Of a stretch of 64,000 bases of DNA, positions 1-64,000 are shown piece by piece (the first letter of the stretch is position 1; the number at the start of each line of letters is the position of its first letter). Under the pieces are notes generated by a model. That model searched no databases. It had not been told where the DNA came from and saw nothing but the letters and a program-made list of their open reading frames with translations. A program made the translations under genes and the position numbers. Origin of the DNA: Gammaproteobacteria bacterium (lineage in GTDB: Bacteria > Pseudomonadota > Gammaproteobacteria > Pseudomonadales > Pseudohongiellaceae); the NCBI GenBank assembly GCA_009692305.1, contig SHZK01000003.1:62001-126000 (forward strand). Reading direction: 5' to 3'.

Positions 1-1
1 C

Positions 2-784
2 ATGGACGTCGCCCCGGTGGGATAGGCCAATGGCCGCACCGTGATCTTCAACCATGGTGGACTCTATTACGGCTGGTACTGGAAGGCCCAGGTGGAGGCG
101 CTGCGCAACGAAGGTTATAGGGTGATCGTGAAAGACCGTCTGGGCTGGGGCAAATCCTTCAAGCCCAGCATTCCCTACAGCATTAGTCTGTGGGCCTCCG
201 ACAACTTGCGCCTGATGGATCACCTCGGTATTCAACAGGCAGCCTTGGTGGGCCATTCCATCGGTGGTCAGATGGTGACCCGCTTTGCCTTTCTGTATCC
301 GGAGCGCATCACCCACCTGGTCACGGTTAACCAGGTTGGCCTGACCGACAACCGCTATGGCCGCGGCTTCCGCCCCCTTACCGGCGAGGTGAGCGCCAAG
401 CCGGACATGGGCGAGGTATATGCGTCCCTGCTGGAGTGGGCAGAGGAAAACTACGTGACCTGGAAGCCGGAATTCCTTGAGCACATGCGCATTCGTTACG
501 GCAACCGCCTTAGTCCTGACTGGCCGCAGCTGTCTTACATCAACAGCCTTACCGGCCAGCTGCGCGGCATGGACACTGTGGTGAATGACTGGCAATACAT
601 CCAGACCAAGACCCTGATCATGGGCGGCGAGCAGGATTACCCGACCTATGCCGAGGAATCACGCAAGGCCGCCGCGACCTTTCCCAACGGCGAGGTATTT
701 CTGATTCCCAACGCCGGCCATAATCCCCATGAGGAAGTGCCCGAGGTGGTGAACGCGGAGTTGATCCGGTTTCTGGGGACCTGA
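2..784 (+). pseudogene. alpha/beta hydrolase interrupted by an in-frame TAG
   Basis: Alpha/beta-hydrolase fold protein, substrate unknown. Reading from the ATG at position 2 gives MDVAPVG, a TAG at 23-25, then ANGRTVIFNHGG. The pattern MDVAP-x-G-x-x-NGRT followed by a beta strand and HGG is the usual N-terminus of this subfamily, so the stop sits inside a conserved stretch. From the GTG at 41 the frame is open for 247 residues, with the nucleophile motif GHSIGG (Ser73), a probable acid Asp199 in GGEQD and catalytic His227 in NAGHNPH. Restart at GTG 41 would still lose the first beta strand. The true 5' end may lie before the window. It could be a decayed gene, a sequencing error, or a protein made from the internal GTG. 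Confidence 0.7.
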
Positions 785-956
785 AACTGGCCTCCACTCT
801 ATATCCTTGGGGTTGATTGCCAGCGGCGGTGTCGAATCAGTAACCGCCGTTGGTGCAGTAACCGGTGCTGGATGCAGCCCAGCAGTAAAGCCATGAGGCA
901 TGCTGAAATCCTTTTTAAGCATACGCAAGAGGCAAGACTTGACCCTCTGTCGACCC

Positions 957-1616
957 TTACTCTGAGTAAAGTCTTAATTGCCTGAAATAGACAACAAGCA
1001 GAACCGTTGAGACCGGAAACGTAATACCCCAGAGGCTGCCACCCCAAATCAGAGGCGGGTAGTACATCTGCAGGGCAAGGAACGGGATAAGACAGCCATT
1101 CGCGACCAGTGCCCGGCATAACCACCGTTCTATGCCGGCAGATCTGAATACTGCTGCCGCGAACAAAGTTGAGAGGCTCATCAAACTGTAGCCCAACATA
1201 TCTACAGCATATAAAAAAGAGTCGAAGGGCTCGAACATCAACAGATCGATTCCGTCCGTTTCACCGCGTGCGATTCGAGGGGCAACGAACGCAAGCTGAA
1301 CATAATAGACGATGCCAATCAGCGTGGCATACATGGTAGCAAAGGCGACGGCAACGTGAGTCCAGACTTGATCAGCCGACTTGGCCACATAGTGGACGCT
1401 GATCATAAGCACAACAAAGGATATCCCCAGAAGCAAAGATGGCGTCAGAAGAATTGCCAGGCCGAAAGCTGTACTTTGGCTATATGGGCCACCATCTGAC
1501 CCCAGCAACCCCGCCCATTCGCCAAGCTGGGCCAATATGTAAGCAACACTGAATACCGTACAAAGGATTGCTGACCAGAATCCGAGTGTTAGGGCGGTCT
1601 TGGAAACAGGGGTCAT
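957..1616 (-). CDS. uncharacterised multi-pass membrane protein
   Basis: I do not recognise this 219-residue protein. It is strongly hydrophobic with about six predicted membrane segments: near residues 10-30, 45-70, 80-105, 130-155, 165-185 and 190-210. Short polar loops separate them and there is no obvious catalytic motif. I chose the ATG at 1616 (MTPVSK) because an AGGA ribosome-binding sequence precedes it; the open frame continues eight codons further to a TTG. It stands alone between the interrupted hydrolase and the secreted protein gene on the same strand. Function unknown. Confidence 0.6.
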   Translation of the reverse strand: MTPVSKTALTLGFWSAILCTVFSVAYILAQLGEWAGLLGSDGGPYSQSTAFGLAILLTPSLLLGISFVVLMISVHYVAKSADQVWTHVAVAFATMYATLIGIVYYVQLAFVAPRIARGETDGIDLLMFEPFDSFLYAVDMLGYSLMSLSTLFAAAVFRSAGIERWLCRALVANGCLIPFLALQMYYPPLIWGGSLWGITFPVSTVLLVVYFRQLRLYSE

Positions 1617-1701
1617 ATTCAGCAATCCTGCCGCATTCAAAAAAAGTCTTCAGGAACCGAATCAATCACGCAGCTTGATGACCAGCCGGTCGATGATCGG
1701 C

Positions 1702-3408
1702 TCACTGCGGCTGAAAGTTCAGGGGTATCTGCACCTGCTGCGAGAACGCCACAGACTTGGGCGGCGTCACAGGTATGCCCGAGGGAATACCGCTCACACT
1801 CAGACTCACCACTCCTTCGATAGTCAGCGTCGCCGTCGCCGGGACTTCGCCAGTCTTGGGATCGATCGGGATCGGCATGTACAGCGTGCCGCCCGCCGTG
1901 CCGCCATCACTGGAGATGGCCGACCAGTTTCCCGTGAAGCGCAGATCGTTCTTTGCCGCGCTAACAGTCAGCGAGCCCGAGAAGCGGCCACTGGGGTCCA
2001 CCGTCGCGCTGATGGTGATCGGTGGAATCGTGAACCCCGGGATGAGCGCCGGCGGCGAGTACTGGGTGCTGAACGCAATGGGCGGATCCATGCGGAAAGC
2101 GCCTTCCACATCGCCCGTCAGGGTGAAGCTGGAGATTCCAGTGGGCACTATGGTCACCACCATCTCGCCTTCCGTCACGATGAAGCTGGAGAAGGTGTTG
2201 CTGTAATTAAGCGGCGCAATGACCACGGGCACGCTGATGGCCTGACTCCGGTCAAGGTCCACCACAAAGCGGCCGCCCGGTGGGTACTTCGTGCCGCCCT
2301 TGACGGATTCCGGCGGTAGCACCACATGGAACTCCAGGTTGTAGGTGGTGGCGTCACCAGCACTGCTGCGCCCGGTCCCGCCAGAGATGCTGGCGCCCCA
2401 GGTCAAATTGCCTTTGTTGGTGAAGATTATGGGCTTGGGAATATTGGTGGTGTTGTCTCTGACTGTGCCCTTGAGATCGCCACTGACGATGTCGTAGTCC
2501 ACGTCGTAGTTGAATGCCATGCCAGCCGCTGCGCCCTTGCCCGCGACGTGGGCCAGCAGCCGGCCGTCATCGGTCGTGACGAAGGCCATGTCCCCTGAGA
2601 TCGACGTATTCGTGCTGTCCAGCGGCGTGCGCCGCCCAGTACTGGCATCCACCGTGGTGCCAACCACATTGGCGCCGAAGACGTTGGCGATGCCAGGGTT
2701 CTTGGCTGGCTTCTGGCCGCCGGTCGGAGTCGCCGTGATCTGCATGGCCGAGATGGTGTGCGACAGATCGAACGAGCGCACCAGAATGCTGACCGGCCCC
2801 TGATACGCGTACTGCTGCGAGCGCACCTTGGTGTTGTTGAAGTAGAAGTCCACCATGTCGTTGGACCAGTCGATGCGGTAATCGCCGCAATATTTCTGGC
2901 TGTTGTTGAGGGTCGCGGCGTTGACGCTCTGCACGTCGGTGCGACTGCCGGTGGTGACCATCGTGTTCAGGCCGGAATAGTCCCAGCGCTGGGTGAAGCC
3001 GAATTCCTGATTGATCGGGTATTGCTTGCTGCCGATCGCCCCGGGGAAGGCGGTGTTGCGACGCCCGATGAAGATGTTGTTGTAGCCGTAACGCGTGGCG
3101 GGGAAGCAACTCGTCCATGTGACTGACATGGGCGGCTTGAAGTCGAGCGTCGTGATGGCTTCGTCATAGTCCACGCCCTGATCGGTAGTGGCACCAGTGC
3201 CGAACCAGCCATTGTAGGGATTCTGATCGCGGTCGCTGTCAGTCCTGTCATACCCGACGCTGTCGCCCACGGTGAGCGTTCCGCCCTGCACTCCACCTGA
3301 GGCGTAGAAGATCCACTCCGTCGGAGAAATCAGATTGACCGTCGCCGCCGCAGCACTTGTAGTCAGCAGCAGGAAGCAAATCCCCAACATTACGCGCGTC
3401 TCACTCAT
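1702..3408 (-). CDS. large secreted protein of unknown function
   Basis: A 568-residue exported protein. The N-terminus MSETRVMLGICFLLLTTSAAAA is a clear Sec signal peptide. The mature part is rich in Ser, Thr, Gly and Val, with alternating beta-strand patterns. Residues about 20-230 contain FYFNNTKVRS and a run of aromatic and Asp residues reminiscent of a jelly-roll lectin-like fold, and the C-terminal half looks like repeated Ig-like or beta-sandwich modules. There are no catalytic motifs and no C-terminal anchor or type-specific secretion signal that I can identify. The start at 3408 is favoured over the ATG at 3414 because AAGGAA lies six bases before it. A role in surface or extracellular binding is a guess. 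Confidence 0.6.
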   Translation of the reverse strand: MSETRVMLGICFLLLTTSAAAATVNLISPTEWIFYASGGVQGGTLTVGDSVGYDRTDSDRDQNPYNGWFGTGATTDQGVDYDEAITTLDFKPPMSVTWTSCFPATRYGYNNIFIGRRNTAFPGAIGSKQYPINQEFGFTQRWDYSGLNTMVTTGSRTDVQSVNAATLNNSQKYCGDYRIDWSNDMVDFYFNNTKVRSQQYAYQGPVSILVRSFDLSHTISAMQITATPTGGQKPAKNPGIANVFGANVVGTTVDASTGRRTPLDSTNTSISGDMAFVTTDDGRLLAHVAGKGAAAGMAFNYDVDYDIVSGDLKGTVRDNTTNIPKPIIFTNKGNLTWGASISGGTGRSSAGDATTYNLEFHVVLPPESVKGGTKYPPGGRFVVDLDRSQAISVPVVIAPLNYSNTFSSFIVTEGEMVVTIVPTGISSFTLTGDVEGAFRMDPPIAFSTQYSPPALIPGFTIPPITISATVDPSGRFSGSLTVSAAKNDLRFTGNWSAISSDGGTAGGTLYMPIPIDPKTGEVPATATLTIEGVVSLSVSGIPSGIPVTPPKSVAFSQQVQIPLNFQPQ

Positions 3409-3414
3409 ACACAT

Positions 3415-3723
3415 TTCCTTTGCAGCTCGCTGCGATAGTGCTCATGAGTAATTTATAGCAAGTCCTGCGCGCGGCGTCCCAGTGCAGTAAAGGAAATAGA
3501 GGGGGGGTTTGATCAAGGTCAAAATTCGACCATTTAACACGGCGAATTGTGAATGCAAATAGCACTGCCAATAGAATAAATAGCAGAACAAATAGGACAC
3601 CCATAAACTCACGCAGATAATTTATCACTGCAAATACAGCCAGTGGCCTGCGGTCAAAAGCGAAGTACGCGGTCTAAATTTGTGGGTGTCCCGTAGGCTT
3701 GCTTTTTACAAGCGCTATATGGC
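3415..3723. other. intergenic region containing repeat copy A
   Basis: This 309-base spacer separates the secreted-protein gene from the AI-2E transporter gene. It contains one full copy of a 97-bp palindromic repeat (3595-3691). An open frame on the minus strand (3401-3628) begins inside the repeat and has no convincing protein features. I see no tRNA and no strong terminator. Confidence 0.5.
3595..3691 (-). repeat. 97-bp palindromic intergenic repeat, copy A
   Basis: Full-length element bounded by the inverted ends GGACACCCA and TGGGTGTCC. Its reverse complement aligns along its whole length with copy B at 4936-5032, sharing the internal blocks TTTTGACC, GGCTGTAT and ATAAATTATCTGCGTGA. There is no coding capacity, so it resembles a miniature inverted-repeat element or a REP-like sequence. 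Confidence 0.8.
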
Positions 3724-4785
3724 CTATTTTGCGCTGTTGCCCGCGTTGCGGATAAAATTGGTCCAGAAGGTCAGAAACAATGCAGCCAACAATGGTCCGA
3801 TAACAAAACCATTGATGCCCATCAGGGACAGACCGCCAAGGGTAGAGAACAGCACCATGTAGTCGGGCAGTTTGGTGTCGCGACCGACCAAGATCGGACG
3901 CAGGACATTGTCAGCGAGACCGATAATGATGACCCCGAAAGCAACCAGTACGGATGCTGCAACCCAGGCGCCGGTGGAATACAGGTATATAGCTACCGGC
4001 ACCCACACCAGAGAAGCTCCCACCGCTGGAATCAGCGACAGAAATCCCATTACCACAGCCCAGAGTATTGGGGCTGGGATACCCAGTATCCAGAATATAA
4101 AACCACCCAGACTCCCCTGCACGGCGGCTACCAACACGTTGCCCTTGATAGTAGCGCGTGTCACCTCGACGAATTTCCCGAGCAGCAACTGCTTACGCTC
4201 TGAGTCAAGTGGCAGGGCCTCACGGGTCCAGCCGATTATTTTCTCTCCATCGCGCAGCAGGAAGAAAGTCAGATACAGCATCAGGGTCAGGCTCAGGATG
4301 AAGCTCACGGTATTGCGGCCAAAGCTCAGCGCTTCCTCAGCCAGCCATTGACTCATGCTGATTGCAGCGCTGGACAGGAATTCACGTATATTGACCAAGT
4401 CGATTCCCAGACGTTGTAAAAACTCAGGTATCACAGGCACGGAGCTGCCAATGCCTTCGATGATCGCAGCCGGATCAATCTCCTTGCTTTGAATGCGCTC
4501 ATACAGCTGTATTCCTTCCTGCACAAACGCGAAGATCACGGCGACAACCGGGATGACCACGAGAACAATCCCGGCCAGTAACGATAGTAGCGCTGCAGTG
4601 TTGCGACGATCTCCAAGCGTTTTCAGTAAACGGCGATGCAGCGGGAAGAAAATAATGGTAATGGCCGCCGCCCAGAAAATTGCGCCCCAGAAGGGACGCA
4701 TCAACAGAGCAAACAGAATCGTAAAAATGACCAACAAGGTAAGAAATACCCTGGATTCCATTAACTGACGCCTGGCTGTATTCAT
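3724..4785 (-). CDS. AI-2E family transporter (PerM/YhhT-like permease)
   Basis: A 353-residue inner-membrane protein of the AI-2E transporter family (PF01594), matching the family's usual 340-370 residues. Members have been linked to export of autoinducer-2 or other small molecules and to Na+/H+ antiport, so the substrate cannot be named. Two N-terminal hydrophobic helices (about 13-50) are followed by a third near 62-85, a long amphipathic central region (about 85-150), and a block of C-terminal helices. These include LILSLTLMLYLTFFLLRDGEK and a conserved Gly-rich stretch with LWAVVMGFLSLIPAVGA, typical of the family. The gene is monocistronic with repeat elements on both sides. Confidence 0.9.
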   Translation of the reverse strand: MNTARRQLMESRVFLTLLVIFTILFALLMRPFWGAIFWAAAITIIFFPLHRRLLKTLGDRRNTAALLSLLAGIVLVVIPVVAVIFAFVQEGIQLYERIQSKEIDPAAIIEGIGSSVPVIPEFLQRLGIDLVNIREFLSSAAISMSQWLAEEALSFGRNTVSFILSLTLMLYLTFFLLRDGEKIIGWTREALPLDSERKQLLLGKFVEVTRATIKGNVLVAAVQGSLGGFIFWILGIPAPILWAVVMGFLSLIPAVGASLVWVPVAIYLYSTGAWVAASVLVAFGVIIIGLADNVLRPILVGRDTKLPDYMVLFSTLGGLSLMGINGFVIGPLLAALFLTFWTNFIRNAGNSAK

Positions 4786-5180
4786 ATCCTGATCTCTTGA
4801 AAAACCATGTTACGACTCATGACCTTTGCCTGTGTGCGAAGCCTCTGGGGGCACTCACAACTTAACAACTGAATTTCAGGCTAGATTGGCAGGTTTCCGT
4901 TTTCTTGGCTAGAACCAACTAGACCTAAGTAACCGGAACACCCGCAAATGTAAACCGCATAATTCCCTTTTGACCCCAGACCATAGGCTGTATGTGCAGT
5001 TATAAATTATCTGCGTGATTCTGCGGGTGTTCGATTTGCACGCGTCCGATTTGCACGATTTGTCCCTGGTTTTGCACTGCACTGACACAGAAATAAAAAC
5101 ACAGTTATGCTGGTCTGGCTTGCAAGTTGGCGCGTATACAAAGGAACACGTCAATTCACCGAACATAACCAAGGCAGCGC
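4786..5180. other. intergenic region upstream of ovoA with repeat copy B
   Basis: This 395-base divergent spacer lies between the AI-2E transporter gene (minus) and ovoA (plus) and must hold both promoters. It contains the second full copy of the 97-bp repeat (4936-5032), in the opposite orientation to copy A. I could not define a clear -35/-10 pair, and open frames here are by-products of the repeat. Confidence 0.5.
4936..5032 (+). repeat. 97-bp palindromic intergenic repeat, copy B
   Basis: Full-length copy bounded by the perfect inverted ends GAACACCCGCA and TGCGGGTGTTC. It is the same length as copy A and is collinear with its reverse complement. It lies about 150 bases upstream of ovoA. 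Confidence 0.8.
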
Positions 5181-7349
5181 ATGCATCCGTCTCTATCCCG
5201 CAAGCAATTCCCGTCCAGTGATCTCAATGCCGTCAATGCGAGGCAAACTCCGCGCACAATTAGCCTGAACGGATTCGATGTCGAAGCCAAGCGCCGCGAA
5301 TTGCAAGCCTATTTCACCAGCACATGGGAGCAATATGAATCCCTGTTTGCCCCACTCCTGCCCGAAGCTTTTTACACCAGGGCTGAGACGCTGCGACATC
5401 CGCTGATTTTCTACTTTGGGCACACCGCCACGTTTTATATCAACAAGATGGTGCTGGCGCAGTTCACCGATGCCCGGGTTAACCCGAAGCTGGAGGCGAT
5501 GTTCGCCATCGGCGTCGATGAGATGTCGTGGGATGATCTGGATGCATCCCACTATGACTGGCCGTCTGTTGCTGAGGTAATAAAATACCGGGACCAGGTG
5601 AAGGCACGCGTTCTCGCCTTGATTCGCTCGATGCCATTGTCCTTGCCGATCACTCCGAACTGTCCGGCATGGCTGGTGCTGATGGGTATTGAGCACGAGC
5701 GCATTCACCTCGAGACCTCGTCTGTCATCATGCGCATGCTGCCACTTCGCCTGATCGACAAAAAGCAGGCCGCGCAGTGGCCAGCCTGCCCGCATACGGG
5801 TACTGCCCCGGCATTGCACTGGCATCCATTCGCGGCAACCACAATTGAGCTGGGCAAATCCGCACACGATCTCACCTATGGCTGGGACAACGAATACGGA
5901 CGCGAAGTGCATCAGGTTGCCGACTTCAAGGCAGGCACGACTCTGGTGAGCAATCAGGATTTTCTGCAATTCGTCGCAGCGGGCGGTTACGAGCAGACGC
6001 AACACTGGACCGAAGAAGGCAAGCAATGGCTGGCTTACACCAGAGCGCGTCATCCCCGATTCTGGCGACCGGCACTGAATGGCACGTATGTGCAGCGCAA
6101 TCTGTTTACCGAGATGCCGCTGCCGCTGGACTGGCCGGTGGAAGTGAATTATCTGGAAGCGAAGGCCTATTGTAACTGGCTTGCCGGGCAAACTGGTGAG
6201 CCGGTACGATTGCCCACCGAGGCGGAGTGGTATGTGCTGCGTAAATCAGCGCTGGGGGAGTCGGAGGGCACTGACAATATCAATCTGGCACAGTACGCCT
6301 CTTCCTGTCCGGTGACGGCAAACCCTCAGGGGAAATTGTATGATGTGACTGGTAATGTCTGGCAGTGGACAGAAACAGCGATCGATGGATTTCCTGGTTT
6401 TGCAGTGCATCCCTGGTATGACGATTTCTCCACACCCACGTTCGATGGCAAGCACAACCTGATCAAGGGTGGCTCCTGGATCTCCACAGGTAACGAAACC
6501 ATTGCCGCGTCGCGGTACGCATTTCGACGACATTTCTTCCAACACGCAGGATTCAGAATGGTTATCTCCAACAGCAAACCGGAAGCACGCGAACAGGATA
6601 ACGTGTATGAAACCGATGCATCGATTGCCCAGTATTGCGAGTTCCACTACGGCAACGAGTACTTTTCCGTACCGAATTTTCCGGTGGCCTGTGTGCAAAA
6701 ACTGATGACTCATGTGCAGGGTCGCGGCGGCGCCACACAAAAAGCGCTGGATCTCGGTTGTGCGGTGGGCCGCTCCTCGTTCGAACTCGCCAAATACTTT
6801 CAGCAGGTCGATGCCGTCGATTTCTCGGCCCGCTTTATCCAGCAGGGTGTCAAGTTACAGGCGCACAATCGCCTGCGTTACACGCTGCCGGTCGAGGGCG
6901 ATATCGTGGAGTATCGCGAAGTGCTGCTCGATAATTTGGGGTATGCCGACGTCAAGGATCGCATCGCCTTCATGCAAGGGGACGCCTGCAATCTCAAGCC
7001 ACAAAGCACGGACTACAATCTGGTATTTGCCGGCAATCTGATTGATCGACTCTATGATCCGGCGCAGTTTCTCAGTGCCATACAAACTCGGCTGCTATCC
7101 TGTGGCCTGCTCGTGTTGACTTCACCCTACACGTGGCTGGAGCAATACACTGACAAGGGCAGTTGGCTTGGCGGCATCAAGGTCAACGGTGAAAATTTCA
7201 CGACCCTAGATGCACTGAAACAACATCTGGGCGCGACCTGCGATCTTGAAGAGACGCTTGATATTCCCTTTGTGATTCGCGAGACGGCGCGTAAATTCCA
7301 GCACACCGTTGCCCAGATGACGATCTGGCGTAAACGCGAGGTGAAGTGA
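5181..7349 (+). CDS. ovoA: 5-histidylcysteine sulfoxide synthase / mercaptohistidine N-methyltransferase
   Basis: OvoA is a non-heme iron enzyme that joins cysteine to the 5-position of histidine with O2, the first step of ovothiol A synthesis. In this family a C-terminal domain also N-methylates the later intermediate. The 722 residues show an N-terminal DinB-like domain with HPLIFYFGH (His81) and the iron motif H-x3-H-x-E (His172, His176, Glu178 in GIEHERIHLE). A formylglycine-generating-enzyme-like domain follows (about 220-465, with VRLPTEAEW, DVTGNVWQW and GGSW). Last is a SAM methyltransferase domain with LDLGCAVG at 523-530. EgtB, the nearest relative, lacks this methyltransferase. The stop codon is one base from the start of the next gene, so both are probably co-transcribed. 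Confidence 0.93.
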   Translation: MHPSLSRKQFPSSDLNAVNARQTPRTISLNGFDVEAKRRELQAYFTSTWEQYESLFAPLLPEAFYTRAETLRHPLIFYFGHTATFYINKMVLAQFTDARVNPKLEAMFAIGVDEMSWDDLDASHYDWPSVAEVIKYRDQVKARVLALIRSMPLSLPITPNCPAWLVLMGIEHERIHLETSSVIMRMLPLRLIDKKQAAQWPACPHTGTAPALHWHPFAATTIELGKSAHDLTYGWDNEYGREVHQVADFKAGTTLVSNQDFLQFVAAGGYEQTQHWTEEGKQWLAYTRARHPRFWRPALNGTYVQRNLFTEMPLPLDWPVEVNYLEAKAYCNWLAGQTGEPVRLPTEAEWYVLRKSALGESEGTDNINLAQYASSCPVTANPQGKLYDVTGNVWQWTETAIDGFPGFAVHPWYDDFSTPTFDGKHNLIKGGSWISTGNETIAASRYAFRRHFFQHAGFRMVISNSKPEAREQDNVYETDASIAQYCEFHYGNEYFSVPNFPVACVQKLMTHVQGRGGATQKALDLGCAVGRSSFELAKYFQQVDAVDFSARFIQQGVKLQAHNRLRYTLPVEGDIVEYREVLLDNLGYADVKDRIAFMQGDACNLKPQSTDYNLVFAGNLIDRLYDPAQFLSAIQTRLLSCGLLVLTSPYTWLEQYTDKGSWLGGIKVNGENFTTLDALKQHLGATCDLEETLDIPFVIRETARKFQHTVAQMTIWRKREVK

Positions 7350-7350
7350 C

Positions 7351-8436
7351 ATGCAGTTTCGGCCGATGCGGCATCATGAGTACTATGCTGGATTACCGCG
7401 TCGCGCCCGTTACAACCTCAGCGATGCTTGTGGCGCCACAGCCACACTGAATGATCTGCTAAGCCCCAAGGAGATTGCTGAAGTCGCGTCAGCACCATTG
7501 ATCTATGGCAGTGTGCCCGGCAGGGAGGATCTGCGCGCCGCCATCTACCAGCTCTATCAAGCCTTGTATCCGGATCTGGGTACTGACCACATCACGGTAT
7601 TGAGTGGTACCGAGGAAGGTCTGTTTTCGATCATGGCCGCGCTGCTCGAGCCGGGTGACGAAGTAATCGGCATGCTGCCCTGCTACCCGTCACTGTCTGA
7701 CCTGCCGGCCTGTTTCGGGGCAGTCTTCAAACCAGTACATCTGCACTACGCTCGGCAGTGGCAACCCGCCATTGAGGAATTTGCCGCACAGATTACGCCG
7801 CGCACCAAAGCGATTATGATCAATTCGCCGCACAATCCCACCGGCATGCGACTGAGCCAGGGCTTTGTAGACGGGTTGATAGCACTGTGTGACAAGCACG
7901 GCCTCTATCTGATCGCGGATGATGTGTTCGCCTTCTCGGATTTCGACGCTGTCGGTTGTCAGTTGAACGTGCTGCAATATGACAAGGCGTTTCTGGCGAA
8001 CGTGCTGTCGAAGACCTTTGGTCTCGCCGGCGTGCGCATCGGTTGGGTAATGACGCGGCACGCGGCGCTCACTGCCACGATTCGCAATATGAAAACCTAT
8101 AACAGTATTTGCCAGTCGCAACTGGATGAACAGGTGGCGTGCTTCGTGTTGAACAAGGCCGCGTCAATCATCAGTCGCAATAACGCGATCGTGCAGGCCA
8201 ATGTCACTCTGTTCGATGCGTTTGTGGCAAGCCATAAACAGTTCAGTTGGCATAAACCCGAAGCGGGCATCGTGGCTCTGGTGCGATCCTCTGCAGCAAT
8301 CGCACCAATCCTGCAGCGCTGGTTTGAGCAGGATGTGCTCGCCTTGCCGGGGCATGTGTTCGGAATAGAAGGCGATTATTTTCGGGTAGGTTTCGGCAAA
8401 CAGGATTTTTCGGCGGCGCTGGCGCGTCTCACCTGA
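7351..8436 (+). CDS. ovoB: PLP-dependent 5-histidylcysteine sulfoxide lyase, probable OvoB
   Basis: A 361-residue fold-type I PLP enzyme of the class I/II aminotransferase group. It shows NSPHNPTG (158-165), Asp190 for the pyridine nitrogen, the Schiff-base lysine Lys221 in SKTFGLAGVRIGW, and a C-terminal Arg in YFRVGFG. By sequence alone it would be called an aminotransferase. Its start lies one base after ovoA, and OvoB enzymes are aminotransferase-like C-S lyases that cleave the OvoA product to 5-thiohistidine, so the lyase role is the best inference. The pair would supply all the activities needed for ovothiol A from His, Cys and SAM. Confidence 0.8.
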   Translation: MQFRPMRHHEYYAGLPRRARYNLSDACGATATLNDLLSPKEIAEVASAPLIYGSVPGREDLRAAIYQLYQALYPDLGTDHITVLSGTEEGLFSIMAALLEPGDEVIGMLPCYPSLSDLPACFGAVFKPVHLHYARQWQPAIEEFAAQITPRTKAIMINSPHNPTGMRLSQGFVDGLIALCDKHGLYLIADDVFAFSDFDAVGCQLNVLQYDKAFLANVLSKTFGLAGVRIGWVMTRHAALTATIRNMKTYNSICQSQLDEQVACFVLNKAASIISRNNAIVQANVTLFDAFVASHKQFSWHKPEAGIVALVRSSAAIAPILQRWFEQDVLALPGHVFGIEGDYFRVGFGKQDFSAALARLT

Positions 8437-8574
8437 ACGCTACTACTGAATCCCGCTATTACATCCCGCTGCCAGCAGTGCGCAACCTTCTTCCACGGCA
8501 ACTGCGGGCATGTAGTGCAATGACATCGATGCCATGTCTGCGCTCAGCAGCTCAATGATGATCACGCCAGCAAT

Positions 8575-8653
8575 AATTCGTAATTCGCTATTGACCGCAG
8601 ACCATAGACTGTATTTGAAATGATCAATTATTTGTGAGTGTCTGTGGGCGTCC
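8575..8653 (+). repeat. palindromic intergenic repeat, partial copy C
   Basis: Matches copies A and B from the internal TAATTCGC-TATTGACCGCAGACC block to the terminal GTGGGCGTCC. The first ~20 bases are degenerate or lost. It lies just upstream of the hydroxylase gene. Confidence 0.65.
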
Positions 8654-8681
8654 TATTTGCAGACTGGTATTCTAGATACCC

Positions 8682-9482
8682 ATGAGTGCACTGATTCTGG
8701 AAGGTGGGTACACGATACGCTTGGGCGTGTTTCTGCTGGTGTTGGCAATGCTGACACTGTTGGAGTGGCGTCTGCCGCGCCGGGTGCCCCACTATTCAAA
8801 ACCGCAGCGCTGGATCACGAATTTTGGCATCAGTTTTCTGAACACGGCAGTGGTGCGCTTGGTATTGCCCATTGCCGGAGTAGGTGCAGCCCTGTGGGCA
8901 GCAGAGCATGGCTGGGGATTGTTTAATGTGCTGGCAGCACCGGCCTGGCTCAGCATACCGCTGTTTCTGTTGCTGTTTGATCTCGGCATTTACTTCCAAC
9001 ACCGCTTGTTCCATTGGGTGCCGGTGCTGTGGCGTCTGCATCGCATGCATCACACGGATCCGGATTACGATGTGTCTACCGGTAACCGCTTTCATCCGCT
9101 CTCCATTCTGATTTCCGCATGGATCAAGCTGACGTTGACCGTTGCCCTCGGCCCACCGGCCGTGGCAGTGCTGCTCGCCGAGGTAATCCTCAATGCCACT
9201 TCCATGTTCAATCACAGCAATGTGCGCCTCGCACCCGGATTGGATCGTAGATTGCGTTGGATCATGGTGACCCCGGACATGCACCGGGTGCATCACTCGG
9301 TAGAGATCGACGAGCACAATCGCAATTTTGGCTTCAATTTCCCCTGGTGGGACCGGTTATTCGGCACTTATCGTGAGCAACCACGCCGGGGCCATGAGGT
9401 GATGGATATCGGGATCGAGGGATTTCAAGACGTTCGTTCCATGCGCTTGTTGCCACTCCTGGCACAACCCCTGAAGTCCTGA
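8682..9482 (+). CDS. sterol desaturase / fatty acid hydroxylase family membrane protein
   Basis: Integral-membrane di-iron oxygenase of the fatty acid hydroxylase superfamily (PF04116), 266 residues. The histidine cluster is complete: H107-x3-H111 (HRLFH), H120-x2-HH (HRMHH), His178 in FNHSN and H201-x2-HH (HRVHH). Four or so hydrophobic segments (about 12-28, 50-72, 88-108 and 145-172) surround it. Bacterial members hydroxylate or desaturate lipids, sterol-like compounds or carotenoids, and this sequence does not reveal which. The ATG at 8682 is used. The gene is convergent with the TonB receptor gene downstream, and partial repeat copy C lies just upstream. Confidence 0.88.
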   Translation: MSALILEGGYTIRLGVFLLVLAMLTLLEWRLPRRVPHYSKPQRWITNFGISFLNTAVVRLVLPIAGVGAALWAAEHGWGLFNVLAAPAWLSIPLFLLLFDLGIYFQHRLFHWVPVLWRLHRMHHTDPDYDVSTGNRFHPLSILISAWIKLTLTVALGPPAVAVLLAEVILNATSMFNHSNVRLAPGLDRRLRWIMVTPDMHRVHHSVEIDEHNRNFGFNFPWWDRLFGTYREQPRRGHEVMDIGIEGFQDVRSMRLLPLLAQPLKS

Positions 9483-9552
9483 TTACTTCGCCTCAGGACC
9501 GGGTAGAGCCATCCAGGGTGTCCTGGTTGCAGTCGGCTGGGCCAGCGCGATT

Positions 9553-11589
9553 TCAGAATTTGTAGCTGATACCCACGCGCAGGGTTTGCGGTTCGGTGGC
9601 GCGGCTCATGCGACAGTTGACGGTGTCGCAGTCAATATCATCGGCGGCGGTTCCGGGCGGATCGAGACCGGGAGCGACGGCGCCGTAGTAATACACGATG
9701 TCCTTATTGTCGTTGTCCATCAGGTTGATGACCTCGGCGTAGAACGTCATGCTGTTCCAGTGGTAGGCACCGCGCAGGCTCAGAGTAGTCAGGCTGTTTG
9801 CCCGCTGCGTATTATCCGCAGTCATCGCGTATGGACCGAGGTAGCGCGCGCGAAAACTCGCCTCCCAGTTGTCCCGCACCGCCGCAATACCCAATTGCGC
9901 GGATTCCTCAACAGCTCCCTCGACATGGGTGCCCTCCAGATTTTCGGTGTAACGGGCATCGCTCTGCGTATATACCGCGTCTATTCCCACGCCTTCGAGT
10001 GCTTGCCAGAATGCCGTCAGTTCATAGCCTTCCCGTTCTGAGCCGCCCTTCGGTTCCACCGAATTGGAGTCGCCGACAAAGATCAGCTCGCTGTCCTGGT
10101 CCAGCCACCAGTAGCTGGCAGTTAATTTGAGATCGCCGACCGATGTGCGCAAGCCGAATTCATGACCCTCGCCCTCGGACAATCCCGGAACCGGGTCGAT
10201 TGTGTTCACTACGCCACGGGCATCATTGGAGTGAAAGCCCTGGCCCCAGTTACCGTACAATTCCAGGCGTTCATGCAACAGGTAGGCGACGCCAATTTTC
10301 GGCGATACCTTTGAATCAGTGGCGTCGCCGCCGAAGCTGTTCGCATTCAGCGCTTGCACCTCGAAATTGTAGTGATCGCCACGCAGCCCGGCATTAATGC
10401 GCAGGAATTCCGTCGGCGTCCAGCGCGCCTCACCATAGATGCCCAGTGAGGCTTCCTTGATCTCGTTGTCGCTGATGTTGGCAACGAATTGCCCCAACAA
10501 ATGCTCGTCCACCCCGACATCAGTGACAGAATCATAGCGCGTCTCCGTGCCAATAATGAATTGCAGGTCGCCGCTGTCATACAGTGTCTTGTCGGCGCGA
10601 CCGCCTACAGTCGAGCGCCGGTCGAATTGGTTGATCTGGAAGTCGTAGGTTGGATTGGATTCCATGGACCAGTCGTAATATTGCCCGTAGCCAGAGGCCT
10701 GCCAGTCAGAACCGGTCAGCTGTGTCGTGGCGATCCAGCGCAGGGTATTGCCACCGGCGCTCTCATCCAGCGCGCAGAATTCATTACGGCATATCGCTGT
10801 ACCTATGGCCCGTTCAGGAATCTGCTCGGTGGGATGCCAGTCGCCATCGTAGGCGGACAATGTGAAACTGGCGTTGCCGAAACTTGTATCTTGCGTGTAT
10901 TTACCCCAAGCAGAGACATGCCTGAGTCCTTCCGCGTTCTGCCAGGGACCGTCGTAGGATTTCACTTCGCCGATCAGGGTGAGCACGCCGGCACCGAGAT
11001 CCTGGCTCACACCGGTGGCGACGCGCTGCCAGTCATATTCGCCGAGTTCCGCCGAGACGAAGGAGCGCTCCAGCCGGTCGATGGTCTGGATGAAGGAAAC
11101 GCCAGCGAGCGAAAAGTCACCGAGGTCGGCATAGTAGGGTCCCTTGCGATAATCGATGCGCTCAACGGCTTCCGGCAGCAGCCCATTCACATCCAGATAA
11201 CCCTGCCCGTGACCATGGGAGCGCAGATTCAATGGCATGCCATCGAAATAGGTGGAGTAGTCGGTGCCATGATCCAGATTGAAACCGCGCAGGAAATACT
11301 GGTTCGCCTTGCCACTTCCGGAGTGCTGCACGGCCACCATGCCAGGCATGGATTCCAGCAACTCGGCTACTTTCAGCATGGGTCGCACCAGCAGGTCAGC
11401 CCCACCCACAGATCCCTGGCTGGCTGCTTCGGCACGACCCAGCAGCTCCGTGTTGCGGCCGAAAATCACCAGCTCCTCAATCCGCGCCGCGTCCTGAGCG
11501 CTGGCAGGGGCGATGCATCCGTAGCAGCCAGCAAGAAATATGAGAGAGAGGCGGGGGATAGAGAAAGGCGAAGAAACGGCATAATTCAT
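9553..11589 (-). CDS. TonB-dependent outer-membrane receptor
   Basis: A 678-residue TonB-dependent receptor that should import a scarce or large ligand across the outer membrane. A signal peptide (ending near PASAQDA) precedes a TonB-box-like segment, RIEELVIFG. The plug domain follows, with LLESMPGMVAVQHSGSGKANQYFLRGFNLDHGTDYSTYFDGMPLN, followed by a barrel that ends in the terminal aromatic signature GISYKF. The HGHGQGYLDVN and GPYYADLGDFS stretches are characteristic of a subgroup, but the substrate is unknown. I placed the start at 11589 (MNYAVSS) because it gives a normal signal peptide; the frame is open to 11631. No regulator or inner-membrane transporter is adjacent. Confidence 0.88.
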   Translation of the reverse strand: MNYAVSSPFSIPRLSLIFLAGCYGCIAPASAQDAARIEELVIFGRNTELLGRAEAASQGSVGGADLLVRPMLKVAELLESMPGMVAVQHSGSGKANQYFLRGFNLDHGTDYSTYFDGMPLNLRSHGHGQGYLDVNGLLPEAVERIDYRKGPYYADLGDFSLAGVSFIQTIDRLERSFVSAELGEYDWQRVATGVSQDLGAGVLTLIGEVKSYDGPWQNAEGLRHVSAWGKYTQDTSFGNASFTLSAYDGDWHPTEQIPERAIGTAICRNEFCALDESAGGNTLRWIATTQLTGSDWQASGYGQYYDWSMESNPTYDFQINQFDRRSTVGGRADKTLYDSGDLQFIIGTETRYDSVTDVGVDEHLLGQFVANISDNEIKEASLGIYGEARWTPTEFLRINAGLRGDHYNFEVQALNANSFGGDATDSKVSPKIGVAYLLHERLELYGNWGQGFHSNDARGVVNTIDPVPGLSEGEGHEFGLRTSVGDLKLTASYWWLDQDSELIFVGDSNSVEPKGGSEREGYELTAFWQALEGVGIDAVYTQSDARYTENLEGTHVEGAVEESAQLGIAAVRDNWEASFRARYLGPYAMTADNTQRANSLTTLSLRGAYHWNSMTFYAEVINLMDNDNKDIVYYYGAVAPGLDPPGTAADDIDCDTVNCRMSRATEPQTLRVGISYKF

Positions 11590-11937
11590 GATGCTACTGC
11601 TATTCCTGAAACTGAGCTTGCCGCTGTGCAAGCAAACATGTGGGGAACCGACGACGTTGTCGATGCAGCAGCTTTATAGCGGTTAACCGGTCAGGAAACA
11701 CGTAAACAGACGTTTATAACAGTAAGGGAGCTCAGCTCGGGCACGAACAGATGCCCAGGATGCGCGGATTGCGGGCATTTACCAACGAACCAGATAGGAC
11801 GCCCACAAATTTAAACCGCGTAATGCGCTTTTGACCACAGCAACCGAATCCTGCAGACTCACCACCTGCAGATGGAGACCTGCCCCTGATTCGCGGTAGT
11901 ATCTAGACCAGATTGTATTCTAGGGGAAATAACAATA
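11590..11937. other. divergent intergenic region with partial repeat copy D
   Basis: This 348-base spacer separates the TonB receptor gene (minus) from the trypsin-like protease gene (plus). It contains a 44-base fragment of the palindromic repeat (11797-11840). I see no gene or confident promoter. Confidence 0.5.
11797..11840 (+). repeat. palindromic intergenic repeat, partial copy D
   Basis: Matches the first half of the 97-bp element: GGACGCCCACAAATTT, AAACCGCGTAATGCGC, then TTTTGACCACAG. The second half has been replaced by unrelated sequence. Confidence 0.7.
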
Positions 11938-13122
11938 ATGCGCGCATCTATTCATCAAGCAGGCACAGTGACTGCACTACTTGGCTTTTTAGTTCTAGGC
12001 AGTCCAACGCTGGGTCAGGACACGGCCTTACCGGCAAGTTACGGGGTAGCAGAGCTACAAGGGAATTTCACTCCCGATCCCCATGTCCGTTCCATTAAGG
12101 CCGGCGGCGATATCGATGCTGCTTCGATTGGGGAAAATTGTATCGGTTATATCAGCAATTCTCCCGATTACGAATTGAACTACGCTGAAGCCACCGGCTT
12201 CAACCTCAGTTTTTTTGTTATTGGCGGCGTCGATACCACCCTGGTGGTAAACGATCCCAATGGAGCCTGGCATTGCAACGACGATTTCAACGGCAACAGT
12301 GGTGCGAATCCCGGTCTGGTTTTTACCGCGCCTGTGGTCGGTAACTACGACATCTGGGTGGGCACTTATGGTCAGGGGGAAATTGGATCTGAAGTAGAAC
12401 TGCAAATCACCGAATTGGCATCGCCTTGGGAGACTACTTCGGCGCCTGAACTACCACAGCCTTCTGCTCCGGTGAACGAGGGACCTCCCGAACTGGTATC
12501 CTCGGGTACTGGATTCATTGTCAGTCGTGCCGGACACATCCTGACCAATCACCATGTAATAGAAGGTTGCAGAAGACTGACCTTCCAGATTCGCGGCGAA
12601 CTGGCAGTCGAAACCAGTTTATTGGCCAGCAACGCAAGCACCGATCTCGCCTTGCTTAAAACCGATTTGAATCGGGATCCCGCGGTATTTCGCGGGGCCG
12701 CCAGAGTGCGTCTCGGTGATGAGGTGGTAGTTTATGGATTTCCACTGCTCGGTGATTTGTCCTCCCAGGGCAATCTGACCAATGGCATTGTCAGTGCACT
12801 CAGCGGCCTTAATGATGACTTGAGTCGTTTGCAAATGACTGCACAAATTCAACCGGGCAATAGCGGCGGCCCGGTGATGAATCGGTCCGGGCACATTGTT
12901 GCTGTGGTAGTCGAGACGGCAAATGATGAATATTTCCGCGACCAAAGGGGTGCCGTGATCCAGAATTTGAATTTTGGAATTCAAGACTCGCTGGCGCGTG
13001 CCTTTCTCGATACCAATAACGTGAGTTACGAAACCGCTGCGACAGAGGGCCAGACTCTGGCGGTCGTGGATATTGCAGAAATGGCGCAGGGATTCACCGG
13101 CACTATCCTGTGTTATCAATAA
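11938..13122 (+). CDS. exported trypsin-like serine protease with an N-terminal PPC-like domain
   Basis: A 394-residue secreted or periplasmic protease. A signal peptide ends near Gln27. Residues about 45-158 form a beta-rich domain resembling bacterial pre-peptidase C-terminal domains (VDTTLVVNDPNGAWHCNDDFNG, then GNYDIWVGTYGQGE). After a Pro-rich linker (165-185) comes a trypsin-2 (HtrA-type) domain with an intact triad: His206 in LTNHHVIEG, Asp236 in STDLALLKTD and Ser309 in PGNSGGPV. There is no PDZ domain, so it is not a classical DegP/DegS. A PPC-like domain placed before the catalytic domain is the reverse of its usual position. The start ATG at 11938 follows a purine-rich GGGGAAATAA stretch. 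The target is unknown. Confidence 0.85.
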   Translation: MRASIHQAGTVTALLGFLVLGSPTLGQDTALPASYGVAELQGNFTPDPHVRSIKAGGDIDAASIGENCIGYISNSPDYELNYAEATGFNLSFFVIGGVDTTLVVNDPNGAWHCNDDFNGNSGANPGLVFTAPVVGNYDIWVGTYGQGEIGSEVELQITELASPWETTSAPELPQPSAPVNEGPPELVSSGTGFIVSRAGHILTNHHVIEGCRRLTFQIRGELAVETSLLASNASTDLALLKTDLNRDPAVFRGAARVRLGDEVVVYGFPLLGDLSSQGNLTNGIVSALSGLNDDLSRLQMTAQIQPGNSGGPVMNRSGHIVAVVVETANDEYFRDQRGAVIQNLNFGIQDSLARAFLDTNNVSYETAATEGQTLAVVDIAEMAQGFTGTILCYQ

Positions 13123-13308
13123 TCCGCAACTGTGCGTTGGCGACACTGGGAGACGGGAATCCCTAACTTGAGGGTTTTCATTGCAATAAGGTGTGTTATC
13201 TCCAAGCTTGCGCGCTTATGCAGGCTAACAGACGTGACATGCCACGCCGGTCCTTTGTCACCAGACCTTTGTTAAGTTCTGGCTCGCGCAGGATATTGCA
13301 AAGTGGTT

Positions 13309-14517
13309 TTATTCCTGCAACAGCTCCGCGTCATAACCCCGCTCGCGCAGTTTGGCGAGAATCTCCAGATTCTGGGTGGCGTCCCGGGTTTCTACTGTCA
13401 GATATAAATCGGCGCGCTTGATCGGCACGCTGGCAAACATGCGCTGGTGGGAGACATCGAGGATGTTGCCGCCGAACTCGCCGATCGTTGCCGCCACCCC
13501 CGACAGGCTGCCGGGTGAGTCATCAATCTCGATCAGGAAGCGCACGATGCGACCCTTGCGCACCAGTTGCCGCATTAATACTGAGGCCAGAATTCACGCA
13601 TCGATATTCGCCCCGGAGATAATCAGCGCAGTCTTCTGCCCGGCAAACAACGCGGCGTTGGACATCACTGCGGCGAGTGATGCTGCGCCGGCGCCTTCGG
13701 TCACTGTTTTCTCAATGCTCAAATAAAGATTGATCGCTTCCTCAATGCTGTCTTCTTTCACGATCAAAATATCATCGACGAGGCGCTGGATTACTTCCAG
13801 GGTCAATTCTCCTGGTTGTTTTACGGCGATACCTTCGGCGATGGTGGAACCACCGCTCTGCTGGGCATGGCCATGCAGTGCGCCATGCACGCTGGAATAG
13901 GCATCAACTTCCACACCGACAATCCGAATCTGCGGCCGCAATGCCTTGGCTGCCGTGGCAACGCCTGCAATCAGGCCGCCGCCACCAACTGGTACCACGA
14001 TCGTGTCCAACTCTGGTTGCACGGCCAGCATCTCCAGCGCCATCGTGCCCTGGCCTGCCATGATGTCCAGATCGTTGTAGGGATGCACGAACACGAGGTT
14101 CTCGGCGTTGGCAATTTCGCGGGCATGGCTGGCCGCCTCATCCAGATTTTTGCCCTTAAGAACTACGCGCGCGCCAAAATTTTTCGTGTCTTCCACTTTG
14201 ACGTTCGGCGTATTCCTGGGCATTACGATGGTGGCTGGCATGGACAGACGCTGTGCATGGTATGCTACCGCTTTCGCATGATTGCCAGCCGACATGGCTA
14301 TCACACCCTGGGTGCATCCCTGTTCCTGCAACAACAACAGCTTGTTCAGCGCACCGCGATCCTTGAACGATGCGGTAAACTGAAAATTTTCAAATTTGAG
14401 AAATAGTTCGGTGCCGGCAATGCCAGACAGGGTTACAGATTTTTCGAAGCGTGTATTTATGGTCGAAGATGCAATGCGCTTAGCTGCATCCTAGATGTGT
14501 TGCAAGCTTAATGTCAT
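13309..14517 (-). pseudogene. threonine ammonia-lyase with two in-frame stop codons
   Basis: Threonine dehydratase (biosynthetic or catabolic IlvA/TdcB type with one ACT domain), about 402 codons, which would deaminate threonine to 2-oxobutyrate. The frame starts MTLSLQHI, hits TAG at 14491-14493, then continues DAAKRIASSTINTRFEKSV with the PLP-lysine motif TASFKDRGA, the phosphate-binding VGGGGLIAG, and IISGANIDA. A TGA at 13594-13596 replaces the conserved Arg of GANID-x-R-ILASVLMR. The frame then runs through an intact ACT domain (VRFLIEIDDSPGSL, to ELLQE). Both stops are one C-to-T change from CAG and CGA. The rest of the gene is uncorrupted, which points to recent inactivation or base errors. 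Internal starts could still yield a catalytic-domain fragment and a free ACT domain. Confidence 0.85.
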
Positions 14518-14645
14518 GGGTAGAAAGTTATCTATGGCGAATTCTGTGGCAGATGCGCACGCAGCCACAGAATAAGAGCTATTGAACTCCGAGTAAAGCT
14601 GGCCGTCAGTTGCAGCGATACTGCTGCCGGCCTCAATATTGAACA

Positions 14646-17315
14646 ATGCAATTGCAGGGAATTCACGTGGCCAACAAAAACTTGCCCCAAGCCATCATCC
14701 GCGAACTCAGCGTTGCCGGCGCTACCTTCCATTATTACAGCCTCGCTGCACTTGCAGAACAGGGACACCCCGGCATTCACACATTACCAGCGTCCATCAA
14801 GGTGTTGCTGGAGAATCAACTACGTCATATGGATCACCAGATAATTGATGCGTCGCATGTTGATGCGTTAATCAATTGGACCGGGACGCAGTACCAGAAT
14901 CGGGAAATCATGTTCATGCCGGTGCGCGTGTTGATGCAGGATTTTACTGGCGTGCCCGCGGTTGTCGACCTGGCTGCGATGCGTGATGCGGTGACTGCCA
15001 TGGGCGGCGACCCAAGTGTGATCAATCCGGTGAATCCAGTTGATCTCGTCATCGATCATTCGGTAATGGTCGATCGCTTTGCAGACGATGCCGCCTATCC
15101 AGAAAACGTGCGCATTGAAATGGAGCGCAATCGCGAGCGTTATCAGTTCCTGCGCTGGGGACAGAAAGCCTTCAATAATTTTCGGGTAGTGCCACCGGGC
15201 ACCGGTATCTGCCACCAGGTTAATCTGGAATATCTGGCACGTACTGTCTGGAGCGATGAGAGAGAGGGCAAACACTTCGCCTTTCCTGACACGGTCGTCG
15301 GTACCGACAGTCACACTACCATGATCAATGGTCTCGCCGTGCTCGGCTGGGGTGTTGGCGGCATCGAGGCGGAAGCCGCCATGCTGGGTCAACCCATTTC
15401 CATGAACATTCCAGAAGTGGTTGGCTTCAAGGTCACTGGCAAACTGCAAGAGGGCATTACTGCTACTGATCTGGTGTTGACGGTAGCAGAGATGTTGCGC
15501 AAGCACGGCGTGGTCAGCAAATTCGTCGAGTTTTACGGCTCCGGTCTGCAACACCTGACACTGGCGGATCGCGCGACGATCGCCAACATGGCGCCGGAGT
15601 ATGGTGCCACCAGTTGTTATTTTTCAGTCGATGATAAAACCCTGGACTACTTGCGACTGACCGGGCGCGATGCAACTAACGTGGCATTGGTGGAAGCGTA
15701 TAGCAAAGCGCAAGGTTTATGGCGCCGCGACGATGATGCGGTGATTTACAGCAGCACGCTGGAATTGCAACTGGATGCCGTGGTGCCGTGTCTGGCTGGA
15801 CCGAAACGACCGCAGGATCGCGTGGCCTTGCCCGGATTGAAGCAGGCCTTGCAGCAACAAACGGGAGGCTCCAGTGTGAAGCAGGCCAAGGTCGCCGGGT
15901 CGGATGTCACACTTAAGGATGGTGATGTGGTTATCGCCGCCATTACTTCCTGCACCAATACCTCAAATCCTGCTGTGATGATGGCCGCTGGTCTGGTCGC
16001 GCAGAAGGCGCTGGCAAAGGGTTTGCAACGCAAGCCCTGGGTCAAATCCTCGCTCGCGCCCGGCTCCAGGGTAGTAACGACCTATCTGGAAAAAGCCGGT
16101 CTGCAACAACATCTCGATGCGCTTGGCTTTAATCTCGTTGGTTACGGTTGCACCACCTGCATCGGCAATTCCGGCCCGCTGGCGCCAGCGATCGAAGACG
16201 CCATCGACAGCGGCCAGCTGACCGTAAGCTCGGTGTTATCCGGCAACCGTAACTTCGAAGGTCGCATTCATCCGAAGGTGCGGGCGAATTGGCTCGCCTC
16301 GCCACCACTGGTAGTCGCCTTTGCGCTGGCGGGCACCACCAATATTGATCTCACCACTGAGCCGCTCGGCAACGACAAGCACGGCAAGGCAGTGTATCTG
16401 CAGGACATCTGGCCTTCCTCCGAGGAAATAGCCGCCGCTGTGCGACTGGTGGAAAACCAGATGTTCAGTACCGCTTACGCCGACGTATTCAAGGGTGATG
16501 CAGAATGGAATAGTCTGCCGACTGGTTCGGGCAAGACCTATGCATGGGATGCCGAGTCGACCTATATCCAGCAGCCGCCTTTCTGTGAACTGGAAGTAGC
16601 AGCAACCGACGTCGAGTCCGCGCGCATTCTGATGATACTGGGTGACTCGGTAACTACCGACCATATATCGCCAGCAGGTTCGATTGCCGAGAACAGCCCT
16701 GCGGGCAAATACCTGCTGCAACACAAGATCGCCAAGGGTGATTTTAATTCCTATGGCTCACGCCGCGGCAATCATGAAGTCATGCTGCGCGGCACCTTCG
16801 CCAACGTACGTATTCGCAATGAAATGCTGGCGGGAATTGAAGGTGGTTACACGCACATCGCGCCAGACATGGCCGCGGTCAGTGTCTACGATGCGGCGCT
16901 AAGCTGTCAAAAAACCGGCACTCCCTTAGTGGTGTTTGCCGGCAAGGAATACGGTACTGGCTCCAGTCGCGATTGGGCGGCAAAAGGGACTGCGTTATTG
17001 GGAGTGCGCGCCGTAATAGCCGAGAGTTTCGAGCGCATCCATCGTTCCAATCTGGCGGGCATGGGAGTGCTGCCGTTGCAGTTCCCGCAAGGCATTACCC
17101 GCAAGACCTTGCGGCTTGATGGCAGCGAGAGCATTAATTTGCGCGGACTGAAAGCCATTGCTGCCGGCATGACGGTGCGAATGGAGATAACCGATACTGG
17201 CGGCAACAGCCGATCCTGCGACCTGATCTGCCGACTGGATACGGCTCTGGAAGTAGCTTATTTTACCAACGGCGGCATCATGCCTTACGTGGTCAGGCAG
17301 CTGACTGCAAAATAA
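14646..17315 (+). CDS. acnA: aconitate hydratase A
   Basis: AcnA-type aconitase (889 residues), which interconverts citrate and isocitrate in the TCA cycle through a [4Fe-4S] cluster. The cluster cysteines are visible in ITSCTNTSNP and in YGCTTCIGNSG. Other family marks are VVGTDSHTTMINGL, the swivel-domain stretch LGDSVTTDHISPAG, SRRGNHEVMLRGTFAN, and the Arg loop GTGSSRDWAAKG. The start at 14646 gives MQLQGIHVANKNLPQ, and the normal N-terminal KVLLENQLRH follows. fumC follows 79 bases downstream on the same strand, so two TCA-cycle enzymes lie together. Confidence 0.97.
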   Translation: MQLQGIHVANKNLPQAIIRELSVAGATFHYYSLAALAEQGHPGIHTLPASIKVLLENQLRHMDHQIIDASHVDALINWTGTQYQNREIMFMPVRVLMQDFTGVPAVVDLAAMRDAVTAMGGDPSVINPVNPVDLVIDHSVMVDRFADDAAYPENVRIEMERNRERYQFLRWGQKAFNNFRVVPPGTGICHQVNLEYLARTVWSDEREGKHFAFPDTVVGTDSHTTMINGLAVLGWGVGGIEAEAAMLGQPISMNIPEVVGFKVTGKLQEGITATDLVLTVAEMLRKHGVVSKFVEFYGSGLQHLTLADRATIANMAPEYGATSCYFSVDDKTLDYLRLTGRDATNVALVEAYSKAQGLWRRDDDAVIYSSTLELQLDAVVPCLAGPKRPQDRVALPGLKQALQQQTGGSSVKQAKVAGSDVTLKDGDVVIAAITSCTNTSNPAVMMAAGLVAQKALAKGLQRKPWVKSSLAPGSRVVTTYLEKAGLQQHLDALGFNLVGYGCTTCIGNSGPLAPAIEDAIDSGQLTVSSVLSGNRNFEGRIHPKVRANWLASPPLVVAFALAGTTNIDLTTEPLGNDKHGKAVYLQDIWPSSEEIAAAVRLVENQMFSTAYADVFKGDAEWNSLPTGSGKTYAWDAESTYIQQPPFCELEVAATDVESARILMILGDSVTTDHISPAGSIAENSPAGKYLLQHKIAKGDFNSYGSRRGNHEVMLRGTFANVRIRNEMLAGIEGGYTHIAPDMAAVSVYDAALSCQKTGTPLVVFAGKEYGTGSSRDWAAKGTALLGVRAVIAESFERIHRSNLAGMGVLPLQFPQGITRKTLRLDGSESINLRGLKAIAAGMTVRMEITDTGGNSRSCDLICRLDTALEVAYFTNGGIMPYVVRQLTAK

Positions 17316-17394
17316 CCCATATAGATTGTGATGCAATTCAGCTCGAACGCGTATTCAAACGCTTTTTTTAAGCCCCCGCACCTGGACTACAGTC

Positions 17395-18798
17395 ATGAAT
17401 AACAAGACACAATTTCGCACGGAGACAGACAGCCAGGGCAAGATTGATGTGCCCGCAGACAAACTGTGGGGCGCGCAAACCCAGCGTTCGCTGCAGTTCT
17501 TCGCCATTGGCCAGCAGACCTTTCCCATGGAGTTCATCCATGACTTCGCCTTGGTGAAGAAAGCGGCGGCGATTGCCAATCGTGAATTAGGACTGCTGGA
17601 TGCCAGCTTGTCTGACCTGATTCAGCGCGCCTGTGATGACATCACAGCCGGGCAGTACGATGACCAGTTCCCGTTGTCTGTCTGGCAAACCGGCAGCGGC
17701 ACCCAGACCAACATGAATCTGAACGAGGTAATCGCAAACATTGCCAATCGCGCCGCCGGCAATGCCCTGGGCAGCAAGGCGCCGGTGCATCCGAATGATC
17801 ACGTCAATCTGTCGCAATCTTCCAACGATGTCTTCCCCACGGTCATGCATGTCACTGTGCTGCGGGTGTTACAGACCCAGCTGTTGCCAGCGGTACAGCG
17901 GCTCGAGCAACAACTGGCAACGAAGGCGGAACAGCTCGATCACGTTATCAAGATTGCGCGCACGCATATGATGGATGCTACGCCAATTACCATGGGACAG
18001 GAGTTTGGCGCGTATCAGGCGCAGCTGACTTTTATACGACAGCTACTCGAAGCAAGTGTGGCCGGCGTAGCAGCTCTGGCAATCGGTGGTACTGCGGTGG
18101 GCACCGGGTTGAACAGCAGCGAGCAATGGCCAGAGACAGTGATCAAGGTGATTAACCAGCTCTCCGGTCTCGTCTGCACCGAAGCGGTAGACAAGTTCAG
18201 TCAGCTTGCTGCCCACGATGCGCTCACCAACCTGCACAATCATTTGGCATTGCTCGCCAGCGCGCTCTACAAAATGGCGAGCGATATCCGCCTAATGAAT
18301 TCCGGACCGCGTTGCGGACTGGCTGAAATCACCATACCGGCGAACGAGCCGGGCAGTTCCATCATGCCGGGCAAGGTGAACCCTACGCAGGTGGAAGCGC
18401 TGACGATGGTGTGCGTGCGCGTGATGGGGAATAACACCGCGGTGACCATGGCGAATAGTCAGGGGCAATTCCAGCTCAATGTGTACAAACCATTATTGGT
18501 AGTCACGCTGCTGGAGTCGTTGCACCTGCTCGCGGATGCCATGTCCAGTTTTGGCCAGCACTGCCTGCAGGGTATTGCGGCGAATACCCTGCAACTGGGA
18601 CATTATCTGGAACACTCGCTGATGCTGGTTACTGCTTTGACGCCCCTGATTGGTTATGACGCTGCCGCCGCGGCCGCGAAGTATGCCCATGAAAAAAATG
18701 TCAGCCTGAAGCAGGCGGTAATTGAACTTGAATTTTTGGATGCAAAGGAGTTTGAGCGCAGGGTGCGACCCGAAACCATGCTTGGCCCCAAACGTTAG
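17395..18798 (+). CDS. fumC: fumarate hydratase class II
   Basis: Iron-independent class II fumarase (467 residues), which hydrates fumarate to malate. Diagnostic stretches are TGSGTQTNMNLNEVIAN, the catalytic-His segment ARTHMMDATPITMGQEF, and the superfamily signature GSSIMPGKVNPTQ. Length and N-terminus (TETDSQGKIDVPADKLWGAQTQRS) are standard. The ATG at 17395 is used. An oxidant-resistant FumC next to acnA fits the pairing of stable TCA isozymes seen in other bacteria. The short hairpin-plus-T sequence between acnA and fumC is too weak to call a terminator. Confidence 0.97.
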   Translation: MNNKTQFRTETDSQGKIDVPADKLWGAQTQRSLQFFAIGQQTFPMEFIHDFALVKKAAAIANRELGLLDASLSDLIQRACDDITAGQYDDQFPLSVWQTGSGTQTNMNLNEVIANIANRAAGNALGSKAPVHPNDHVNLSQSSNDVFPTVMHVTVLRVLQTQLLPAVQRLEQQLATKAEQLDHVIKIARTHMMDATPITMGQEFGAYQAQLTFIRQLLEASVAGVAALAIGGTAVGTGLNSSEQWPETVIKVINQLSGLVCTEAVDKFSQLAAHDALTNLHNHLALLASALYKMASDIRLMNSGPRCGLAEITIPANEPGSSIMPGKVNPTQVEALTMVCVRVMGNNTAVTMANSQGQFQLNVYKPLLVVTLLESLHLLADAMSSFGQHCLQGIAANTLQLGHYLEHSLMLVTALTPLIGYDAAAAAAKYAHEKNVSLKQAVIELEFLDAKEFERRVRPETMLGPKR

Positions 18799-19392
18799 CT
18801 CTTTAGACATAGCGCCAGGGGAGCTCTGGGGCGAGTTGGTGAACAATAAAGCGGTATATGTGCTTGCTTTCGACCAGCAAGGCCGGGGAAAACTTGGGTC
18901 GCTGCCCGGCAGGGGGCTGGAATTACCCGCCCGACGAGCAGCGACCCGATTTCCCCGAGGATGAGGAAAAAATGGAAAGCAGATTGCGCAGATTGCCTCT
19001 GGCAGACCGAAGCTAATAAATATTGCAGCTCTGGATGGGACTATGGGGTAAAGCAGCTTGAGCGAACTAGTTGACACAGAGTTGACTCAAAATTGATCGG
19101 TGCCCTGTGCGACTATTCAGCGATTAATTGGCGAACTACCCAGCAATTGGGGTGCTCCCGGTTCAGACTATAATATATCCAATAAAAACAATAGGTTATA
19201 AATTTATAGCGGGGCAGGTGGCAGGACTATCGCGGCAACACGCAATAACAAACCGGCAATAGCGGGGCGCTGGCAGAAAATTCTCTTAAATTTCTTGGAT
19301 TTGCTAGTTACCTAGCCAATTTCGGTGAGTATACTGTGCGCGTTTTACGCAATAAACAAAGACCCTGATTCGGGTTTCACAGGAGCATAAGA
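18799..19392. other. 594-base intergenic region, no convincing gene
   Basis: Lies between fumC and the NHL-protein gene. Bases about 18830-19015 can be read in short frames ending in an acidic PPDEQRPDFPEDEEKMES-like peptide, but there is no ribosome-binding site or recognisable family. The second half is AT-rich and probably carries the promoter for the downstream gene: a TTGGGG-16-TATAAT pair lies at 19147-19174. A TATACT at 19330-19335 has no good -35. An AGGAG at 19381-19385 serves the downstream ATG. Confidence 0.45.
19147..19174 (+). promoter_or_regulatory. candidate sigma-70 promoter
   Basis: TTGGGG, 16 bases, then a perfect TATAAT, about 220 bases upstream of the NHL-protein start. 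This rests on motif match only, and a long untranslated leader would be implied. Confidence 0.3.
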
Positions 19393-20589
19393 ATGATAAA
19401 CAAGAAGCTATCTATAGGAGCAGCTCTCGTAGTTGCATTGGTTGTCCTGGGTCTGGGACAAACCAAGATGCAGGATTCCAGCGTTGCCGCAGCTAATGAT
19501 GTTATGGCACCACACTTTGAAGTCGATCCATACTGGCCACGTCCGTTGCCAAATATGTGGGCCATGGGTAACACCATCGGCGTTGATGTTGACGAGCGCG
19601 ACCACGTCTATGTTGTGCATCGCAACTCTGCCGATCAATTCGGCGGCAATACTGAAATCGGCCTGCAGGGTGGTGTAGCGGAATGTTGCACACCAGCACC
19701 GCCAATCCTTGAATTCGATCCTGAAGGCAATATCGTCAATGGCTGGGGTGGCCCAGTAGAGGGCGCGCCTTATGTATGGCCAGCGTCTAACCACGGTATC
19801 GAAGTCGCGCCAAACGGCGATGTCTGGATCGGTGGTAACGGTGGCGGCGACTCGCACGTACTGGTATTTAGTGGCAGCGGTGAATACATCCGTACCATCG
19901 GTGTTCCCGGTGAAGACCGCGACAGTAACAGCCAGACCCATTTCGCCATGGTCGCTGAAATTGCAATCGATGTTGCAGCCAATGAAGCCTACCTTGCCGA
20001 CGGTTATCGCAACCGCCGTGTAGCTGTACTTGACGTTACCACTGGTGCTTTCAAGCGCTACTGGGGTGCCTACGGCAATCGTCCAGATGACACTGCTGAT
20101 GTAACTTACACGCCTGGTGTAGCTGGCCCGCAGCAGTTCCGTGGTCCGGTGCACTGTGCCCAGCCTTCAAATGATGGCCTGGTCTATGTGTGTGACCGTG
20201 GTGCCGACCGCGTGCAAGTGTTCCGTAAAGACGGCACCTATGTACGTGAAGTCGTGTACAACCCGGCCACATTGAATCAGGGTTCAACCTGGGACATTGC
20301 GTTCTCACCAGATGCTGCACAGGAATTCATCTATCTGGCAGACGGTCAAAACTTCAAGGTTTCCGTGATTGACCGTGCTTCCATGGAAGTGTTGTACACC
20401 TTCGGTCAAGGTGGTCGCCAGCCTGGCACATTCTATGCGCCACACTCAATTGCCACTAACTCCGCAGGCGATATCTTCACTACTGAAACCTATGAAGGTT
20501 CACGGGTGCAGAAATTCGTCAACATGGGTATGCGTGCAGTCACTGTTCGTGAACGCGCTCCAGTATGGCCTGCTGACAAGCTGAATTAA
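19393..20589 (+). CDS. exported NHL-repeat beta-propeller protein
   Basis: A 398-residue exported protein. An N-terminal hydrophobic segment (residues 5-24) acts as a signal peptide or anchor. The rest consists of NHL-type beta-propeller blades: GVDVDERDHVYVVHR, ILEFDPEGNIVNGWG, HGIEVAPNGDVWIGG, VLVFSGSGEYIRTIG, VYVCDRGADRVQVFRKDGT and HSIATNSAGDIFTTE. Such propellers resemble the peptidyl-hydroxyglycine lyase domain, but catalytic residues cannot be assigned. It shares architecture, not close sequence, with the protein at 34076-35212. Strong AGGAG ribosome-binding site upstream and a good terminator immediately downstream, so it is a single-gene unit. Confidence 0.82.
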   Translation: MINKKLSIGAALVVALVVLGLGQTKMQDSSVAAANDVMAPHFEVDPYWPRPLPNMWAMGNTIGVDVDERDHVYVVHRNSADQFGGNTEIGLQGGVAECCTPAPPILEFDPEGNIVNGWGGPVEGAPYVWPASNHGIEVAPNGDVWIGGNGGGDSHVLVFSGSGEYIRTIGVPGEDRDSNSQTHFAMVAEIAIDVAANEAYLADGYRNRRVAVLDVTTGAFKRYWGAYGNRPDDTADVTYTPGVAGPQQFRGPVHCAQPSNDGLVYVCDRGADRVQVFRKDGTYVREVVYNPATLNQGSTWDIAFSPDAAQEFIYLADGQNFKVSVIDRASMEVLYTFGQGGRQPGTFYAPHSIATNSAGDIFTTETYEGSRVQKFVNMGMRAVTVRERAPVWPADKLN

Positions 20590-20613
20590 ACGCAGGGAAA
20601 AGCTCCACTGAGA

Positions 20614-20649
20614 AAGCCGTATCGAATTTATTCGATACGGCTTTTTTTT
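20614..20649 (+). terminator. Rho-independent terminator of the NHL-protein gene
   Basis: Perfect 13-bp stem AAGCCGTATCGAA / TTCGATACGGCTT with a TTTA loop, followed by an uninterrupted T run. It starts 25 bases after the stop codon. Confidence 0.93.
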
Positions 20650-20841
20650 GACTGGCATTTAGTGAGTATGCCCGGTCAATGGATTAGGTTTTTTAGTCAA
20701 AGAGTTTTTCGTGTATGCCAATATTACTGGCCAAACATCTACGCTTCACGTCTGCATCTTTTTATCCCAATGTAGCTTGCTTCCGGCTGGGGTTCCCGCA
20801 ACAAGCATTGCACTGTTCGATATTCTGCTATCCTGTTGCCC

Positions 20842-23388
20842 ATGACTAAATTTCTGTCGCTGGCGCTGGTTGTGATCGGTCTCTTTAGCTGCAGTGATGC
20901 TGTGCAGGATCCGCCCGCGCCTGGTGTTGCCAGAGATCTGGCGCAACAGCGGGCTAACAGTGTATCTGCGGTGCAATACGATTTACTGCTTAAGCTGCCA
21001 GAGCAAGTAGCTGAGCCTGTCACCGGTATCGTCTCAATACAGTTACACCTCAATGACGCTAGCCAGGCGCTGGTGCTTGATTTTCGCGCGCCTGTGGATC
21101 ATGTGATTGATGTTACGCTCGACAATGCTGCAGTCGATTACTCGGTAACCCCAGATCATATTGTTATTCCAGCGACGTCAATCAGTGCCGGGGACCATGC
21201 GGTGCAGGTTGAATTCAGAAGCACCGACGCAGCCCTCAATCGACAGTCTGGCTTCCTGTACGCGCTGTTTGTCCCTGATCGCGCATCGACAGCAATTCCG
21301 GTATTCGAACAACCCAATATCAAAGCCCGCTTTAAGCTGACACTGGAAATTCCGGCACACTGGCAGGCGCTATCCAATGGTGCGCTGGTCGAGCGCGATA
21401 CTTCAGATTCGCAAAGGCACCTGCTCCGATTCGCCGAGACATTGCCGATCAGCACTTACCTGTTCTCCTTCGCGGCGGGTGAGTTGCAGATGGAGACGGC
21501 AACTCGCAACGGTCGTGAATTCACCATGTATCACCGTGAAACCGATGTGGAAAAACTGGCGCGCAACCGCGATGCCATCTTCGACCTGCATGCCACCGCA
21601 TTGAGTTGGCTGGAAGAGTACACGGGCATTCCCTATCCTTTCGGCAAGTTTGATTTCTTCGCAGTACCTGCTTTCCAGTTCGGGGGAATGGAGCATCCGG
21701 GTGCGGTCTGGTACCGGGCAGACAGCCTGTTTCTGGACCCAACGGCATCACGCACGCAAGAGTTGAGTCGTGCCAGTCTAATCGCCCATGAAACCTCACA
21801 CATGTGGTTTGGCGATCTCGTCACCATGGACTGGTTCAATGATGTGTGGATGAAAGAGGTGTTTGCCAATTTCATGGCGGCGAAAATCGCCGGCCCGGCG
21901 TTTCCTGATCTGAATCTGGATCTGCGTTTTTTCCAGGCGCATCATCCAACTGCCTATGATGTGGATCGTACTGCAGGCACCAATCCTGTTCGTCAGGACC
22001 TCGACAACCTGAGTGATGCCGGTTCGCTCTACGGCGCCATCATCTATCAGAAGGCGCCGATCGTCGTGCGGCAATTGGAAGATCTCATTGGCGAAGAACA
22101 GTTGCGGGATGGACTGCGGCAATATCTCGACGCGCATCGCTTTGGCAATGCCACGTGGCCAGACCTGATCAGTATTCTGGATCCATTGACTGAGGAAGAC
22201 CTGCAGCAGTGGAGTGATGTTTGGGTCGCTGCCACCGGCCGCCCGCAAATAACTGCACAGTGGAGCGATGGCGGCATTACGGTACGTCAGGCCGACAGTG
22301 ATTCTGCAAGAGGCTTGTTATGGAATCAGCCGCTGGTGCTGGCGGTGGGCACCGCTGAAGGTGTCGCCGAGTATCGCGTGCAGTTGCGGTATGCCGAGGC
22401 GTTCGTGCCCATGGCCACGGCTACCTCGCCCCGATTTATCTTCGGCGGCGCCGATGGTGTTGGCTACGGGCGCTTTATGCTGGATACCCAGAGCCGGAGC
22501 GCGCTGTTGGAGTCGGTGCATGACCTGCAGAATCCAGTGCAGCGCGCGGTCGTCTGGCAGACTCTGTGGGAAGAGGTGCTGGATAACACACTCACCGCCG
22601 ATCAGTTTGTAGCTGCACTGTTGACCGGAGTTGAGCGAGAAAGCGAAGAGCTAATCGCCCAGCAAATACTCGGACTATTGCGCCATGCCTATTGGCAATT
22701 TCTGGATGAGAATGCGCGCCGTGCTGTGAGTCAGGAGTTGGAAGAAATATTATGGAATGCACTGGCTGCTGCAAGCACACCGGGTCGCAAGGGAGCTTAC
22801 TTCAATGCCTTGGTGAGCATGACACTGACCGAAGCTGGAACGGAAAAGCTGCGCCGCATCTGGCGCGGAGATGATGCGCTGAAAGGGCTGCCCTTGCAGG
22901 AGCAGCAATTCATCACATTGGTTGAGGCACTATCATTGCGGGATCCCGCTAACGCCCCTGCCATGATTGATGCGCAGGAACAGCGCATCACTAATCCGGA
23001 TCGATTGGCGCGCCTGCGCTTTATGCGACCGGCACTCAGTAGTGATGCGGCTCTGCACGCGGCAATGTTCGCCAGCTTCAGTGATGTAGCTGTGCGTAGG
23101 CAAGAATCCTGGGTACTGGATGCAATGTCGGCAATACATCATCCCATTCGTAATGAGGCTTCACTATCGCTGTTGCGCGAGAGTCTAAACCTCACCGAAG
23201 AAATTCTGCGCACGGGTGATATCTTCTTTCCCTTGAACTGGCTCAATGCCACCTTGGCAGGTTATCAGTCCAGCGCGGCTGCGCAGATTGTAGCGGATTA
23301 CCTGCAGGCGAATCCCGAGCTGCCACCGCGACTGCGCGGTAAGGTCTTGCAGGCAGCGGATGACTTGTTGCGAGTCGCGCGGTTTTAG
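20842..23388 (+). CDS. M1 family metallo-aminopeptidase, lipoprotein
   Basis: Zinc aminopeptidase related to aminopeptidase N (848 residues). The N-terminus MTKFLSLALVVIGLFSCSD has a lipobox with Cys17, so it is probably a membrane-anchored periplasmic lipoprotein. The zinc site is complete: His316, Glu317 and His320 in HETSHMWFGD, and Glu339 exactly 18 residues later. Two family motifs are altered. The exopeptidase GAMEN motif reads GGMEH (281-285), and the usual NEGFA around the third ligand reads KEVFA. A long alpha-helical C-terminal domain follows. I chose the ATG at 20842 over the TTG at 20836. The convergent amidohydrolase gene ends only 13 bases away. Confidence 0.9.
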   Translation: MTKFLSLALVVIGLFSCSDAVQDPPAPGVARDLAQQRANSVSAVQYDLLLKLPEQVAEPVTGIVSIQLHLNDASQALVLDFRAPVDHVIDVTLDNAAVDYSVTPDHIVIPATSISAGDHAVQVEFRSTDAALNRQSGFLYALFVPDRASTAIPVFEQPNIKARFKLTLEIPAHWQALSNGALVERDTSDSQRHLLRFAETLPISTYLFSFAAGELQMETATRNGREFTMYHRETDVEKLARNRDAIFDLHATALSWLEEYTGIPYPFGKFDFFAVPAFQFGGMEHPGAVWYRADSLFLDPTASRTQELSRASLIAHETSHMWFGDLVTMDWFNDVWMKEVFANFMAAKIAGPAFPDLNLDLRFFQAHHPTAYDVDRTAGTNPVRQDLDNLSDAGSLYGAIIYQKAPIVVRQLEDLIGEEQLRDGLRQYLDAHRFGNATWPDLISILDPLTEEDLQQWSDVWVAATGRPQITAQWSDGGITVRQADSDSARGLLWNQPLVLAVGTAEGVAEYRVQLRYAEAFVPMATATSPRFIFGGADGVGYGRFMLDTQSRSALLESVHDLQNPVQRAVVWQTLWEEVLDNTLTADQFVAALLTGVERESEELIAQQILGLLRHAYWQFLDENARRAVSQELEEILWNALAAASTPGRKGAYFNALVSMTLTEAGTEKLRRIWRGDDALKGLPLQEQQFITLVEALSLRDPANAPAMIDAQEQRITNPDRLARLRFMRPALSSDAALHAAMFASFSDVAVRRQESWVLDAMSAIHHPIRNEASLSLLRESLNLTEEILRTGDIFFPLNWLNATLAGYQSSAAAQIVADYLQANPELPPRLRGKVLQAADDLLRVARF

Positions 23389-23401
23389 TTTGACAGCTTG
23401 G

Positions 23402-25090
23402 CTACTGATCCTGTCGGTAAGTGATGCGCCCACCAACGATTGTCATGACATTCTCACTCGTCAGGATTTCTGCTTCCGGTATCGTCATGAGGTCGCTATC
23501 GAACACAGTGAAATCCGCGTATTTGCCGACTTCAACGGAGCCGCGCAATTGCTCTTGAAATGCCCCGTACGCAGGCCAGATCGTCAACATCTTCAGGGCC
23601 GTCTCGCGCGACACCGCCAGTTCCGGATGCCAGCCCGGACCTGAAGTTCCATCGAGTCGTTTGCGTGCCACCGCCGCATAGAATTCAATACGAGGATCAC
23701 CTTCCTCTACCGGCGCATCGGAACCAGCCAGTATCATCAAGCCGCGATCTATCAGTTGCTGCCACGGATAGGCATAGGCGAGACGGTCCGCACCCAAACG
23801 GTCAGGCGCGAAATTTAGATCACCGATGCCGTGGCTCGGTTGCATCGAGGGCAATACGCCCAGCTCGACGAAACGTTGTTGGTCAACCGGCGGAATAATC
23901 TGCGCGTGTTCCATGCGCCAGCGTAAATCGTCACTGGCCCATTCCGCTCTGGGAACAGCTGCATAGGCTTCGGCATACCAGTCCAGCAGAGAACGCACCG
24001 CCCGATCACCGATGACATGGGTTTCGATCTGAATACCCTTGCGCAATGCCTCGTGCAGAATCGGCACGAGTTCTTCCTTGGTGGTGCGATTCATGAAGCC
24101 GTTGTGATCAGCATCGGAATAGTTGTCGATCAAGGCCGCGCCGCGCGAACCCAATGTGCCATCGATGAATACCTTGATGCCACGTACATCAAACATATCA
24201 TCGGGGGTTTTCTCGCGACCGCGCTCGATCATTGTCCATGCCTCGTCTACTGGCACAGCCGCATAAACACGATGAGCCATATTGCCTTCGCGATGAATCT
24301 GCTGCATCAATCCGACCAGCTGGTAGGACATGCCGGCATCCTGGGTCTGGGTCCAGCCCAGCGCCGCATTCGCCTGCAGGCCGCGCTCGAGATTGTCTTT
24401 CAGATAGGCATCGGTATCAGGTGGAATGATGGCTCTGAACACATTCATGGCATTCGCCAGCACATAACCGTTAGGAGTGCCATCCAGGTCGCGTTCGAAG
24501 CGGCCACCTTCCGGATCCGGCGTGTCCCGTGTAACACCGGCCAACTCCATTGCCCGTGAATTCACCAGTGCGGAAACACCGTCGGCACGGGGCATGAACA
24601 ATGGCTTGTCAGCGGTAAACGGATCGACATCGTACTTGTTCAGGAAACGCTGCTCGTCAGTCCACTCCCGTTCTATCCAGCCGCGTCCCTGTACCCAGGT
24701 ACCTGCGGGAATTGTGGCGGCCCAGTCAGCAATCGTCTGGACTGTTTCAGCCAGAGTGGGGATGCCAAACAGACTAAGGGTCTGTGTGCGCCGGCCCACT
24801 CCTTCGAGATGCTGGTGACTATCGGTGAACCCGGCAAACACGGTCTTGCCTGCCATATCAATGATGTTAGCACTGCCGCACATGTAACGCGCGGCATCAC
24901 TGTCTAGCCCCACGAAAATAATGCGGTCGCCAAGTGTGGCGACGGCTTCGGCAGTCCACTGGGTATCATTGGCAGTGTAAATAGTGGTGTTGTGCAGAAC
25001 CAGGTCGGCGGCTTCACAGGGGGTTTGTGCGTAAACCGAATTCATCCAGCTGCAGCTTGCCAACCCGAATAGCACAATACGTAATTTCAT
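23402..25090 (-). CDS. exported amidohydrolase (family 3)
   Basis: Metal-dependent hydrolase of the amidohydrolase_3 group (PF07969), 562 residues. It has a signal peptide (MKLRIVLFGLASCSWMNSVYAQ), unusual for a family often cytoplasmic. Metal-site signatures are GFTDSHQHLEG near the N-terminus, KVFIDGTLGSRGA, ETHVIGDRAV, WRMEHAQIIPP, and the C-terminal LAGSDAPVEEGDPR. The terminal beta-sandwich ends in GKYADFTVFD and VVGGRITYR. The substrate is unknown; relatives include N-substituted formamide deformylase and exoenzyme-like hydrolases. The start at 25090 (ATG) gives a clean signal peptide; the open frame extends to 25195. Confidence 0.9.
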   Translation of the reverse strand: MKLRIVLFGLASCSWMNSVYAQTPCEAADLVLHNTTIYTANDTQWTAEAVATLGDRIIFVGLDSDAARYMCGSANIIDMAGKTVFAGFTDSHQHLEGVGRRTQTLSLFGIPTLAETVQTIADWAATIPAGTWVQGRGWIEREWTDEQRFLNKYDVDPFTADKPLFMPRADGVSALVNSRAMELAGVTRDTPDPEGGRFERDLDGTPNGYVLANAMNVFRAIIPPDTDAYLKDNLERGLQANAALGWTQTQDAGMSYQLVGLMQQIHREGNMAHRVYAAVPVDEAWTMIERGREKTPDDMFDVRGIKVFIDGTLGSRGAALIDNYSDADHNGFMNRTTKEELVPILHEALRKGIQIETHVIGDRAVRSLLDWYAEAYAAVPRAEWASDDLRWRMEHAQIIPPVDQQRFVELGVLPSMQPSHGIGDLNFAPDRLGADRLAYAYPWQQLIDRGLMILAGSDAPVEEGDPRIEFYAAVARKRLDGTSGPGWHPELAVSRETALKMLTIWPAYGAFQEQLRGSVEVGKYADFTVFDSDLMTIPEAEILTSENVMTIVGGRITYRQDQ

Positions 25091-25221
25091 CACAATAAGA
25101 ACCTCTGACAGGGAATAGGCAGGATGCAGTATAGTGGTTCCAGAGGTAAAGTAGGAGCCAGCTGCAAGTTTGATTTTATTCAGGCAGGTTCCCACAGCTG
25201 TAGTGTGTTGCTGACAATTGT

Positions 25222-26583
25222 TTAATCCTGCTGGTAACGTTTATTGCGCGCCATCTTGTTCAGTTCCATGAACTGCTCCAGCTTCTCCTTGATGCGCAGT
25301 TCCAGCCCACTCTCCCTGGGAAAATAAAACCGTTCGTTGCGCAACACCTCCGGTAAATAATTTTCCCCAGCGGCAAATGCGTTCTTTTCATCATGGGCAT
25401 AACGATACTCTTTGCCGTATCCCAACTGTTTGGTGAAGGTGGTACTGGCATTGCGCAAGTGCAGTGGTACTTCCAGACTGCCATGCTGGCGGACGGCTTG
25501 TTGCGCGCTTGCAAAGGCCTCATACACCGCGTTGCTCTTCGGGGCGCAGGCCATGTACACAGTTGCCTCCGCCAGTGCCAGATCGCCCTCGGGACTACCG
25601 AGCCGCGTGTAGGTGTCCCAGCCGTTCAGCGCAAGCTGCAAGGCGCGCGGATCAGCCACACCAATATCCTCGGTCGCCATTCTGACTAGGCGCCGGGCGA
25701 TATACACCGGATCACAACCGCCATCCAGCATACGCGCCAACCAGTAAAGTGCAGCATCGGGAGATGAGCCGCGTACCGATTTGTGCAGTGCCGAAATCTG
25801 TTCATAGAAACTGTCACCGCCCTTGTCGAAGCGCCGGAAGCCTTCCTGCAAAACCTGGTTGATGTGTTCATCGTCAATGGTTTTTATGCTGGCGCCGACA
25901 GCAGATTCAGCCATGTCGCTGAGCACTTCAAGGTAGTTCAACACGCGCCGGGCATCACCGTCCGCGGCGCGGGCGATGATCTGTTTCTGCCTGGTACTCA
26001 ATTGCAATTGCAGTTTGCCCAGGCCGCGCTCGGTATCACCTAACGCCTGTTCGATAATTTTTTCTAATCCGTCTTCTGTCAAAGACTTAAGCAGATACAC
26101 ACGAGTGCGGGAGAGGAGGGCATTGTTTAATTCGAACGAAGGATTTTCCGTGGTGGCCCCGATAAAGTGAATCGTGCCATTCTCAATGTGCGGCAGAAAC
26201 GCATCTTGCTGTGCCTTGTTGAATCGATGCACTTCATCCACGAACAGAATAGTCTGCTGGGAGCCACTGCTTTGATGAAGGCGTGCGCGCTCAATCGTGG
26301 CGCGAATCTCCTTCACCCCATCGAGCACGGCGGACAAGGATTCGAAGTGGTATTTACAAGTTGCGGCGATTATTTTCGCGAGCGTGGTCTTGCCGGTACC
26401 AGGCGGACCCCAGAGGATCATGGAGTGGGGGTTCTGGTTCTCAATCGACTCATAGAGTGACTTTCCCGGACTGAGCAAATGCTCCTGCCCGATGAATTCA
26501 TGCAGCGAGCGCGGACGCATTCTGGCTGCCAGTGGTTGATAGGCAGGCCCGGCCCGGTGCATCGGTAGCAGGGCTTCGTTCAC
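25222..26583 (-). CDS. rarA: replication-associated recombination protein A (AAA+ ATPase)
   Basis: RarA/MgsA (453 residues, normal length), a cytoplasmic AAA+ ATPase of the clamp-loader clade that acts at stalled replication forks. Evidence includes the N-terminal signature PLAARMRPRSLHEFIGQEHLL, Walker A GPPGTGKTT, Walker B ILFVDEVHRFNKAQQD, sensor 1 GATTENPSFELN, and the C-terminal MgsA tetramerisation region (SALHKSVRGSSPDAALYWLARML, then GYGKEYRYAHD). It is often found next to lolA or serS, neither of which is here. Confidence 0.95.
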   Translation of the reverse strand: MNEALLPMHRAGPAYQPLAARMRPRSLHEFIGQEHLLSPGKSLYESIENQNPHSMILWGPPGTGKTTLAKIIAATCKYHFESLSAVLDGVKEIRATIERARLHQSSGSQQTILFVDEVHRFNKAQQDAFLPHIENGTIHFIGATTENPSFELNNALLSRTRVYLLKSLTEDGLEKIIEQALGDTERGLGKLQLQLSTRQKQIIARAADGDARRVLNYLEVLSDMAESAVGASIKTIDDEHINQVLQEGFRRFDKGGDSFYEQISALHKSVRGSSPDAALYWLARMLDGGCDPVYIARRLVRMATEDIGVADPRALQLALNGWDTYTRLGSPEGDLALAEATVYMACAPKSNAVYEAFASAQQAVRQHGSLEVPLHLRNASTTFTKQLGYGKEYRYAHDEKNAFAAGENYLPEVLRNERFYFPRESGLELRIKEKLEQFMELNKMARNKRYQQD

Positions 26584-26611
26584 GATTGTGCTGGCAGAGA
26601 TGCTGAGTACA

Positions 26612-27421
26612 TTACAGTTGTAATGCGGCTCTGAGTTCGGCAGCAGTCAGGTCTTGAACGTACACGGCAGAACCTTGGTCAAACTCCCGCGCGCGCGCCA
26701 ACGCACCGACTACCACTGGCTCAAACCCTGCATCGATTACCAGATTCACCGTAACTGCGACAGCCGCCTGATCATCGCCCGCGATCGGGATCGCCACCAG
26801 TGCACCGTCGCGATGATGCTTGTCATGCACCGACTGATAGCCGATGGCATTGAATGCGCGCACGAGGCGCACACCGGGCAGGTATTCTGCCGAGGCAACG
26901 CCAGTCCCCTTGTCGAGTGCTGCCTGTGCCATCTCACCATCGCGACGCGGATAGGGATTGCCGCAGTCGATCACAATCTTGCCCTGCATCATGGCAGCGA
27001 AGTCACGCCCTACCTGTGGCAGCGCGGCATAGGGTACGGCAATAAAAATCACGTCACCAAACTCGACTGCATCTATTGGCATACCCGCGCGCGCATTGGG
27101 ACTGGCTTGTTGCACCAGTTCGGCAAGTTCGTCAGGGTTACGTGAAGAGAACAGGATATGGTGTCCGGCCGCTGCCCAACGCAGGCCAACGGCACCGCCG
27201 ATATTTCCGGAACCGATGATGCCGATGCGCAGTGGTTGCGGGCTCTGTGCGCCCAACACGCCGGGAATGGTAACTGCGATGGCGCCGAGTGCTGACTGCA
27301 GCAGACGCAGGGTGAACTGGCGTCGGGTGTACTTGCTATGAGTGTACTTGCTATGAGTGAGCTTGCGACGGGTGAACTTACTATGGGTGTACTTACTATG
27401 GGTGTTGGGTGATTTAAACAT
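26612..27421 (-). CDS. Tat-exported NAD(P)-binding protein of the F420-reductase-like group
   Basis: A 269-residue protein with a Rossmann fold, RIGIIGSGNIGGAVGLRWAAAGHHILFSSRNPDEL, typical of NADPH-dependent F420 reductase-like and NAD-binding 2 proteins. Further motifs are FIAVPYAALPQVG and KIVIDCGNPYP. Ahead of it is a twin-arginine leader: TRRQFTLRLLQSALGAIAVTIPGVLGAQ. The n-region is swollen by six pentapeptide units (THSKY, THSKF, TRRKL, THSKY, THSKY, TRRQF; residues 7-36), which duplicates the RR pair. Export of a reductase with bound cofactor fits Tat use. ATG at 27421 chosen because GGAG precedes it; the frame reaches 27463. Confidence 0.75.
   Translation of the reverse strand: MFKSPNTHSKYTHSKFTRRKLTHSKYTHSKYTRRQFTLRLLQSALGAIAVTIPGVLGAQSPQPLRIGIIGSGNIGGAVGLRWAAAGHHILFSSRNPDELAELVQQASPNARAGMPIDAVEFGDVIFIAVPYAALPQVGRDFAAMMQGKIVIDCGNPYPRRDGEMAQAALDKGTGVASAEYLPGVRLVRAFNAIGYQSVHDKHHRDGALVAIPIAGDDQAAVAVTVNLVIDAGFEPVVVGALARAREFDQGSAVYVQDLTAAELRAALQL
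27314..27403 (-). repeat. 15-bp tandem repeats inside the Tat leader gene
   Basis: Six in-frame 15-nt units that can be grouped as two 45-nt triplets. On the plus strand units read like GTGTACTTGCTATGA. Each unit encodes five residues, so changes in copy number preserve the frame but alter the length of the leader. Confidence 0.8.
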
Positions 27422-27526
27422 GGAGTGCTCCGGCGCAGTCAGGACAGCTTCAGGATACTGCAAATCGGCAACCCCTGCACAGACGTCACTTACACTGGTT
27501 TATAGTCTCACCAGTTTATACGACAG

Positions 27527-29713
27527 CTAGAAGGTGGCGCGAACCTTGAACACAAACTGCGTGCCGGTAGTGACACAGCTGCGCTCGATTTCACGCAGCT
27601 TGTCATTACGCAGATAGCCATGGTAGCGGTAGCGTTTGTTGCAGCGTTCGAAGTCCAGTGCGTTATTCACCTCCGCGCGATAGGTGAAGGAGTAATAGCC
27701 GACTTTTTCCGCGAACAAAATCAAATCCGGACGGACTTTACCAGCGTTAAAGAACACCACGTTATCGATGTCGTAGCGTACGCGGTTGCCACCGGTGCCA
27801 CCCATGTTGCCGATCCCGTCCTGATAATTCAGGCCATAGCTGAGATTCTGCGCCGGCAGGTCATGGCGGAAACCGAGCCGGAAACTGCCCCGGTCGTAAG
27901 GGATCACGGTGCGTGTCTTCGCAATCAGCGGATCATAGATATAGGCGTCTTCCAGATTCAGACCGGCTGTGATTACGGCTTGCGGCAGGTTCATGAAACC
28001 GAGTCGGATGCTGGCGTTCAGATACAAGCCAAAGATCTTGCCGTCGCCGACATTACCGTTCGTGCTCAGCAGCGTCTGTGCATTTGGGGAAATGTCGATC
28101 TTGCCGATCGCATTGCGATTGTCGAAATAAAAGAAGCGCGAATTGAGCACGCCGCCATCGTTGGGGAGGCGGTAGTCCAGGTTGACGTTGTAACGCCAGC
28201 TTTCCTCCTGTGCCAGCTCCGGATTGCCAGCAACAGTGTCCTGATCGTCATCCTGCTGGTTTACGCCGGCCGAGAAATCAGCGAAGCTCAATTGCGACAC
28301 GTCTTTCTCTGCAGACATGCGCAGCTGCAGGCTGCGGGAAATAGCCAAGCGGAAATCCAGTTTCGGTTTGATGAAATCGAAATCGCGCCGCTTGTTAACA
28401 TCGCCAGTCTGTTCAATTTCAGACACTTCGTACAGCAAGCTGCTTTCGAGCGACATACGCGCATTGATCTGCCAGTTATGTAGGGCAAAACCTTCATAGC
28501 GAATCTCTTCCACTTCGGATATGGCATTGGGTAGATTGACTGGCCGCAGGCCGCCATAAGCGGGCGACCCCGCACCGAGAGCGGCGACACCGAGTCGAAG
28601 CGCAGAGTTCTGCGTGGTCTGCGCGCCTTCGATGCCCAGTTCCAATGACTGACCCGCCACTACATTCCAGGCGTAAGACGTGCGTACGATGCGCTCCTGA
28701 TAACGACTCGCTGTATCCAGAAACAGGTTCTTCTTCTCGGGCTGGCCGGGACCTGCAGCAACATGGCGCTCCCGCGTCGTGGCATCGTTCTTTTCATTGC
28801 CGATGAACAACAGCTTGTACTTGCCGCCGTCACTGAAGTTGTGTTCGTAGTCGCCACCAAATTCCCAGTTGTCCGCAGTCGATGGCAAGGTCTCGCGCTC
28901 GAGAACTATCGACGTGGGAGAGGTTTTTAAATCGGTAATGGTGCGCAGCAGATTCGCTGGAGGATCGCTCTCGCTGTACAGACCATTCAGCGCGAAGCGA
29001 TCGACTTCGGTTGGTTGGTACACGATGTTGGAATTCAGCCGGTAAGCGGTTTGTTCGCGGATGCGATCAAACGCACGCGTCTCATTGGGTGACTGGTCGC
29101 CCAGCAGGCTGATTTCAAAACTCTCCTGTTTCTCGTAACCGGAACTTACGTCCGCACTCAACAGGTAGTTAAGCTGGCCCGTTTGTCCGCTATAGGAAAA
29201 GGTACCGAGGGGTTCTATCGTGCCATCCCCAAAATGAGTAAAACCCAACTCGGTAGCAAGGCTCGATGTGGATTGCGCTTCGCGCAGTACGATGTTGACC
29301 AGTTGTCCGCTATTGCGCACATCGAGATCGCCCGAAGTGCCCCGAATAATCTCGATATATTCCACCTGATCGGCCGCGATCCGATCCAGCTGGCTGCTGG
29401 CCTCGTTGGCCTTGCCCGCCATGCGTTTGCCGTTAATCAGGATCTGGCTTTCGCCGCCGAGGCCGCGATTATTGGTGTTGCCAAAGCTCGGTACCTGGTT
29501 ACCACCTTGCAGCGCCAGCCCGATGCCAGGAATACGATTGAGCATGTCGTTCACGGACACGGCGCCATACTGGGCGAAGTAGGACGCAGGGTAGGTGACT
29601 GTGGCGTTTTCCGCGCTGACATCTTGCGCCGAGGCCAGGTTGGGAAGGATGAAGCTAGATAGGACTGAAACCAGAATTGTTTTGCCAAATATTGCAGAAT
29701 GCTTCTCTCGCAT
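27527..29713 (-). CDS. TonB-dependent outer-membrane receptor
   Basis: A 728-residue receptor with a signal peptide (ends near LASAQDV). The plug domain has VSVNDMLNRIPGIGLALQGG, NNRGLGGESQILINGKRMAGK, and QVEYIEIIRGTSGDLDVRNSGQLVNIVL, and a long beta-barrel ends in FKVRATF. The plug most resembles outer-membrane receptors that have IPGI and NGKR motifs; ligand unknown. It shares strand with the downstream Tat-exported protein gene and with the upstream DUF6152 and secreted-family genes, separated from the latter by a strong hairpin. The barrel carries many long loops, and no iron or heme motif is evident. Confidence 0.88.
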   Translation of the reverse strand: MREKHSAIFGKTILVSVLSSFILPNLASAQDVSAENATVTYPASYFAQYGAVSVNDMLNRIPGIGLALQGGNQVPSFGNTNNRGLGGESQILINGKRMAGKANEASSQLDRIAADQVEYIEIIRGTSGDLDVRNSGQLVNIVLREAQSTSSLATELGFTHFGDGTIEPLGTFSYSGQTGQLNYLLSADVSSGYEKQESFEISLLGDQSPNETRAFDRIREQTAYRLNSNIVYQPTEVDRFALNGLYSESDPPANLLRTITDLKTSPTSIVLERETLPSTADNWEFGGDYEHNFSDGGKYKLLFIGNEKNDATTRERHVAAGPGQPEKKNLFLDTASRYQERIVRTSYAWNVVAGQSLELGIEGAQTTQNSALRLGVAALGAGSPAYGGLRPVNLPNAISEVEEIRYEGFALHNWQINARMSLESSLLYEVSEIEQTGDVNKRRDFDFIKPKLDFRLAISRSLQLRMSAEKDVSQLSFADFSAGVNQQDDDQDTVAGNPELAQEESWRYNVNLDYRLPNDGGVLNSRFFYFDNRNAIGKIDISPNAQTLLSTNGNVGDGKIFGLYLNASIRLGFMNLPQAVITAGLNLEDAYIYDPLIAKTRTVIPYDRGSFRLGFRHDLPAQNLSYGLNYQDGIGNMGGTGGNRVRYDIDNVVFFNAGKVRPDLILFAEKVGYYSFTYRAEVNNALDFERCNKRYRYHGYLRNDKLREIERSCVTTGTQFVFKVRATF

Positions 29714-29751
29714 TGGTTACTATTCTCGGCTGGTAGAAAGTGAATCGGAGA

Positions 29752-29811
29752 AAATAAAAGGGGTCAGAGTAAAAATGCAGCACTGTATTTTTACTCTGAC
29801 CCCTTTTATTT
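29752..29811. repeat. long perfect-type hairpin with GGGGTCAGAGT core
   Basis: Inverted repeat with arms of about 29 bp, one mismatch and a two-base spacer. The core GGGGTCAGAGTAAAAA is a motif I recall as common in REP-type palindromes associated with RAYT (TnpA-REP) transposases. It sits between the DUF6152 gene and the TonB receptor gene, 7 bases past the stop of the first, and could also stop or stabilise transcripts. No RAYT gene is in the window. Confidence 0.85.
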
Positions 29812-29817
29812 CTTTTT

Positions 29818-30276
29818 TTACTGCTGGCCAGGTTCGGTAGTGTCGCGACCATCGCGGGGCGCGCCGGTACCGGAAGAGCCCATGAAGAATTTGCGGCCGT
29901 CTTCAAAGGTAACATCACGGCCATTGGCACGGGCGCTGCGATCCTTGCTCTGGTATCCGTCGACGACGATCATCGCGCCGAGTGGAATCGTGGCACGGGA
30001 CAGGCCGCGACGCAGCAAGGTGTTCGGTGTGCCGCCCTCGACCATCCATACCTGCTTGCTGCCGTCGTCATTGGTGATTTCCAGATGTATCCAGGTGTGT
30101 GGATTCACCCACTCCACCTTGACGATTGGTCCGCGTAACACCACTGGCCGGTTCGGATCGAACTCGGCGCTGAAGGCGTGATGCCCCACGGCGGGAATAC
30201 TGGTCAGCATGGCCAGACCGGCAGCTGCCAACGCGGCGGCACCCAGACTGCAGATCACTCGAATTGGTTTGCCCAT
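29818..30276 (-). CDS. exported DUF6152-type protein
   Basis: A 152-residue exported protein. The N-terminus MGKPIRVICSLGAAALAAAGLAMLTSIPAVG is a signal peptide. The mature part begins HHAFSAEFDPNRPVVLRGPIVKVEWVNPHTWIHLE, which I recognise as the pattern of the DUF6152 family, a small beta-rich (OB-like) exported domain of unknown function. A Gly/Arg-rich tail follows. The ATG at 30276 has GGAGAAG just upstream; the open frame runs on to 30390 inside the neighbour. It lies 46 bases downstream of the secreted-family gene at 30323-31444, so they probably share a transcript. Confidence 0.75.
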   Translation of the reverse strand: MGKPIRVICSLGAAALAAAGLAMLTSIPAVGHHAFSAEFDPNRPVVLRGPIVKVEWVNPHTWIHLEITNDDGSKQVWMVEGGTPNTLLRRGLSRATIPLGAMIVVDGYQSKDRSARANGRDVTFEDGRKFFMGSSGTGAPRDGRDTTEPGQQ

Positions 30277-30322
30277 AGTGCTTCTCCTGAATGTGTCTCT
30301 TGCATGTGTGCAGTACAGTGTT

Positions 30323-31444
30323 TTATCGGGTTGGATTGGGTACGCCTTCCGGGGCTTCACCGCGGAATTCAGCCTCGAGCATACGAGCACCTTTCATAAT
30401 ACCTTCCAGTGCATAGTTCGCTTCGTGACAGGCGTATTCGAATACTTTATTGGGGCTGCGCGGCCAGGAATATTCACCAGTGAATGGTGCAGACCATACA
30501 GTGGGGTCGTCTACGGTAAACGTGTAGATCAACTTGTCGCCACTCTCCATGCGGAAACGTTCGGTGACTTTCATATTGGCCGAGCCTTGTGAATACGCCG
30601 GCATGTCGCGGAAATTGGTGGTTTCTACCACCAGCGTGTCGTCTTCCCACCAGCCGATGGAATCACCCAACCATTTGGTGATGTGGGCCGGGTCGTGCTC
30701 GGCATTCATGCGCACGATGCGGGCTTCGTGCACCATTTCGATCTGGATGATGACGGTGTCTTCGCTCTGCACGATACGCTTATGGTTGTTATACAGTGCC
30801 GGCATCATGGGCGGGCCACCGGTGGAGCTGAATGACAGCAGGCAACGCTCAGCGAATGGGCGCTGTTCCGGATTGTCATAGGGGCCTGGTGCATCCAGGC
30901 CGGCATCCAGCCAGTAGGCAGTACCGTCATTCGCGCCCCCTTCTCTTACTGGTGCCGCTTCACCAGCACCGAGAGCTTCGCGACGTGCTGCGCGGCGCTC
31001 ATCGGTAACAGGTGGGAATTGGCCATCCGGCGGATCGATGATGATTGAAGTGCGCCAGTTGCCATCAATCTGGAAGGCGCTGGTGCCGGCATCGATCCAA
31101 AACGTGTTGTAACCACCAACGTTGCCTGAAGCACCGGTGGAGCCATCGCCGCCCTGCGGTGGCGCGGTACGATTCGGGTCGCTGGCCTGGTTGCGTTCGA
31201 TATCACGCTCCAGTGCCCGCGCGGCAATCGCCGCTGCTTCATCGTTGGTGAGGAACATCTTGTCCCCGTATTCCCGCGGTCGCGTCATCGGCGTCAGGGT
31301 GGACACGTCATAGGTGCCAGACAGATCCGGATGGCCACTTGCCGTGCGCTTGATGTCATTGCCCTGCGCGACAGCAAGCTGCGCGAGCACCAGCCCAGTC
31401 AGGGACAACATACCGAGGCACACATTCTTGATTTGATTGCGCAT
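30323..31444 (-). CDS. secreted family protein, paralog 1
   Basis: A 373-residue exported protein of a family I know only as hypothetical. It has a signal peptide (ends AVAQG), then GHPDLSGTYDVSTLTPMTRPREYGDKMFLTNDEA. Conserved motifs shared with the other copies here are ERCLLSFSSTGGPPMMPALYNN, IVQSEDTVIIQIEMVHEARIVRM, WWEDDTLVVETTNF and FEYACHEANYALEGI. The repeated His, Glu and Cys residues in VHEAR and YACHE could bind a ligand or metal, but that is inference. A GAGGAGA ribosome-binding site precedes the ATG. It is 17 bases from paralog 2 and 46 from the DUF6152 gene, an operon-like arrangement. Confidence 0.7.
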   Translation of the reverse strand: MRNQIKNVCLGMLSLTGLVLAQLAVAQGNDIKRTASGHPDLSGTYDVSTLTPMTRPREYGDKMFLTNDEAAAIAARALERDIERNQASDPNRTAPPQGGDGSTGASGNVGGYNTFWIDAGTSAFQIDGNWRTSIIIDPPDGQFPPVTDERRAARREALGAGEAAPVREGGANDGTAYWLDAGLDAPGPYDNPEQRPFAERCLLSFSSTGGPPMMPALYNNHKRIVQSEDTVIIQIEMVHEARIVRMNAEHDPAHITKWLGDSIGWWEDDTLVVETTNFRDMPAYSQGSANMKVTERFRMESGDKLIYTFTVDDPTVWSAPFTGEYSWPRSPNKVFEYACHEANYALEGIMKGARMLEAEFRGEAPEGVPNPTR

Positions 31445-31461
31445 AAATTATCTCCTCGAAC

Positions 31462-32322
31462 TCAGTCAATATTGCGCGGGAGTGGATGCCTGCGCGCCTC
31501 GCCATAGATCAACTCTTCTACAAATTCCACACACCTGAAATCCATCAAGCGCGCGTTTTCTTCGATGCGACGATAGATTGGCATCTTGATCGTGAACGGC
31601 TCGGTAAGAACCTGTGGGTCCTCGATAGTGGCCGTGTATTCGATGTGGCTCGGGCCGATCATGGTATAGCGCTCTACCACATGCAATTCATAGCTGTGAT
31701 GGCTGCCGGCGCGATCAAACCAGGTGCCTTCGGCGAGACCGGTGACATCCACTACCAGCGTGTCGCCTTCCCAGCTGCCAACAGACCAGCCCATCCAGGA
31801 ATCAACCTGCGAGGGACCTGGGTTGTCGAGATAGATATCCCTTACCGCACCGGCATATTGGTAGGCGATAAAGAAATCATTCTCGCTCTGCACAATCTGG
31901 AACGGGTGGGGCATATAGGTGGCGCGGGGGACGCCGGGAAGGTAGCACTTCACTTCCGGGTCGCGCTCGCTCCAGTTGGCCATGTTTTCTTCTTTCAGCG
32001 CCCGCGCTGCCGGGGTATAGGGAATGCCGCCGCCACCGACGATGACGCCCATGCTACCGGGTACGGCAGCCACCGCTCCCATGCGCAAGGTTGGAATGGC
32101 AGGCACCGGATTGATGGGGCCCTCGCGCATCTGCAAGGAATGGCGCGCGATATGGGGTTCGATATCGTAATTGGCCTCATTCAGGGTCTGCCATATACCG
32201 CTGAAATCGGGGCGGCCATTGGCCAGTCTGGGGATGTCCTGAGCGGTGAGGGGAGCAGCTGCTAAAGACAGCGCTGAAGACAGCGCTAAAGCCAGGGTGA
32301 GTTTGCCAACTGATGTCTGCAT
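31462..32322 (-). CDS. secreted family protein, paralog 2 (divergent)
   Basis: A 286-residue exported protein with signal peptide (ends LTAQD) followed by IPRLANGRPDFSGIWQTLNEANYDIE, the same opening theme as the other three members. It retains HPFQIVQSENDFFIAYQY, VGSWEGDTLVVDVTGL and a late YTATIEDPQVLTEPFTI block. However, it lacks the C-terminal YACHE motif, which reads DFRCVEFVEELIYGE instead, and is about 80 residues shorter. It is probably the first gene of the unit running through paralog 1 and DUF6152. Confidence 0.68.
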   Translation of the reverse strand: MQTSVGKLTLALALSSALSLAAAPLTAQDIPRLANGRPDFSGIWQTLNEANYDIEPHIARHSLQMREGPINPVPAIPTLRMGAVAAVPGSMGVIVGGGGIPYTPAARALKEENMANWSERDPEVKCYLPGVPRATYMPHPFQIVQSENDFFIAYQYAGAVRDIYLDNPGPSQVDSWMGWSVGSWEGDTLVVDVTGLAEGTWFDRAGSHHSYELHVVERYTMIGPSHIEYTATIEDPQVLTEPFTIKMPIYRRIEENARLMDFRCVEFVEELIYGEARRHPLPRNID

Positions 32323-32456
32323 CTGTTACTCCGCGCGACTTTGGTTTTTTTTGAGGCTCCGGCACTGGGTCGGGTCCTGTGTTCTGTAGATACTTCTTAC
32401 ATGTTGCAGGGCGCAAGTTTAACGCCTGCGCGTCACAGTTGCCTAGGTTTTCCGTG

Positions 32457-32867
32457 CTACTGCGGGTCGAGACGAAAGAAATATCGGGGCGGAAAGCCAG
32501 TGATGAAGCGAAATACCGCGCCCAGGGGATGGTCAGCATTGACGCGCTCGGCTTCAGCGCCTTCCGCCAGAGTGGCCCGGTAGTCCAACGGCCCAGCTCC
32601 CAGATCTACTCGTACCTCCGGATTGGCGCGCGCCTGACGATACCAGGCCCGCGGCCAGTGATTCACCGCGACATACAGTTGCGCATTGCTGCTCAACCGG
32701 GCTACCACGCGATCATGTGCAGCACCCGCATCATTGTAGGTAGTTATAACAAGTGTTTCTTGGCCGCCCGGTTGAAAATAACCAAGCATTGATTCAAACG
32801 CGACCACCAGTCCGACATAGACCAGTAATACGCCACCAAGGATTTGCAGGGATTTCTTCATCGCCAT
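32457..32867 (-). CDS. deazaflavin-dependent nitroreductase-like protein
   Basis: A 136-residue protein with one N-terminal hydrophobic helix (residues 7-28). A small domain follows, resembling the split-barrel F420/deazaflavin-dependent nitroreductase family (DUF385): LYVAVNHWPRAWYRQARANPEVRVDLGAGPLDYRATLAEGAEAERV. The N-terminal strand and cofactor loop typical of longer members are reduced, so cofactor binding is uncertain. It stands 134 bases from paralog 2 and is transcribed in the same direction. Another F420-reductase-like gene lies at 26.6-27.4 kb, but both could use flavin or NADP rather than F420. Confidence 0.55.
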   Translation of the reverse strand: MAMKKSLQILGGVLLVYVGLVVAFESMLGYFQPGGQETLVITTYNDAGAAHDRVVARLSSNAQLYVAVNHWPRAWYRQARANPEVRVDLGAGPLDYRATLAEGAEAERVNADHPLGAVFRFITGFPPRYFFRLDPQ

Positions 32868-32987
32868 TTGGTTGCCATGCCTTTGCTATACGAATCGGGG
32901 CGAATGCACTGATTGGGCCTACTCTAATGTTCCGTTTCGACGCACACAAGTGCAGAATAGGGCAGCTCACTGCAACGGGAGGCCAAC

Positions 32988-34013
32988 ATGCCAGCTCACC
33001 ACACCGATATCCTGCGATTGAATTGGATGGCAGCTATAGCAAAATTGTTCACCGCAATTTTGTGCAGATCGATTTTGCTCACAGCTGCGCTGGGCAGCTC
33101 AGTCAGCTTCGCGCAACAGGTGACGGATCAGGCAGCTGCTCTTTATACGCCATGGGGTCACCCGGACTTGCAGGGGGTGTGGGATCGTCGCACGATTACC
33201 CCGCTGGAACGCCCGGAGCGCTTCGCCGACAAGGCCATTCTGAGTGCAGATGAAATTATTGCCTATGAGCGCGCCAGTGCCGCACGGGACGATGGCAGGC
33301 CGCTGGACTTCGCGCGCTCTGGCATCAGTGTGCATGACCCTGCCGATCTGGATTACGGCAGTACCGTGCTGGCAACCGGTCAGACTTCTTTGGTGGTCGA
33401 TCCGCCGAACGGTCGTGTACCAGCGCTGACCGATGCAGCCCGTGCGCGTATTGCCGCGCAGGCGCAGGCAAGAGAGGGACGTGGCCCGGCCGATAGTTGG
33501 CTGGATCGTTCTCTCACCGAGCGTTGTCTTACCTGGGGCGTGCCCCAGGGCATGTTGCCGCAGGCTTATAACAACAATATCCAGATTGTGCAGACTCCCA
33601 ACGAAGTGCTGATCCTGAATGAAATGGTGCATGATGTACGCATCGTGCCGCTCGATGGACGTCCCCACATACCCGCTGCTATTACCCAGTGGCATGGAGA
33701 TCCGAAGGGCCATTGGGAAGGTGACACGCTGGTCGTGGAATCAACCAATTTCTCCCCACAAGCGGAATTCCAGCGCTCCGGTGCCAACCTGCAGCTGGTG
33801 GAACGCTTCCGCCGTACTGGTCCGCAAACGCTGGCCTACGAATTTACCGTGCAAGATGCCAGTACCTGGGTGCAACCATGGACCGTTGCCTTTCCGATGA
33901 CGCGCACCGATCAGCCCGTGTATGAATTCGCCTGTCACGAAGGCAACTATGGACTGAAGAATATTTTGGGTGCAGCGCGGGTGCTGGAATTGGAAAGTAC
34001 ACAGTCGCAATAA
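32988..34013 (+). CDS. secreted family protein, paralog 3
   Basis: A 341-residue exported protein with a long signal peptide (cleavage near SVSFAQ). It then reads WGHPDLQGVWDRRTITPLERPERFADKAILSADE. All family motifs are present: ERCLTWGVPQGMLPQAYNNNIQIVQT, LNEMVHDVRIVPLDG, WEGDTLVVESTNF, and YEFACHEGNYGLKNIL near the C-terminus. A strong GGGAGG ribosome-binding site fixes the start at 32988. It heads a plus-strand group with the NHL protein (62 bases later) and the metallo-beta-lactamase. Confidence 0.72.
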   Translation: MPAHHTDILRLNWMAAIAKLFTAILCRSILLTAALGSSVSFAQQVTDQAAALYTPWGHPDLQGVWDRRTITPLERPERFADKAILSADEIIAYERASAARDDGRPLDFARSGISVHDPADLDYGSTVLATGQTSLVVDPPNGRVPALTDAARARIAAQAQAREGRGPADSWLDRSLTERCLTWGVPQGMLPQAYNNNIQIVQTPNEVLILNEMVHDVRIVPLDGRPHIPAAITQWHGDPKGHWEGDTLVVESTNFSPQAEFQRSGANLQLVERFRRTGPQTLAYEFTVQDASTWVQPWTVAFPMTRTDQPVYEFACHEGNYGLKNILGAARVLELESTQSQ

Positions 34014-34075
34014 ACTACCAACCGGCGCTCGCTGATCCGGATTGAGTCGAATAAAAAAACTGGAGAGAATCAATA

Positions 34076-35212
34076 ATGCGCTTATCCGAAATATGCCGAA
34101 CTGGAGCCGGCTTGTTGCTGGTCACGCTCGCCACCGGCAGCTTCGCCCAATCATGGACCGACCAATATCCCCCTGCGGTAAATCATGGTGTATCGCCCTA
34201 CATTCCAGAGCCGGAATGGTTGCAGCCATTTTCCGAGCCGGGTTTTGCGTGGGGCTCCCATCCTGGATTATTCGTCGAATCTCCGGAGCGAATCTTCGTC
34301 ATCCAACGGGGTGAACTGCACGTGCCCGAGCCGCTGCCAGAGGGTTTCGATTATTTTTACGGCTCCGTTACGGGTCTTTCTGCATTACAGCCACCAGCTG
34401 GCACGCAGCGGATAATGCGCAATGTGATTTTTGTCGTGAATGACAAGGGCGAGCTGATCGAGAACTGGAATCACTGGGATCATTTGTTCGAAGGCACTGG
34501 CGGCCCGCACAAGATTGTTATAAGCCCTTACGACCCCGAGCGCCGGGTATGGGTCATCAACGATGGCCATCAGCAGATTCACGCCTTTTCCAACGACGGC
34601 AAGGAACTGCTGCTGACCCTGGGCATCAAGGACGAGACAGCGAACGACGAGACCCATCTCGGGCGGCCACAAGACATCGCATTTCTGCGTGATGGCAGCA
34701 TGGTCGTAGCCGATGGGCTGACCAATTCACGGGTCATCAAATTCGACCAGAACGGCAAGTACCTGACGGCGTGGGGCAGCAAAGGCTCCGCGGAAGGTCA
34801 GTTCGATGCCGTGCATTCCATAGCCACCGACAATCAGGATCGCATCTATGTGGCTGATCGCAACAATGACCGCGTGCAGGTGTTTGGACCGGACGGCGCG
34901 CATCTCGCTACCTGGCCAGAACTGAATTTCCCGAATCATATTTTGATCACCGCGAATCAGGATGTGTGGGTGTCCGACAATCAACCAGTGCGCATTATCA
35001 AGTTTGATACCGAGGGCAAGCGCCTGTTTTCCTGGGATGCCCATGGTAATGCCCCGGGTGAATTCGGCGAACTGCATGAATTCGGGGTGGATGTGAATGG
35101 CAATTGGTACGGCGCAGATAACGTGCTGGGCCGGTCCCAGAAGTTTGTACCAAAAGCCGGAGCAGACCCGATGCAACTGTTAGGACTGCCGGTACCAATG
35201 GCGACAAGATAG
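34076..35212 (+). CDS. exported NHL-repeat protein
   Basis: A 378-residue exported beta-propeller. A signal peptide ends near GSFAQ. The propeller blades include HKIVISPYDPERRVWVINDGHQQIHAFSNDG, DIAFLRDGSMVVADGLTNSRVIKFDQNGKYLTAWG, HSIATDNQDRIYVADRNNDRVQVFGPDG, HILITANQDVWVSDNQPVRIIKFDTEGK and EFGVDVNGNWYGADN. This is similar in layout to peptidyl-alpha-hydroxyglycine lyases, but the metal and catalytic residues are not secure. GGAGAG precedes the ATG. It lies between paralog 3 and the B3 metallo-beta-lactamase gene, with short gaps on both sides, so co-transcription is likely. Confidence 0.8.
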   Translation: MRLSEICRTGAGLLLVTLATGSFAQSWTDQYPPAVNHGVSPYIPEPEWLQPFSEPGFAWGSHPGLFVESPERIFVIQRGELHVPEPLPEGFDYFYGSVTGLSALQPPAGTQRIMRNVIFVVNDKGELIENWNHWDHLFEGTGGPHKIVISPYDPERRVWVINDGHQQIHAFSNDGKELLLTLGIKDETANDETHLGRPQDIAFLRDGSMVVADGLTNSRVIKFDQNGKYLTAWGSKGSAEGQFDAVHSIATDNQDRIYVADRNNDRVQVFGPDGAHLATWPELNFPNHILITANQDVWVSDNQPVRIIKFDTEGKRLFSWDAHGNAPGEFGELHEFGVDVNGNWYGADNVLGRSQKFVPKAGADPMQLLGLPVPMATR

Positions 35213-35250
35213 ACAATTCATCAATGTTTGTTAAGCAAGGGAGACACCTC

Positions 35251-36108
35251 ATGAAGGCAACTTTTCTGGTCAAATTGATGGCCTGCTGCGTTTCACTCAC
35301 TGCAGTAAATGGTTTCGCCCAGAACGAAGACTGGACGCGACCATTACCGGGCTTTCGCGTGATTGGAAATCTGTATGGGGTTGGTACCTATGACCTCAGT
35401 GTGTTTCTGCTCACCTCGGACGCGGGTCATATACTCATCAATACGGGTCTGGAAGATTCCACTGCGCAGATTCGCGCGAATATCGAAGCATTAGGGTTTC
35501 GTCTGGAAGACGTGGAAATTCTGCTGACACAACAGGCGCACTGGGATCACACGGCGGCGCTGGCCGAGATTCAGCAAATTTCCGGAGCGCGCATGTTGGC
35601 GACACAGGACGATGCCAGAGTGCTCGAAGACGGTGGTTTCAGCGATGCCCACTTTGGTGGCAGGCAGACCTTCAAGCCCATCAGCGTCGACCGCATTCTG
35701 CAACAGGATGACGTGATTGAACTGGGTGCTATCCGTCTGACCGTACATGAACATCCGGGTCACACTGAGGGCAGCTCAAGTTACAGCATGGTGGTGAACG
35801 AGAATGGACGGGACTATAAGGTGCTGATCGCGAACATGGGCACAGTCAACCCGGGCAAACGTCTCGCAGTCGACCCGACCTATCCCGGTGCGGCGGCGGA
35901 CTTCGCCTATACCTATACCAACCAGAAGCAAATGGACGTGGATGTGTGGGTAGCTGCACACGCCAGCCAGTATGGTTTGCATGATAAATGGCAAGCAGGG
36001 CAGGCGTATAGCCCGGATACCTTTGTGGATCCGGATGGTTTCGTGGCCGCAGTTGAGCGCCTGGAACAGGCCTTTCTGGCAGTGCTGGCGGCGGAGCGAG
36101 TGCACTGA
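35251..36108 (+). CDS. subclass B3 metallo-beta-lactamase, Gln-type zinc site
   Basis: A 285-residue exported metallo-beta-lactamase-fold hydrolase. A signal peptide ends near GFAQN; the start ATG at 35251 has GGGAG upstream. The zinc motif reads Q95-A-H97-W-D99-H100, where most B3 enzymes have H-x-H-x-D-H. Other ligands are in place: His171 in HPGHTEGSSSY and His237 in WVAAHASQYGLHDKW. Gln at the first position is known in GOB-type enzymes and a B3-Q group. Whether this one hydrolyses beta-lactams or another lactone or amide is not decided by sequence. It closes the unit paralog 3 - NHL - lactamase. Confidence 0.88.
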   Translation: MKATFLVKLMACCVSLTAVNGFAQNEDWTRPLPGFRVIGNLYGVGTYDLSVFLLTSDAGHILINTGLEDSTAQIRANIEALGFRLEDVEILLTQQAHWDHTAALAEIQQISGARMLATQDDARVLEDGGFSDAHFGGRQTFKPISVDRILQQDDVIELGAIRLTVHEHPGHTEGSSSYSMVVNENGRDYKVLIANMGTVNPGKRLAVDPTYPGAAADFAYTYTNQKQMDVDVWVAAHASQYGLHDKWQAGQAYSPDTFVDPDGFVAAVERLEQAFLAVLAAERVH

Positions 36109-36150
36109 TTACAGCATAGCCCCACTGCATCTGGAGCGTAGTCGCGCTTG

Positions 36151-36170
36151 GCCGCCATCAGCATGGCGGC
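36151..36170. other. 8-bp hairpin in the ybiT upstream region
   Basis: Perfect stem GCCGCCAT / ATGGCGGC with a CAGC loop, 43 bases after the lactamase stop. There is no T run immediately after, so it is at most an atypical terminator. A T run lies 40 bases later. Confidence 0.5.
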
Positions 36171-36350
36171 TGCGCCGCTGCAGATTGAATCCTCGATCCA
36201 TGCAAATAACGGTTTTTTTACCAGTTTAACCCTGTGAAAAACGCATTTTCACTCGACTCCTGCCCTGCAAATGCCTATAGTATGCACCCTCAAAAGTAGC
36301 CAATGCTGCACTAAGCCGGTAATTTTTCACGACTTTTCAGGACTGTTCCC

Positions 36351-37964
36351 TTGATCTCCGCCGCCAATATCACCATGCAGTTCGCTGCCAAGCCCCTGTT
36401 TGAGAACATTTCCGTCAAATTCGGCGATGGCAACCGCTATGGCCTGATCGGTGCCAATGGCTGTGGCAAGTCCACCTTCATGAAGATTCTGGACGGCAGC
36501 CTCGCGCCTTCGGCTGGTAATGTCTCGGTTACCCCGAACGAGCGCGTTGGCAAGCTGAGTCAGGACCAGTTCGCATTCGAGGCCTATAGCGTCATCGATA
36601 CTGTGATCATGGGGCATCGCGCACTGTGGAAAGTGAAGCAGGAGCGGGATCGTATCTATGCCCTCGCGGAGATGACCGAGGACGAAGGCATGAAAGTGGC
36701 AGAACTCGAAATCGAGTATGCCGAGCTGGATGGTTACACCGCCGAGAGTCGGGCAGGTGAATTATTGATCGGTGCCGGTATTGCCCCCGAGCTGCATTTT
36801 GGACCGATGAGTGAAGTAGCACCGGGCTGGAAACTGCGGGTGTTGTTGGTACAGGCCCTGTTCTCCGATCCAGACATACTGTTGCTGGACGAGCCCACCA
36901 ACAACCTCGACATCAATGCCATCCGCTGGCTGGAAGGTGTGTTGAACCAACGCAAGTCTACTATGGTGATCGTGTCTCACGATCGTCACTTCCTCAATGC
37001 GGTGTGCACGCACATGGCGGACATCGACTTCGGCGAGCTGCGACTCTATCCCGGCAACTATGATGACTTCATGATTGCCTCGACTGCGGCAAGGGAACGC
37101 CTGCAATCCATCAATGCGAAAAAATCTGCCGAGATCACCGACCTGCAACAGTTCGTAAGTCGCTTCTCCGCCAATGCCTCGAAAGCAAAGCAAGCCACAT
37201 CCCGTGCTCGCAGGCTGGAAAAAATCGAGCTGGTGGAGATCAAGCCTTCTTCACGTGTGAGTCCCTACATTCGTTTCCGGCAGGACAAGAAACTGCATCG
37301 CCAGGCGCTGACACTGGAACACCTGACTCACGGTTACGAAGGCGACGAGTTATTGTTCAAGGACGGCAGCATGATCCTCGCGGCTGGTACGCGTCTCGCC
37401 ATCATCGGTGAGAATGGTGCGGGCAAGACGACGTTGCTGCGCTGTCTGATGGGTCAATTGCAAGCCAAGTCCGGCAAGATCCAGTGGGCCGAGAATGCTG
37501 CGATAGGCTATTGCCCACAGGACTCCACGGCAGATTTCAACAACGAACTGAACCTGTTCGACTGGATGAGCCAGTGGCGCAAGCCGAGTCATGACGATCA
37601 GATCGTGCGTGCCACGCTGGGCAAATTGCTGTTCTCCTCAGATGACTTTCTGAAGAAAGTTAAAGTCTGCTCTGGTGGTGAGAAGAATCGCCTGTTGTTC
37701 GGCAAGATGATGATGACCGATCCTAACGTTCTGATTATGGACGAACCGACCAACCACATGGACATGGAAGCAATCGAAGCCCTCAACCTGGCACTGGAAC
37801 ACTACGAAGGTACTCTGATCTTCGTAAGTCACGACCGCGAGTTCGTGTCATCTCTGGCGACACGGGTGATCGAGATCAAGGATCAGACTCTGGTGGATTA
37901 TCAGGGAACGTATGAAGAGTATCTCGCGAGTCAGGTGGTGCTTGGGAAGGCGGCCAGTTTCTAG
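36351..37964 (+). CDS. ybiT: ABC-F family ATPase YbiT
   Basis: A 537-residue duplicated-ATPase protein of the ABC-F translation-factor family, without transmembrane segments. It has two Walker A motifs ([12 protein letters not shown] and [12 protein letters not shown]), two Walker B regions ([14 protein letters not shown] and [14 protein letters not shown]), and the linker with [22 protein letters not shown]. The sequence tracks E. coli YbiT almost throughout ([32 protein letters not shown]), which sets it apart from EttA, Uup and YheS. It likely acts on the ribosome. Translation appears to start at a TTG at 36351. Confidence 0.95.
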
Positions 37965-38112
37965 GACGCAAGGTATTGCAACGGCTTTACTGCAACTGGG
38001 CTTTTAGTTAGACCGGTTTGTGTGTCTCCTGATCAAGCTTGGCAAAGGGGGACAGGGTCGTTGCTTGGCAGTAGAGCTGGAATCGCGTACCCGGATCACC
38101 TGATGCTTGAAC

Positions 38113-38676
38113 TCACCAGGTCAAATCATCCGGAATTTTATAATCCGCATAGGGATCATCTTCCGCGCTAATACTATTTTTTGGGAGTGCCTTGAACACG
38201 ACGGCGCTGGCATCAAGCTGTTCTATTCTGTTTGCTACACTCATGGGAACTATTACGTAATTAATTTTTTGCCCTTCCTCTTTCCCTTCCTTTTGTCTGA
38301 CAATGGCGAGATTCCCGGCACTGAGTTGTTCAATCTGCGTCTGACTGACGTAAATATGCTTAATTAATTTGGCATCGGTGAAATTAAATTTCTGCTCACC
38401 TTCCCTGGCGACGATGTTGGTCTCAATAAGCTGCTTTATCTGGGCTGCAAATGCATTTTTTTCGGCTTGCTTATACTTCTCCAGATTCAGCTGCCGATCT
38501 CTGGCAATCTTTTCGGACTGCGCCCGCTCCAGCTCTAACCTGGATTGATCCGCCGCAGGCTGCCTGGTCTTACGGGCAAGTTTTTCCTGTTTGTGTTTGG
38601 TGCGCTGGAGTTGTTTGGCTTTCTTGTCATCTAACAGGCCAGCTTTTTTGAGTTGATCTTGCAGGGAAACAGGCAT
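38113..38676 (-). CDS. DUF2058 family protein (YaiL-like)
   Basis: A 187-residue protein that begins MPVSLQDQLKKAGLLDDKKAKQLQRTKHKQ. A highly charged coiled-coil region (about 20-85) follows, then a C-terminal globular domain with INYVIVPMSVANRIEQLD. This is the typical layout and length of DUF2058, a gammaproteobacterial family annotated as nucleoprotein or polynucleotide-associated. Function is unproven. Single gene, convergent with ybiT. Confidence 0.85.
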   Translation of the reverse strand: MPVSLQDQLKKAGLLDDKKAKQLQRTKHKQEKLARKTRQPAADQSRLELERAQSEKIARDRQLNLEKYKQAEKNAFAAQIKQLIETNIVAREGEQKFNFTDAKLIKHIYVSQTQIEQLSAGNLAIVRQKEGKEEGQKINYVIVPMSVANRIEQLDASAVVFKALPKNSISAEDDPYADYKIPDDLTW

Positions 38677-38738
38677 AGGTAAATTGTTCGTAGTGTTATT
38701 GGTGGTTAGGCAGTCCGGGAGCGAATCACTAGCTGCAT

Positions 38739-39080
38739 CTATTTGAGTTTTACCAGCACCGCACCGGCATTGGCAGGGTCGAGATCAAAATCCTTGATGT
38801 TGCCGCGAAATTGCAGGTCGAGCAGTGCAAGTTGCACTTCGTCTCGAATCAGTCCGGAGCCAACCACAAGTCGAATGTTCATGGCGACGCCTTTCCGCGC
38901 CAAATCAATCTCACTTTGCATCTTGCGCAGCGCGTCTCGCACACGCTCGCCATCGTGCGCAATATCAACCGTGATGGTCGAGCCATCGTGTTGCTGATCC
39001 AGCGCATTGTCGCACTTTGGACAATGGCGCGTATGCCCACTGAAACTCATGCCACATTGCAGACAAATCCCCGGCATCAC
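38739..39080 (-). CDS. small zinc-ribbon protein of unknown function
   Basis: A 113-residue protein. Residues 5-23 hold a four-cysteine zinc ribbon (C-LQ-C and C-PK-C). Residues about 35-113 form a conserved-looking alpha/beta domain, ITVDIAHDGERVRDALRKMQSEIDLARKGVAMNIRLVVGSGLIRDEVQLALLDLQ. The beta-alpha pattern with a VGSGLIRDEV turn is faintly like Smr domains, but the match is not strong enough to name. Cytosolic. It lies 62 bases upstream of the DUF2058 gene on the same strand, so they may be co-transcribed. Confidence 0.6.
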   Translation of the reverse strand: MMPGICLQCGMSFSGHTRHCPKCDNALDQQHDGSTITVDIAHDGERVRDALRKMQSEIDLARKGVAMNIRLVVGSGLIRDEVQLALLDLQFRGNIKDFDLDPANAGAVLVKLK

Positions 39081-39219
39081 ATTCTCGTTGCTATAAATAG
39101 CAGATATCCAGAGTTGGGTTCGTTGCTGGTACTTTTATAGAATCAAGTAGCAAGCACTCTGACTCATTGCCTGTGCGATAGACCATAAACCTGGTCTGTC
39201 CACTGTTTCTTGTTAGCCC

Positions 39220-40239
39220 CTAGTTCTGATCTGCTTCCAATCGGCGTGCGCCAGCCAGTGTACCGGTCATGGAGTAATTACCTTCATGACATGCATATTC
39301 ATAGAGTTGACCGTCTATGGCATGGAAACTGAGCTCGGCTGTCCAGGGTTGACTGTACAGGTCAGCATCTTCCACGGTAAAGCGGTACACAATTTCAGTA
39401 TCCGAGTAGCGGCTAAAACTCTCAGTGACTTTTCCATTGTTGGTAATAGCAGTAGCGCTCTGCTGCATTTGCTGTGGATTAATATTGATGGTTTCTACTA
39501 TCAGCGCGTCATCTTCATACCAGCCTACAGAGTCACCCATGTATTGCTTGAGGACCTCAGGTCGGCGACTGGCGCGGGCTTCTGCGGCGGAATTAAACAC
39601 AGGAATGATGCGCGCATCATGCATCTGTTCGACATTGATCATCACGTAATCATCGGTTTGTACAAACTGATAATTGTTATTGTACAAACCGCTTTGCATA
39701 GGCGGACCTGACTTGCTTGCAGAAAGAATACAACGCTCGGACAAAGGCAGAGCTTCAGGGCCGTCGGCATTGCCGATGCCAGTGACATAGCGGCTGCCGA
39801 AATTGGTACGCTGGAAATCGGTGCCGGGATTTTCCAGACGCGGAATTTGTCCGTTTTCCGGATTAATTATGTAAGAAGTACGGTACTCCCCCTTCACCAG
39901 CGCCAGATTGGAACCGGGATCGACCCAGAAGTGATTGTACGCCCTAGCACCGAAGTCATCTCCGCCCGCGTCAGGCGTGTTATTGACGCCATCATCTTCG
40001 TCAAAGCCACCTTCAACACCACCAATGGGGACGGCGTCCGCAATAACCCGCGCTTGCTCCGCTGTTACTACCAGTGTTTCCAGTTCGCGCGGGCGCGACA
40101 GATTGGTTAAAGACGCATTGCTCCAGACGCCTTCCAGATCGGGCCGCGCCGAGTTTTGAGCCAGCGCGCCAGAGCAGGCCACAGTAGTGCCGAGTAGCAA
40201 GCTTCCAATTTGAGCAGTGTGTTTTATCAAATTCGTCAT
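39220..40239 (-). CDS. secreted family protein, paralog 4
   Basis: A 339-residue exported member of the family at 30.3, 31.5 and 33.0 kb. Signal peptide (MTNLIKHTAQ to ACSGALAQ), then RPDLEGVWSNASLTNLSRPRELETLVVTAEQA. Shared motifs are SERCILSASKSGPPMQSGLYNN, FVQTDDYVMINVEQMHDARIIPV, GWYEDDALIVETININ, VYRFTVEDADLYSQPW and YEYACHEGNYSMTGTL. The ATG at 40239 fits the signal peptide; the frame is open to 40302. It is divergent from the operator-controlled genes at 40.5 kb and may share their regulatory region. Confidence 0.72.
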   Translation of the reverse strand: MTNLIKHTAQIGSLLLGTTVACSGALAQNSARPDLEGVWSNASLTNLSRPRELETLVVTAEQARVIADAVPIGGVEGGFDEDDGVNNTPDAGGDDFGARAYNHFWVDPGSNLALVKGEYRTSYIINPENGQIPRLENPGTDFQRTNFGSRYVTGIGNADGPEALPLSERCILSASKSGPPMQSGLYNNNYQFVQTDDYVMINVEQMHDARIIPVFNSAAEARASRRPEVLKQYMGDSVGWYEDDALIVETININPQQMQQSATAITNNGKVTESFSRYSDTEIVYRFTVEDADLYSQPWTAELSFHAIDGQLYEYACHEGNYSMTGTLAGARRLEADQN

Positions 40240-40424
40240 ATGCAGTGCCTTTGGATTTGACCGTGGTGGAGTTCCGGGAACAGAGACCTTTTTGCAATTC
40301 ATGCGACAGTGACTACGAATGAGTTTAGGTCACTGCACTCTTATATACCACGACAATGGAAAGCAGCAATAGCCAAACGGCTGCCATGGCGTCGGTCACT
40401 TGCATAATGACGTTGCTTGATTGA

Positions 40425-40442
40425 TGTCAAAAATGTTTGACA
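40425..40442. promoter_or_regulatory. operator-like palindrome 1
   Basis: TGTCAAA-AATG-TTTGACA, perfect 7-bp arms around a 4-bp centre. Each arm also forms a TTGACA -35 hexamer on one strand. On the minus strand, the TTGACA is followed 17 bases later by TTATGC, a possible -10 for the paralog 4 gene. Confidence 0.75.
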
Positions 40443-40466
40443 CAAGCAAAAAGTGCAATTACTCTG

Positions 40467-40484
40467 TGTCAAACATATTTGACA
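40467..40484. promoter_or_regulatory. operator-like palindrome 2
   Basis: TGTCAAA-CATA-TTTGACA, the same arms as palindrome 1. The two centres are 42 bp apart, about four helical turns. It lies 49 bases upstream of the plus-strand gene at 40534. Confidence 0.75.
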
Positions 40485-40533
40485 CGTCTGCAAAACCCTC
40501 ATTCCATCAAGTCTCGATCCAGGGAGTAAGTGT

Positions 40534-41004
40534 ATGAAAATCAAAATAGTTGCAGCAATCGGTGTATTCCTGCTCTTTGCGGGTGCTCTGGTAATCGGTC
40601 AACACCTTAACCAACACCAACAATTATCTGACCATGGCCTGATCATTGTGCATGCCAATCCACAGCAGACGGAAAGCGCAGTGGCAAGTGACGAGGATGC
40701 CCCTGTCACGGTTAGCATACGCCAGGAAGATTTTGATCTCTGTACACAGGAATTCTATGTAGGTATTTATGAGCTCGCCAAGGAAGTATTTGCGAACGGT
40801 GCCGACAATGTTACGGCCGAATATTTTCAGGAGCGGACCTTTGCTTACTTCCGCTCCCGTGAATATTTCAGCGCGGAAGCAGCCGAAGGCTGGGTAGAAC
40901 ATGCCAAGGACATACCGGGGCAATTGCTAACTATTATTCGCGAAGATCCAGCAGTGCTGGATACTTGTGCTAACTTCAGCATTGCCCTGGTGGGGCCGCC
41001 GTAG
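40534..41004 (+). CDS. small membrane-anchored exported protein, unknown
   Basis: A 156-residue protein with an N-terminal hydrophobic helix (MKIKIVAAIGVFLLFAGALVIG) that is a signal anchor or signal peptide, then a polar linker. The acidic alpha-helical domain (about 55-150) has two cysteines (FDLCTQEFYVGIYELAKEVF and LDTCANFSIALVG) that could form a disulfide. I do not recognise a family. GGGAG upstream supports the ATG. Lies directly after the twin palindromes and 67 bases before the membrane-protein/XRE pair. Confidence 0.6.
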   Translation: MKIKIVAAIGVFLLFAGALVIGQHLNQHQQLSDHGLIIVHANPQQTESAVASDEDAPVTVSIRQEDFDLCTQEFYVGIYELAKEVFANGADNVTAEYFQERTFAYFRSREYFSAEAAEGWVEHAKDIPGQLLTIIREDPAVLDTCANFSIALVGPP

Positions 41005-41071
41005 TTGCGCCACATAAAGCCATAGATTGATTATTCTTTAGAGTTTACGAAAGCCTGCTGAGGAAAGTGTG

Positions 41072-41497
41072 ATGTCATTTCGCGAGAAGAAAGCCTGGGT
41101 CACCATGATGGCATTGATCGTCGTGACGAGTCCCTACATATTCCTCATGGTACGCGCCTATCACCAGCCCAATCCCGATTTTTTCCGTCTGGTGCACCTG
41201 GTTACGCTTGCCCTGATTACATTCGTTGTGCTGGAAATTGCCCTGGTTTTTGTTGCGCGCAAATTATCACCGGAAGACGCCGGAATTCCCAAGGATGAAA
41301 GGGATCAACTATTTGCTTTCAGAGCAGCCCGGTTCTCTTATGTAGCCCTGATCATTTTGATGATCGCAGTTACTTTTGCAATGATTCATGACGCCGGCGG
41401 TAACTGGGGATATGGTATGTTGTATCTGATCACCATTATTTGTGCAGAGATCCTGCGCGCCATCGTGGTAATCGTGCAATATCGCAGGGGATACTGA
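41072..41497 (+). CDS. four-helix membrane protein, DUF2178-like
   Basis: A 141-residue membrane protein with four hydrophobic segments (about 10-30, 40-62, 90-110 and 115-135). The connecting stretch GIPKDERDQLFAFRAARFSYVAL matches the DERD motif of small membrane proteins (DUF2178-like) that are habitually encoded next to a small XRE regulator. GAGGAAAG precedes the ATG at 41072. Its stop TGA overlaps the next gene's ATG by one base, so the two are translationally coupled. Confidence 0.7.
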   Translation: MSFREKKAWVTMMALIVVTSPYIFLMVRAYHQPNPDFFRLVHLVTLALITFVVLEIALVFVARKLSPEDAGIPKDERDQLFAFRAARFSYVALIILMIAVTFAMIHDAGGNWGYGMLYLITIICAEILRAIVVIVQYRRGY

Positions 41498-41709
41498 TGC
41501 CGGTACTGCCGATCTCCAATCGCATCCGCGAACTGCGGGCGGATCACGGTGAAATGTCCCAGCTGGAACTGGCGCGTCTAATTGGCGTTACGCGACAAAC
41601 TGTCAATGCCATCGAGCTGGGCAAATACTCACCGTCACTGGAAGTGGCGTTTCGTATTGCGGCAGTATTCGATTTACCTTTGGAGAAGGTATTCAAATAC
41701 AAAAAATAG
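41497..41709 (+). CDS. small XRE-family transcriptional regulator
   Basis: A 70-residue protein made of little more than a Cro/C1-type helix-turn-helix: NRIRELRADHGEMSQLELARLIGVTRQTVNAIELGKYSPSLEVAFRIAAVFDLPLEKVF. The length and the close of FKYKK are usual for single-domain regulators paired with membrane proteins. The start ATG at 41497 overlaps the stop of the upstream gene. It is a plausible binder of the palindromes at 40.4 kb, but that is inference. Confidence 0.85.
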   Translation: MPVLPISNRIRELRADHGEMSQLELARLIGVTRQTVNAIELGKYSPSLEVAFRIAAVFDLPLEKVFKYKK

Positions 41710-41851
41710 TGCTGACAGCAGTCGTAATCTGTTGTTCTATGGCGGCTCTATAGTCAGTTAGATACCGCGTGCAGCTACTGTGAGCAAGGTCATCCGTTGC
41801 GACGGCGTGATGCTTGTTCGCCTGAAACGATCTGGCAAGCAAGATAAGAAC

Positions 41852-42418
41852 ATGTCGACACCCATTAAGCCTTCCCAATTGCGCCATCGTATTGCTCTCG
41901 AGCAGGATATCCCCGCGCTGGTTGAGTTGATGCAGTTATCTATTGCCGAAAACATGAAAGAGTTTCTGTCCGCCGCAGAGATAGAAGCAGCGAAGGAATC
42001 CATGGGCGTAGACAAAACGCTGATCGTGGATGGCAGCTACTTCGTGATTGAAGCCGTGGTTGATGGGAAAGCGGTGCTGGTTGGTTGCGGTGGCTGGGGC
42101 AAACGCCGAACTCTGTATGGTGGCATGCATACGGCGGGTCGGAATGACAGCTTCAGCGATCCCGCCACCGAAGCGGCGCGCATCCGCGCGATGTATACGC
42201 ATCCAGCATGGACGCGCAAAGGTATCGGCAGTTTGTTGCTGGCTCTCGGTGAGCAGGCGGCGCGCGCCGCTGGCTTTAAGCGGATTGAACTCGGAGCTAC
42301 TGTGGCGGGAGCACCGCTCTATATTGCGAAGGGCTATGTGGAGTTTGGGCGCGTGCATCATGCAGGTGCAAACGGTGCCGGCAATTTGGTGATTAAGATG
42401 ACGAAATCTCTGGCTTGA
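41852..42418 (+). CDS. GNAT family N-acetyltransferase
   Basis: A 188-residue acetyltransferase. The core is HRIALEQDIPALVELMQLSIAENM, a beta-strand pair around VGCGGWGKRRTLYGG, and the acetyl-CoA loop MYTHPAWTRKGIGSLLLALGEQAARAAGFKRIELGA, followed by APLYIAKGYVEFG. The motif R-K-G-I-G-S is the GNAT Q/RxxGxG/A signature. The acceptor substrate is unknown. The ATG at 41852 (MSTPIK) is the likely start; the frame is open to 41780. Confidence 0.85.
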   Translation: MSTPIKPSQLRHRIALEQDIPALVELMQLSIAENMKEFLSAAEIEAAKESMGVDKTLIVDGSYFVIEAVVDGKAVLVGCGGWGKRRTLYGGMHTAGRNDSFSDPATEAARIRAMYTHPAWTRKGIGSLLLALGEQAARAAGFKRIELGATVAGAPLYIAKGYVEFGRVHHAGANGAGNLVIKMTKSLA

Positions 42419-42530
42419 GCAAACCCGGCTTTTGTACCAGTCTTTCACCAATAAAATAATAGCATTTTGTATACGCAATAAGCCTGGATGAGTAAGATCT
42501 AGTTCCATTGATCTGCTTTGTTTTTGTTGC

Positions 42531-44450
42531 ATGCTTATCCTTCCGCACTTTTCTGCAGCCGACCCGTCATCTTTCAAGCGTACCGTGATGCAGACTATTC
42601 CTGATGTGAATTTTGTAGGAGCTCGCAAGGGCGCCAGCGGGACTCTTGATGACCTGAAGAGTAGTCCCCCAATACCCAAGGCCTGGTTAAGTCCCGCACT
42701 CGTGAAGGTGGTAATGGAGCGCCTGCAAGCGAATCAAGCTGCGCATTCCCGACTGGATCTTCACTCTATCATCCACAGTCACTTCTTCGATTCAGCCAAT
42801 GACCGCTACCGGATGGTCTGGTCTAGGCAAATGATCACTGCTGCAGGCGTGTCCAGGATTCGAAGAAAGGGAGCTTTGCCAGAGCTGGTTCTGCCTCTTC
42901 GCGGTGGAGAGGAAGAGCGCAGCGGCGATCGCCGCTGGATGCGTCAGATCCTGGAGAATCTCTACGCAAAGGGTGGGCGCGGACAAGTCGGCGTTGAGGA
43001 TTTTATTTATCTCACTTTGGTACATGAGGCGAGTGGAATCCATCAACGCAAGCAAGCAGAGACGTTGATCCCCAATATAAAGGCAGAAATACGCGCTGAA
43101 ATAGAAGAGGCGAAGGCTTACTTTTCACTACCTGCGGAACGCAGAAAAGTATTGCGTCAGTTATATGTAATGCTGGATGAGACCTATGACCCGCGCAAAA
43201 AGATATTCAGTTGCGAGCTCGATCTGTTCGACAGCATAGGCGAAGAAAATTTGGGCACAATGGAAAGCCTGCTGGCTCTGATCAAATTTATTGCAGAAAT
43301 GCCAGACTATGTCAGGGAATCAAACCATTATCATGACGACAGAACTCGACTCCAGCTGGCGAAGAGTTTGTTTGTTGATACCCTGCACGATTTTGCAGGC
43401 TCAGGCAGGACTGGCAAATGGGTGAGGGATGTGGAAAATGCTGGCACGTTTGCGGGTCATCCAGCCGAGTATGTTTACACTGCAAACTCGAAGGCTCTGA
43501 GCGAACAAGCAGAAGAGATCTTTAGTACAGCTGCGAGAATAATCCAGACATTAAAGGGAGAAAACCCGGAATCGGGTTCATTGCCAAGCAAGAGTCAAAA
43601 AAAGCATGCAATCCAGGGTTTCAACAATCAAATCAAGAAACTGGACTCATTGAAAAGCCAGCTGTGTCTGAATGAAGTGTTCAGCATACCTGCTCAATTG
43701 AAGGATGCGCTCGCGGATAACAGCATCAATCGACATTTCTCATACATGGATGAGTTTGGAATTTATCATTCTCTCGATTTATCGCGCCTTGACCTGCGAG
43801 GATTGAATTTACACTCGGGCCAGGATGAGAGAACCGCAACTGACATGGCCCAGGAAATAAATCATTACAAAGAGGCGCGTAGCGATCTGAAGGGTCCTCA
43901 GATTACTGGTAGTGATATTTCTGGACGCGCTAATTTTAGCTCTGCACAAATGGATTTTGTGAATGCCGCATACTCCAACCTTAGTGAAGTCATTTTCGCG
44001 CGAACCCAGGCGCGGGGAATGATTTTTTATGGAGTGAACGCAAGCGAAGGACAATTTGAGCGGGCGAAAATGAACGCGGTAGATGCACGCGGCATGAGCG
44101 CGAACTTTGCGCGCATTCAGATGAAAGAAACCGACATTAACGGCATGAAGATCTGGCAATCCGATGTGCCTAGCTGGCAAAGAGCCTATGTTGATATCTC
44201 CCAAACCACTACAGCAAACAAAAGTGATGAATCTGAAAGCACTGATCGTAATTCCCTGAAAGCGGAGCTCGACTTTGTGGATGACTCATTTCTGGATGAA
44301 CTGGTAGCGATAGACGAGACCGATACCATTCAACGAGAGGAAAGCTGGATTGAGTTAAGGGAAGTAGACGGGCAGCTTGAGTTCTTGAAGGGTCGGGGCA
44401 TTGTGTTTTATTCCAGGGAAGAGATTCTGGAATACAGTGTTAGTGATTAG
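42531..44450 (+). CDS. orphan 639-residue protein with a pentapeptide-like C-terminal region
   Basis: I do not recognise this protein. There is no signal peptide or membrane segment. Residues about 45-410 are mostly alpha-helical and charged, including a WMRQILENLYAKGGRGQVGVEDFIYLTLVHEASG block and an IKAEIRAEIEEAKAYF coiled coil. Residues 416-545 are built of short repeats such as LDLSRLDLRGLNL, ITGSDISGRANFSSAQMDF and ANFARIQMKETDINGMKIW, which resemble pentapeptide repeats and may form a right-handed beta-helix. A tail rich in Asp and Glu ends the protein. ATGs at 42531 and 42588 are both possible starts. Neighbours give no clue to function. Confidence 0.65.
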   Translation: MLILPHFSAADPSSFKRTVMQTIPDVNFVGARKGASGTLDDLKSSPPIPKAWLSPALVKVVMERLQANQAAHSRLDLHSIIHSHFFDSANDRYRMVWSRQMITAAGVSRIRRKGALPELVLPLRGGEEERSGDRRWMRQILENLYAKGGRGQVGVEDFIYLTLVHEASGIHQRKQAETLIPNIKAEIRAEIEEAKAYFSLPAERRKVLRQLYVMLDETYDPRKKIFSCELDLFDSIGEENLGTMESLLALIKFIAEMPDYVRESNHYHDDRTRLQLAKSLFVDTLHDFAGSGRTGKWVRDVENAGTFAGHPAEYVYTANSKALSEQAEEIFSTAARIIQTLKGENPESGSLPSKSQKKHAIQGFNNQIKKLDSLKSQLCLNEVFSIPAQLKDALADNSINRHFSYMDEFGIYHSLDLSRLDLRGLNLHSGQDERTATDMAQEINHYKEARSDLKGPQITGSDISGRANFSSAQMDFVNAAYSNLSEVIFARTQARGMIFYGVNASEGQFERAKMNAVDARGMSANFARIQMKETDINGMKIWQSDVPSWQRAYVDISQTTTANKSDESESTDRNSLKAELDFVDDSFLDELVAIDETDTIQREESWIELREVDGQLEFLKGRGIVFYSREEILEYSVSD

Positions 44451-44452
44451 AT

Positions 44453-44501
44453 TCTGGATAGAGTTTCAGCTTCAACGAATCAAAGGTGAGTTCTATCCAG
44501 A
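44453..44501. repeat. 10-bp inverted repeat after the orphan gene
   Basis: TCTGGATAGA and TCTATCCAGA separated by 29 bases, beginning three bases after the stop codon. No T run follows, so its role as a terminator is doubtful. Confidence 0.4.
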
Positions 44502-44600
44502 TTGCACAGACGGCTCCAATAAGATTGAAACCTTCAGACCGCTCTCTTTGTGATGGTCGGCAGGGCGGCAAACGGATGCTTATCCGCTATTTTTCTTACA

Positions 44601-46055
44601 TTAATTCGTTAACTTTTCATTACCGGCAGCAGGCAGTCCCACGCGTACCCATTTCTGCCACTTGAGTTCCCTGCGCAGGATTAACCGCTTGAGGCTTCTG
44701 AAAAGCGCCTGCAGTTCGATCATGTCCATAATGTAGAACACCAGCCAGGCCACCGGAGCGAGCAGAATCAGGTTGACGTGGAAGCGCCGTTTGGAATCGA
44801 CCAGTATCTGCACCAGGCCAACGGTGGCGAGAATTGCGATAACGGAAGCGAGCGGCATATAGTCATGGGTCAATATAGTGTAAATGAGGAAGGCCGCCAG
44901 CATGAATCCTTCGAGCAGCAACAGGAATTCGGCATATACCGCCATTGGCAGCAGCATGAGCGTCAGATACGAATTATGTTTGCGGTCCAGGCTGAAGAAG
45001 AGGTTCCGGTGTTTGATAAATGTCAGGATCCGTCCATATTTCCAGCGCAGGCGTTGATTGCAGAGGCTCTTGAAATCAGATGGTCCTTCGGTATAGATCA
45101 CCGCATCAGCAGCATAGCGCGTGTTATAGCCATGGCTCAGAATTCGCGTCGACATCTCGATGTCTTCGGTGATGATGCCATGGTCGAAGCCGCCCATCTC
45201 CTGTAGCACTTCCCGACGATACGCTGCCGCCGCCCCACCAATGATGTAAACGGAGTTGAACACGGAGTCGGCGCGCTTGAAGAAAAAGCCATAGACATAT
45301 TCCAGTTGCTGCATCCACTCGATCGGTTTCCGCCGGTTTCCGACAATCACATTGCCGGCAACCGCCCCAACGTCAGGACTGCTGAAGCATCTGACAAGGT
45401 TGGTGATCGCATCGGGATCCATGACGCTATCGGCATCGATCGTAATAACGATTTCGCCGGTGGCTTCGAGCAGTGCCCGGTTCAAGGCGCGCGCTTTGCC
45501 TCCGTTTGCCACGTTAAGGTATTCAAGCGTTGCCCCTTGGGGCTCTAGCTGCTTGTGACTGGCTATAAAATTGGTTACTTGCTCGTGCGTGCCATCTGAA
45601 GAGCCATCGTTAATGATTACGATTTGGAGCTGGGGATAGTGTGTATAAAGGACCGACTTGATTGTTTTCACAATCCCGACTTCCTCGTTCCAGGCAGGAA
45701 TCAGCACCGAAACCGACAACATCCTCTCATCTTTGCCACGTTTTTTCCGGAAATTCTCAACGATTGGGTTTAACAGGGCGGAAGTCAGCTGGAAAACGTA
45801 CTTGACCAGCAATGGCATCAACAATACCAGCATATACACCCGGATCGAGTCGAGTCCGGCAACGGGTTTGAACGTTAAGTTTGCAGCCAAATAGAACACC
45901 GTTGCTGTCACGGAATACAACGCGACAATCATAAGTACTAAGGCTGGTTTTTCCTGCGGGGAAGTTGTTAAGCAGTGAACGAAAGAGCCGTAAATCCTAC
46001 TGCAGACCAAAGATGTGCTTTTCTGCAATCTCAGGAAACTATCAAGAATGTTCAA
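44601..46055 (-). CDS. family 2 glycosyltransferase, PgaC/chitin-synthase-like
   Basis: A 484-residue inner-membrane processive glycosyltransferase. Two N-terminal helices (about 38-60 and 73-95) precede the catalytic domain: SVLIPAWNEEVGIVKTI, NDGSSDGT, TIDADSVMDPDAI (the Asp pair), EDIEMSTRIL (the TED base) and the product-channel motif QRLRWKYGRI. Several C-terminal helices (about 360-450) follow. These features match polysaccharide synthases for beta-1,4- or beta-1,6-linked amino sugars or glucose. No pgaA/B/D or export partners are adjacent, so the polymer is unknown. Last gene before the AT-rich insert. Confidence 0.9.
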   Translation of the reverse strand: MNILDSFLRLQKSTSLVCSRIYGSFVHCLTTSPQEKPALVLMIVALYSVTATVFYLAANLTFKPVAGLDSIRVYMLVLLMPLLVKYVFQLTSALLNPIVENFRKKRGKDERMLSVSVLIPAWNEEVGIVKTIKSVLYTHYPQLQIVIINDGSSDGTHEQVTNFIASHKQLEPQGATLEYLNVANGGKARALNRALLEATGEIVITIDADSVMDPDAITNLVRCFSSPDVGAVAGNVIVGNRRKPIEWMQQLEYVYGFFFKRADSVFNSVYIIGGAAAAYRREVLQEMGGFDHGIITEDIEMSTRILSHGYNTRYAADAVIYTEGPSDFKSLCNQRLRWKYGRILTFIKHRNLFFSLDRKHNSYLTLMLLPMAVYAEFLLLLEGFMLAAFLIYTILTHDYMPLASVIAILATVGLVQILVDSKRRFHVNLILLAPVAWLVFYIMDMIELQALFRSLKRLILRRELKWQKWVRVGLPAAGNEKLTN

Positions 46056-46414
46056 AGTCTTTTTACGAACCTCATAAGCAGGTGAAAATTAGCGCGCACT
46101 ATATATGAAAATTGGATAAAAGCTATGTGATTTTGGGTCAAAATCGACGTTTTTTTGAACTTGCGCAGCAGCCGGCTTTAACGTCCGGATTTTATTGCGT
46201 TCCAGGTCATTTCCAGATGCCTGGCCTATGACTCGAAAGACTATTACCGGCGATAGCGGACTCCAAAAACCCATTGCCCGTTAGGCGAATTGGTAGCTCA
46301 AAGCAATTTGACGGGAATCGGTGGGCCCACTCATCATGTGCTATTCAGCTGCTGGGGTTGTTTTAATGTGACATCAGGCCAGTGCTGTAATCCACTGATT
46401 CGCCCTTGGTGGAT
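46056..46414. other. 359-base intergenic region at the border of the AT-rich insert
   Basis: Lies between the glycosyltransferase gene and the first insert gene. It carries the 75-bp repeat at 46258-46332 that resembles the 3' tRNA flank. The rest, including an open frame at 46089-46274, shows nothing I can support. Confidence 0.5.
46258..46332. repeat. tRNA-flank-like 75-bp repeat, distal copy
   Basis: Ungapped alignment with 50249-50323 gives 52 identities in 75 positions. Shared blocks are GGACTC, AACCCAT, CCGTTA and GGTGGGCCCAC, the last being the reverse complement of the tRNA-Ile 3' acceptor. Same orientation as the tRNA-proximal copy, so the pair could be degenerate attachment sites or relics of a duplicated tRNA. 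Confidence 0.6.
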
Positions 46415-46942
46415 TCAATAGGTCAGAGCAACACCAGATGTTTTAAGTTTCCACATCTGCTTCATTTCTTTTTTAAATCTGAAGTCAATACCCCAAATAA
46501 TTACACGAATTGAAGATTTCAATTTTTCATCGAGTAAAACATCTAAAATTGACTGAATCTCAGTATTCGGTAGTCTGTTTTGGATGAATCCAAAATGGGT
46601 AAAGTTCAAGACATCGGCTGTAACAGCATTTGCAGCTTTTATAAGATCTTTGATGAGAAAATCTGTGTTGCCTCTACCTTTAGTAGAGGGCACAAGGAGA
46701 AGTGTAGGACTGAGCTCTTTGATAGCAGCAATTTCATTGCGACTGTTGCACTGAGCTGATGCTGCAGCTAGCAGGTCGTTACTCCACCCATATCTTCTTG
46801 AAATTGCAGTCAGTGGTGTAAACCCATCAATATTTGCGGTTGCTGAGATCACATCAGATTCAATTGACTCAGGAAACCATAGCTTATGCCCCATTACAAC
46901 TTCGTCGTATGTATGCGGCATTTCTCGAAAAATGATCTCCAT
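46415..46942 (-). CDS. hypothetical protein
   Basis: A 175-residue cytosolic protein without a family I recognise. It is acidic and mixed alpha/beta, with segments MEIIFREMPHTYDEVVMGHKLWF, ELSPTLLLVPSTKGRGNTDFLIKDLIKAANAVTADVLNFTHFGF and SSIRVIIWGIDFRFKKEM. Its codon use is more AT-rich than in surrounding chromosomal genes. It is the first gene of the insert next to the repeat at 46.3 kb. Confidence 0.5.
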   Translation of the reverse strand: MEIIFREMPHTYDEVVMGHKLWFPESIESDVISATANIDGFTPLTAISRRYGWSNDLLAAASAQCNSRNEIAAIKELSPTLLLVPSTKGRGNTDFLIKDLIKAANAVTADVLNFTHFGFIQNRLPNTEIQSILDVLLDEKLKSSIRVIIWGIDFRFKKEMKQMWKLKTSGVALTY

Positions 46943-47127
46943 CAGAGTTCCTTAAATATTCTGACGTGGTGTTGAAAAATGCCTAACAAACGGTACTAAT
47001 GTAATGAACCATCCCCACCCCTGCTTGGCAGTTGCATTTTTGCTGCCAGCGTTAGAAGTATTATTGTTTCTCATAGAATAGAACCAGAAGAATTTTATTT
47101 TTATACACCGCCGTCATATCTGAGGAC

Positions 47128-47559
47128 TCAAGATATCCAGAATCCTGCAAGAAGGATAACACTAATAGGCGATTGCAATGTAAAAACTGCTCTGCCTCCA
47201 GTCGCATTTAAAAGTCCGCCATAGAACACCCAATCTATTTTGATCTCACCACCATCTATTTCAATGCGCTCTATGAACAGTTCCTTAGAGGCAGTCTTTT
47301 GAATATCGTCTATAGTTTCAATGATCTCTATTTCAAACTCTTTCCAAACAATGTTAGTCTCTTCTACGCCGTAAATAGTTGCTATTATGCACGCCGCTAT
47401 TTCCTGAGGCAGCCCTGGCTTGGCGTTACATATAGACTCGGCTTCTGTGTTCGTAGGTTCCTTTAGGAAGAGTAAAGGATCTTTATTCCGCTGCGTGTAA
47501 AAAATCGAAAGTACCGATAATACAGCAAGTAGTGGAATGGCTGTTTTATAAATCTGCAT
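47128..47559 (-). CDS. hypothetical exported or membrane-anchored protein
   Basis: A 143-residue protein with an N-terminal hydrophobic segment (IYKTAIPLLAVLSVLSIFY), then an acidic domain with two cysteines (SICNAKPGLPQEIAACIIATIYG) and a second hydrophobic stretch near the C-terminus (SPISVILLAGFWIS). AT-rich. No family recognised. A smaller open frame upstream (47632-47841, minus) is not supported. Confidence 0.45.
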   Translation of the reverse strand: MQIYKTAIPLLAVLSVLSIFYTQRNKDPLLFLKEPTNTEAESICNAKPGLPQEIAACIIATIYGVEETNIVWKEFEIEIIETIDDIQKTASKELFIERIEIDGGEIKIDWVFYGGLLNATGGRAVFTLQSPISVILLAGFWIS

Positions 47560-47879
47560 ATATTCACCCCCGGTCGACTGAGGCCCAAATGAAAGGGGGG
47601 TAAAGTAGGTATTGAAAATATCTTCACCATCTTAAGTGCAGTAGTAATCGCGGTCATCTGTGTTCACCAATGAATCATCAGTAAAGTTATTACTTATTTG
47701 GTAATTTAACGCTAATTCCTTCGATTCTGACACTTTTAGTCGATTCTGAGTGACAGTAATCATCTTTTCCCTGTGAAACTCTCCTCCGTACGCTGCGCCG
47801 AATTGAGTGAAGGCGCAAAAGGCACAAAATGAGTGAGCCATTCAAGGAAACAGCAACCGCCTAATTAGTCGGTCTGGAA

Positions 47880-48010
47880 GTGAACATGCAACGAGCCGAA
47901 CCAGAACTACAGCACTACGATGTCATCGTCGTCGGCGCGGGCATGGCTGGCTTGTATCTGCTATACAAATTGCGCGCAGCGGGATTCTCTGTCATCGCTC
48001 TCGAAACAGC
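47880..48010 (+). pseudogene. N-terminal fragment of an FAD-dependent monooxygenase
   Basis: The frame from the ATG at 47880 reads HYDVIVVGAGMAGLYLLYKLRAAGFSVIALETAD, a complete FAD-binding beta-alpha-beta with the GxGxxG motif and the start of flavin-containing (Baeyer-Villiger type) monooxygenases. After about 44 residues homology stops, and the following sequence leads straight into the rsuA start. The rest of the ~500-residue enzyme is missing. This marks a deletion or insertion junction inside the AT-rich segment. Confidence 0.65.
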
Positions 48011-48120
48011 TGACCCCTTATTCAGCTGCGCTCATCACATACAGTTTGTCAGCAGTTGCGGTTCTGTCGCAGCTTACCGGCAGATTGTTCTTCCGTCATG
48101 CCATGCCTATAATGCCACGC

Positions 48121-48819
48121 ATGAGACTTGATAAAAGAATCGGCCACAGCACCGGATTATCACGACAGGAATCGCAACGAGCCATTCGTTCTGGGCGTGT
48201 TGCTATTAATCAGATCATCAGCAAAAAGGCAGACCAGCAAACAACAGAAGAGGATGAAATAACGCTGGATGCCAAATCCGTTCAGCTACCTAAGCCTCGT
48301 TATTACATGTTACACAAACCGGCAGGCTATGTTTCCGCATCGACTGATAGCGATCACCCCACCGTTCTGGATTTGCTAGATGAACCCGAACGTCATCACT
48401 TGCAGATTGTGGGTCGTTTAGATATTGATACAACGGGACTATTACTAATCACCGATGATGGACAATGGAACCATCGCATCACATCACCCTCACGGCAATG
48501 CATTAAAACCTACCGCGTAACACTCCATGATGCACTCACGGAAGACGCTGCCAAGCAGCTTCAAAATGGCGTTATGCTGCACGGAGAAAAAAAGCCCACA
48601 AAACCTGCAGAGCTTAAATTCACTGACTCACAAAATACTCAAATCTTGCTAACCATCAGTGAAGGAAGATATCACCAAGTAAAACGGATGATCGCCGCCA
48701 TTGGCAGTCATGTAATCAGTTTGCATCGAGAAAAAATAGACGCTATTACATTGGATGCATCTTTACTGCCAGGACAATATCGTGAATTAACAGAAACAGA
48801 AGTTTCGAGCATTAGATGA
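48121..48819 (+). CDS. rsuA: 16S rRNA pseudouridine synthase RsuA
   Basis: A 232-residue pseudouridine synthase of the RsuA family, which modifies U516 of 16S rRNA in E. coli. MRLDKRIGHSTGLSRQESQRAIRSGRVAIN is an S4-like RNA-binding domain. The catalytic motif is GRLDIDTTGLLLITDDG with its nucleophilic Asp, followed by KTYRVTL and SEGRYHQVKRMIAAIGSHV. It tracks E. coli RsuA closely across its length. The start at 48121 fits the family N-terminus, although the open frame extends back to 47920. The TGA overlaps the next ATG by four bases. AT-rich compared with the chromosome around it. Confidence 0.92.
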   Translation: MRLDKRIGHSTGLSRQESQRAIRSGRVAINQIISKKADQQTTEEDEITLDAKSVQLPKPRYYMLHKPAGYVSASTDSDHPTVLDLLDEPERHHLQIVGRLDIDTTGLLLITDDGQWNHRITSPSRQCIKTYRVTLHDALTEDAAKQLQNGVMLHGEKKPTKPAELKFTDSQNTQILLTISEGRYHQVKRMIAAIGSHVISLHREKIDAITLDASLLPGQYRELTETEVSSIR

Positions 48820-49916
48820 TTTTCGATGAAGCTTTTAATATACTGATCGAGCAGCTGAAACACTCGTTTTCAGAAACACGAGCGCCAGGTTTAGAAACGC
48901 CAAGATACACCCCAGAGATAGCACAAATACTTTGGTTGGCAGACGAGAGCGCATGTCCATCTGTTCAGAGTATCCCTCCTCACTCCAGTATCCGCATCAT
49001 CAGCAATCGTTTTGATGTAACGCAAGCCGCTCAATCCACTGAACTATCTGCGACCTTTTCTGATTTTGATTTTTCTGAGATTCCAAGCAATTCGATACAC
49101 AAAATTCTTTATCGCTTATCAAAAGAAAAGTCTGTTATTCATCACATCATCAATGAGGCTTTCCGCCTGCTTTCGCCAAGGGGTGAATTATGGGTTTCAG
49201 GATTAAAAAATGAGGGAGCCAAAACCATTATTGCAAAAACAGCGAACCTGTTTGGTAATGGCCATGCCGAAAAATATCGTTCTGCCTACCTGGGCCAATT
49301 TAGAAAAGACACTCCATTGCCATTAGGAGAATTTCTAGACACGCAAAACTATTTATCACTACGGCTAGAGAAATCGTCTGGAATGAGTTTTTATAGCAAG
49401 CCCGGTTTATTTGGCTGGAACAAAATTGACAAAGGCAGCAATTATCTTTTAGAGAACATACCACTTTTTTTAAGCCATTTTAAAACACCACCCAACTCCC
49501 TTCTGGATTTGGGTTGCGGCTACGGTTATCTCACTATAGGCACACGAGATATTCCACTCGGCAAACGTGCTGCGACAGATAACAATGCCGCCGCAATTCT
49601 TGCCATGAAAAAAAATGCTGAATTTTACGGTATAAATGTCTGTGTAATAGCCGATGACTGTGCCGCATCACTTAGCAACACTTTTGATATGATCTTGTGC
49701 AACCCTCCCTTCCACCAAGGCTTTGATATTAATTCGATGCTAACGGAAAGATTTTTATACACAACGAAAAGGTTGTTATCGCCACAAGGCGGCGCGCTAT
49801 TCGTGGTAAATAGCTTTATTGGTATTGAGGCCGTCGCAACAAGCCACTTCTTACACATTGCCACCCTGGCCAATAATGGTTCATTTAAACTGATAATGCT
49901 GTCTAACAGAAAATAA
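48816..49916 (+). CDS. RsmC/RlmG-like rRNA guanine-N2 methyltransferase
   Basis: A 366-residue protein with the duplicated-domain plan of RsmC: a degenerate N-terminal domain, then FYSKPGLFGWNKIDKGSNYLLENIP, the SAM motif LLDLGCGYGYL (Gly233, Gly235, Gly237) and the catalytic NPPFHQG at 296-302. RsmC makes m2G1207 in 16S rRNA and RlmG m2G1835 in 23S rRNA. The SKPGLFGWNKID signature favours RsmC. Starts within the rsuA stop (ATGA overlap), forming a two-gene rRNA-modification operon. AT-rich composition suggests acquisition. Confidence 0.82.
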   Translation: MIFDEAFNILIEQLKHSFSETRAPGLETPRYTPEIAQILWLADESACPSVQSIPPHSSIRIISNRFDVTQAAQSTELSATFSDFDFSEIPSNSIHKILYRLSKEKSVIHHIINEAFRLLSPRGELWVSGLKNEGAKTIIAKTANLFGNGHAEKYRSAYLGQFRKDTPLPLGEFLDTQNYLSLRLEKSSGMSFYSKPGLFGWNKIDKGSNYLLENIPLFLSHFKTPPNSLLDLGCGYGYLTIGTRDIPLGKRAATDNNAAAILAMKKNAEFYGINVCVIADDCAASLSNTFDMILCNPPFHQGFDINSMLTERFLYTTKRLLSPQGGALFVVNSFIGIEAVATSHFLHIATLANNGSFKLIMLSNRK

Positions 49917-50248
49917 AGTATTGATGCGCCACGCAAATTAACTCTATAAATAAAATAGTCTGATTGAGAAAGCGAGCAAGCTCATCGTGTTGATTCGAGT
50001 ATAGTTATATTGCATACATAACTTTGTGCCCGCTCGACCAATAAACCTTCGACGTTCCGCCGTGATCGAGACTCCTAAACTCAGTTCGACACGAGTGGAA
50101 TCGGCGATTAGGAAGGCCTCATGTCTTGAAATAGGAGTCATGCGAGCATAATAACATGCGCATAGGCAGTTCGGAGTTCTGTGGCTTCCTTAAGACAAGA
50201 TGACAGTTTTTGGATTGTGTTTGTTTTGAGCGAAGGGTTTGGGCCAAC
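49917..50248. other. 332-base intergenic region next to the tRNA, no gene seen
   Basis: Follows the rsmC-like gene. Contains only short frames on both strands and no clear terminator. The 75-bp tRNA-flank repeat begins immediately after it. Confidence 0.45.
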
Positions 50249-50323
50249 GGACTCTCAAAACCCATAGTCCGTTATGCCAGATAGTAAGTGTGAGAATTTT
50301 AAAGGAAAATGGTGGGCCCACCA
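50249..50323. repeat. tRNA-flank 75-bp repeat, proximal copy
   Basis: Overlaps the last 14 bases of the tRNA-Ile gene and extends into its 3' flank. It matches 46258-46332 at 52 of 75 positions without gaps. It also contains AACGGACT / AGTCCGTT, a short stem that could terminate the tRNA transcript. Confidence 0.6.
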
Positions 50324-50592
50324 GGACTCGAACCTGGGACCAAGGGATTCGGGTTTGTGTAACTTTCGCTACTCCCTGGACTTTGCCTTCGCCATAGCCG
50401 GAGCCGTAGGCGGGTGCCGTCAAGTCTCTACACCTTCACAGCACTTGCGCACTGAGCTTGGCTCGGCATTGCCATATGCATCGCTGCACGCAGGTTTCAC
50501 CGACTTTGACACCATTCACACGCAGGGTTTCCCGCCACGGTGCACAAATTGCTTTATGAGTCCCCTGCTCTAACCAACTGAGCTATAGGCCC
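50310..50592 (-). tRNA. tRNA-Ile(CAU) split by a group I intron
   Basis: The exons assemble into a full tRNA. The 5' exon (50592-50556) reads GGGCCTA TA GCTC AGTTGGTTA GAGC A GGGGA CTCAT. The 3' exon (50349-50310) reads AA TCCCT TGGTC CCAGG TTCGAGT CCTGG TGGGCCC ACCA. The acceptor (7 bp with G-U), D, anticodon and T stems all pair, the anticodon is CAU and CCA is encoded. The D-arm, the CTCATAA loop and the location after rpoD match tRNA-Ile2 (lysidine-modified at C34) rather than initiator or elongator Met. A 206-nt intron lies between bases 36 and 37. Confidence 0.93.
50350..50555 (-). ncRNA. self-splicing group I intron (IC3-like) in tRNA-Ile(CAU)
   Basis: A 206-nt insert after U36 of the anticodon, ending in the required terminal G at 50350. 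It strongly resembles, from memory, the 205-nt Azoarcus tRNA-Ile(CAU) ribozyme. Shared blocks are GGTGTCAAA and GTGAAACCT (50493-50513), GCCGAGCCAAGCT, AAGGTGTAGAGACT and GACGGCACCC (50409-50436), and GTCCAGGGAGT plus GCGAAAGT (50362-50381). An internal guide GTG near the 5' end can pair with the exon CAU, giving the U-G splice-site wobble. No homing endonuclease is encoded. The insertion position equals the Azoarcus site as I recall it. Confidence 0.93.
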
Positions 50593-50740
50593 TGCAAACT
50601 TTCGGAGGCATTTTACCCCGAAGGGTACCGGCTATGGGCTTTTTACTGCGCCCAATTTCCCCAGATTCCGGTTTCTCTGTAGTCCGTTGCTCGAAATTTA
50701 TAACTCCTGATTTCTCAAGGGGTTTTTCGAAAGCGTGCTA

Positions 50741-50800
50741 TGAGGGCCTAGGACAAACGGATTATGAGTCCGCTACTCTAACCAACTGAGTTATAGGCCC
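50741..50800 (-). pseudogene. T-arm-less tRNA-Ile(CAU) copy
   Basis: Reads GGGCCTA TA ACTC AGTTGGTTA GAGT A GCGGA CTCATAA TCCGT TTGTCC TAGGCCC TCA. The acceptor (7 bp), D stem (ACTC/GAGT) and anticodon stem all pair, but the whole T arm is missing and the 3' end is TCA instead of CCA. It has no intron. It is 148 bases upstream of the intron-bearing copy, in the same orientation. Loss between CCTAGG-like repeats of the T stem would explain the deletion. Confidence 0.7.
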
Positions 50801-50993
50801 GCTTTGTCTTCACCTGATGTCCGTACTCTTCGTTGCTCGACTTTTTTCACTCGGTCACATACTAACGTATGCTCCCTCCCTCAAAAAGATCGTGCGCCTC
50901 GATTACGAACTTCAGGTTTCGCCAAAGCCCTTCGATAGGCATCGTCAGGCTTTGTTCTAACACTTCAGAATTAATTGAAAACCCTGAAACAAA

Positions 50994-51021
50994 GATGGGA
51001 CGCATTATAGTGCGCCCCATC
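50994..51021 (-). promoter_or_regulatory. hairpin/TATAAT element between rpoD and the tRNA genes
   Basis: On the minus strand, an 11-bp stem with one mismatch (GATGGGGCGCA paired with TGCGTCCCATC) encloses a perfect TATAAT. It is followed by TTTGTTT. It could end the rpoD transcript, whose stop is 22 bases before it. It could also serve as the -10 of a stable-RNA promoter with a GC-rich discriminator for the tRNAs; no good -35 is visible. Confidence 0.45.
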
Positions 51022-51042
51022 TGGTCACGCCAGTCTAACCGG

Positions 51043-52926
51043 TTAATCGTCGAGGAAGCTGCGCAGGTGATCGGATCGAGTTGGATGGCGCAGTTTCCGC
51101 AGAGCCTTTGCTTCGATCTGACGAATACGCTCGCGGGTCACGTCGAACTGCTTACCCACTTCTTCCAGCGTGTGGTCAGTATTCATGTCGATGCCAAACC
51201 GCATACGCAGCACTTTCGCTTCTCTTGCAGTCAGGCTGCTGAGGACTTCCTTGGTGGCTTCGCGCAGACCTTCATCGATAGAGGAATCTACCGGTGAATC
51301 TACAGTTGAGTCTTCGATAAAGTCGCCCAAATGGGAGTCTTCATCATCACCTATTGGTGTTTCCATGGAGATTGGTTCTTTCGCGATCTTCAGTACGCGG
51401 CGGACCTTGTCTTCTGACATGTCCATGCGTTCTCCCAATTCCTCGGGAGTTGGCTCGCGACCTTTCTCGTGTACCATTTGACGGCTGATACGGTTCAGCT
51501 TGTTGATGGTTTCGATCATGTGCACAGGTATACGGATCGTTCGCGCCTGGTCGGCGATAGAGCGGGTAATCGCCTGACGAATCCACCAGGTGGCATAGGT
51601 GGAGAATTTGTAGCCGCGACGGTATTCGAACTTGTCCACAGCTTTCATCAAGCCGATGTTGCCTTCCTGGATCAGGTCGAGGAATTGCAGGCCGCGATTC
51701 GTGTATTTCTTGGCGATGGAGATAACCAGACGCAGATTCGCTTCGACCATTTCTTTCTTGGCGCGGCGTGATTTGGCTTCGCCGATAGACATCTGGCGAT
51801 TGATATCCTTAATTTCGGTAATGGTCAGGCCGTATTCCTCTTCCAGCATCTTCATCTTGCGCTGGGCGCGGACTACTTCGACCTTTACCTTGACGAGCAA
51901 CTCGGAATAGGCGGCCTTTTCCTTGATGTGCTTATCGATCCACTTCTCATTGATCTCGTTACCAGGGAAGCTATCTACGAATATCTTGCGTGGCATCTTG
52001 GCGCTGCGCACGGCGAGGCTCATCACATTTCTTTCTTGGCGACGCAGGCGGATCAGCACGGCGCGGATATGGCTTAACAGCGGATCGAACTGGCGCGGGG
52101 TCAGCTTGAAGCACTTGAATATCTCACCGAGTTTTTCCAATTCTTTGATCGCACGCTTGTCGCCGCGGCCATGCTTGGTTACAACGGAGCTGGTTTTTAC
52201 GTATTGATCACGCAGTTGAGCGAAGCGGATACGGGCTTCTTCCGGATCGGGACCGACGGCAGTTTCGTCATCATCACCACCAGCCACACCGTCCTCGTCG
52301 TCATCGCTGTCACTATCATCGTCGCCGCTGACTTTACTGGTCGACTTCTTGTCATCGTCGTCCATGCCCATAATTACTGGCGGTGGAATATCAGCATCGT
52401 CAGTGGTGTCGAGGTAGCCGGTTATCAGTTCATTCAGGCGGCGTTCTTCGGTGTTGGTGAGAGCGTACTCGCTCAATACGTGCTCTACCGTGCCGGGGAA
52501 ATAGGCCATCGCCTGCATCAGTTCTCGCAGACCCTCTTCGATACGCTTGGCGATTACAATCTCGCCTTCGCGAGTCAGCAACTCTACAGTGCCCATTTCG
52601 CGCATGTACATGCGCACTGGGTCAGTGGTACGACCGGCTTCGTTTTCAACTGCAGCGAGAGCGGCAGCGGCTTCGGCGGCAGCGACTTCGTCGGCACCGG
52701 AGTCGCTGTCTTCTTCACCAAGTAGCAGGGAATCTCGATCGGGTGCGGTTTCATACACCTTGATGCCCATGTCGTTAATCATCTGGATGATGTCTTCGAC
52801 CTGGTCAGGATCCGAGATATTTTGTGGAAGGTGGTCATTCACTTCCGCATAAGTCAGGTAATTCTGTTCCTTGCCCTTGGCAATGAGTGCCTTGAGACTG
52901 AATTGGGGTGCTATTAGTTTGGCCAT
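51043..52926 (-). CDS. rpoD: RNA polymerase primary sigma factor
   Basis: Sigma-70 (627 residues, usual size for gammaproteobacteria). Region 1.1 is at the N-terminus ([27 protein letters not shown]), followed by [22 protein letters not shown] (region 1.2). A long acidic non-conserved segment (DDDDKK to DDEDG) comes next. Regions 2.1-2.4 read [56 protein letters not shown]. Region 3 and the region 4 helix-turn-helix follow ([29 protein letters not shown]). It follows dnaG in the classical rpsU-dnaG-rpoD order. Confidence 0.98.
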
Positions 52927-53065
52927 ACGCTCCCGACTTGCCTGGTCTGGATGCCAGGTAATATGTGGTCTAGAAAAGTGAGCCGGGCATTATATAAGCT
53001 GCCTGGCGAAATTGTATATCGATAATTCCCGGAAATAAGTTGGACCGTTCAAAGGTTCCATTTAA

Positions 53066-54898
53066 TCAGTCTTTCGTCGCGCCGAATCTGGAATTGAGCT
53101 GATCTTTCAGCTGCAGATGCTCCATTGTACGCACGATTTCGGACAAGATGTTGTCGAGAATCTGATTAAACTCTTCTTCCAAACCCTCAGTTGGGGTGAT
53201 GGTCTCGCTTTTCAACAGTTGTGTGAGCTGGCCACCCAGGCTGGTGCCATAACAATAGCCCAACATCGTGAAGGTTTCCGTGCTTGGCTCGTCCCGCACC
53301 AGTTGGATCAATGACAGCAACAATTTGCGGCTCTCATCCTCGGTGGTGGCCAGAGGAGAGGCCAGCGGCGTCAAGTCCTGCTCCAGATGCAGGGCGATTT
53401 CCGGATTGCGCAGTAACAGTTCAATGGCCTTGAGGCTGGCGGGCTTGCGATAGGCTGCCAGACCATTGGCGCTGGATCTGTTGCTACCAGCGCCGCTGCG
53501 CTGCTGACTGCTGCTTGCAAAAGGTGGCGCCACAGACGGAGGCGCTGCTGCGGTCGCAACTTTGTCTACCAGCAACTGCTGCAACGATTCTTTGTTTACT
53601 CCCAGCATACTGGACAGTCGGTCCAGCATCAGTTGGCCATAGACTCCTTGTGGGAAGCGCTTGATTAATGGCTTCGCCAGATTGCTCAGGCGCGCCTTGC
53701 CTTCAATGGTGTTCACATCCAGGTCTTGCGAAAGCTTGTCGAAGAAAAATTTCTCCAGTGGCGTGGCCGGCGCAATCCTAGCATTGAACGCATCCCTGCC
53801 AATTGCGCGCACCAGAGTGTCAGGATCTTCACCCTCGGGCAGAAACAGAAAGCGCACCTGGCGCCCGTCTTCCATCAGTGGCAATACGGATTCCAGTGCG
53901 CGCCATGCGGCAGTGCGCCCGGCGTTATCCCCGTCGAAGCAGAACACAATTTCCGGTACCAGGCGAAATAACCGGGTGAGATGCGTGCTGCTGGTCGCCG
54001 TGCCGAGTGTGGCGACCGCATTGCGGATGCCCATCTGTGCGAGGGCGATCACGTCCATGTAACCTTCAACGAGCAACATGCGTTTGTGTTTACCGCTCGC
54101 CTTCTTGCATTCATAGAGGCCGTATAATTCACCGCCTTTGTGAAACACCGGTGTCTCCGGCGAGTTGAGGTATTTCGGTTTGTCATTGCCCAGCACGCGT
54201 CCACCGAAGGCAATGGTGCGGCCGCGACTGTCGCGAATGGGGAACATGATGCGGTGGCGGAAGCGATCGTAATAATGTGGTGTCGACGAATCGGCTGCCG
54301 CGCTGTCTTCGGTTTTGCTGCGGTCCTTCTCGATGACCATTCCGGCCTTTAGCAGGTTCGCTTGTTCTGCAGCATCGCTGCCGATGGCTGCAAGCAGATT
54401 GTCCCATCCGGGCGGCGCGTAACCGATGCCAAAGTCCCTAGCGATTTCGCCACTGACGCCGCGAGCGGTCAGGTAATCGACGGCGGCTGCGCGCTGCTCG
54501 TGTTTGCGTAACTGGAACTGGTAAAACTTGCTGGCGCGTTCCAGCACCTCGTAAATTTTCGCGTGCTCGGATTGTTTGCGCGCGGCTGCCTGGTTCTGCT
54601 CCCGTGGCACTTCCATGCCGTTGTCCCGCGCCAGTGTCTCTACGGCCTGGGGAAAATCCACCTGGTCGAAGTTCATGATAAAGCCGATGGCATTGCCGCC
54701 GGCGCCGCAGCCGAAGCAATAGTAAAACTGCCGTTCCGGCTGCACGCTGAATGAAGGGGATTTTTCTTTATGGAAGGGGCATAGCGCGGAGTAATTTGCG
54801 CCAGTCTTTTTCAGGGTGACGCGTTTATCTACAACATCGATGATATCCGAGCGGCTGAGCAAGTCATCGATAAACGCTTGGGGAATCAGTCCAGCCAT
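53066..54898 (-). CDS. dnaG: DNA primase
   Basis: DnaG (610 residues), which makes RNA primers for replication. The N-terminal zinc finger is CPFHKEKSPSFSV with YYCFGCGAGG. The TOPRIM core has LLVEGYMDVIALAQMG and FCFDGDNAGRTAAWRA. A Ser/Ala-rich linker (about 435-475) leads to the C-terminal helicase-binding domain. The DnaB-interaction domain is shorter in conserved detail, as is usual. It lies 139 bases upstream of rpoD on the same strand. Confidence 0.97.
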   Translation of the reverse strand: MAGLIPQAFIDDLLSRSDIIDVVDKRVTLKKTGANYSALCPFHKEKSPSFSVQPERQFYYCFGCGAGGNAIGFIMNFDQVDFPQAVETLARDNGMEVPREQNQAAARKQSEHAKIYEVLERASKFYQFQLRKHEQRAAAVDYLTARGVSGEIARDFGIGYAPPGWDNLLAAIGSDAAEQANLLKAGMVIEKDRSKTEDSAAADSSTPHYYDRFRHRIMFPIRDSRGRTIAFGGRVLGNDKPKYLNSPETPVFHKGGELYGLYECKKASGKHKRMLLVEGYMDVIALAQMGIRNAVATLGTATSSTHLTRLFRLVPEIVFCFDGDNAGRTAAWRALESVLPLMEDGRQVRFLFLPEGEDPDTLVRAIGRDAFNARIAPATPLEKFFFDKLSQDLDVNTIEGKARLSNLAKPLIKRFPQGVYGQLMLDRLSSMLGVNKESLQQLLVDKVATAAAPPSVAPPFASSSQQRSGAGSNRSSANGLAAYRKPASLKAIELLLRNPEIALHLEQDLTPLASPLATTEDESRKLLLSLIQLVRDEPSTETFTMLGYCYGTSLGGQLTQLLKSETITPTEGLEEEFNQILDNILSEIVRTMEHLQLKDQLNSRFGATKD

Positions 54899-55122
54899 TG
54901 GCTCGGGGGTCTCTTCTTATAATACTTACAGGAATGGAAAGGAGCCCGGGTATTGTAGCTGAATGCCGACAGACTTCGAATTGATCGCGAACCCTGGCTT
55001 GATAACCAGCGTTGCTGGTCAGGCACGGTTTAACGAAGACGGCTTAGCGCAAAGGGCTTATCGAAATATAAGTAGCGAAATGAATGGAGCCGCGCTGCTT
55101 GGGAGCGCACTCAATACTGCTT

Positions 55123-55575
55123 CTAACCCAGCAGCGCCTTGATTTGCTTGCTGACCTCGGCCATGTCGGTACGGCCAATGACTTGCGGGCGTACCACAGC
55201 CATCACCTTGCCCATGTCTTTCATATTCTCAGCGCCGGTTTCGGCGACGGCGGCCTTGATGATGCTGGTCAGTTCAGCTGCATCCAGAGCGGAAGGCATG
55301 AACTCCTGCAATACATCGATTTCCTGCTGTTCGATCTCTGCCAGTTCATTGCGGCCACCGGCTTCGAATTGACGAATAGAGTCGCGACGTTGTTTTACCA
55401 TCTTGTCCAGCACACTAATCACGCGCTCAGCATCAAGGTCGATACGCTCATCCACTTCGATGCGCTTGATCTCGGACAGGGCCAGACGAATAGCGCCCAG
55501 GCGTGGCTTGTCCTTGGCTCGCATGGCATCTTTCATGGCTTCGGTGATTTTAATCTTGAGAGGACTATCGGGCAT
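55123..55575 (-). CDS. yqeY: GatB/YqeY domain-containing protein
   Basis: A 150-residue YqeY family protein, related to the tail domain of the amidotransferase subunit GatB, which binds tRNA. Typical features are LKIKITEAMKDAMRAKDKPRLGAIRLALSEIKRIEVDER, ISVLDKMVKQRRDSIRQFEAGGRNELAEIEQQEIDVLQEFMP, and the end DMGKVMAVVRPQVIGRTDMAEVSKQIKALLG. Function is not well defined. Start at 55575 (MPDSPLK). It lies between rpsU and dnaG, as in many gammaproteobacteria. Confidence 0.92.
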   Translation of the reverse strand: MPDSPLKIKITEAMKDAMRAKDKPRLGAIRLALSEIKRIEVDERIDLDAERVISVLDKMVKQRRDSIRQFEAGGRNELAEIEQQEIDVLQEFMPSALDAAELTSIIKAAVAETGAENMKDMGKVMAVVRPQVIGRTDMAEVSKQIKALLG

Positions 55576-55708
55576 GTCGCGACTTCTGTGCTTAGGCTGT
55601 TGTTGGAGGACAGCTATTATTGCAGACTGACTGAATAACTGATCAAACTGCTTAACTGATCTGACCAAAAGATAAGCGGCTGCAGTTAGCAACCGCGATC
55701 CGGTAATC

Positions 55709-55924
55709 CTAGAACAGTCGTGCTGCCTTGCGATTTTCACGTTGCAGCTTCTTCTGATGGCGCTTCACGGCAGCGGCTGCCTTGCGCTTACGAATTGAAG
55801 TGGGTTTTTCGTAAAATTCCCGACGACGGACTTCGGCCAAAGTTCCGGCCTTTTCACAAGAACGCTTGAAGCGACGCAATGCCACATCGAAGGGTTCATT
55901 TTCTTTAAGTTTCACCATTGGCAT
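55709..55924 (-). CDS. rpsU: 30S ribosomal protein bS21
   Basis: bS21 (71 residues, canonical length). The sequence [57 protein letters not shown] and the basic tail are diagnostic. It is the first gene of the macromolecular-synthesis unit with yqeY, dnaG and rpoD. The divergent start of tsaD lies 231 bases away. Confidence 0.98.
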
Positions 55925-56155
55925 GGAAAAAACACCTACCTTTAAAATTAAGAATCTGGATTTTCTTTGCCCCTGCGCACCATAACTACGTGGCTGGGGT
56001 TTTCAGGGGGGACAATGGTAAAGCCCAAGCGCCGGAATTGCAAAGATTTTTACCTCAGAAAAACCTCAATTCACTGAATTTGGGGAATACCGGAATGTTT
56101 GGCATGATTGGCGCTCCCAGACACCAGCTGCTTAACGAGTAAGAGGCGTAACTCA

Positions 56156-57199
56156 TTGATAGTTCTTGGTATTGAAACTTCCTGCGATGAAACCGGGGTG
56201 GCTATTTACGACAGCAAGCGCGGTTTGTTGGCGGATTGCCTCTATAGCCAGATCGCTATTCATGCACAATTCGGTGGTGTGATCCCGGAACTGGCTTCGC
56301 GCGACCACATCCGCAAGACACTGCCCCTGATCAATGAAGTCATCGCCAAGGCGGGTATTGCTAACAGTGACATTGGTGGTGTTGCCTACACCGCTGGTCC
56401 GGGACTGGTCGGGGCGTTGCTGGTGGGTGCTGCCATCGGTCGCGCTCTCGGCATGGGCTGGAATGTGCCAACCATTGGTGTGCATCACATGGAAGGGCAT
56501 TTGCTGGCGCCTATGCTGGAGGCGGATCCGCCTCGCTTTCCTTTTGTGGCCCTGTTGGTTTCAGGAGGACACACCCAGCTGGTAGCGGTCACTGGCATTG
56601 GCCAATACAAATTACTGGGGGAGTCACTGGATGATGCTGCCGGTGAGGCCTTTGACAAGGTCGGCAAGATGCTGGGATTGCCCTATCCGGGTGGACCCCA
56701 TGTGGCCAAGCTCGCGCGCGAGGGCGTCACCGGCCGCTTCAAGTTCCCGCGACCCATGACCAACCGCCCGGGTCTCGACTTCAGTTTCAGTGGTCTGAAA
56801 ACTTTTGTGCGCAACACTATCGCCGAGCAGCGTGCTGCCAATGGTGATCTTGATTCCCAGACTAAAGCCGACATCGCCCGCGCCTTCGAAGAGGCGGTGG
56901 TTGGTACGCTCGCCATTAAATGCCGCCGTGCCCTCGAGCACACTGGCCTGAAAACCCTGATCATCGCTGGCGGTGTCAGTGCCAACGTACATCTGCGTGC
57001 AGTGCTGGAAACTACGGTGAGCAAGCTGCAAGCACGCCTGTTCTATGCCCAGCCACGCTTCTGCACCGACAATGGCGCCATGATTGCCTATGCCGGCTGT
57101 CAGCGCCTGCTGGCCGGCCAGCGTGACGATCTCGGCATTAAGGCGTTGCCGCGTTGGTCACTGGAATCCTTACCGTCTATCACCAGCGTAAGCAACTGA
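56156..57199 (+). CDS. tsaD: tRNA N6-threonylcarbamoyladenosine transferase
   Basis: TsaD (347 residues), which with TsaB and TsaE transfers threonylcarbamoyl to A37 of ANN-decoding tRNAs. Signature [16 protein letters not shown], metal-binding [16 protein letters not shown], and the ASKHA phosphate loop [10 protein letters not shown] placed the start at the TTG at 56156, whose AAGAGG ribosome-binding site lies at 56141-56146. The peptide then begins (M)[13 protein letters not shown] as in homologs, and the upstream ATG at 56108 would add 16 atypical residues. Interestingly, the tRNA-Ile genes nearby are ANN-decoding substrates. Confidence 0.96.
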
Positions 57200-57221
57200 A
57201 TCGTCAATCCTGAGAGCAGCT

Positions 57222-57575
57222 ATGGATATTGTGTACATACGGGAACTTGAAATAGAAACGATCATCGGTATCTATGATTGGGAACGCGAGCAGAAACAAA
57301 TCGTCAGTCTCGATCTGGAAATGGCCTGGGATATTAAACCGGCCGCGGCCAGTGAAGACATCACGAAAACTCTGGATTACAAGGCAGTCGCGAAGAACCT
57401 GATCGAGTTCATCAGCGCCGCGCAGTTCCTGCTCGTGGAGACGCTGGCCGAAGAAGTTGCACGTCGCGTCATCAATGACTTCAGCGTGAGCAAGGTGAAA
57501 CTGCGGGTCGGCAAGCCGGGTGCAGTCACTGGATCGAAAGATGTGGGTGTCATCATCGAACGCGCACGCGCTTGA
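57222..57575 (+). CDS. folB: dihydroneopterin aldolase
   Basis: FolB (117 residues), which cleaves dihydroneopterin to 6-hydroxymethyldihydropterin in folate synthesis. It has MDIVYIRELEIETIIGIYDWEREQKQIVSLDLEM, DYKAVAKNLIEFI, the catalytic-region QFLLVETLAEEVARRV, and the C-terminal VGKPGAVTGSKDVGVIIERA. It lies 22 bases downstream of tsaD and 38 bases upstream of folK. The plsY gene that often separates tsaD and folB is absent. Confidence 0.95.
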   Translation: MDIVYIRELEIETIIGIYDWEREQKQIVSLDLEMAWDIKPAAASEDITKTLDYKAVAKNLIEFISAAQFLLVETLAEEVARRVINDFSVSKVKLRVGKPGAVTGSKDVGVIIERARA

Positions 57576-57613
57576 ATACGGCGTCGCCATAAACCAGAAG
57601 AGCATCCGCCTTT

Positions 57614-58111
57614 ATGCCCACGCTCGTAATCAGTATTGGCAGCAACATAGACGCCACCCGCAACCTGCGCAAAGCGCATGCCGCCTTGCTGGCAGAATTC
57701 CACAACATCAACTGCTCAACGGTCTTTGAGAGCGAGGCAGTTGGATTCAAAGGCGACAATTTCCTCAATCTGGTAGCTCTGATCGAAACCGAACTGACTC
57801 TGGCTGATATCGCGATCCGATTAAAACGTATAGAAGACGTTCTGGGGCGTGATCGGCAGCAACCGAAATTTTCCGGCCGTACCATGGATATCGATGTTCT
57901 CACTTTTGGTGATGCGACCGGCAAGGACTGCGGTATGGAGTTGCCGCGCGAGGAGATTACTCGAAACGCATTTGTCTTGCGGCCGCTGGCAGAGTTGCTG
58001 CCAGCGCAGCTGCATCCGCCGAGTGGCAAACACTACGCAGCCTTGTGGCAGGAGTTCGATCAATCCCGGCAAAAGTTGTGGACAGTAGCGTTTGACTGGA
58101 CCAGTGCCTGA
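57614..58111 (+). CDS. folK: 6-hydroxymethyl-dihydropterin pyrophosphokinase
   Basis: FolK (165 residues), the enzyme after FolB in the folate pathway. Motifs are VISIGSNIDATRNLRKA, FLNLVALIETEL, the signature RIEDVLGRDRQQPKFSGRTMDIDVLTFGD, and the C-terminal LPREEITRNAFVLRPLAELLP. It directly follows folB. Confidence 0.95.
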   Translation: MPTLVISIGSNIDATRNLRKAHAALLAEFHNINCSTVFESEAVGFKGDNFLNLVALIETELTLADIAIRLKRIEDVLGRDRQQPKFSGRTMDIDVLTFGDATGKDCGMELPREEITRNAFVLRPLAELLPAQLHPPSGKHYAALWQEFDQSRQKLWTVAFDWTSA

Positions 58112-58165
58112 GCCTGATCGTAAACAATCAGGCGCACAACCCGGGGGGAAACATGGAGAGAATGA

Positions 58166-58768
58166 TCAGGCGTTCATGTCCAGATAGCGAGGCAAAGCGC
58201 GGATAGCGTCCAGCCATTTGCGCAGGTGCGTGTACCGGGCCAGATCAAAGCCGCCTTCATGGGCAACCTGCGTGTAGGCAAACAGGCTGATATCGGCAAT
58301 CGTCGGTGTGTCACCTGCCAGGAATTTGGTTCGTTGCAGCTGTTGTTCCATCACCGCCAACGCCTTGTGCCCGCCAGCCTGCTTGCCGTGGCACTCCGCC
58401 TCACGCTCTTTTGGCAGTCTCAGATACTTGTTGATATAGCGCGCAGTTGCGATGTAGGGCTCATGACTGTATTGCTCGAAAAACTGCCATTGCAGGACAC
58501 GTGCGCGCTGTAGTGAATCCTCTGGCAACCACTCCGTTCCAGCGGCCAGAAAATTCAGAATTGCGTTGGATTCCCAGAGGAATTCGCCATTGCCCAGATT
58601 CAACACCGGAATGCGAGTATTCGGGTTCATCCGCTTGAATGCCTCAGTATGGGTTTCCTTATCCAGAATATTCACGTGCACCCATTCGTGTTCAATACCG
58701 AGAAATTGCAGCAACAGTTTGATCTTGTAGCAGTTGCCGGATTGCATATCGCCATAAACTTTATACAT
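58166..58768 (-). CDS. glutathione S-transferase family protein
   Basis: A 200-residue two-domain GST. The N-terminal thioredoxin-like domain has MYKVYGDMQSGNCYKIKLLLQFLGI and the glutathione-binding NPNTRIPVLNLGNGEFLWESNAILNFLA. The helical domain has QRTKFLAGDTPTIADISLFAYTQVAHEGGFDL. A catalytic Ser10 (SGN) is likely, as in beta/theta-like classes. The substrate is unknown. It is minus strand, 104 bases downstream of the pteridine-reductase-like gene. Confidence 0.9.
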   Translation of the reverse strand: MYKVYGDMQSGNCYKIKLLLQFLGIEHEWVHVNILDKETHTEAFKRMNPNTRIPVLNLGNGEFLWESNAILNFLAAGTEWLPEDSLQRARVLQWQFFEQYSHEPYIATARYINKYLRLPKEREAECHGKQAGGHKALAVMEQQLQRTKFLAGDTPTIADISLFAYTQVAHEGGFDLARYTHLRKWLDAIRALPRYLDMNA

Positions 58769-58871
58769 GGATGTTCCTTGGTCAAGAGTCTGGTAAAAGC
58801 GGGGAAGGGTAAGTGATAAGGGTTCAGATCACTAATAGAACGAGAGTGTAGCGGATTCAAAGTTTGCGCGC

Positions 58872-59630
58872 CTAGAGATTTAGATAACGTCCCCCGTCCA
58901 CGCGTAGCACCGAGCCGGTGACGTAGCTTGCCTCCGCGGCGAGAAAATAAACCGCATCAGCAATTTGTTGCGGGTTGCCAATTTGGCCTAATGGGATTTG
59001 CTGCAGAATCTTGTCGCGCTTGTTGATTACGGTCGTATCGGCGTCGTCAGCCAGCGCAGTTGGCCACAGAATGGCGCCGGGAGCGACAGCATTGACGCGC
59101 ACAGCCGGTGCCAACTCCAGCGCGAGTGATTGGGTCATGGCCTTCATGCCCGCTTTCGCCATGCTGTAGACACTATGCTGCAACAGTGGCTTGTCAATGT
59201 GCGTATCCAGCAGATTAACAATGGCGCCGCGACGCTGCTCCAGTTCCCCGGCCAACGTCTGTGACAGAAAGAACGCAAAGCGCAGATTGCTGTCTAGCAG
59301 ATCATCCCAGGATTGTTGTGTAATCGAGCCAATCGGAGTCGGGTAGAAGGAGGATGCATTGTTAATCAGCACGTCGATGCGGCCGAACAGCTGCAAGGCG
59401 TGGGCAGCAAGTTCAACTACTTTATCTGAGTGGGTGAAATCGGCTTGCAGACATGCCGCGGAATTCGGTCGCTGCGCATTGCAGGCAGACACCAATGACT
59501 GTGCAGCTGCTTCAGAGTTGCGATAGTGCACAATTACCCGATAATTATTGTGATGAAACTTGCGTGCGATCGCGGCGCCGATGCGTTGCGCGGCGCCTGT
59601 GACAAGTACAACGGGTGCTTCAGTCTGCAT
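58872..59630 (-). CDS. pteridine-reductase-like short-chain dehydrogenase (FolM group)
   Basis: A 252-residue SDR. The cofactor motif reads VTGAAQRIGAAIARKFH instead of TGxxxGxG, a mark of pteridine reductases and FolM. NNASSFYPTPIGSI and the catalytic YSMAKAGM (Tyr/Lys) follow, then the C-terminal ASYVTGSVLRVDGGRYLNL. It probably reduces dihydromonapterin or dihydrofolate with NADPH. Its closeness to folB and folK suits a pterin role. It overlaps the start of cca's 3' end by 11 bases. Confidence 0.87.
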   Translation of the reverse strand: MQTEAPVVLVTGAAQRIGAAIARKFHHNNYRVIVHYRNSEAAAQSLVSACNAQRPNSAACLQADFTHSDKVVELAAHALQLFGRIDVLINNASSFYPTPIGSITQQSWDDLLDSNLRFAFFLSQTLAGELEQRRGAIVNLLDTHIDKPLLQHSVYSMAKAGMKAMTQSLALELAPAVRVNAVAPGAILWPTALADDADTTVINKRDKILQQIPLGQIGNPQQIADAVYFLAAEASYVTGSVLRVDGGRYLNL

Positions 59631-60852
59631 GTCTCAGTGTTTTCAGCACGGCCGTAATTGCCTGCAGGCGATGCTGGGCGATGAGCTTTTTCGGATCGCT
59701 ACCCGGATTGGTCTGCAATAGTGAGCCGGCATCGATTGCGGTCGCTGCAGAAAATACTGTCTCGAGATAGGTGCGTTGTGGATAAGGTGCACTTTCGAGT
59801 CCAGTGCGACCGCGCGCATCAGCCTCACACGCCAGCAGGAATTTTTGCAGGCGCTCCGGGCGGCGGAAGGCATCCAGCGCTTCCAGCAAGTGCAGTAAGG
59901 TGGTGGCGCATAATTCCCGTACCCGGTGCAGCTGGGTGTGATATTCACACACGAGCGCGCCCAGTTGCGCGTGTTCATTCGGTACCGGCAGTCGCTGGTT
60001 AATTGCATCCAGCAGCTTCAGTCCGAGAAATTCATGGGCGATATGGCTGGGCCATTTGCTGCGGTCGGTCACAGCCTTGCCCACGTCATGCACGAGCACG
60101 GCGTAACGCACTGCGGTATCACTCGACAGCAGCGCCACCTGTTGCAGGCACATCAGAATATGCACGCCGGTGTCGATCTCCGGGTGGTATTTTGGTGGCT
60201 GCGGCACCCCGAACAGATTGTTAACCTCAGGCAGTATGACCGCCAGCGCATTGGCGCTGCGTAATACTTCGATGAATACATCCGGGGAGGGTGCTGTCAG
60301 TGCCTGTTCGATCTCTTGCCACACGCGCTCTTTCACCAGTGTCTGCAACTCGCCACTCTGCACGATGTCTTGCATGAGTTTGACAGTCTCGGGTGCCACC
60401 TTGAACCCGAGATGGGCAAAACGCGCGGCAAACCGGGCCACTCGCAGCACTCGCAAAGGGTCCTCCCGAAATGCGTGTGACACATGCCGCAGTATGCGAC
60501 GTTCAATATCATAACTACCTCCATATGGATCGATGAGCGCGCCATCCCCGGTTTCAGCGATGGCGTTGATCGTGAGATCACGTCGCATCAAATCCTGTTC
60601 CAGAGTGACAGATGCAGAGGCATCGAATTCGAAACCACCATGTCCAGGTGCTGTCTTGCGTTCCGTGCGTGCCAGGGCGTATTCCTGTTTCGTGTGCGGA
60701 TGCAGGAATACCGGAAAGCCCTTCCCGACCTGTTGAAAACCCTGATCCAGCATTTGCGCAGGCGTGGCGCCAACCACTACCCAGTCTTTGTCCTTGACCG
60801 GGAGCTTGAGTAATTTGTCGCGGACGGCGCCGCCTACGAGATAGGTTTGCAT
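59620..60852 (-). CDS. cca: multifunctional CCA tRNA nucleotidyltransferase
   Basis: Class II CCA-adding enzyme (410 residues). It has MQTYLVGGAVRDKLLKLPVKDKDWVVVG, RRDLTINAIA, the basic motif EDPLRVLRVARFAARFAHLGF, and a C-terminal HD domain (VHILMCLQQVALL and YAVLVHDVGKA). This makes it the phosphohydrolase-containing, gammaproteobacterial type. It completes or repairs tRNA 3' ends such as the TCA end of the T-arm-less copy, if that were ever processed. Confidence 0.96.
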   Translation of the reverse strand: MQTYLVGGAVRDKLLKLPVKDKDWVVVGATPAQMLDQGFQQVGKGFPVFLHPHTKQEYALARTERKTAPGHGGFEFDASASVTLEQDLMRRDLTINAIAETGDGALIDPYGGSYDIERRILRHVSHAFREDPLRVLRVARFAARFAHLGFKVAPETVKLMQDIVQSGELQTLVKERVWQEIEQALTAPSPDVFIEVLRSANALAVILPEVNNLFGVPQPPKYHPEIDTGVHILMCLQQVALLSSDTAVRYAVLVHDVGKAVTDRSKWPSHIAHEFLGLKLLDAINQRLPVPNEHAQLGALVCEYHTQLHRVRELCATTLLHLLEALDAFRRPERLQKFLLACEADARGRTGLESAPYPQRTYLETVFSAATAIDAGSLLQTNPGSDPKKLIAQHRLQAITAVLKTLRHAD

Positions 60853-60879
60853 AGCAGAGTGTTGCTTCGTTAATCCAAT

Positions 60880-61701
60880 TTATTCGGAAACAGAATAGCG
60901 ATTAAAATTTTCCAGGCACATCATCGTGAGCTCGCGCCCCCACACCAGTCCGGTATCGAGAGCATGCACTTCCTTTCGGTCGGTGCGGCCCTCCAGGGCA
61001 GCCCAATGTCCAAACAGGATAGTCGCACCGGGTGTAATTTTTTCATAGTAATACCATGGATTGAAACCGGTGGGTGCCGCCAACAGGCCTTCCTTGATAT
61101 CCAGGCGCATGGTACCGATGGCATCACAGAAGCGTATGCGCGTGAGGTAATTGGTTATCACGCGCAGGCGGTCCAGCCCCTGCAAACTGTTATACCAGCG
61201 GGCGGGTGTGTCGCCATACATATGTCGCAGAAATTCCGGATAAGCCGCATCCTGCAATGCGAACTCCACTTCGGCGGCGTAATTGAGAGTGTCCTGCAAT
61301 GTCCACATCGGCGCCACGCCGGCGTGCAGCATCAGGAAATTCTTCAGACCCCTGTTGGTATCGATGCAATCAAAGTGCGCCAGTGGTTTGGTGCGCAACC
61401 AATCGCTCAGTTCCTGACAGTCACTGGCGCTCAATAATTTATGCAGGGTATCCCGGGTGCGCGCCGGTGCGCAGCCTTCATTGATCGCAATGAAATGCAG
61501 GTCGTGATTGCCGAGGACGATTACTGCGGCCTTGTCGAGATCGCGCAGGAAGCGCAGGGTGTCAAGCGAGTGCGGTCCGCGATTGATGAGATCACCCACG
61601 CACCAGAGGGTGTCGGTGGCTGGGGAGAATCGAACTTTTTGCAGTAGTTTCTTGAGCGGTTTATAACAGCCCTGAATATCCCCGACTACGTATGTGCTCA
61701 T
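60880..61701 (-). CDS. apaH: bis(5'-nucleosyl)-tetraphosphatase, symmetrical
   Basis: ApaH (273 residues), a metallophosphatase that cleaves Ap4A to two ADP and removes Np4-type RNA caps. It has MSTYVVGDIQGCYKPL, VGDLINRGPHSLDTLRFL, IVLGNHDLHFIAI, and LMLHAGVAPMW. The start at 61701 fits the family; the open frame runs to 61806 but through apaG-side non-homologous residues. It follows apaG in the order pdxA-rsmA-apaG-apaH as in E. coli. Confidence 0.96.
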   Translation of the reverse strand: MSTYVVGDIQGCYKPLKKLLQKVRFSPATDTLWCVGDLINRGPHSLDTLRFLRDLDKAAVIVLGNHDLHFIAINEGCAPARTRDTLHKLLSASDCQELSDWLRTKPLAHFDCIDTNRGLKNFLMLHAGVAPMWTLQDTLNYAAEVEFALQDAAYPEFLRHMYGDTPARWYNSLQGLDRLRVITNYLTRIRFCDAIGTMRLDIKEGLLAAPTGFNPWYYYEKITPGATILFGHWAALEGRTDRKEVHALDTGLVWGRELTMMCLENFNRYSVSE

Positions 61702-61735
61702 GGCTTCCTGCTGGTGTGCTACCGGTTTAGCGGAA

Positions 61736-62122
61736 TTAATGTACGGTGTGCGGCCTGGACAGCAGGAAGGGAGGGATATTGGCTTTGAAACGGATGCCGT
61801 CAGCACCTAACATTTCATAGCTTCCATCCATCGTGCCAAACTCGGTACCGATGATCGCACCACTGGTGTAATGGAATGACTGCCCGGGGTGAATCACGGG
61901 TTGTTGTCCGATCACGCCATCGCCGCGTACTTCCTCGACGCGATTATTGTCATCGGTGATCCGCCAATGGCGATTCAACAGGGTAACAACCTGCTCGCTG
62001 CAATTGGTGATTTCGATCGTGTAGGCAAAGGCATAGCGTTGCGCTTCAGGTTCAGATTGTTCGCGCAAGTAACGCGTATTTACGGCGATCTTGATATCTG
62101 CTTTCGGTTTGATGCTGCTCAT
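61736..62122 (-). CDS. apaG: ApaG (Co2+/Mg2+ efflux-associated beta-sandwich protein)
   Basis: ApaG (128 residues). Signature pieces are IKIAVNTRYLREQSEPEAQRYAFAYTIEITN, NRHWRITDDNNRVEEVRGDGVIGQQPVIHPGQSFHYTSGA and GTMDGSYEMLGADGIRFKANIPPFLLS. The fold is fibronectin-III-like. Its role is linked to Co2+ tolerance and Ap4A metabolism in enterobacteria. It lies between rsmA and apaH, in the standard order. Confidence 0.96.
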   Translation of the reverse strand: MSSIKPKADIKIAVNTRYLREQSEPEAQRYAFAYTIEITNCSEQVVTLLNRHWRITDDNNRVEEVRGDGVIGQQPVIHPGQSFHYTSGAIIGTEFGTMDGSYEMLGADGIRFKANIPPFLLSRPHTVH

Positions 62123-62193
62123 ATGGACCTCTTCGGTTAGCCCTGGTCGGTTAGCCCCGTGTCTCAGGAATTACGCCATGCCACTGGTTTTTC

Positions 62194-63084
62194 TTAACTC
62201 CTGGTTTCCAGCAACTGGCCGGTCACCGCGTCACTGATCATGACATAGTCCGCCAAGGTCAGATTTTCCGGCCGCAGGCTGATATCCAGCGGCAGCGTAT
62301 TCAATAGTTCCTCAGAGATGATGGCCTTGAGGCTGTTTTTCAAGGTCTTGCGGCGCTGATTGAACGCGGTGCGGATTACGATCTGCAGACATTCGGGGTC
62401 TCGCGCCGCTACCGGAAACTGGCGGTGCGGTATCAGCCGCACAATGGCAGAACTGACTTTCGGCCGCGGCGTGAAAGCCGCCGAGGACACGTTGAACAGC
62501 GGCGTTACCTCGCAGAAGTACTGCAACATGAGGCCGAGCCGCCCATAATTCTTGTCGCCGCACTTTGCCGCCATCCGCTGCACTACTTCCAATTGCAGCA
62601 TGAAGGTCATGTCCCTGATCAGGCTGTGGTTCTGCAACAGATAAAACAACACCGGAGTGGAGATGTTATAGGGCAGATTGCCAATAATGCGCAGGCTCTG
62701 CGGCGATGTAGTGAGCTGCGGCAAGTCGAATTTGAGAATGTCGTGCTGGTAGATCGTTACATTGCTGGCGTCGGCAAACTGCGTGTTCAGGTGCGCGGCG
62801 AGGTCGCGGTCCAGTTCGACACAGTCGAGGCGGGCGCCAGATGCCGCCAACGGCCGCGTCAATGCACCCTGCCCGGGGCCGATCTCGACGATGTGGTCAT
62901 GCGCACCAGCACTGATGGCATTGACGATACGCTGGATTACGCCCTGATCATGCAAAAAATTCTGGCCGAAACGTTTGCGCGCCTGATGGGGCATGCCATT
63001 GCTGAGGCGCAATGGCCCATCGCCTTGCTTGCGTGCCTGCTTGCGCTGCGGCCACTTGTCCCTGCTGTTCTCGGTTACCTTCAC
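62194..63084 (-). CDS. rsmA: 16S rRNA dimethyladenosine transferase
   Basis: RsmA/KsgA (296 residues from the first start), which dimethylates A1518 and A1519 of 16S rRNA. It has [50 protein letters not shown] and [30 protein letters not shown] at 63084 overlaps the pdxA stop (GTGA) and would couple translation. The internal ATG at 62994 (MPHQARKR) gives the more usual family N-terminus; either start is possible. Confidence 0.95.
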
Positions 63085-64000
63085 CTGCGTGCCTGCCAGT
63101 GACTGACCATGTCGGTGGCGGTAGCTATGGCGTGGTACAGGCTGCCGGTAGTAGCGGCACCAGAGCCAGCCAGATCGAGCGCGGTACCATGATCGACTGA
63201 GGTGCGCACCAGTGGCAGTCCCAGCGTAATATTGCTGGCATTGCCGAAGCCCTTGAATTTAAGCACGGGCAAGCCCTGGTCGTGATACATGGATAACACG
63301 GCGTCGGCGTCGCGCAGGTATTTCTCGGTGAATAGCGTATCCGCTGGCAGGGGTCCGATCAGAGTCATTCCTGCGCGGCGTTTCTCTGCCAACACCGGTT
63401 CGATGATATCGATTTCTTCCCGCCCCAAATGGCCGCCTTCACCAGCATGGGGATTCAATCCACACACGAGGATGCGCGGATTCACCAGGCCGAATTTTTC
63501 CACAAGATCCTGGTGCAGGATATCGATTACCTGGCTGAGAGAATTTCTGGTAATGGCACCTGGCACCTTATGCAGTGGCAGGTGGGTTGTGGCGAGCGCT
63601 ACGCGCAGGCCCGGGGTGGCAAGCATCATCACGGTCAATTCCTGCTTGCAATAAGCCGCCAGGAATTCAGTGTGACCCGTGAAGGCAATGCCAGCTTCGT
63701 TGATCGCACCCTTGTGCACCGGTCCGGTGACGAGTGCGTCGAGCTCGCCGCCGAGGATTTTGTCGCAGGCAACTTGCAGAGTGGTGAGTACGTAACGGGA
63801 ATTCGCCGGATCGAGTCGGCCGGCATGCACTGGTGCTGTGAGCGGAATGGACAAAACGTCCAATATGCCAGCGCTGCTGGCGACAGGTGGCTGTGTGGGA
63901 TCGAATGCGCGCAGTGAGATGGGCAGGCCGAGTAAATCCGCGCGTTGCTGCAGCAGTGTGCGGTCTACGATCACTACCAGTTGCACGTCAGGCGGTGGCT
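63081..64000 (-). CDS. pdxA: 4-hydroxythreonine-4-phosphate dehydrogenase (5' end outside window)
   Basis: PdxA, which oxidises 4-phosphohydroxy-L-threonine in pyridoxal-5'-phosphate synthesis. The open frame runs to the window edge, and only about the first 20 to 25 codons are missing. It has [25 protein letters not shown] with metal His, [36 protein letters not shown], and the C-terminal [43 protein letters not shown]. It is the first gene seen of the pdxA-rsmA-apaG-apaH block. Confidence 0.96.

Follow-up and report, generated by a model that had tools for sequence, protein, structure and literature searches.

A putatively self-splicing group I intron in a gammaproteobacterial tRNA-Ile(CAU) gene that was probably brought by an integrative element and lies beside a broken native copy

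Introns of tRNA genes that encode no homing endonuclease raise two questions: by what route they pass from one bacterium to another, and what accounts for their place in the anticodon loop. The tRNA-Ile intron of Azoarcus BH72 (subgroup IC3) shares with the intron described here its host tRNA, its site in the anticodon loop, a near-equal size and the same core blocks. Unlike it, the present intron is 206 nt long, has a bulged base in P2 and lies beside a broken native copy of the gene. A cyanobacterial tRNA-Leu(UAA) intron was reportedly subject to recombination of the entire tRNA locus, going by the title of a 2002 paper by Rudi et al.; our case is similar in that an intron appears to move together with its tRNA gene, although that title mentions neither a recombinase nor a native gene that is broken.

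Crystal structures of the Azoarcus intron are mentioned in a review (PMC3984707). The Islander genomic islands, as described in PMC4383910, resemble the elements considered below in having a tyrosine recombinase, an anticodon-centred crossover and tRNA pieces at both ends. They rebuild their target from a tRNA fragment in attP, the usual form of target repair, whereas in the present elements the target is left unrepaired and its place is taken by a second, complete tRNA gene that often bears an intron. The Tycheposons of Methylophilaceae (PMC10872708) are alike in that an island in Methylopumilus starts from a gene annotated as tRNA-met(cat) and has a tyrosine recombinase; the word intron does not occur in the main text of that paper. 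One of our loci from Methylopumilus (L101) has both a truncated tRNA half, or stub, and an intron-bearing gene, and this arrangement is possibly the same island. Seen against these systems, the intron itself is a new member of a known family, and the broken native gene together with the element family is a new variant of tRNA-targeting integration.

The window, a 64-kb stretch of a gammaproteobacterial genome assembly, had been said in a preliminary description to contain a tRNA gene downstream of rpoD that is split after U36 by a 206-nt insert ending in G. These coordinates proved exact (Table 1), and ARAGORN agreed with them when introns were allowed, reporting a tRNA(cat) with a 206-nt intron after CTCAT. 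In its default mode the program found no tRNA gene in the whole window, as had been anticipated for a standard tRNA scan. Rfam at its gathering cut-offs gave no match to Intron_gpI in the window and reported just the truncated upstream copy, at 50800–50743, as a tRNA. When a 601-bp stretch was searched with Intron_gpI (RF00028), the intron matched over model positions 1–253 of 253 with an E-value of 6.7e-4; this full-length match had a score of 23.8 bits, below the gathering cut-off of 50 bits. At E ≤ 0.001 the window intron was the sole match to the model in the 3.08-Mb host assembly. No homing endonuclease is encoded in the intron: the only ORF of at least 80 aa over the 206 nt (50274–50573, plus strand) is antisense and crosses the exons. 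Since a default tRNA scan misses such genes, an AUA-decoding tRNA can be reported as absent and its broken predecessor as a tRNA.

Table 1. Features of the intron-bearing tRNA-Ile(CAU) locus, in window coordinates.
Feature	Position	Strand	Basis
rpoD, upstream neighbour of tRNA-Ile(CAU)	51043..52926	-	
Native intronless tRNA-Ile(CAU) stub; first 50 bases as in the intact gene of G010, then apparent T-arm break	50747..50800	-	
Spacer of 154 bp, from stub to intron-bearing gene	50593..50746	-	
5' exon of tRNA-Ile(CAU), positions 1–36, ending CTCAT	50556..50592	-	sequence, ARAGORN intron mode
206-nt group I intron of the Azoarcus type, ending in G	50350..50555	-	Rfam, ARAGORN, alignment, covariation
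P1: exon CAU with guide GUG (50545–50543), extended by AAA/UUU around a GCAA loop	50543..50558	-	100% of cells paired, 27 sequences
P3 5' strand, pairs with 50418–50413; invariant in alignment	50508..50513	-	
P7 5' strand GACUU, pairs with 50383–50379 AAGUC	50422..50426	-	alignment helix
P9 hairpin	50359..50372	-	covariation; P9.0 (50376–50375 with 50353–50352) covaries too
3' exon of tRNA-Ile(CAU), A37 to CCA	50310..50349	-	sequence, ARAGORN intron mode
Hairpin 3' of the intron-bearing tRNA; like the sequence after the intact native tRNA in G011 and G006	50241..50280	-	

A pattern of the intron core was scanned over public genome contigs and found in at least 118 stretches, which are the source of most of the intron loci used here. 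The claim that the insert carries the core blocks of the Azoarcus-type ribozyme rests on these homologues. Among the matches listed, at least 119, 96 lay inside a tRNA that ARAGORN read with an intron, 74 of them cat, and 23 had no tRNA call, 12 of these being at the edge of the stretch. The introns of the 74 cat relatives listed have a length of 198–218 nt, with one exception of 249 nt, a conserved core and the Azoarcus-type site between U36 and A37. Among the matches listed, the Azoarcus-type intron was common in betaproteobacteria, and the highest identities of the window intron to the 74 homologues were to two of these, Brachymonas (86%) and Sterolibacterium (85%). Its identity of 74% to three rows, two of them titled gammaproteobacterial, is an underestimate caused by a boundary taken 21 nt too long. 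In a tree, the window intron groups with Brachymonas (92/94) on a long branch, a placement without full support whose bootstrap is not settled.

The intron type had been called uncommon in gammaproteobacteria, which agrees with its distribution in the genus and order of the host. In the same genus, it was found in one of 84 genomes, that of the host itself. In an order-wide sample, 35 of 390 genomes matched the intron model R1, and the next best score was 110.9 bits against 223.2 for the window, the latter being raised because the model was built with the window included. ARAGORN gave an intron in 26 of the 29 order loci that were read, 17 of these in Leu(UAA) or Arg(CCU) genes; two others (L234 and L236) have distant introns at the identical U36/A37 site. 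A BLAST search of 369 genomes of the class matched the host genome only, which says little, as the first pass took at most two candidates per genome. G008 was considered as a second carrier of the window intron and rejected, because its 43.8-bit match is a piece of another group I intron; this piece (L212, about 1500–1590) lies in a stretch that by eye resembles an HNH-endonuclease gene. A second intron type, of about 245 nt, was observed at U33/C34 of the same loop in L231, L233, L256 and probably L324, also in replacement tRNA-Ile genes; the gene in L324 would be a tRNA-Ile(CAU) split at U33/C34, by its likeness to L231. Two loci come from bins titled Klebsiella pneumoniae (L085) and Bordetella parapertussis (L072), and their introns cluster with a Nevskiaceae bin and unnamed Burkholderiales bins, so these bins are possibly mislabelled.

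For a structural alignment, the window intron was combined with 26 of the 74 cat introns among the matches listed, namely the 25 that were left after dropping rows at least 90% identical to another and the row of 249 nt, and L051, added by hand. A group I model of 62 pairs (P1–P9, with P7 as a pseudoknot) had 95.7% of its cells paired across the 27 sequences, a figure favoured by the structure having been written from the window row; the double-sided changes are not affected by this. Such changes occurred at 29 pairs and in 152 cells, against a shuffle mean of 38.6 and no equally high value in 500 shuffles, and when partners were slid as a control, pairing fell to 27–40%. Changes on both sides were seen in P2, P5a, P6, P6a, P9.0, P9 and the last pair of P7, which is U–A in the window and six other sequences and A–U in 20 of the 27. 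P3 and P7, two pairings on which the preliminary description had made the identification depend, are formed in all 27 sequences; as P3 never varies, covariation neither supports nor opposes it. The exon–guide pairing CAU/GTG described earlier likewise stood up, P1 being paired in 27 of 27, each with a U·G at the 5' splice site, and G is the last base of the intron. All 62 pairs are able to form in the window sequence. Minimum-energy folding of this single sequence by a program that does not model pseudoknots was not unusual (z = −0.05).

Together with the full-length Intron_gpI match, the 62-pair model identifies the insert, by its sequence, as a group I intron of the Azoarcus tRNA-Ile type that is predicted to splice itself. 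In the group I mechanism, an external guanosine attacks the 5' splice site, after which the exons are joined. Here, the attack would fall directly after U36, with the exon CAU kept in place by the guide GUG; ligation of the exons would follow, and TilS would then make the spliced tRNA a reader of AUA.

TilS, which converts a CAU tRNA into an AUA reader, is present in the host genome (174.6 bits). The two other CAU tRNAs of the assembly are by their sequence the initiator and elongator tRNA-Met, and a search with the spliced tRNA found no other complete copy in the assembly, which is 94% complete. Apart from the two exons, that search found the stub, other tRNAs with weaker scores and, on another contig, C15, two pieces of a 3' half. 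Other expected tRNAs, tRNA-Ile(GAU) and Trp, were likewise not among the tRNA places of the assembly, and with an assembly of this completeness the absence of a second tRNA-Ile(CAU) is not proof. The codon ATA accounts for 99 of 14,729 codons across the 32 long ORFs of the window and is present in 29 of them. The split gene thus appears to be the only working tRNA-Ile(CAU) gene of the cell, in line with the earlier suggestion that it might be the only intact decoder of AUA codons. We consider it very improbable that the intron is instead a decayed relic that no longer splices, with AUA being read by the stub or by a tRNA missing from the assembly. Although the absent tRNA genes and the Rfam score under the cut-off could be taken that way, every pair of the model can form, the last pair of P7 has been kept in a compensated form, the stub is without a T arm and CCA, and nearly all of the window's long ORFs use ATA.

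The broken native copy 154 bp upstream, and the link to integrative elements that follows from loci elsewhere, are additional to what the preliminary description had claimed. The RpoD of the host scored highest in the PDB against a 617-aa RpoD chain from Pseudomonas (903 bits) and next against E. coli chains (about 840 bits), and it is 50–63% identical, over at least 390 aligned aa, to the RpoD of named loci that are mostly betaproteobacterial, which suits a gammaproteobacterial host without proving it. An RpoD search matched 24 of 29 genomes including the host, and 13 of 18 relatives of the same genus. In 12 of these 13 relatives the tRNA-Ile(CAU) gene after rpoD is intact and intronless, and in the 13th the sequence runs into Ns; the order rpoD–tRNA-Ile(CAU) is common to relatives and to many betaproteobacterial intron loci. 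The stub keeps the anticodon loop, and the flank after the window intron gene resembles that after the intact gene in G011 and G006. The first 39 nt of stub and intron-bearing gene are 92% identical. The spliced tRNA matches a common betaproteobacterial type at 74 of 77 positions, and the native genes of G010 and G008 at 72 and 71 of 77, respectively. The intact gene of the relatives, the identity of the stub to that of G010 over 50 bases and the single occurrence of the intron in the genus suggest that the intron-bearing gene is not native, and that the native gene by rpoD was broken and a tRNA-Ile(CAU) of another make took over downstream.

The stub may have arisen by a plain break in the T arm. 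It may also be the product of a 16-nt T-arm deletion with a repaired acceptor, as the tRNA-model match pairs TAGGCCC with the 5' acceptor strand of the stub, but a plain break needs fewer steps. The spacer has no second full copy in the host genome and no match among phage records. Six ORFs of 143–639 aa at window positions 42531–49916, among them those for a glycosyltransferase, a pseudouridine synthase and a methyltransferase of the small-domain type, gave no match to a recombinase family, and no matching right end of an element was identified on the contig of the window. Contig C15 (L168, in G000) contains two native-type tRNA-Ile 3' halves on the minus strand, at 5958–5996 and 4385–4422, 1.5 kb apart. 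They flank two small ORFs, and an IS3-type orfA-like ORF lies beside the second half, which starts with CTCATAT, one base off the core CTCATAA of the attachment sites described below. An intergenic repeat (GAGGGAGCRTAC...GTACGTGACCGAGTGA...GCAACGAAGAGTACG, by eye) occurs in one copy at window positions 50820–50880, and the same repeat lies 5' of tRNA-Ile in several species of the genus (L170, L191, L178 and L174).

In three genomes of the order (L231, L233 and L234), too, an intron-bearing tRNA-Ile(CAU) lies behind an intronless one that is truncated. Across the tRNA genes listed, a truncated 5' half within 400 nt upstream on the same strand was present for 37 of 135 intron-bearing genes and for none of 121 intronless ones (Fisher p = 5.2e-12, on rows that are related and hence lack independence). 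Counted among the 37 are the window and the three loci just named, from which the idea of the test came, and some of the ARAGORN intron calls outside Ile and Leu that entered the count may be wrong. Duplicates had been removed by the gene and 60 upstream bases, and genes with less than 300 nt upstream had been dropped (14 of 149 with an intron and 7 of 128 without). For the anticodon cat, none of the 21 intronless genes had an upstream truncated half, and for intron genes reading ACTCAT the fraction was 28 of 79. No stub accompanied 98 of the 135 intron-bearing genes. In 30 of the 37 stub loci the upstream stretch contains CTCATAA, always at the end of the tRNA half, and the match to the tRNA ends at position 36–48 in 28 of these 30, the exceptions being the window (54) and L233 (58).

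In six loci (L034, L147, L059, L064, L231 and L233) the stub is visibly of another tRNA-Ile type than the intron gene, so that tandem duplication does not explain them. This bears on the possibility that no mobile element was involved in the window either: the native gene might have been duplicated in tandem, after which reverse splicing or exon co-conversion gave one copy its intron, while the copy without an intron decayed. The 92% identity over 39 nt, the difference of just 5 of 77 positions between the spliced tRNA and that of G010, and the lack of an element body beside the window gene would all fit such a plain acquisition. We nevertheless hold it to be unlikely, in view of the six mismatched loci, the slightly greater closeness of the spliced tRNA to the betaproteobacterial type than to the natives of G010 and G008, and the recurrence of the stub and intron-gene order with attachment sites.

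The 3' half of the tRNA was searched in 12 genomes behind named loci, and 20 places were read. Eight places, in seven genomes, are displaced native 3' halves that start with CTCATAA and have an acceptor strand that base-pairs with that of the stub at 7 of 7 positions. Six genomes have one such half on the contig of the stub, at a distance from the intron gene of 9.7 kb (G831), 23.6 kb (G841), 59.6 kb (G834), 20.5 kb (G835), 13.9 kb (G837) and 8.2 kb (G836); in G833 there are two, on other contigs. Nine further places are intron-bearing genes, which suggests that the elements stack, and three are decayed or altered halves (L263, L266 and L268). Two Polynucleobacter genomes (G834 and G835, behind L071 and L096) have several intron-bearing tRNA-Ile genes and displaced halves over tens of kb, as though several elements had accumulated at a single site.

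The target site reads GGA-CTCATAA-TCC, in which CTCATAA is the anticodon loop and is common to both halves. Left sites of the form GGA-CTCATAA-GAAAGA (L058 and L096), right sites of the form TCTGCT-CTCATAA-TCC (L259 and L260) and element-only sites of the form TCTGCT-CTCATAA-GAAAGA (L081 and L087) were all present; as attL, attR and attP-like sites, they fit a single exchange at CTCATAA. The left sites L135, L054 and L036 have partners (L085, L049 and L037, respectively) that agree with them on the right and have non-tRNA sequence on the left; these partners could be attP or junctions of stacked elements. In L134, L045, L135, L034, L051 and L132, a recombinase gene follows the intron gene at a distance of 41–1,048 bp. 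Pfam assigns the genes of L134 and L132, and that of L249 in G326, to PF00589, and detects a recombinase N-terminal domain in the one of L034; the products of L135, L045 and L051 had no Pfam match and are 48, 82 and 60% identical to that of L134 over most of their length. The other stub loci examined had no recombinase gene within the available stretch. In G831, attL and attR with a common core, matching halves and a recombinase are all present; G841 has the matching halves, the core and a recombinase, and G834–G837 have the halves and the core on one contig. G326 holds a compact element of about 8.8 kb in which the break and the displaced end meet in the T loop and not in the anticodon loop, and its recombinase had no homologue among the other loci compared with it.

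The shared CTCATAA of the halves and the recombinases beside several of them indicate that there are elements whose insertion site is this loop and which bring along a replacement tRNA that is often split in the loop by an intron. On these data, a good part of the tRNA introns is linked to elements that have a recombinase, disrupt a tRNA gene and deliver a whole gene in its stead. A literature search, which covered few subscription journals, found no paper that links tRNA group I introns with integrases. For the window, we consider it likely that the intron splices itself out of what is apparently the only working tRNA-Ile(CAU), a replacement most likely brought by an integrative element whose body has since been lost. 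The vehicle would have been an element that targets tRNA-Ile(CAU) and has a complete replacement tRNA at its left end. Loss of the body after arrival, by an exchange between the 3' end of the new gene and the displaced native 3' half, would leave the present order of stub, spacer, intron gene and native flank. The window stub is broken in the T arm, so the window does not show the core in the anticodon loop, nor is a T-arm site interrupted by its intron. This speaks against such an origin, as do the six ORFs without a recombinase match and the native-like flank after the intron gene.

The Azoarcus-type intron splits the core CTCATAA as CTCAT^AA, and it may thereby keep the integrase off the replacement gene. 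To draw a sample independently of introns, GTTAGAGCRNNGGACTCATAA was looked for in 250 genomes from the order that includes G831; at least 195 had a match. From the places listed, 70 were read, made up of the first 30 loci and 40 others, in whose selection genomes that matched twice (G883 among them) were somewhat favoured. They held 71 matches, namely 64 intact intronless genes, one intron-bearing gene without a stub and six truncated halves at five loci. All five truncated loci have a replacement within about 400 bp, with an intron in L280, L298 and L324 and without one in L281 and L285. L298 belongs to G831, the centre genome, so that two of the four new loci have an intron. The intronless replacements in L281 and L285 have an intact loop and the stem CGA/TCG in place of GGA/TCC. 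Each of the five replacements next to a stub thus departs from the target site, either through an intron or through its stem; this small number of cases fits a shielding role.

A sample of 399 genomes based on the recombinase had a match in 14 genomes, at 20 places, and led to the same five genomes and to L346. In L346, a recombinase of the same family lies 122 bp after a whole intronless tRNA-Ile(CAU), with no stub within the stretch, an arrangement that resembles classical restoration of the target by a fragment. At 14 of the 20 integrase places there was no tRNA-Ile nearby.

There is, in our estimate, somewhat under an even chance that the intron does nothing for the element, and that intron-bearing genes are simply common betaproteobacterial donors that are often picked up as replacements. 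The abundance of the intron type in betaproteobacteria among the matches listed speaks for such a neutral role, as do the intronless replacements in two of five loci, or two of four without the centre genome, and breaks outside the anticodon loop in G326 and the window. A neutral role leaves unexplained why both intronless replacements are altered in anticodon-stem pairs by the core, so that all five of this very small sample differ at the target, and why two intron types, at U36/A37 and at U33/C34, split the same loop. We put forward a functional alternative, tentatively and with some doubt: the persistence and spread of group I introns in bacterial tRNA genes may be due to integrative elements, which would employ them to obtain replacement tRNAs that the integrase cannot attack. 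The element would cut the anticodon loop CTCATAA of the host and supply its own tRNA copy, the intron would split the loop in the DNA and restore it in the RNA, and phages with the same genes would act as long-range carriers. If shielding is true, the job of the intron is to make the gene invisible to the recombinase in DNA while leaving the RNA unchanged. The idea does not cover G326 or the window, which are broken in the T loop and T arm.

The same core pattern was found in 17 viral contigs, always inside a tRNA gene according to ARAGORN: eight were called cat, four more read CTCAT before the intron, three were Leu(UAA) and two were called ctt. A tRNA-Ile(CAU)-like gene with an Azoarcus-type intron is thus present in the phage-like contigs L195, L196, L198–L205, L208 and L209, and tRNA-Leu(UAA) introns are in L197, L206 and L210. 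A 2014 review states that all phage introns then known sat in protein genes (PMC3984707). Our literature search, with its coverage of few subscription journals, turned up no description of group I introns in tRNA genes of phages. Among phage records, 89 matched the query, none over 80% of its length, and the best 20 of the 89 cover tRNA exons only; nine plasmids matched, two of them over part of the intron core. Ten ORFs near the viral intron genes were searched as well; five had no match, and the others included a terminase in L195 and a UvsX-like recombinase in L201.
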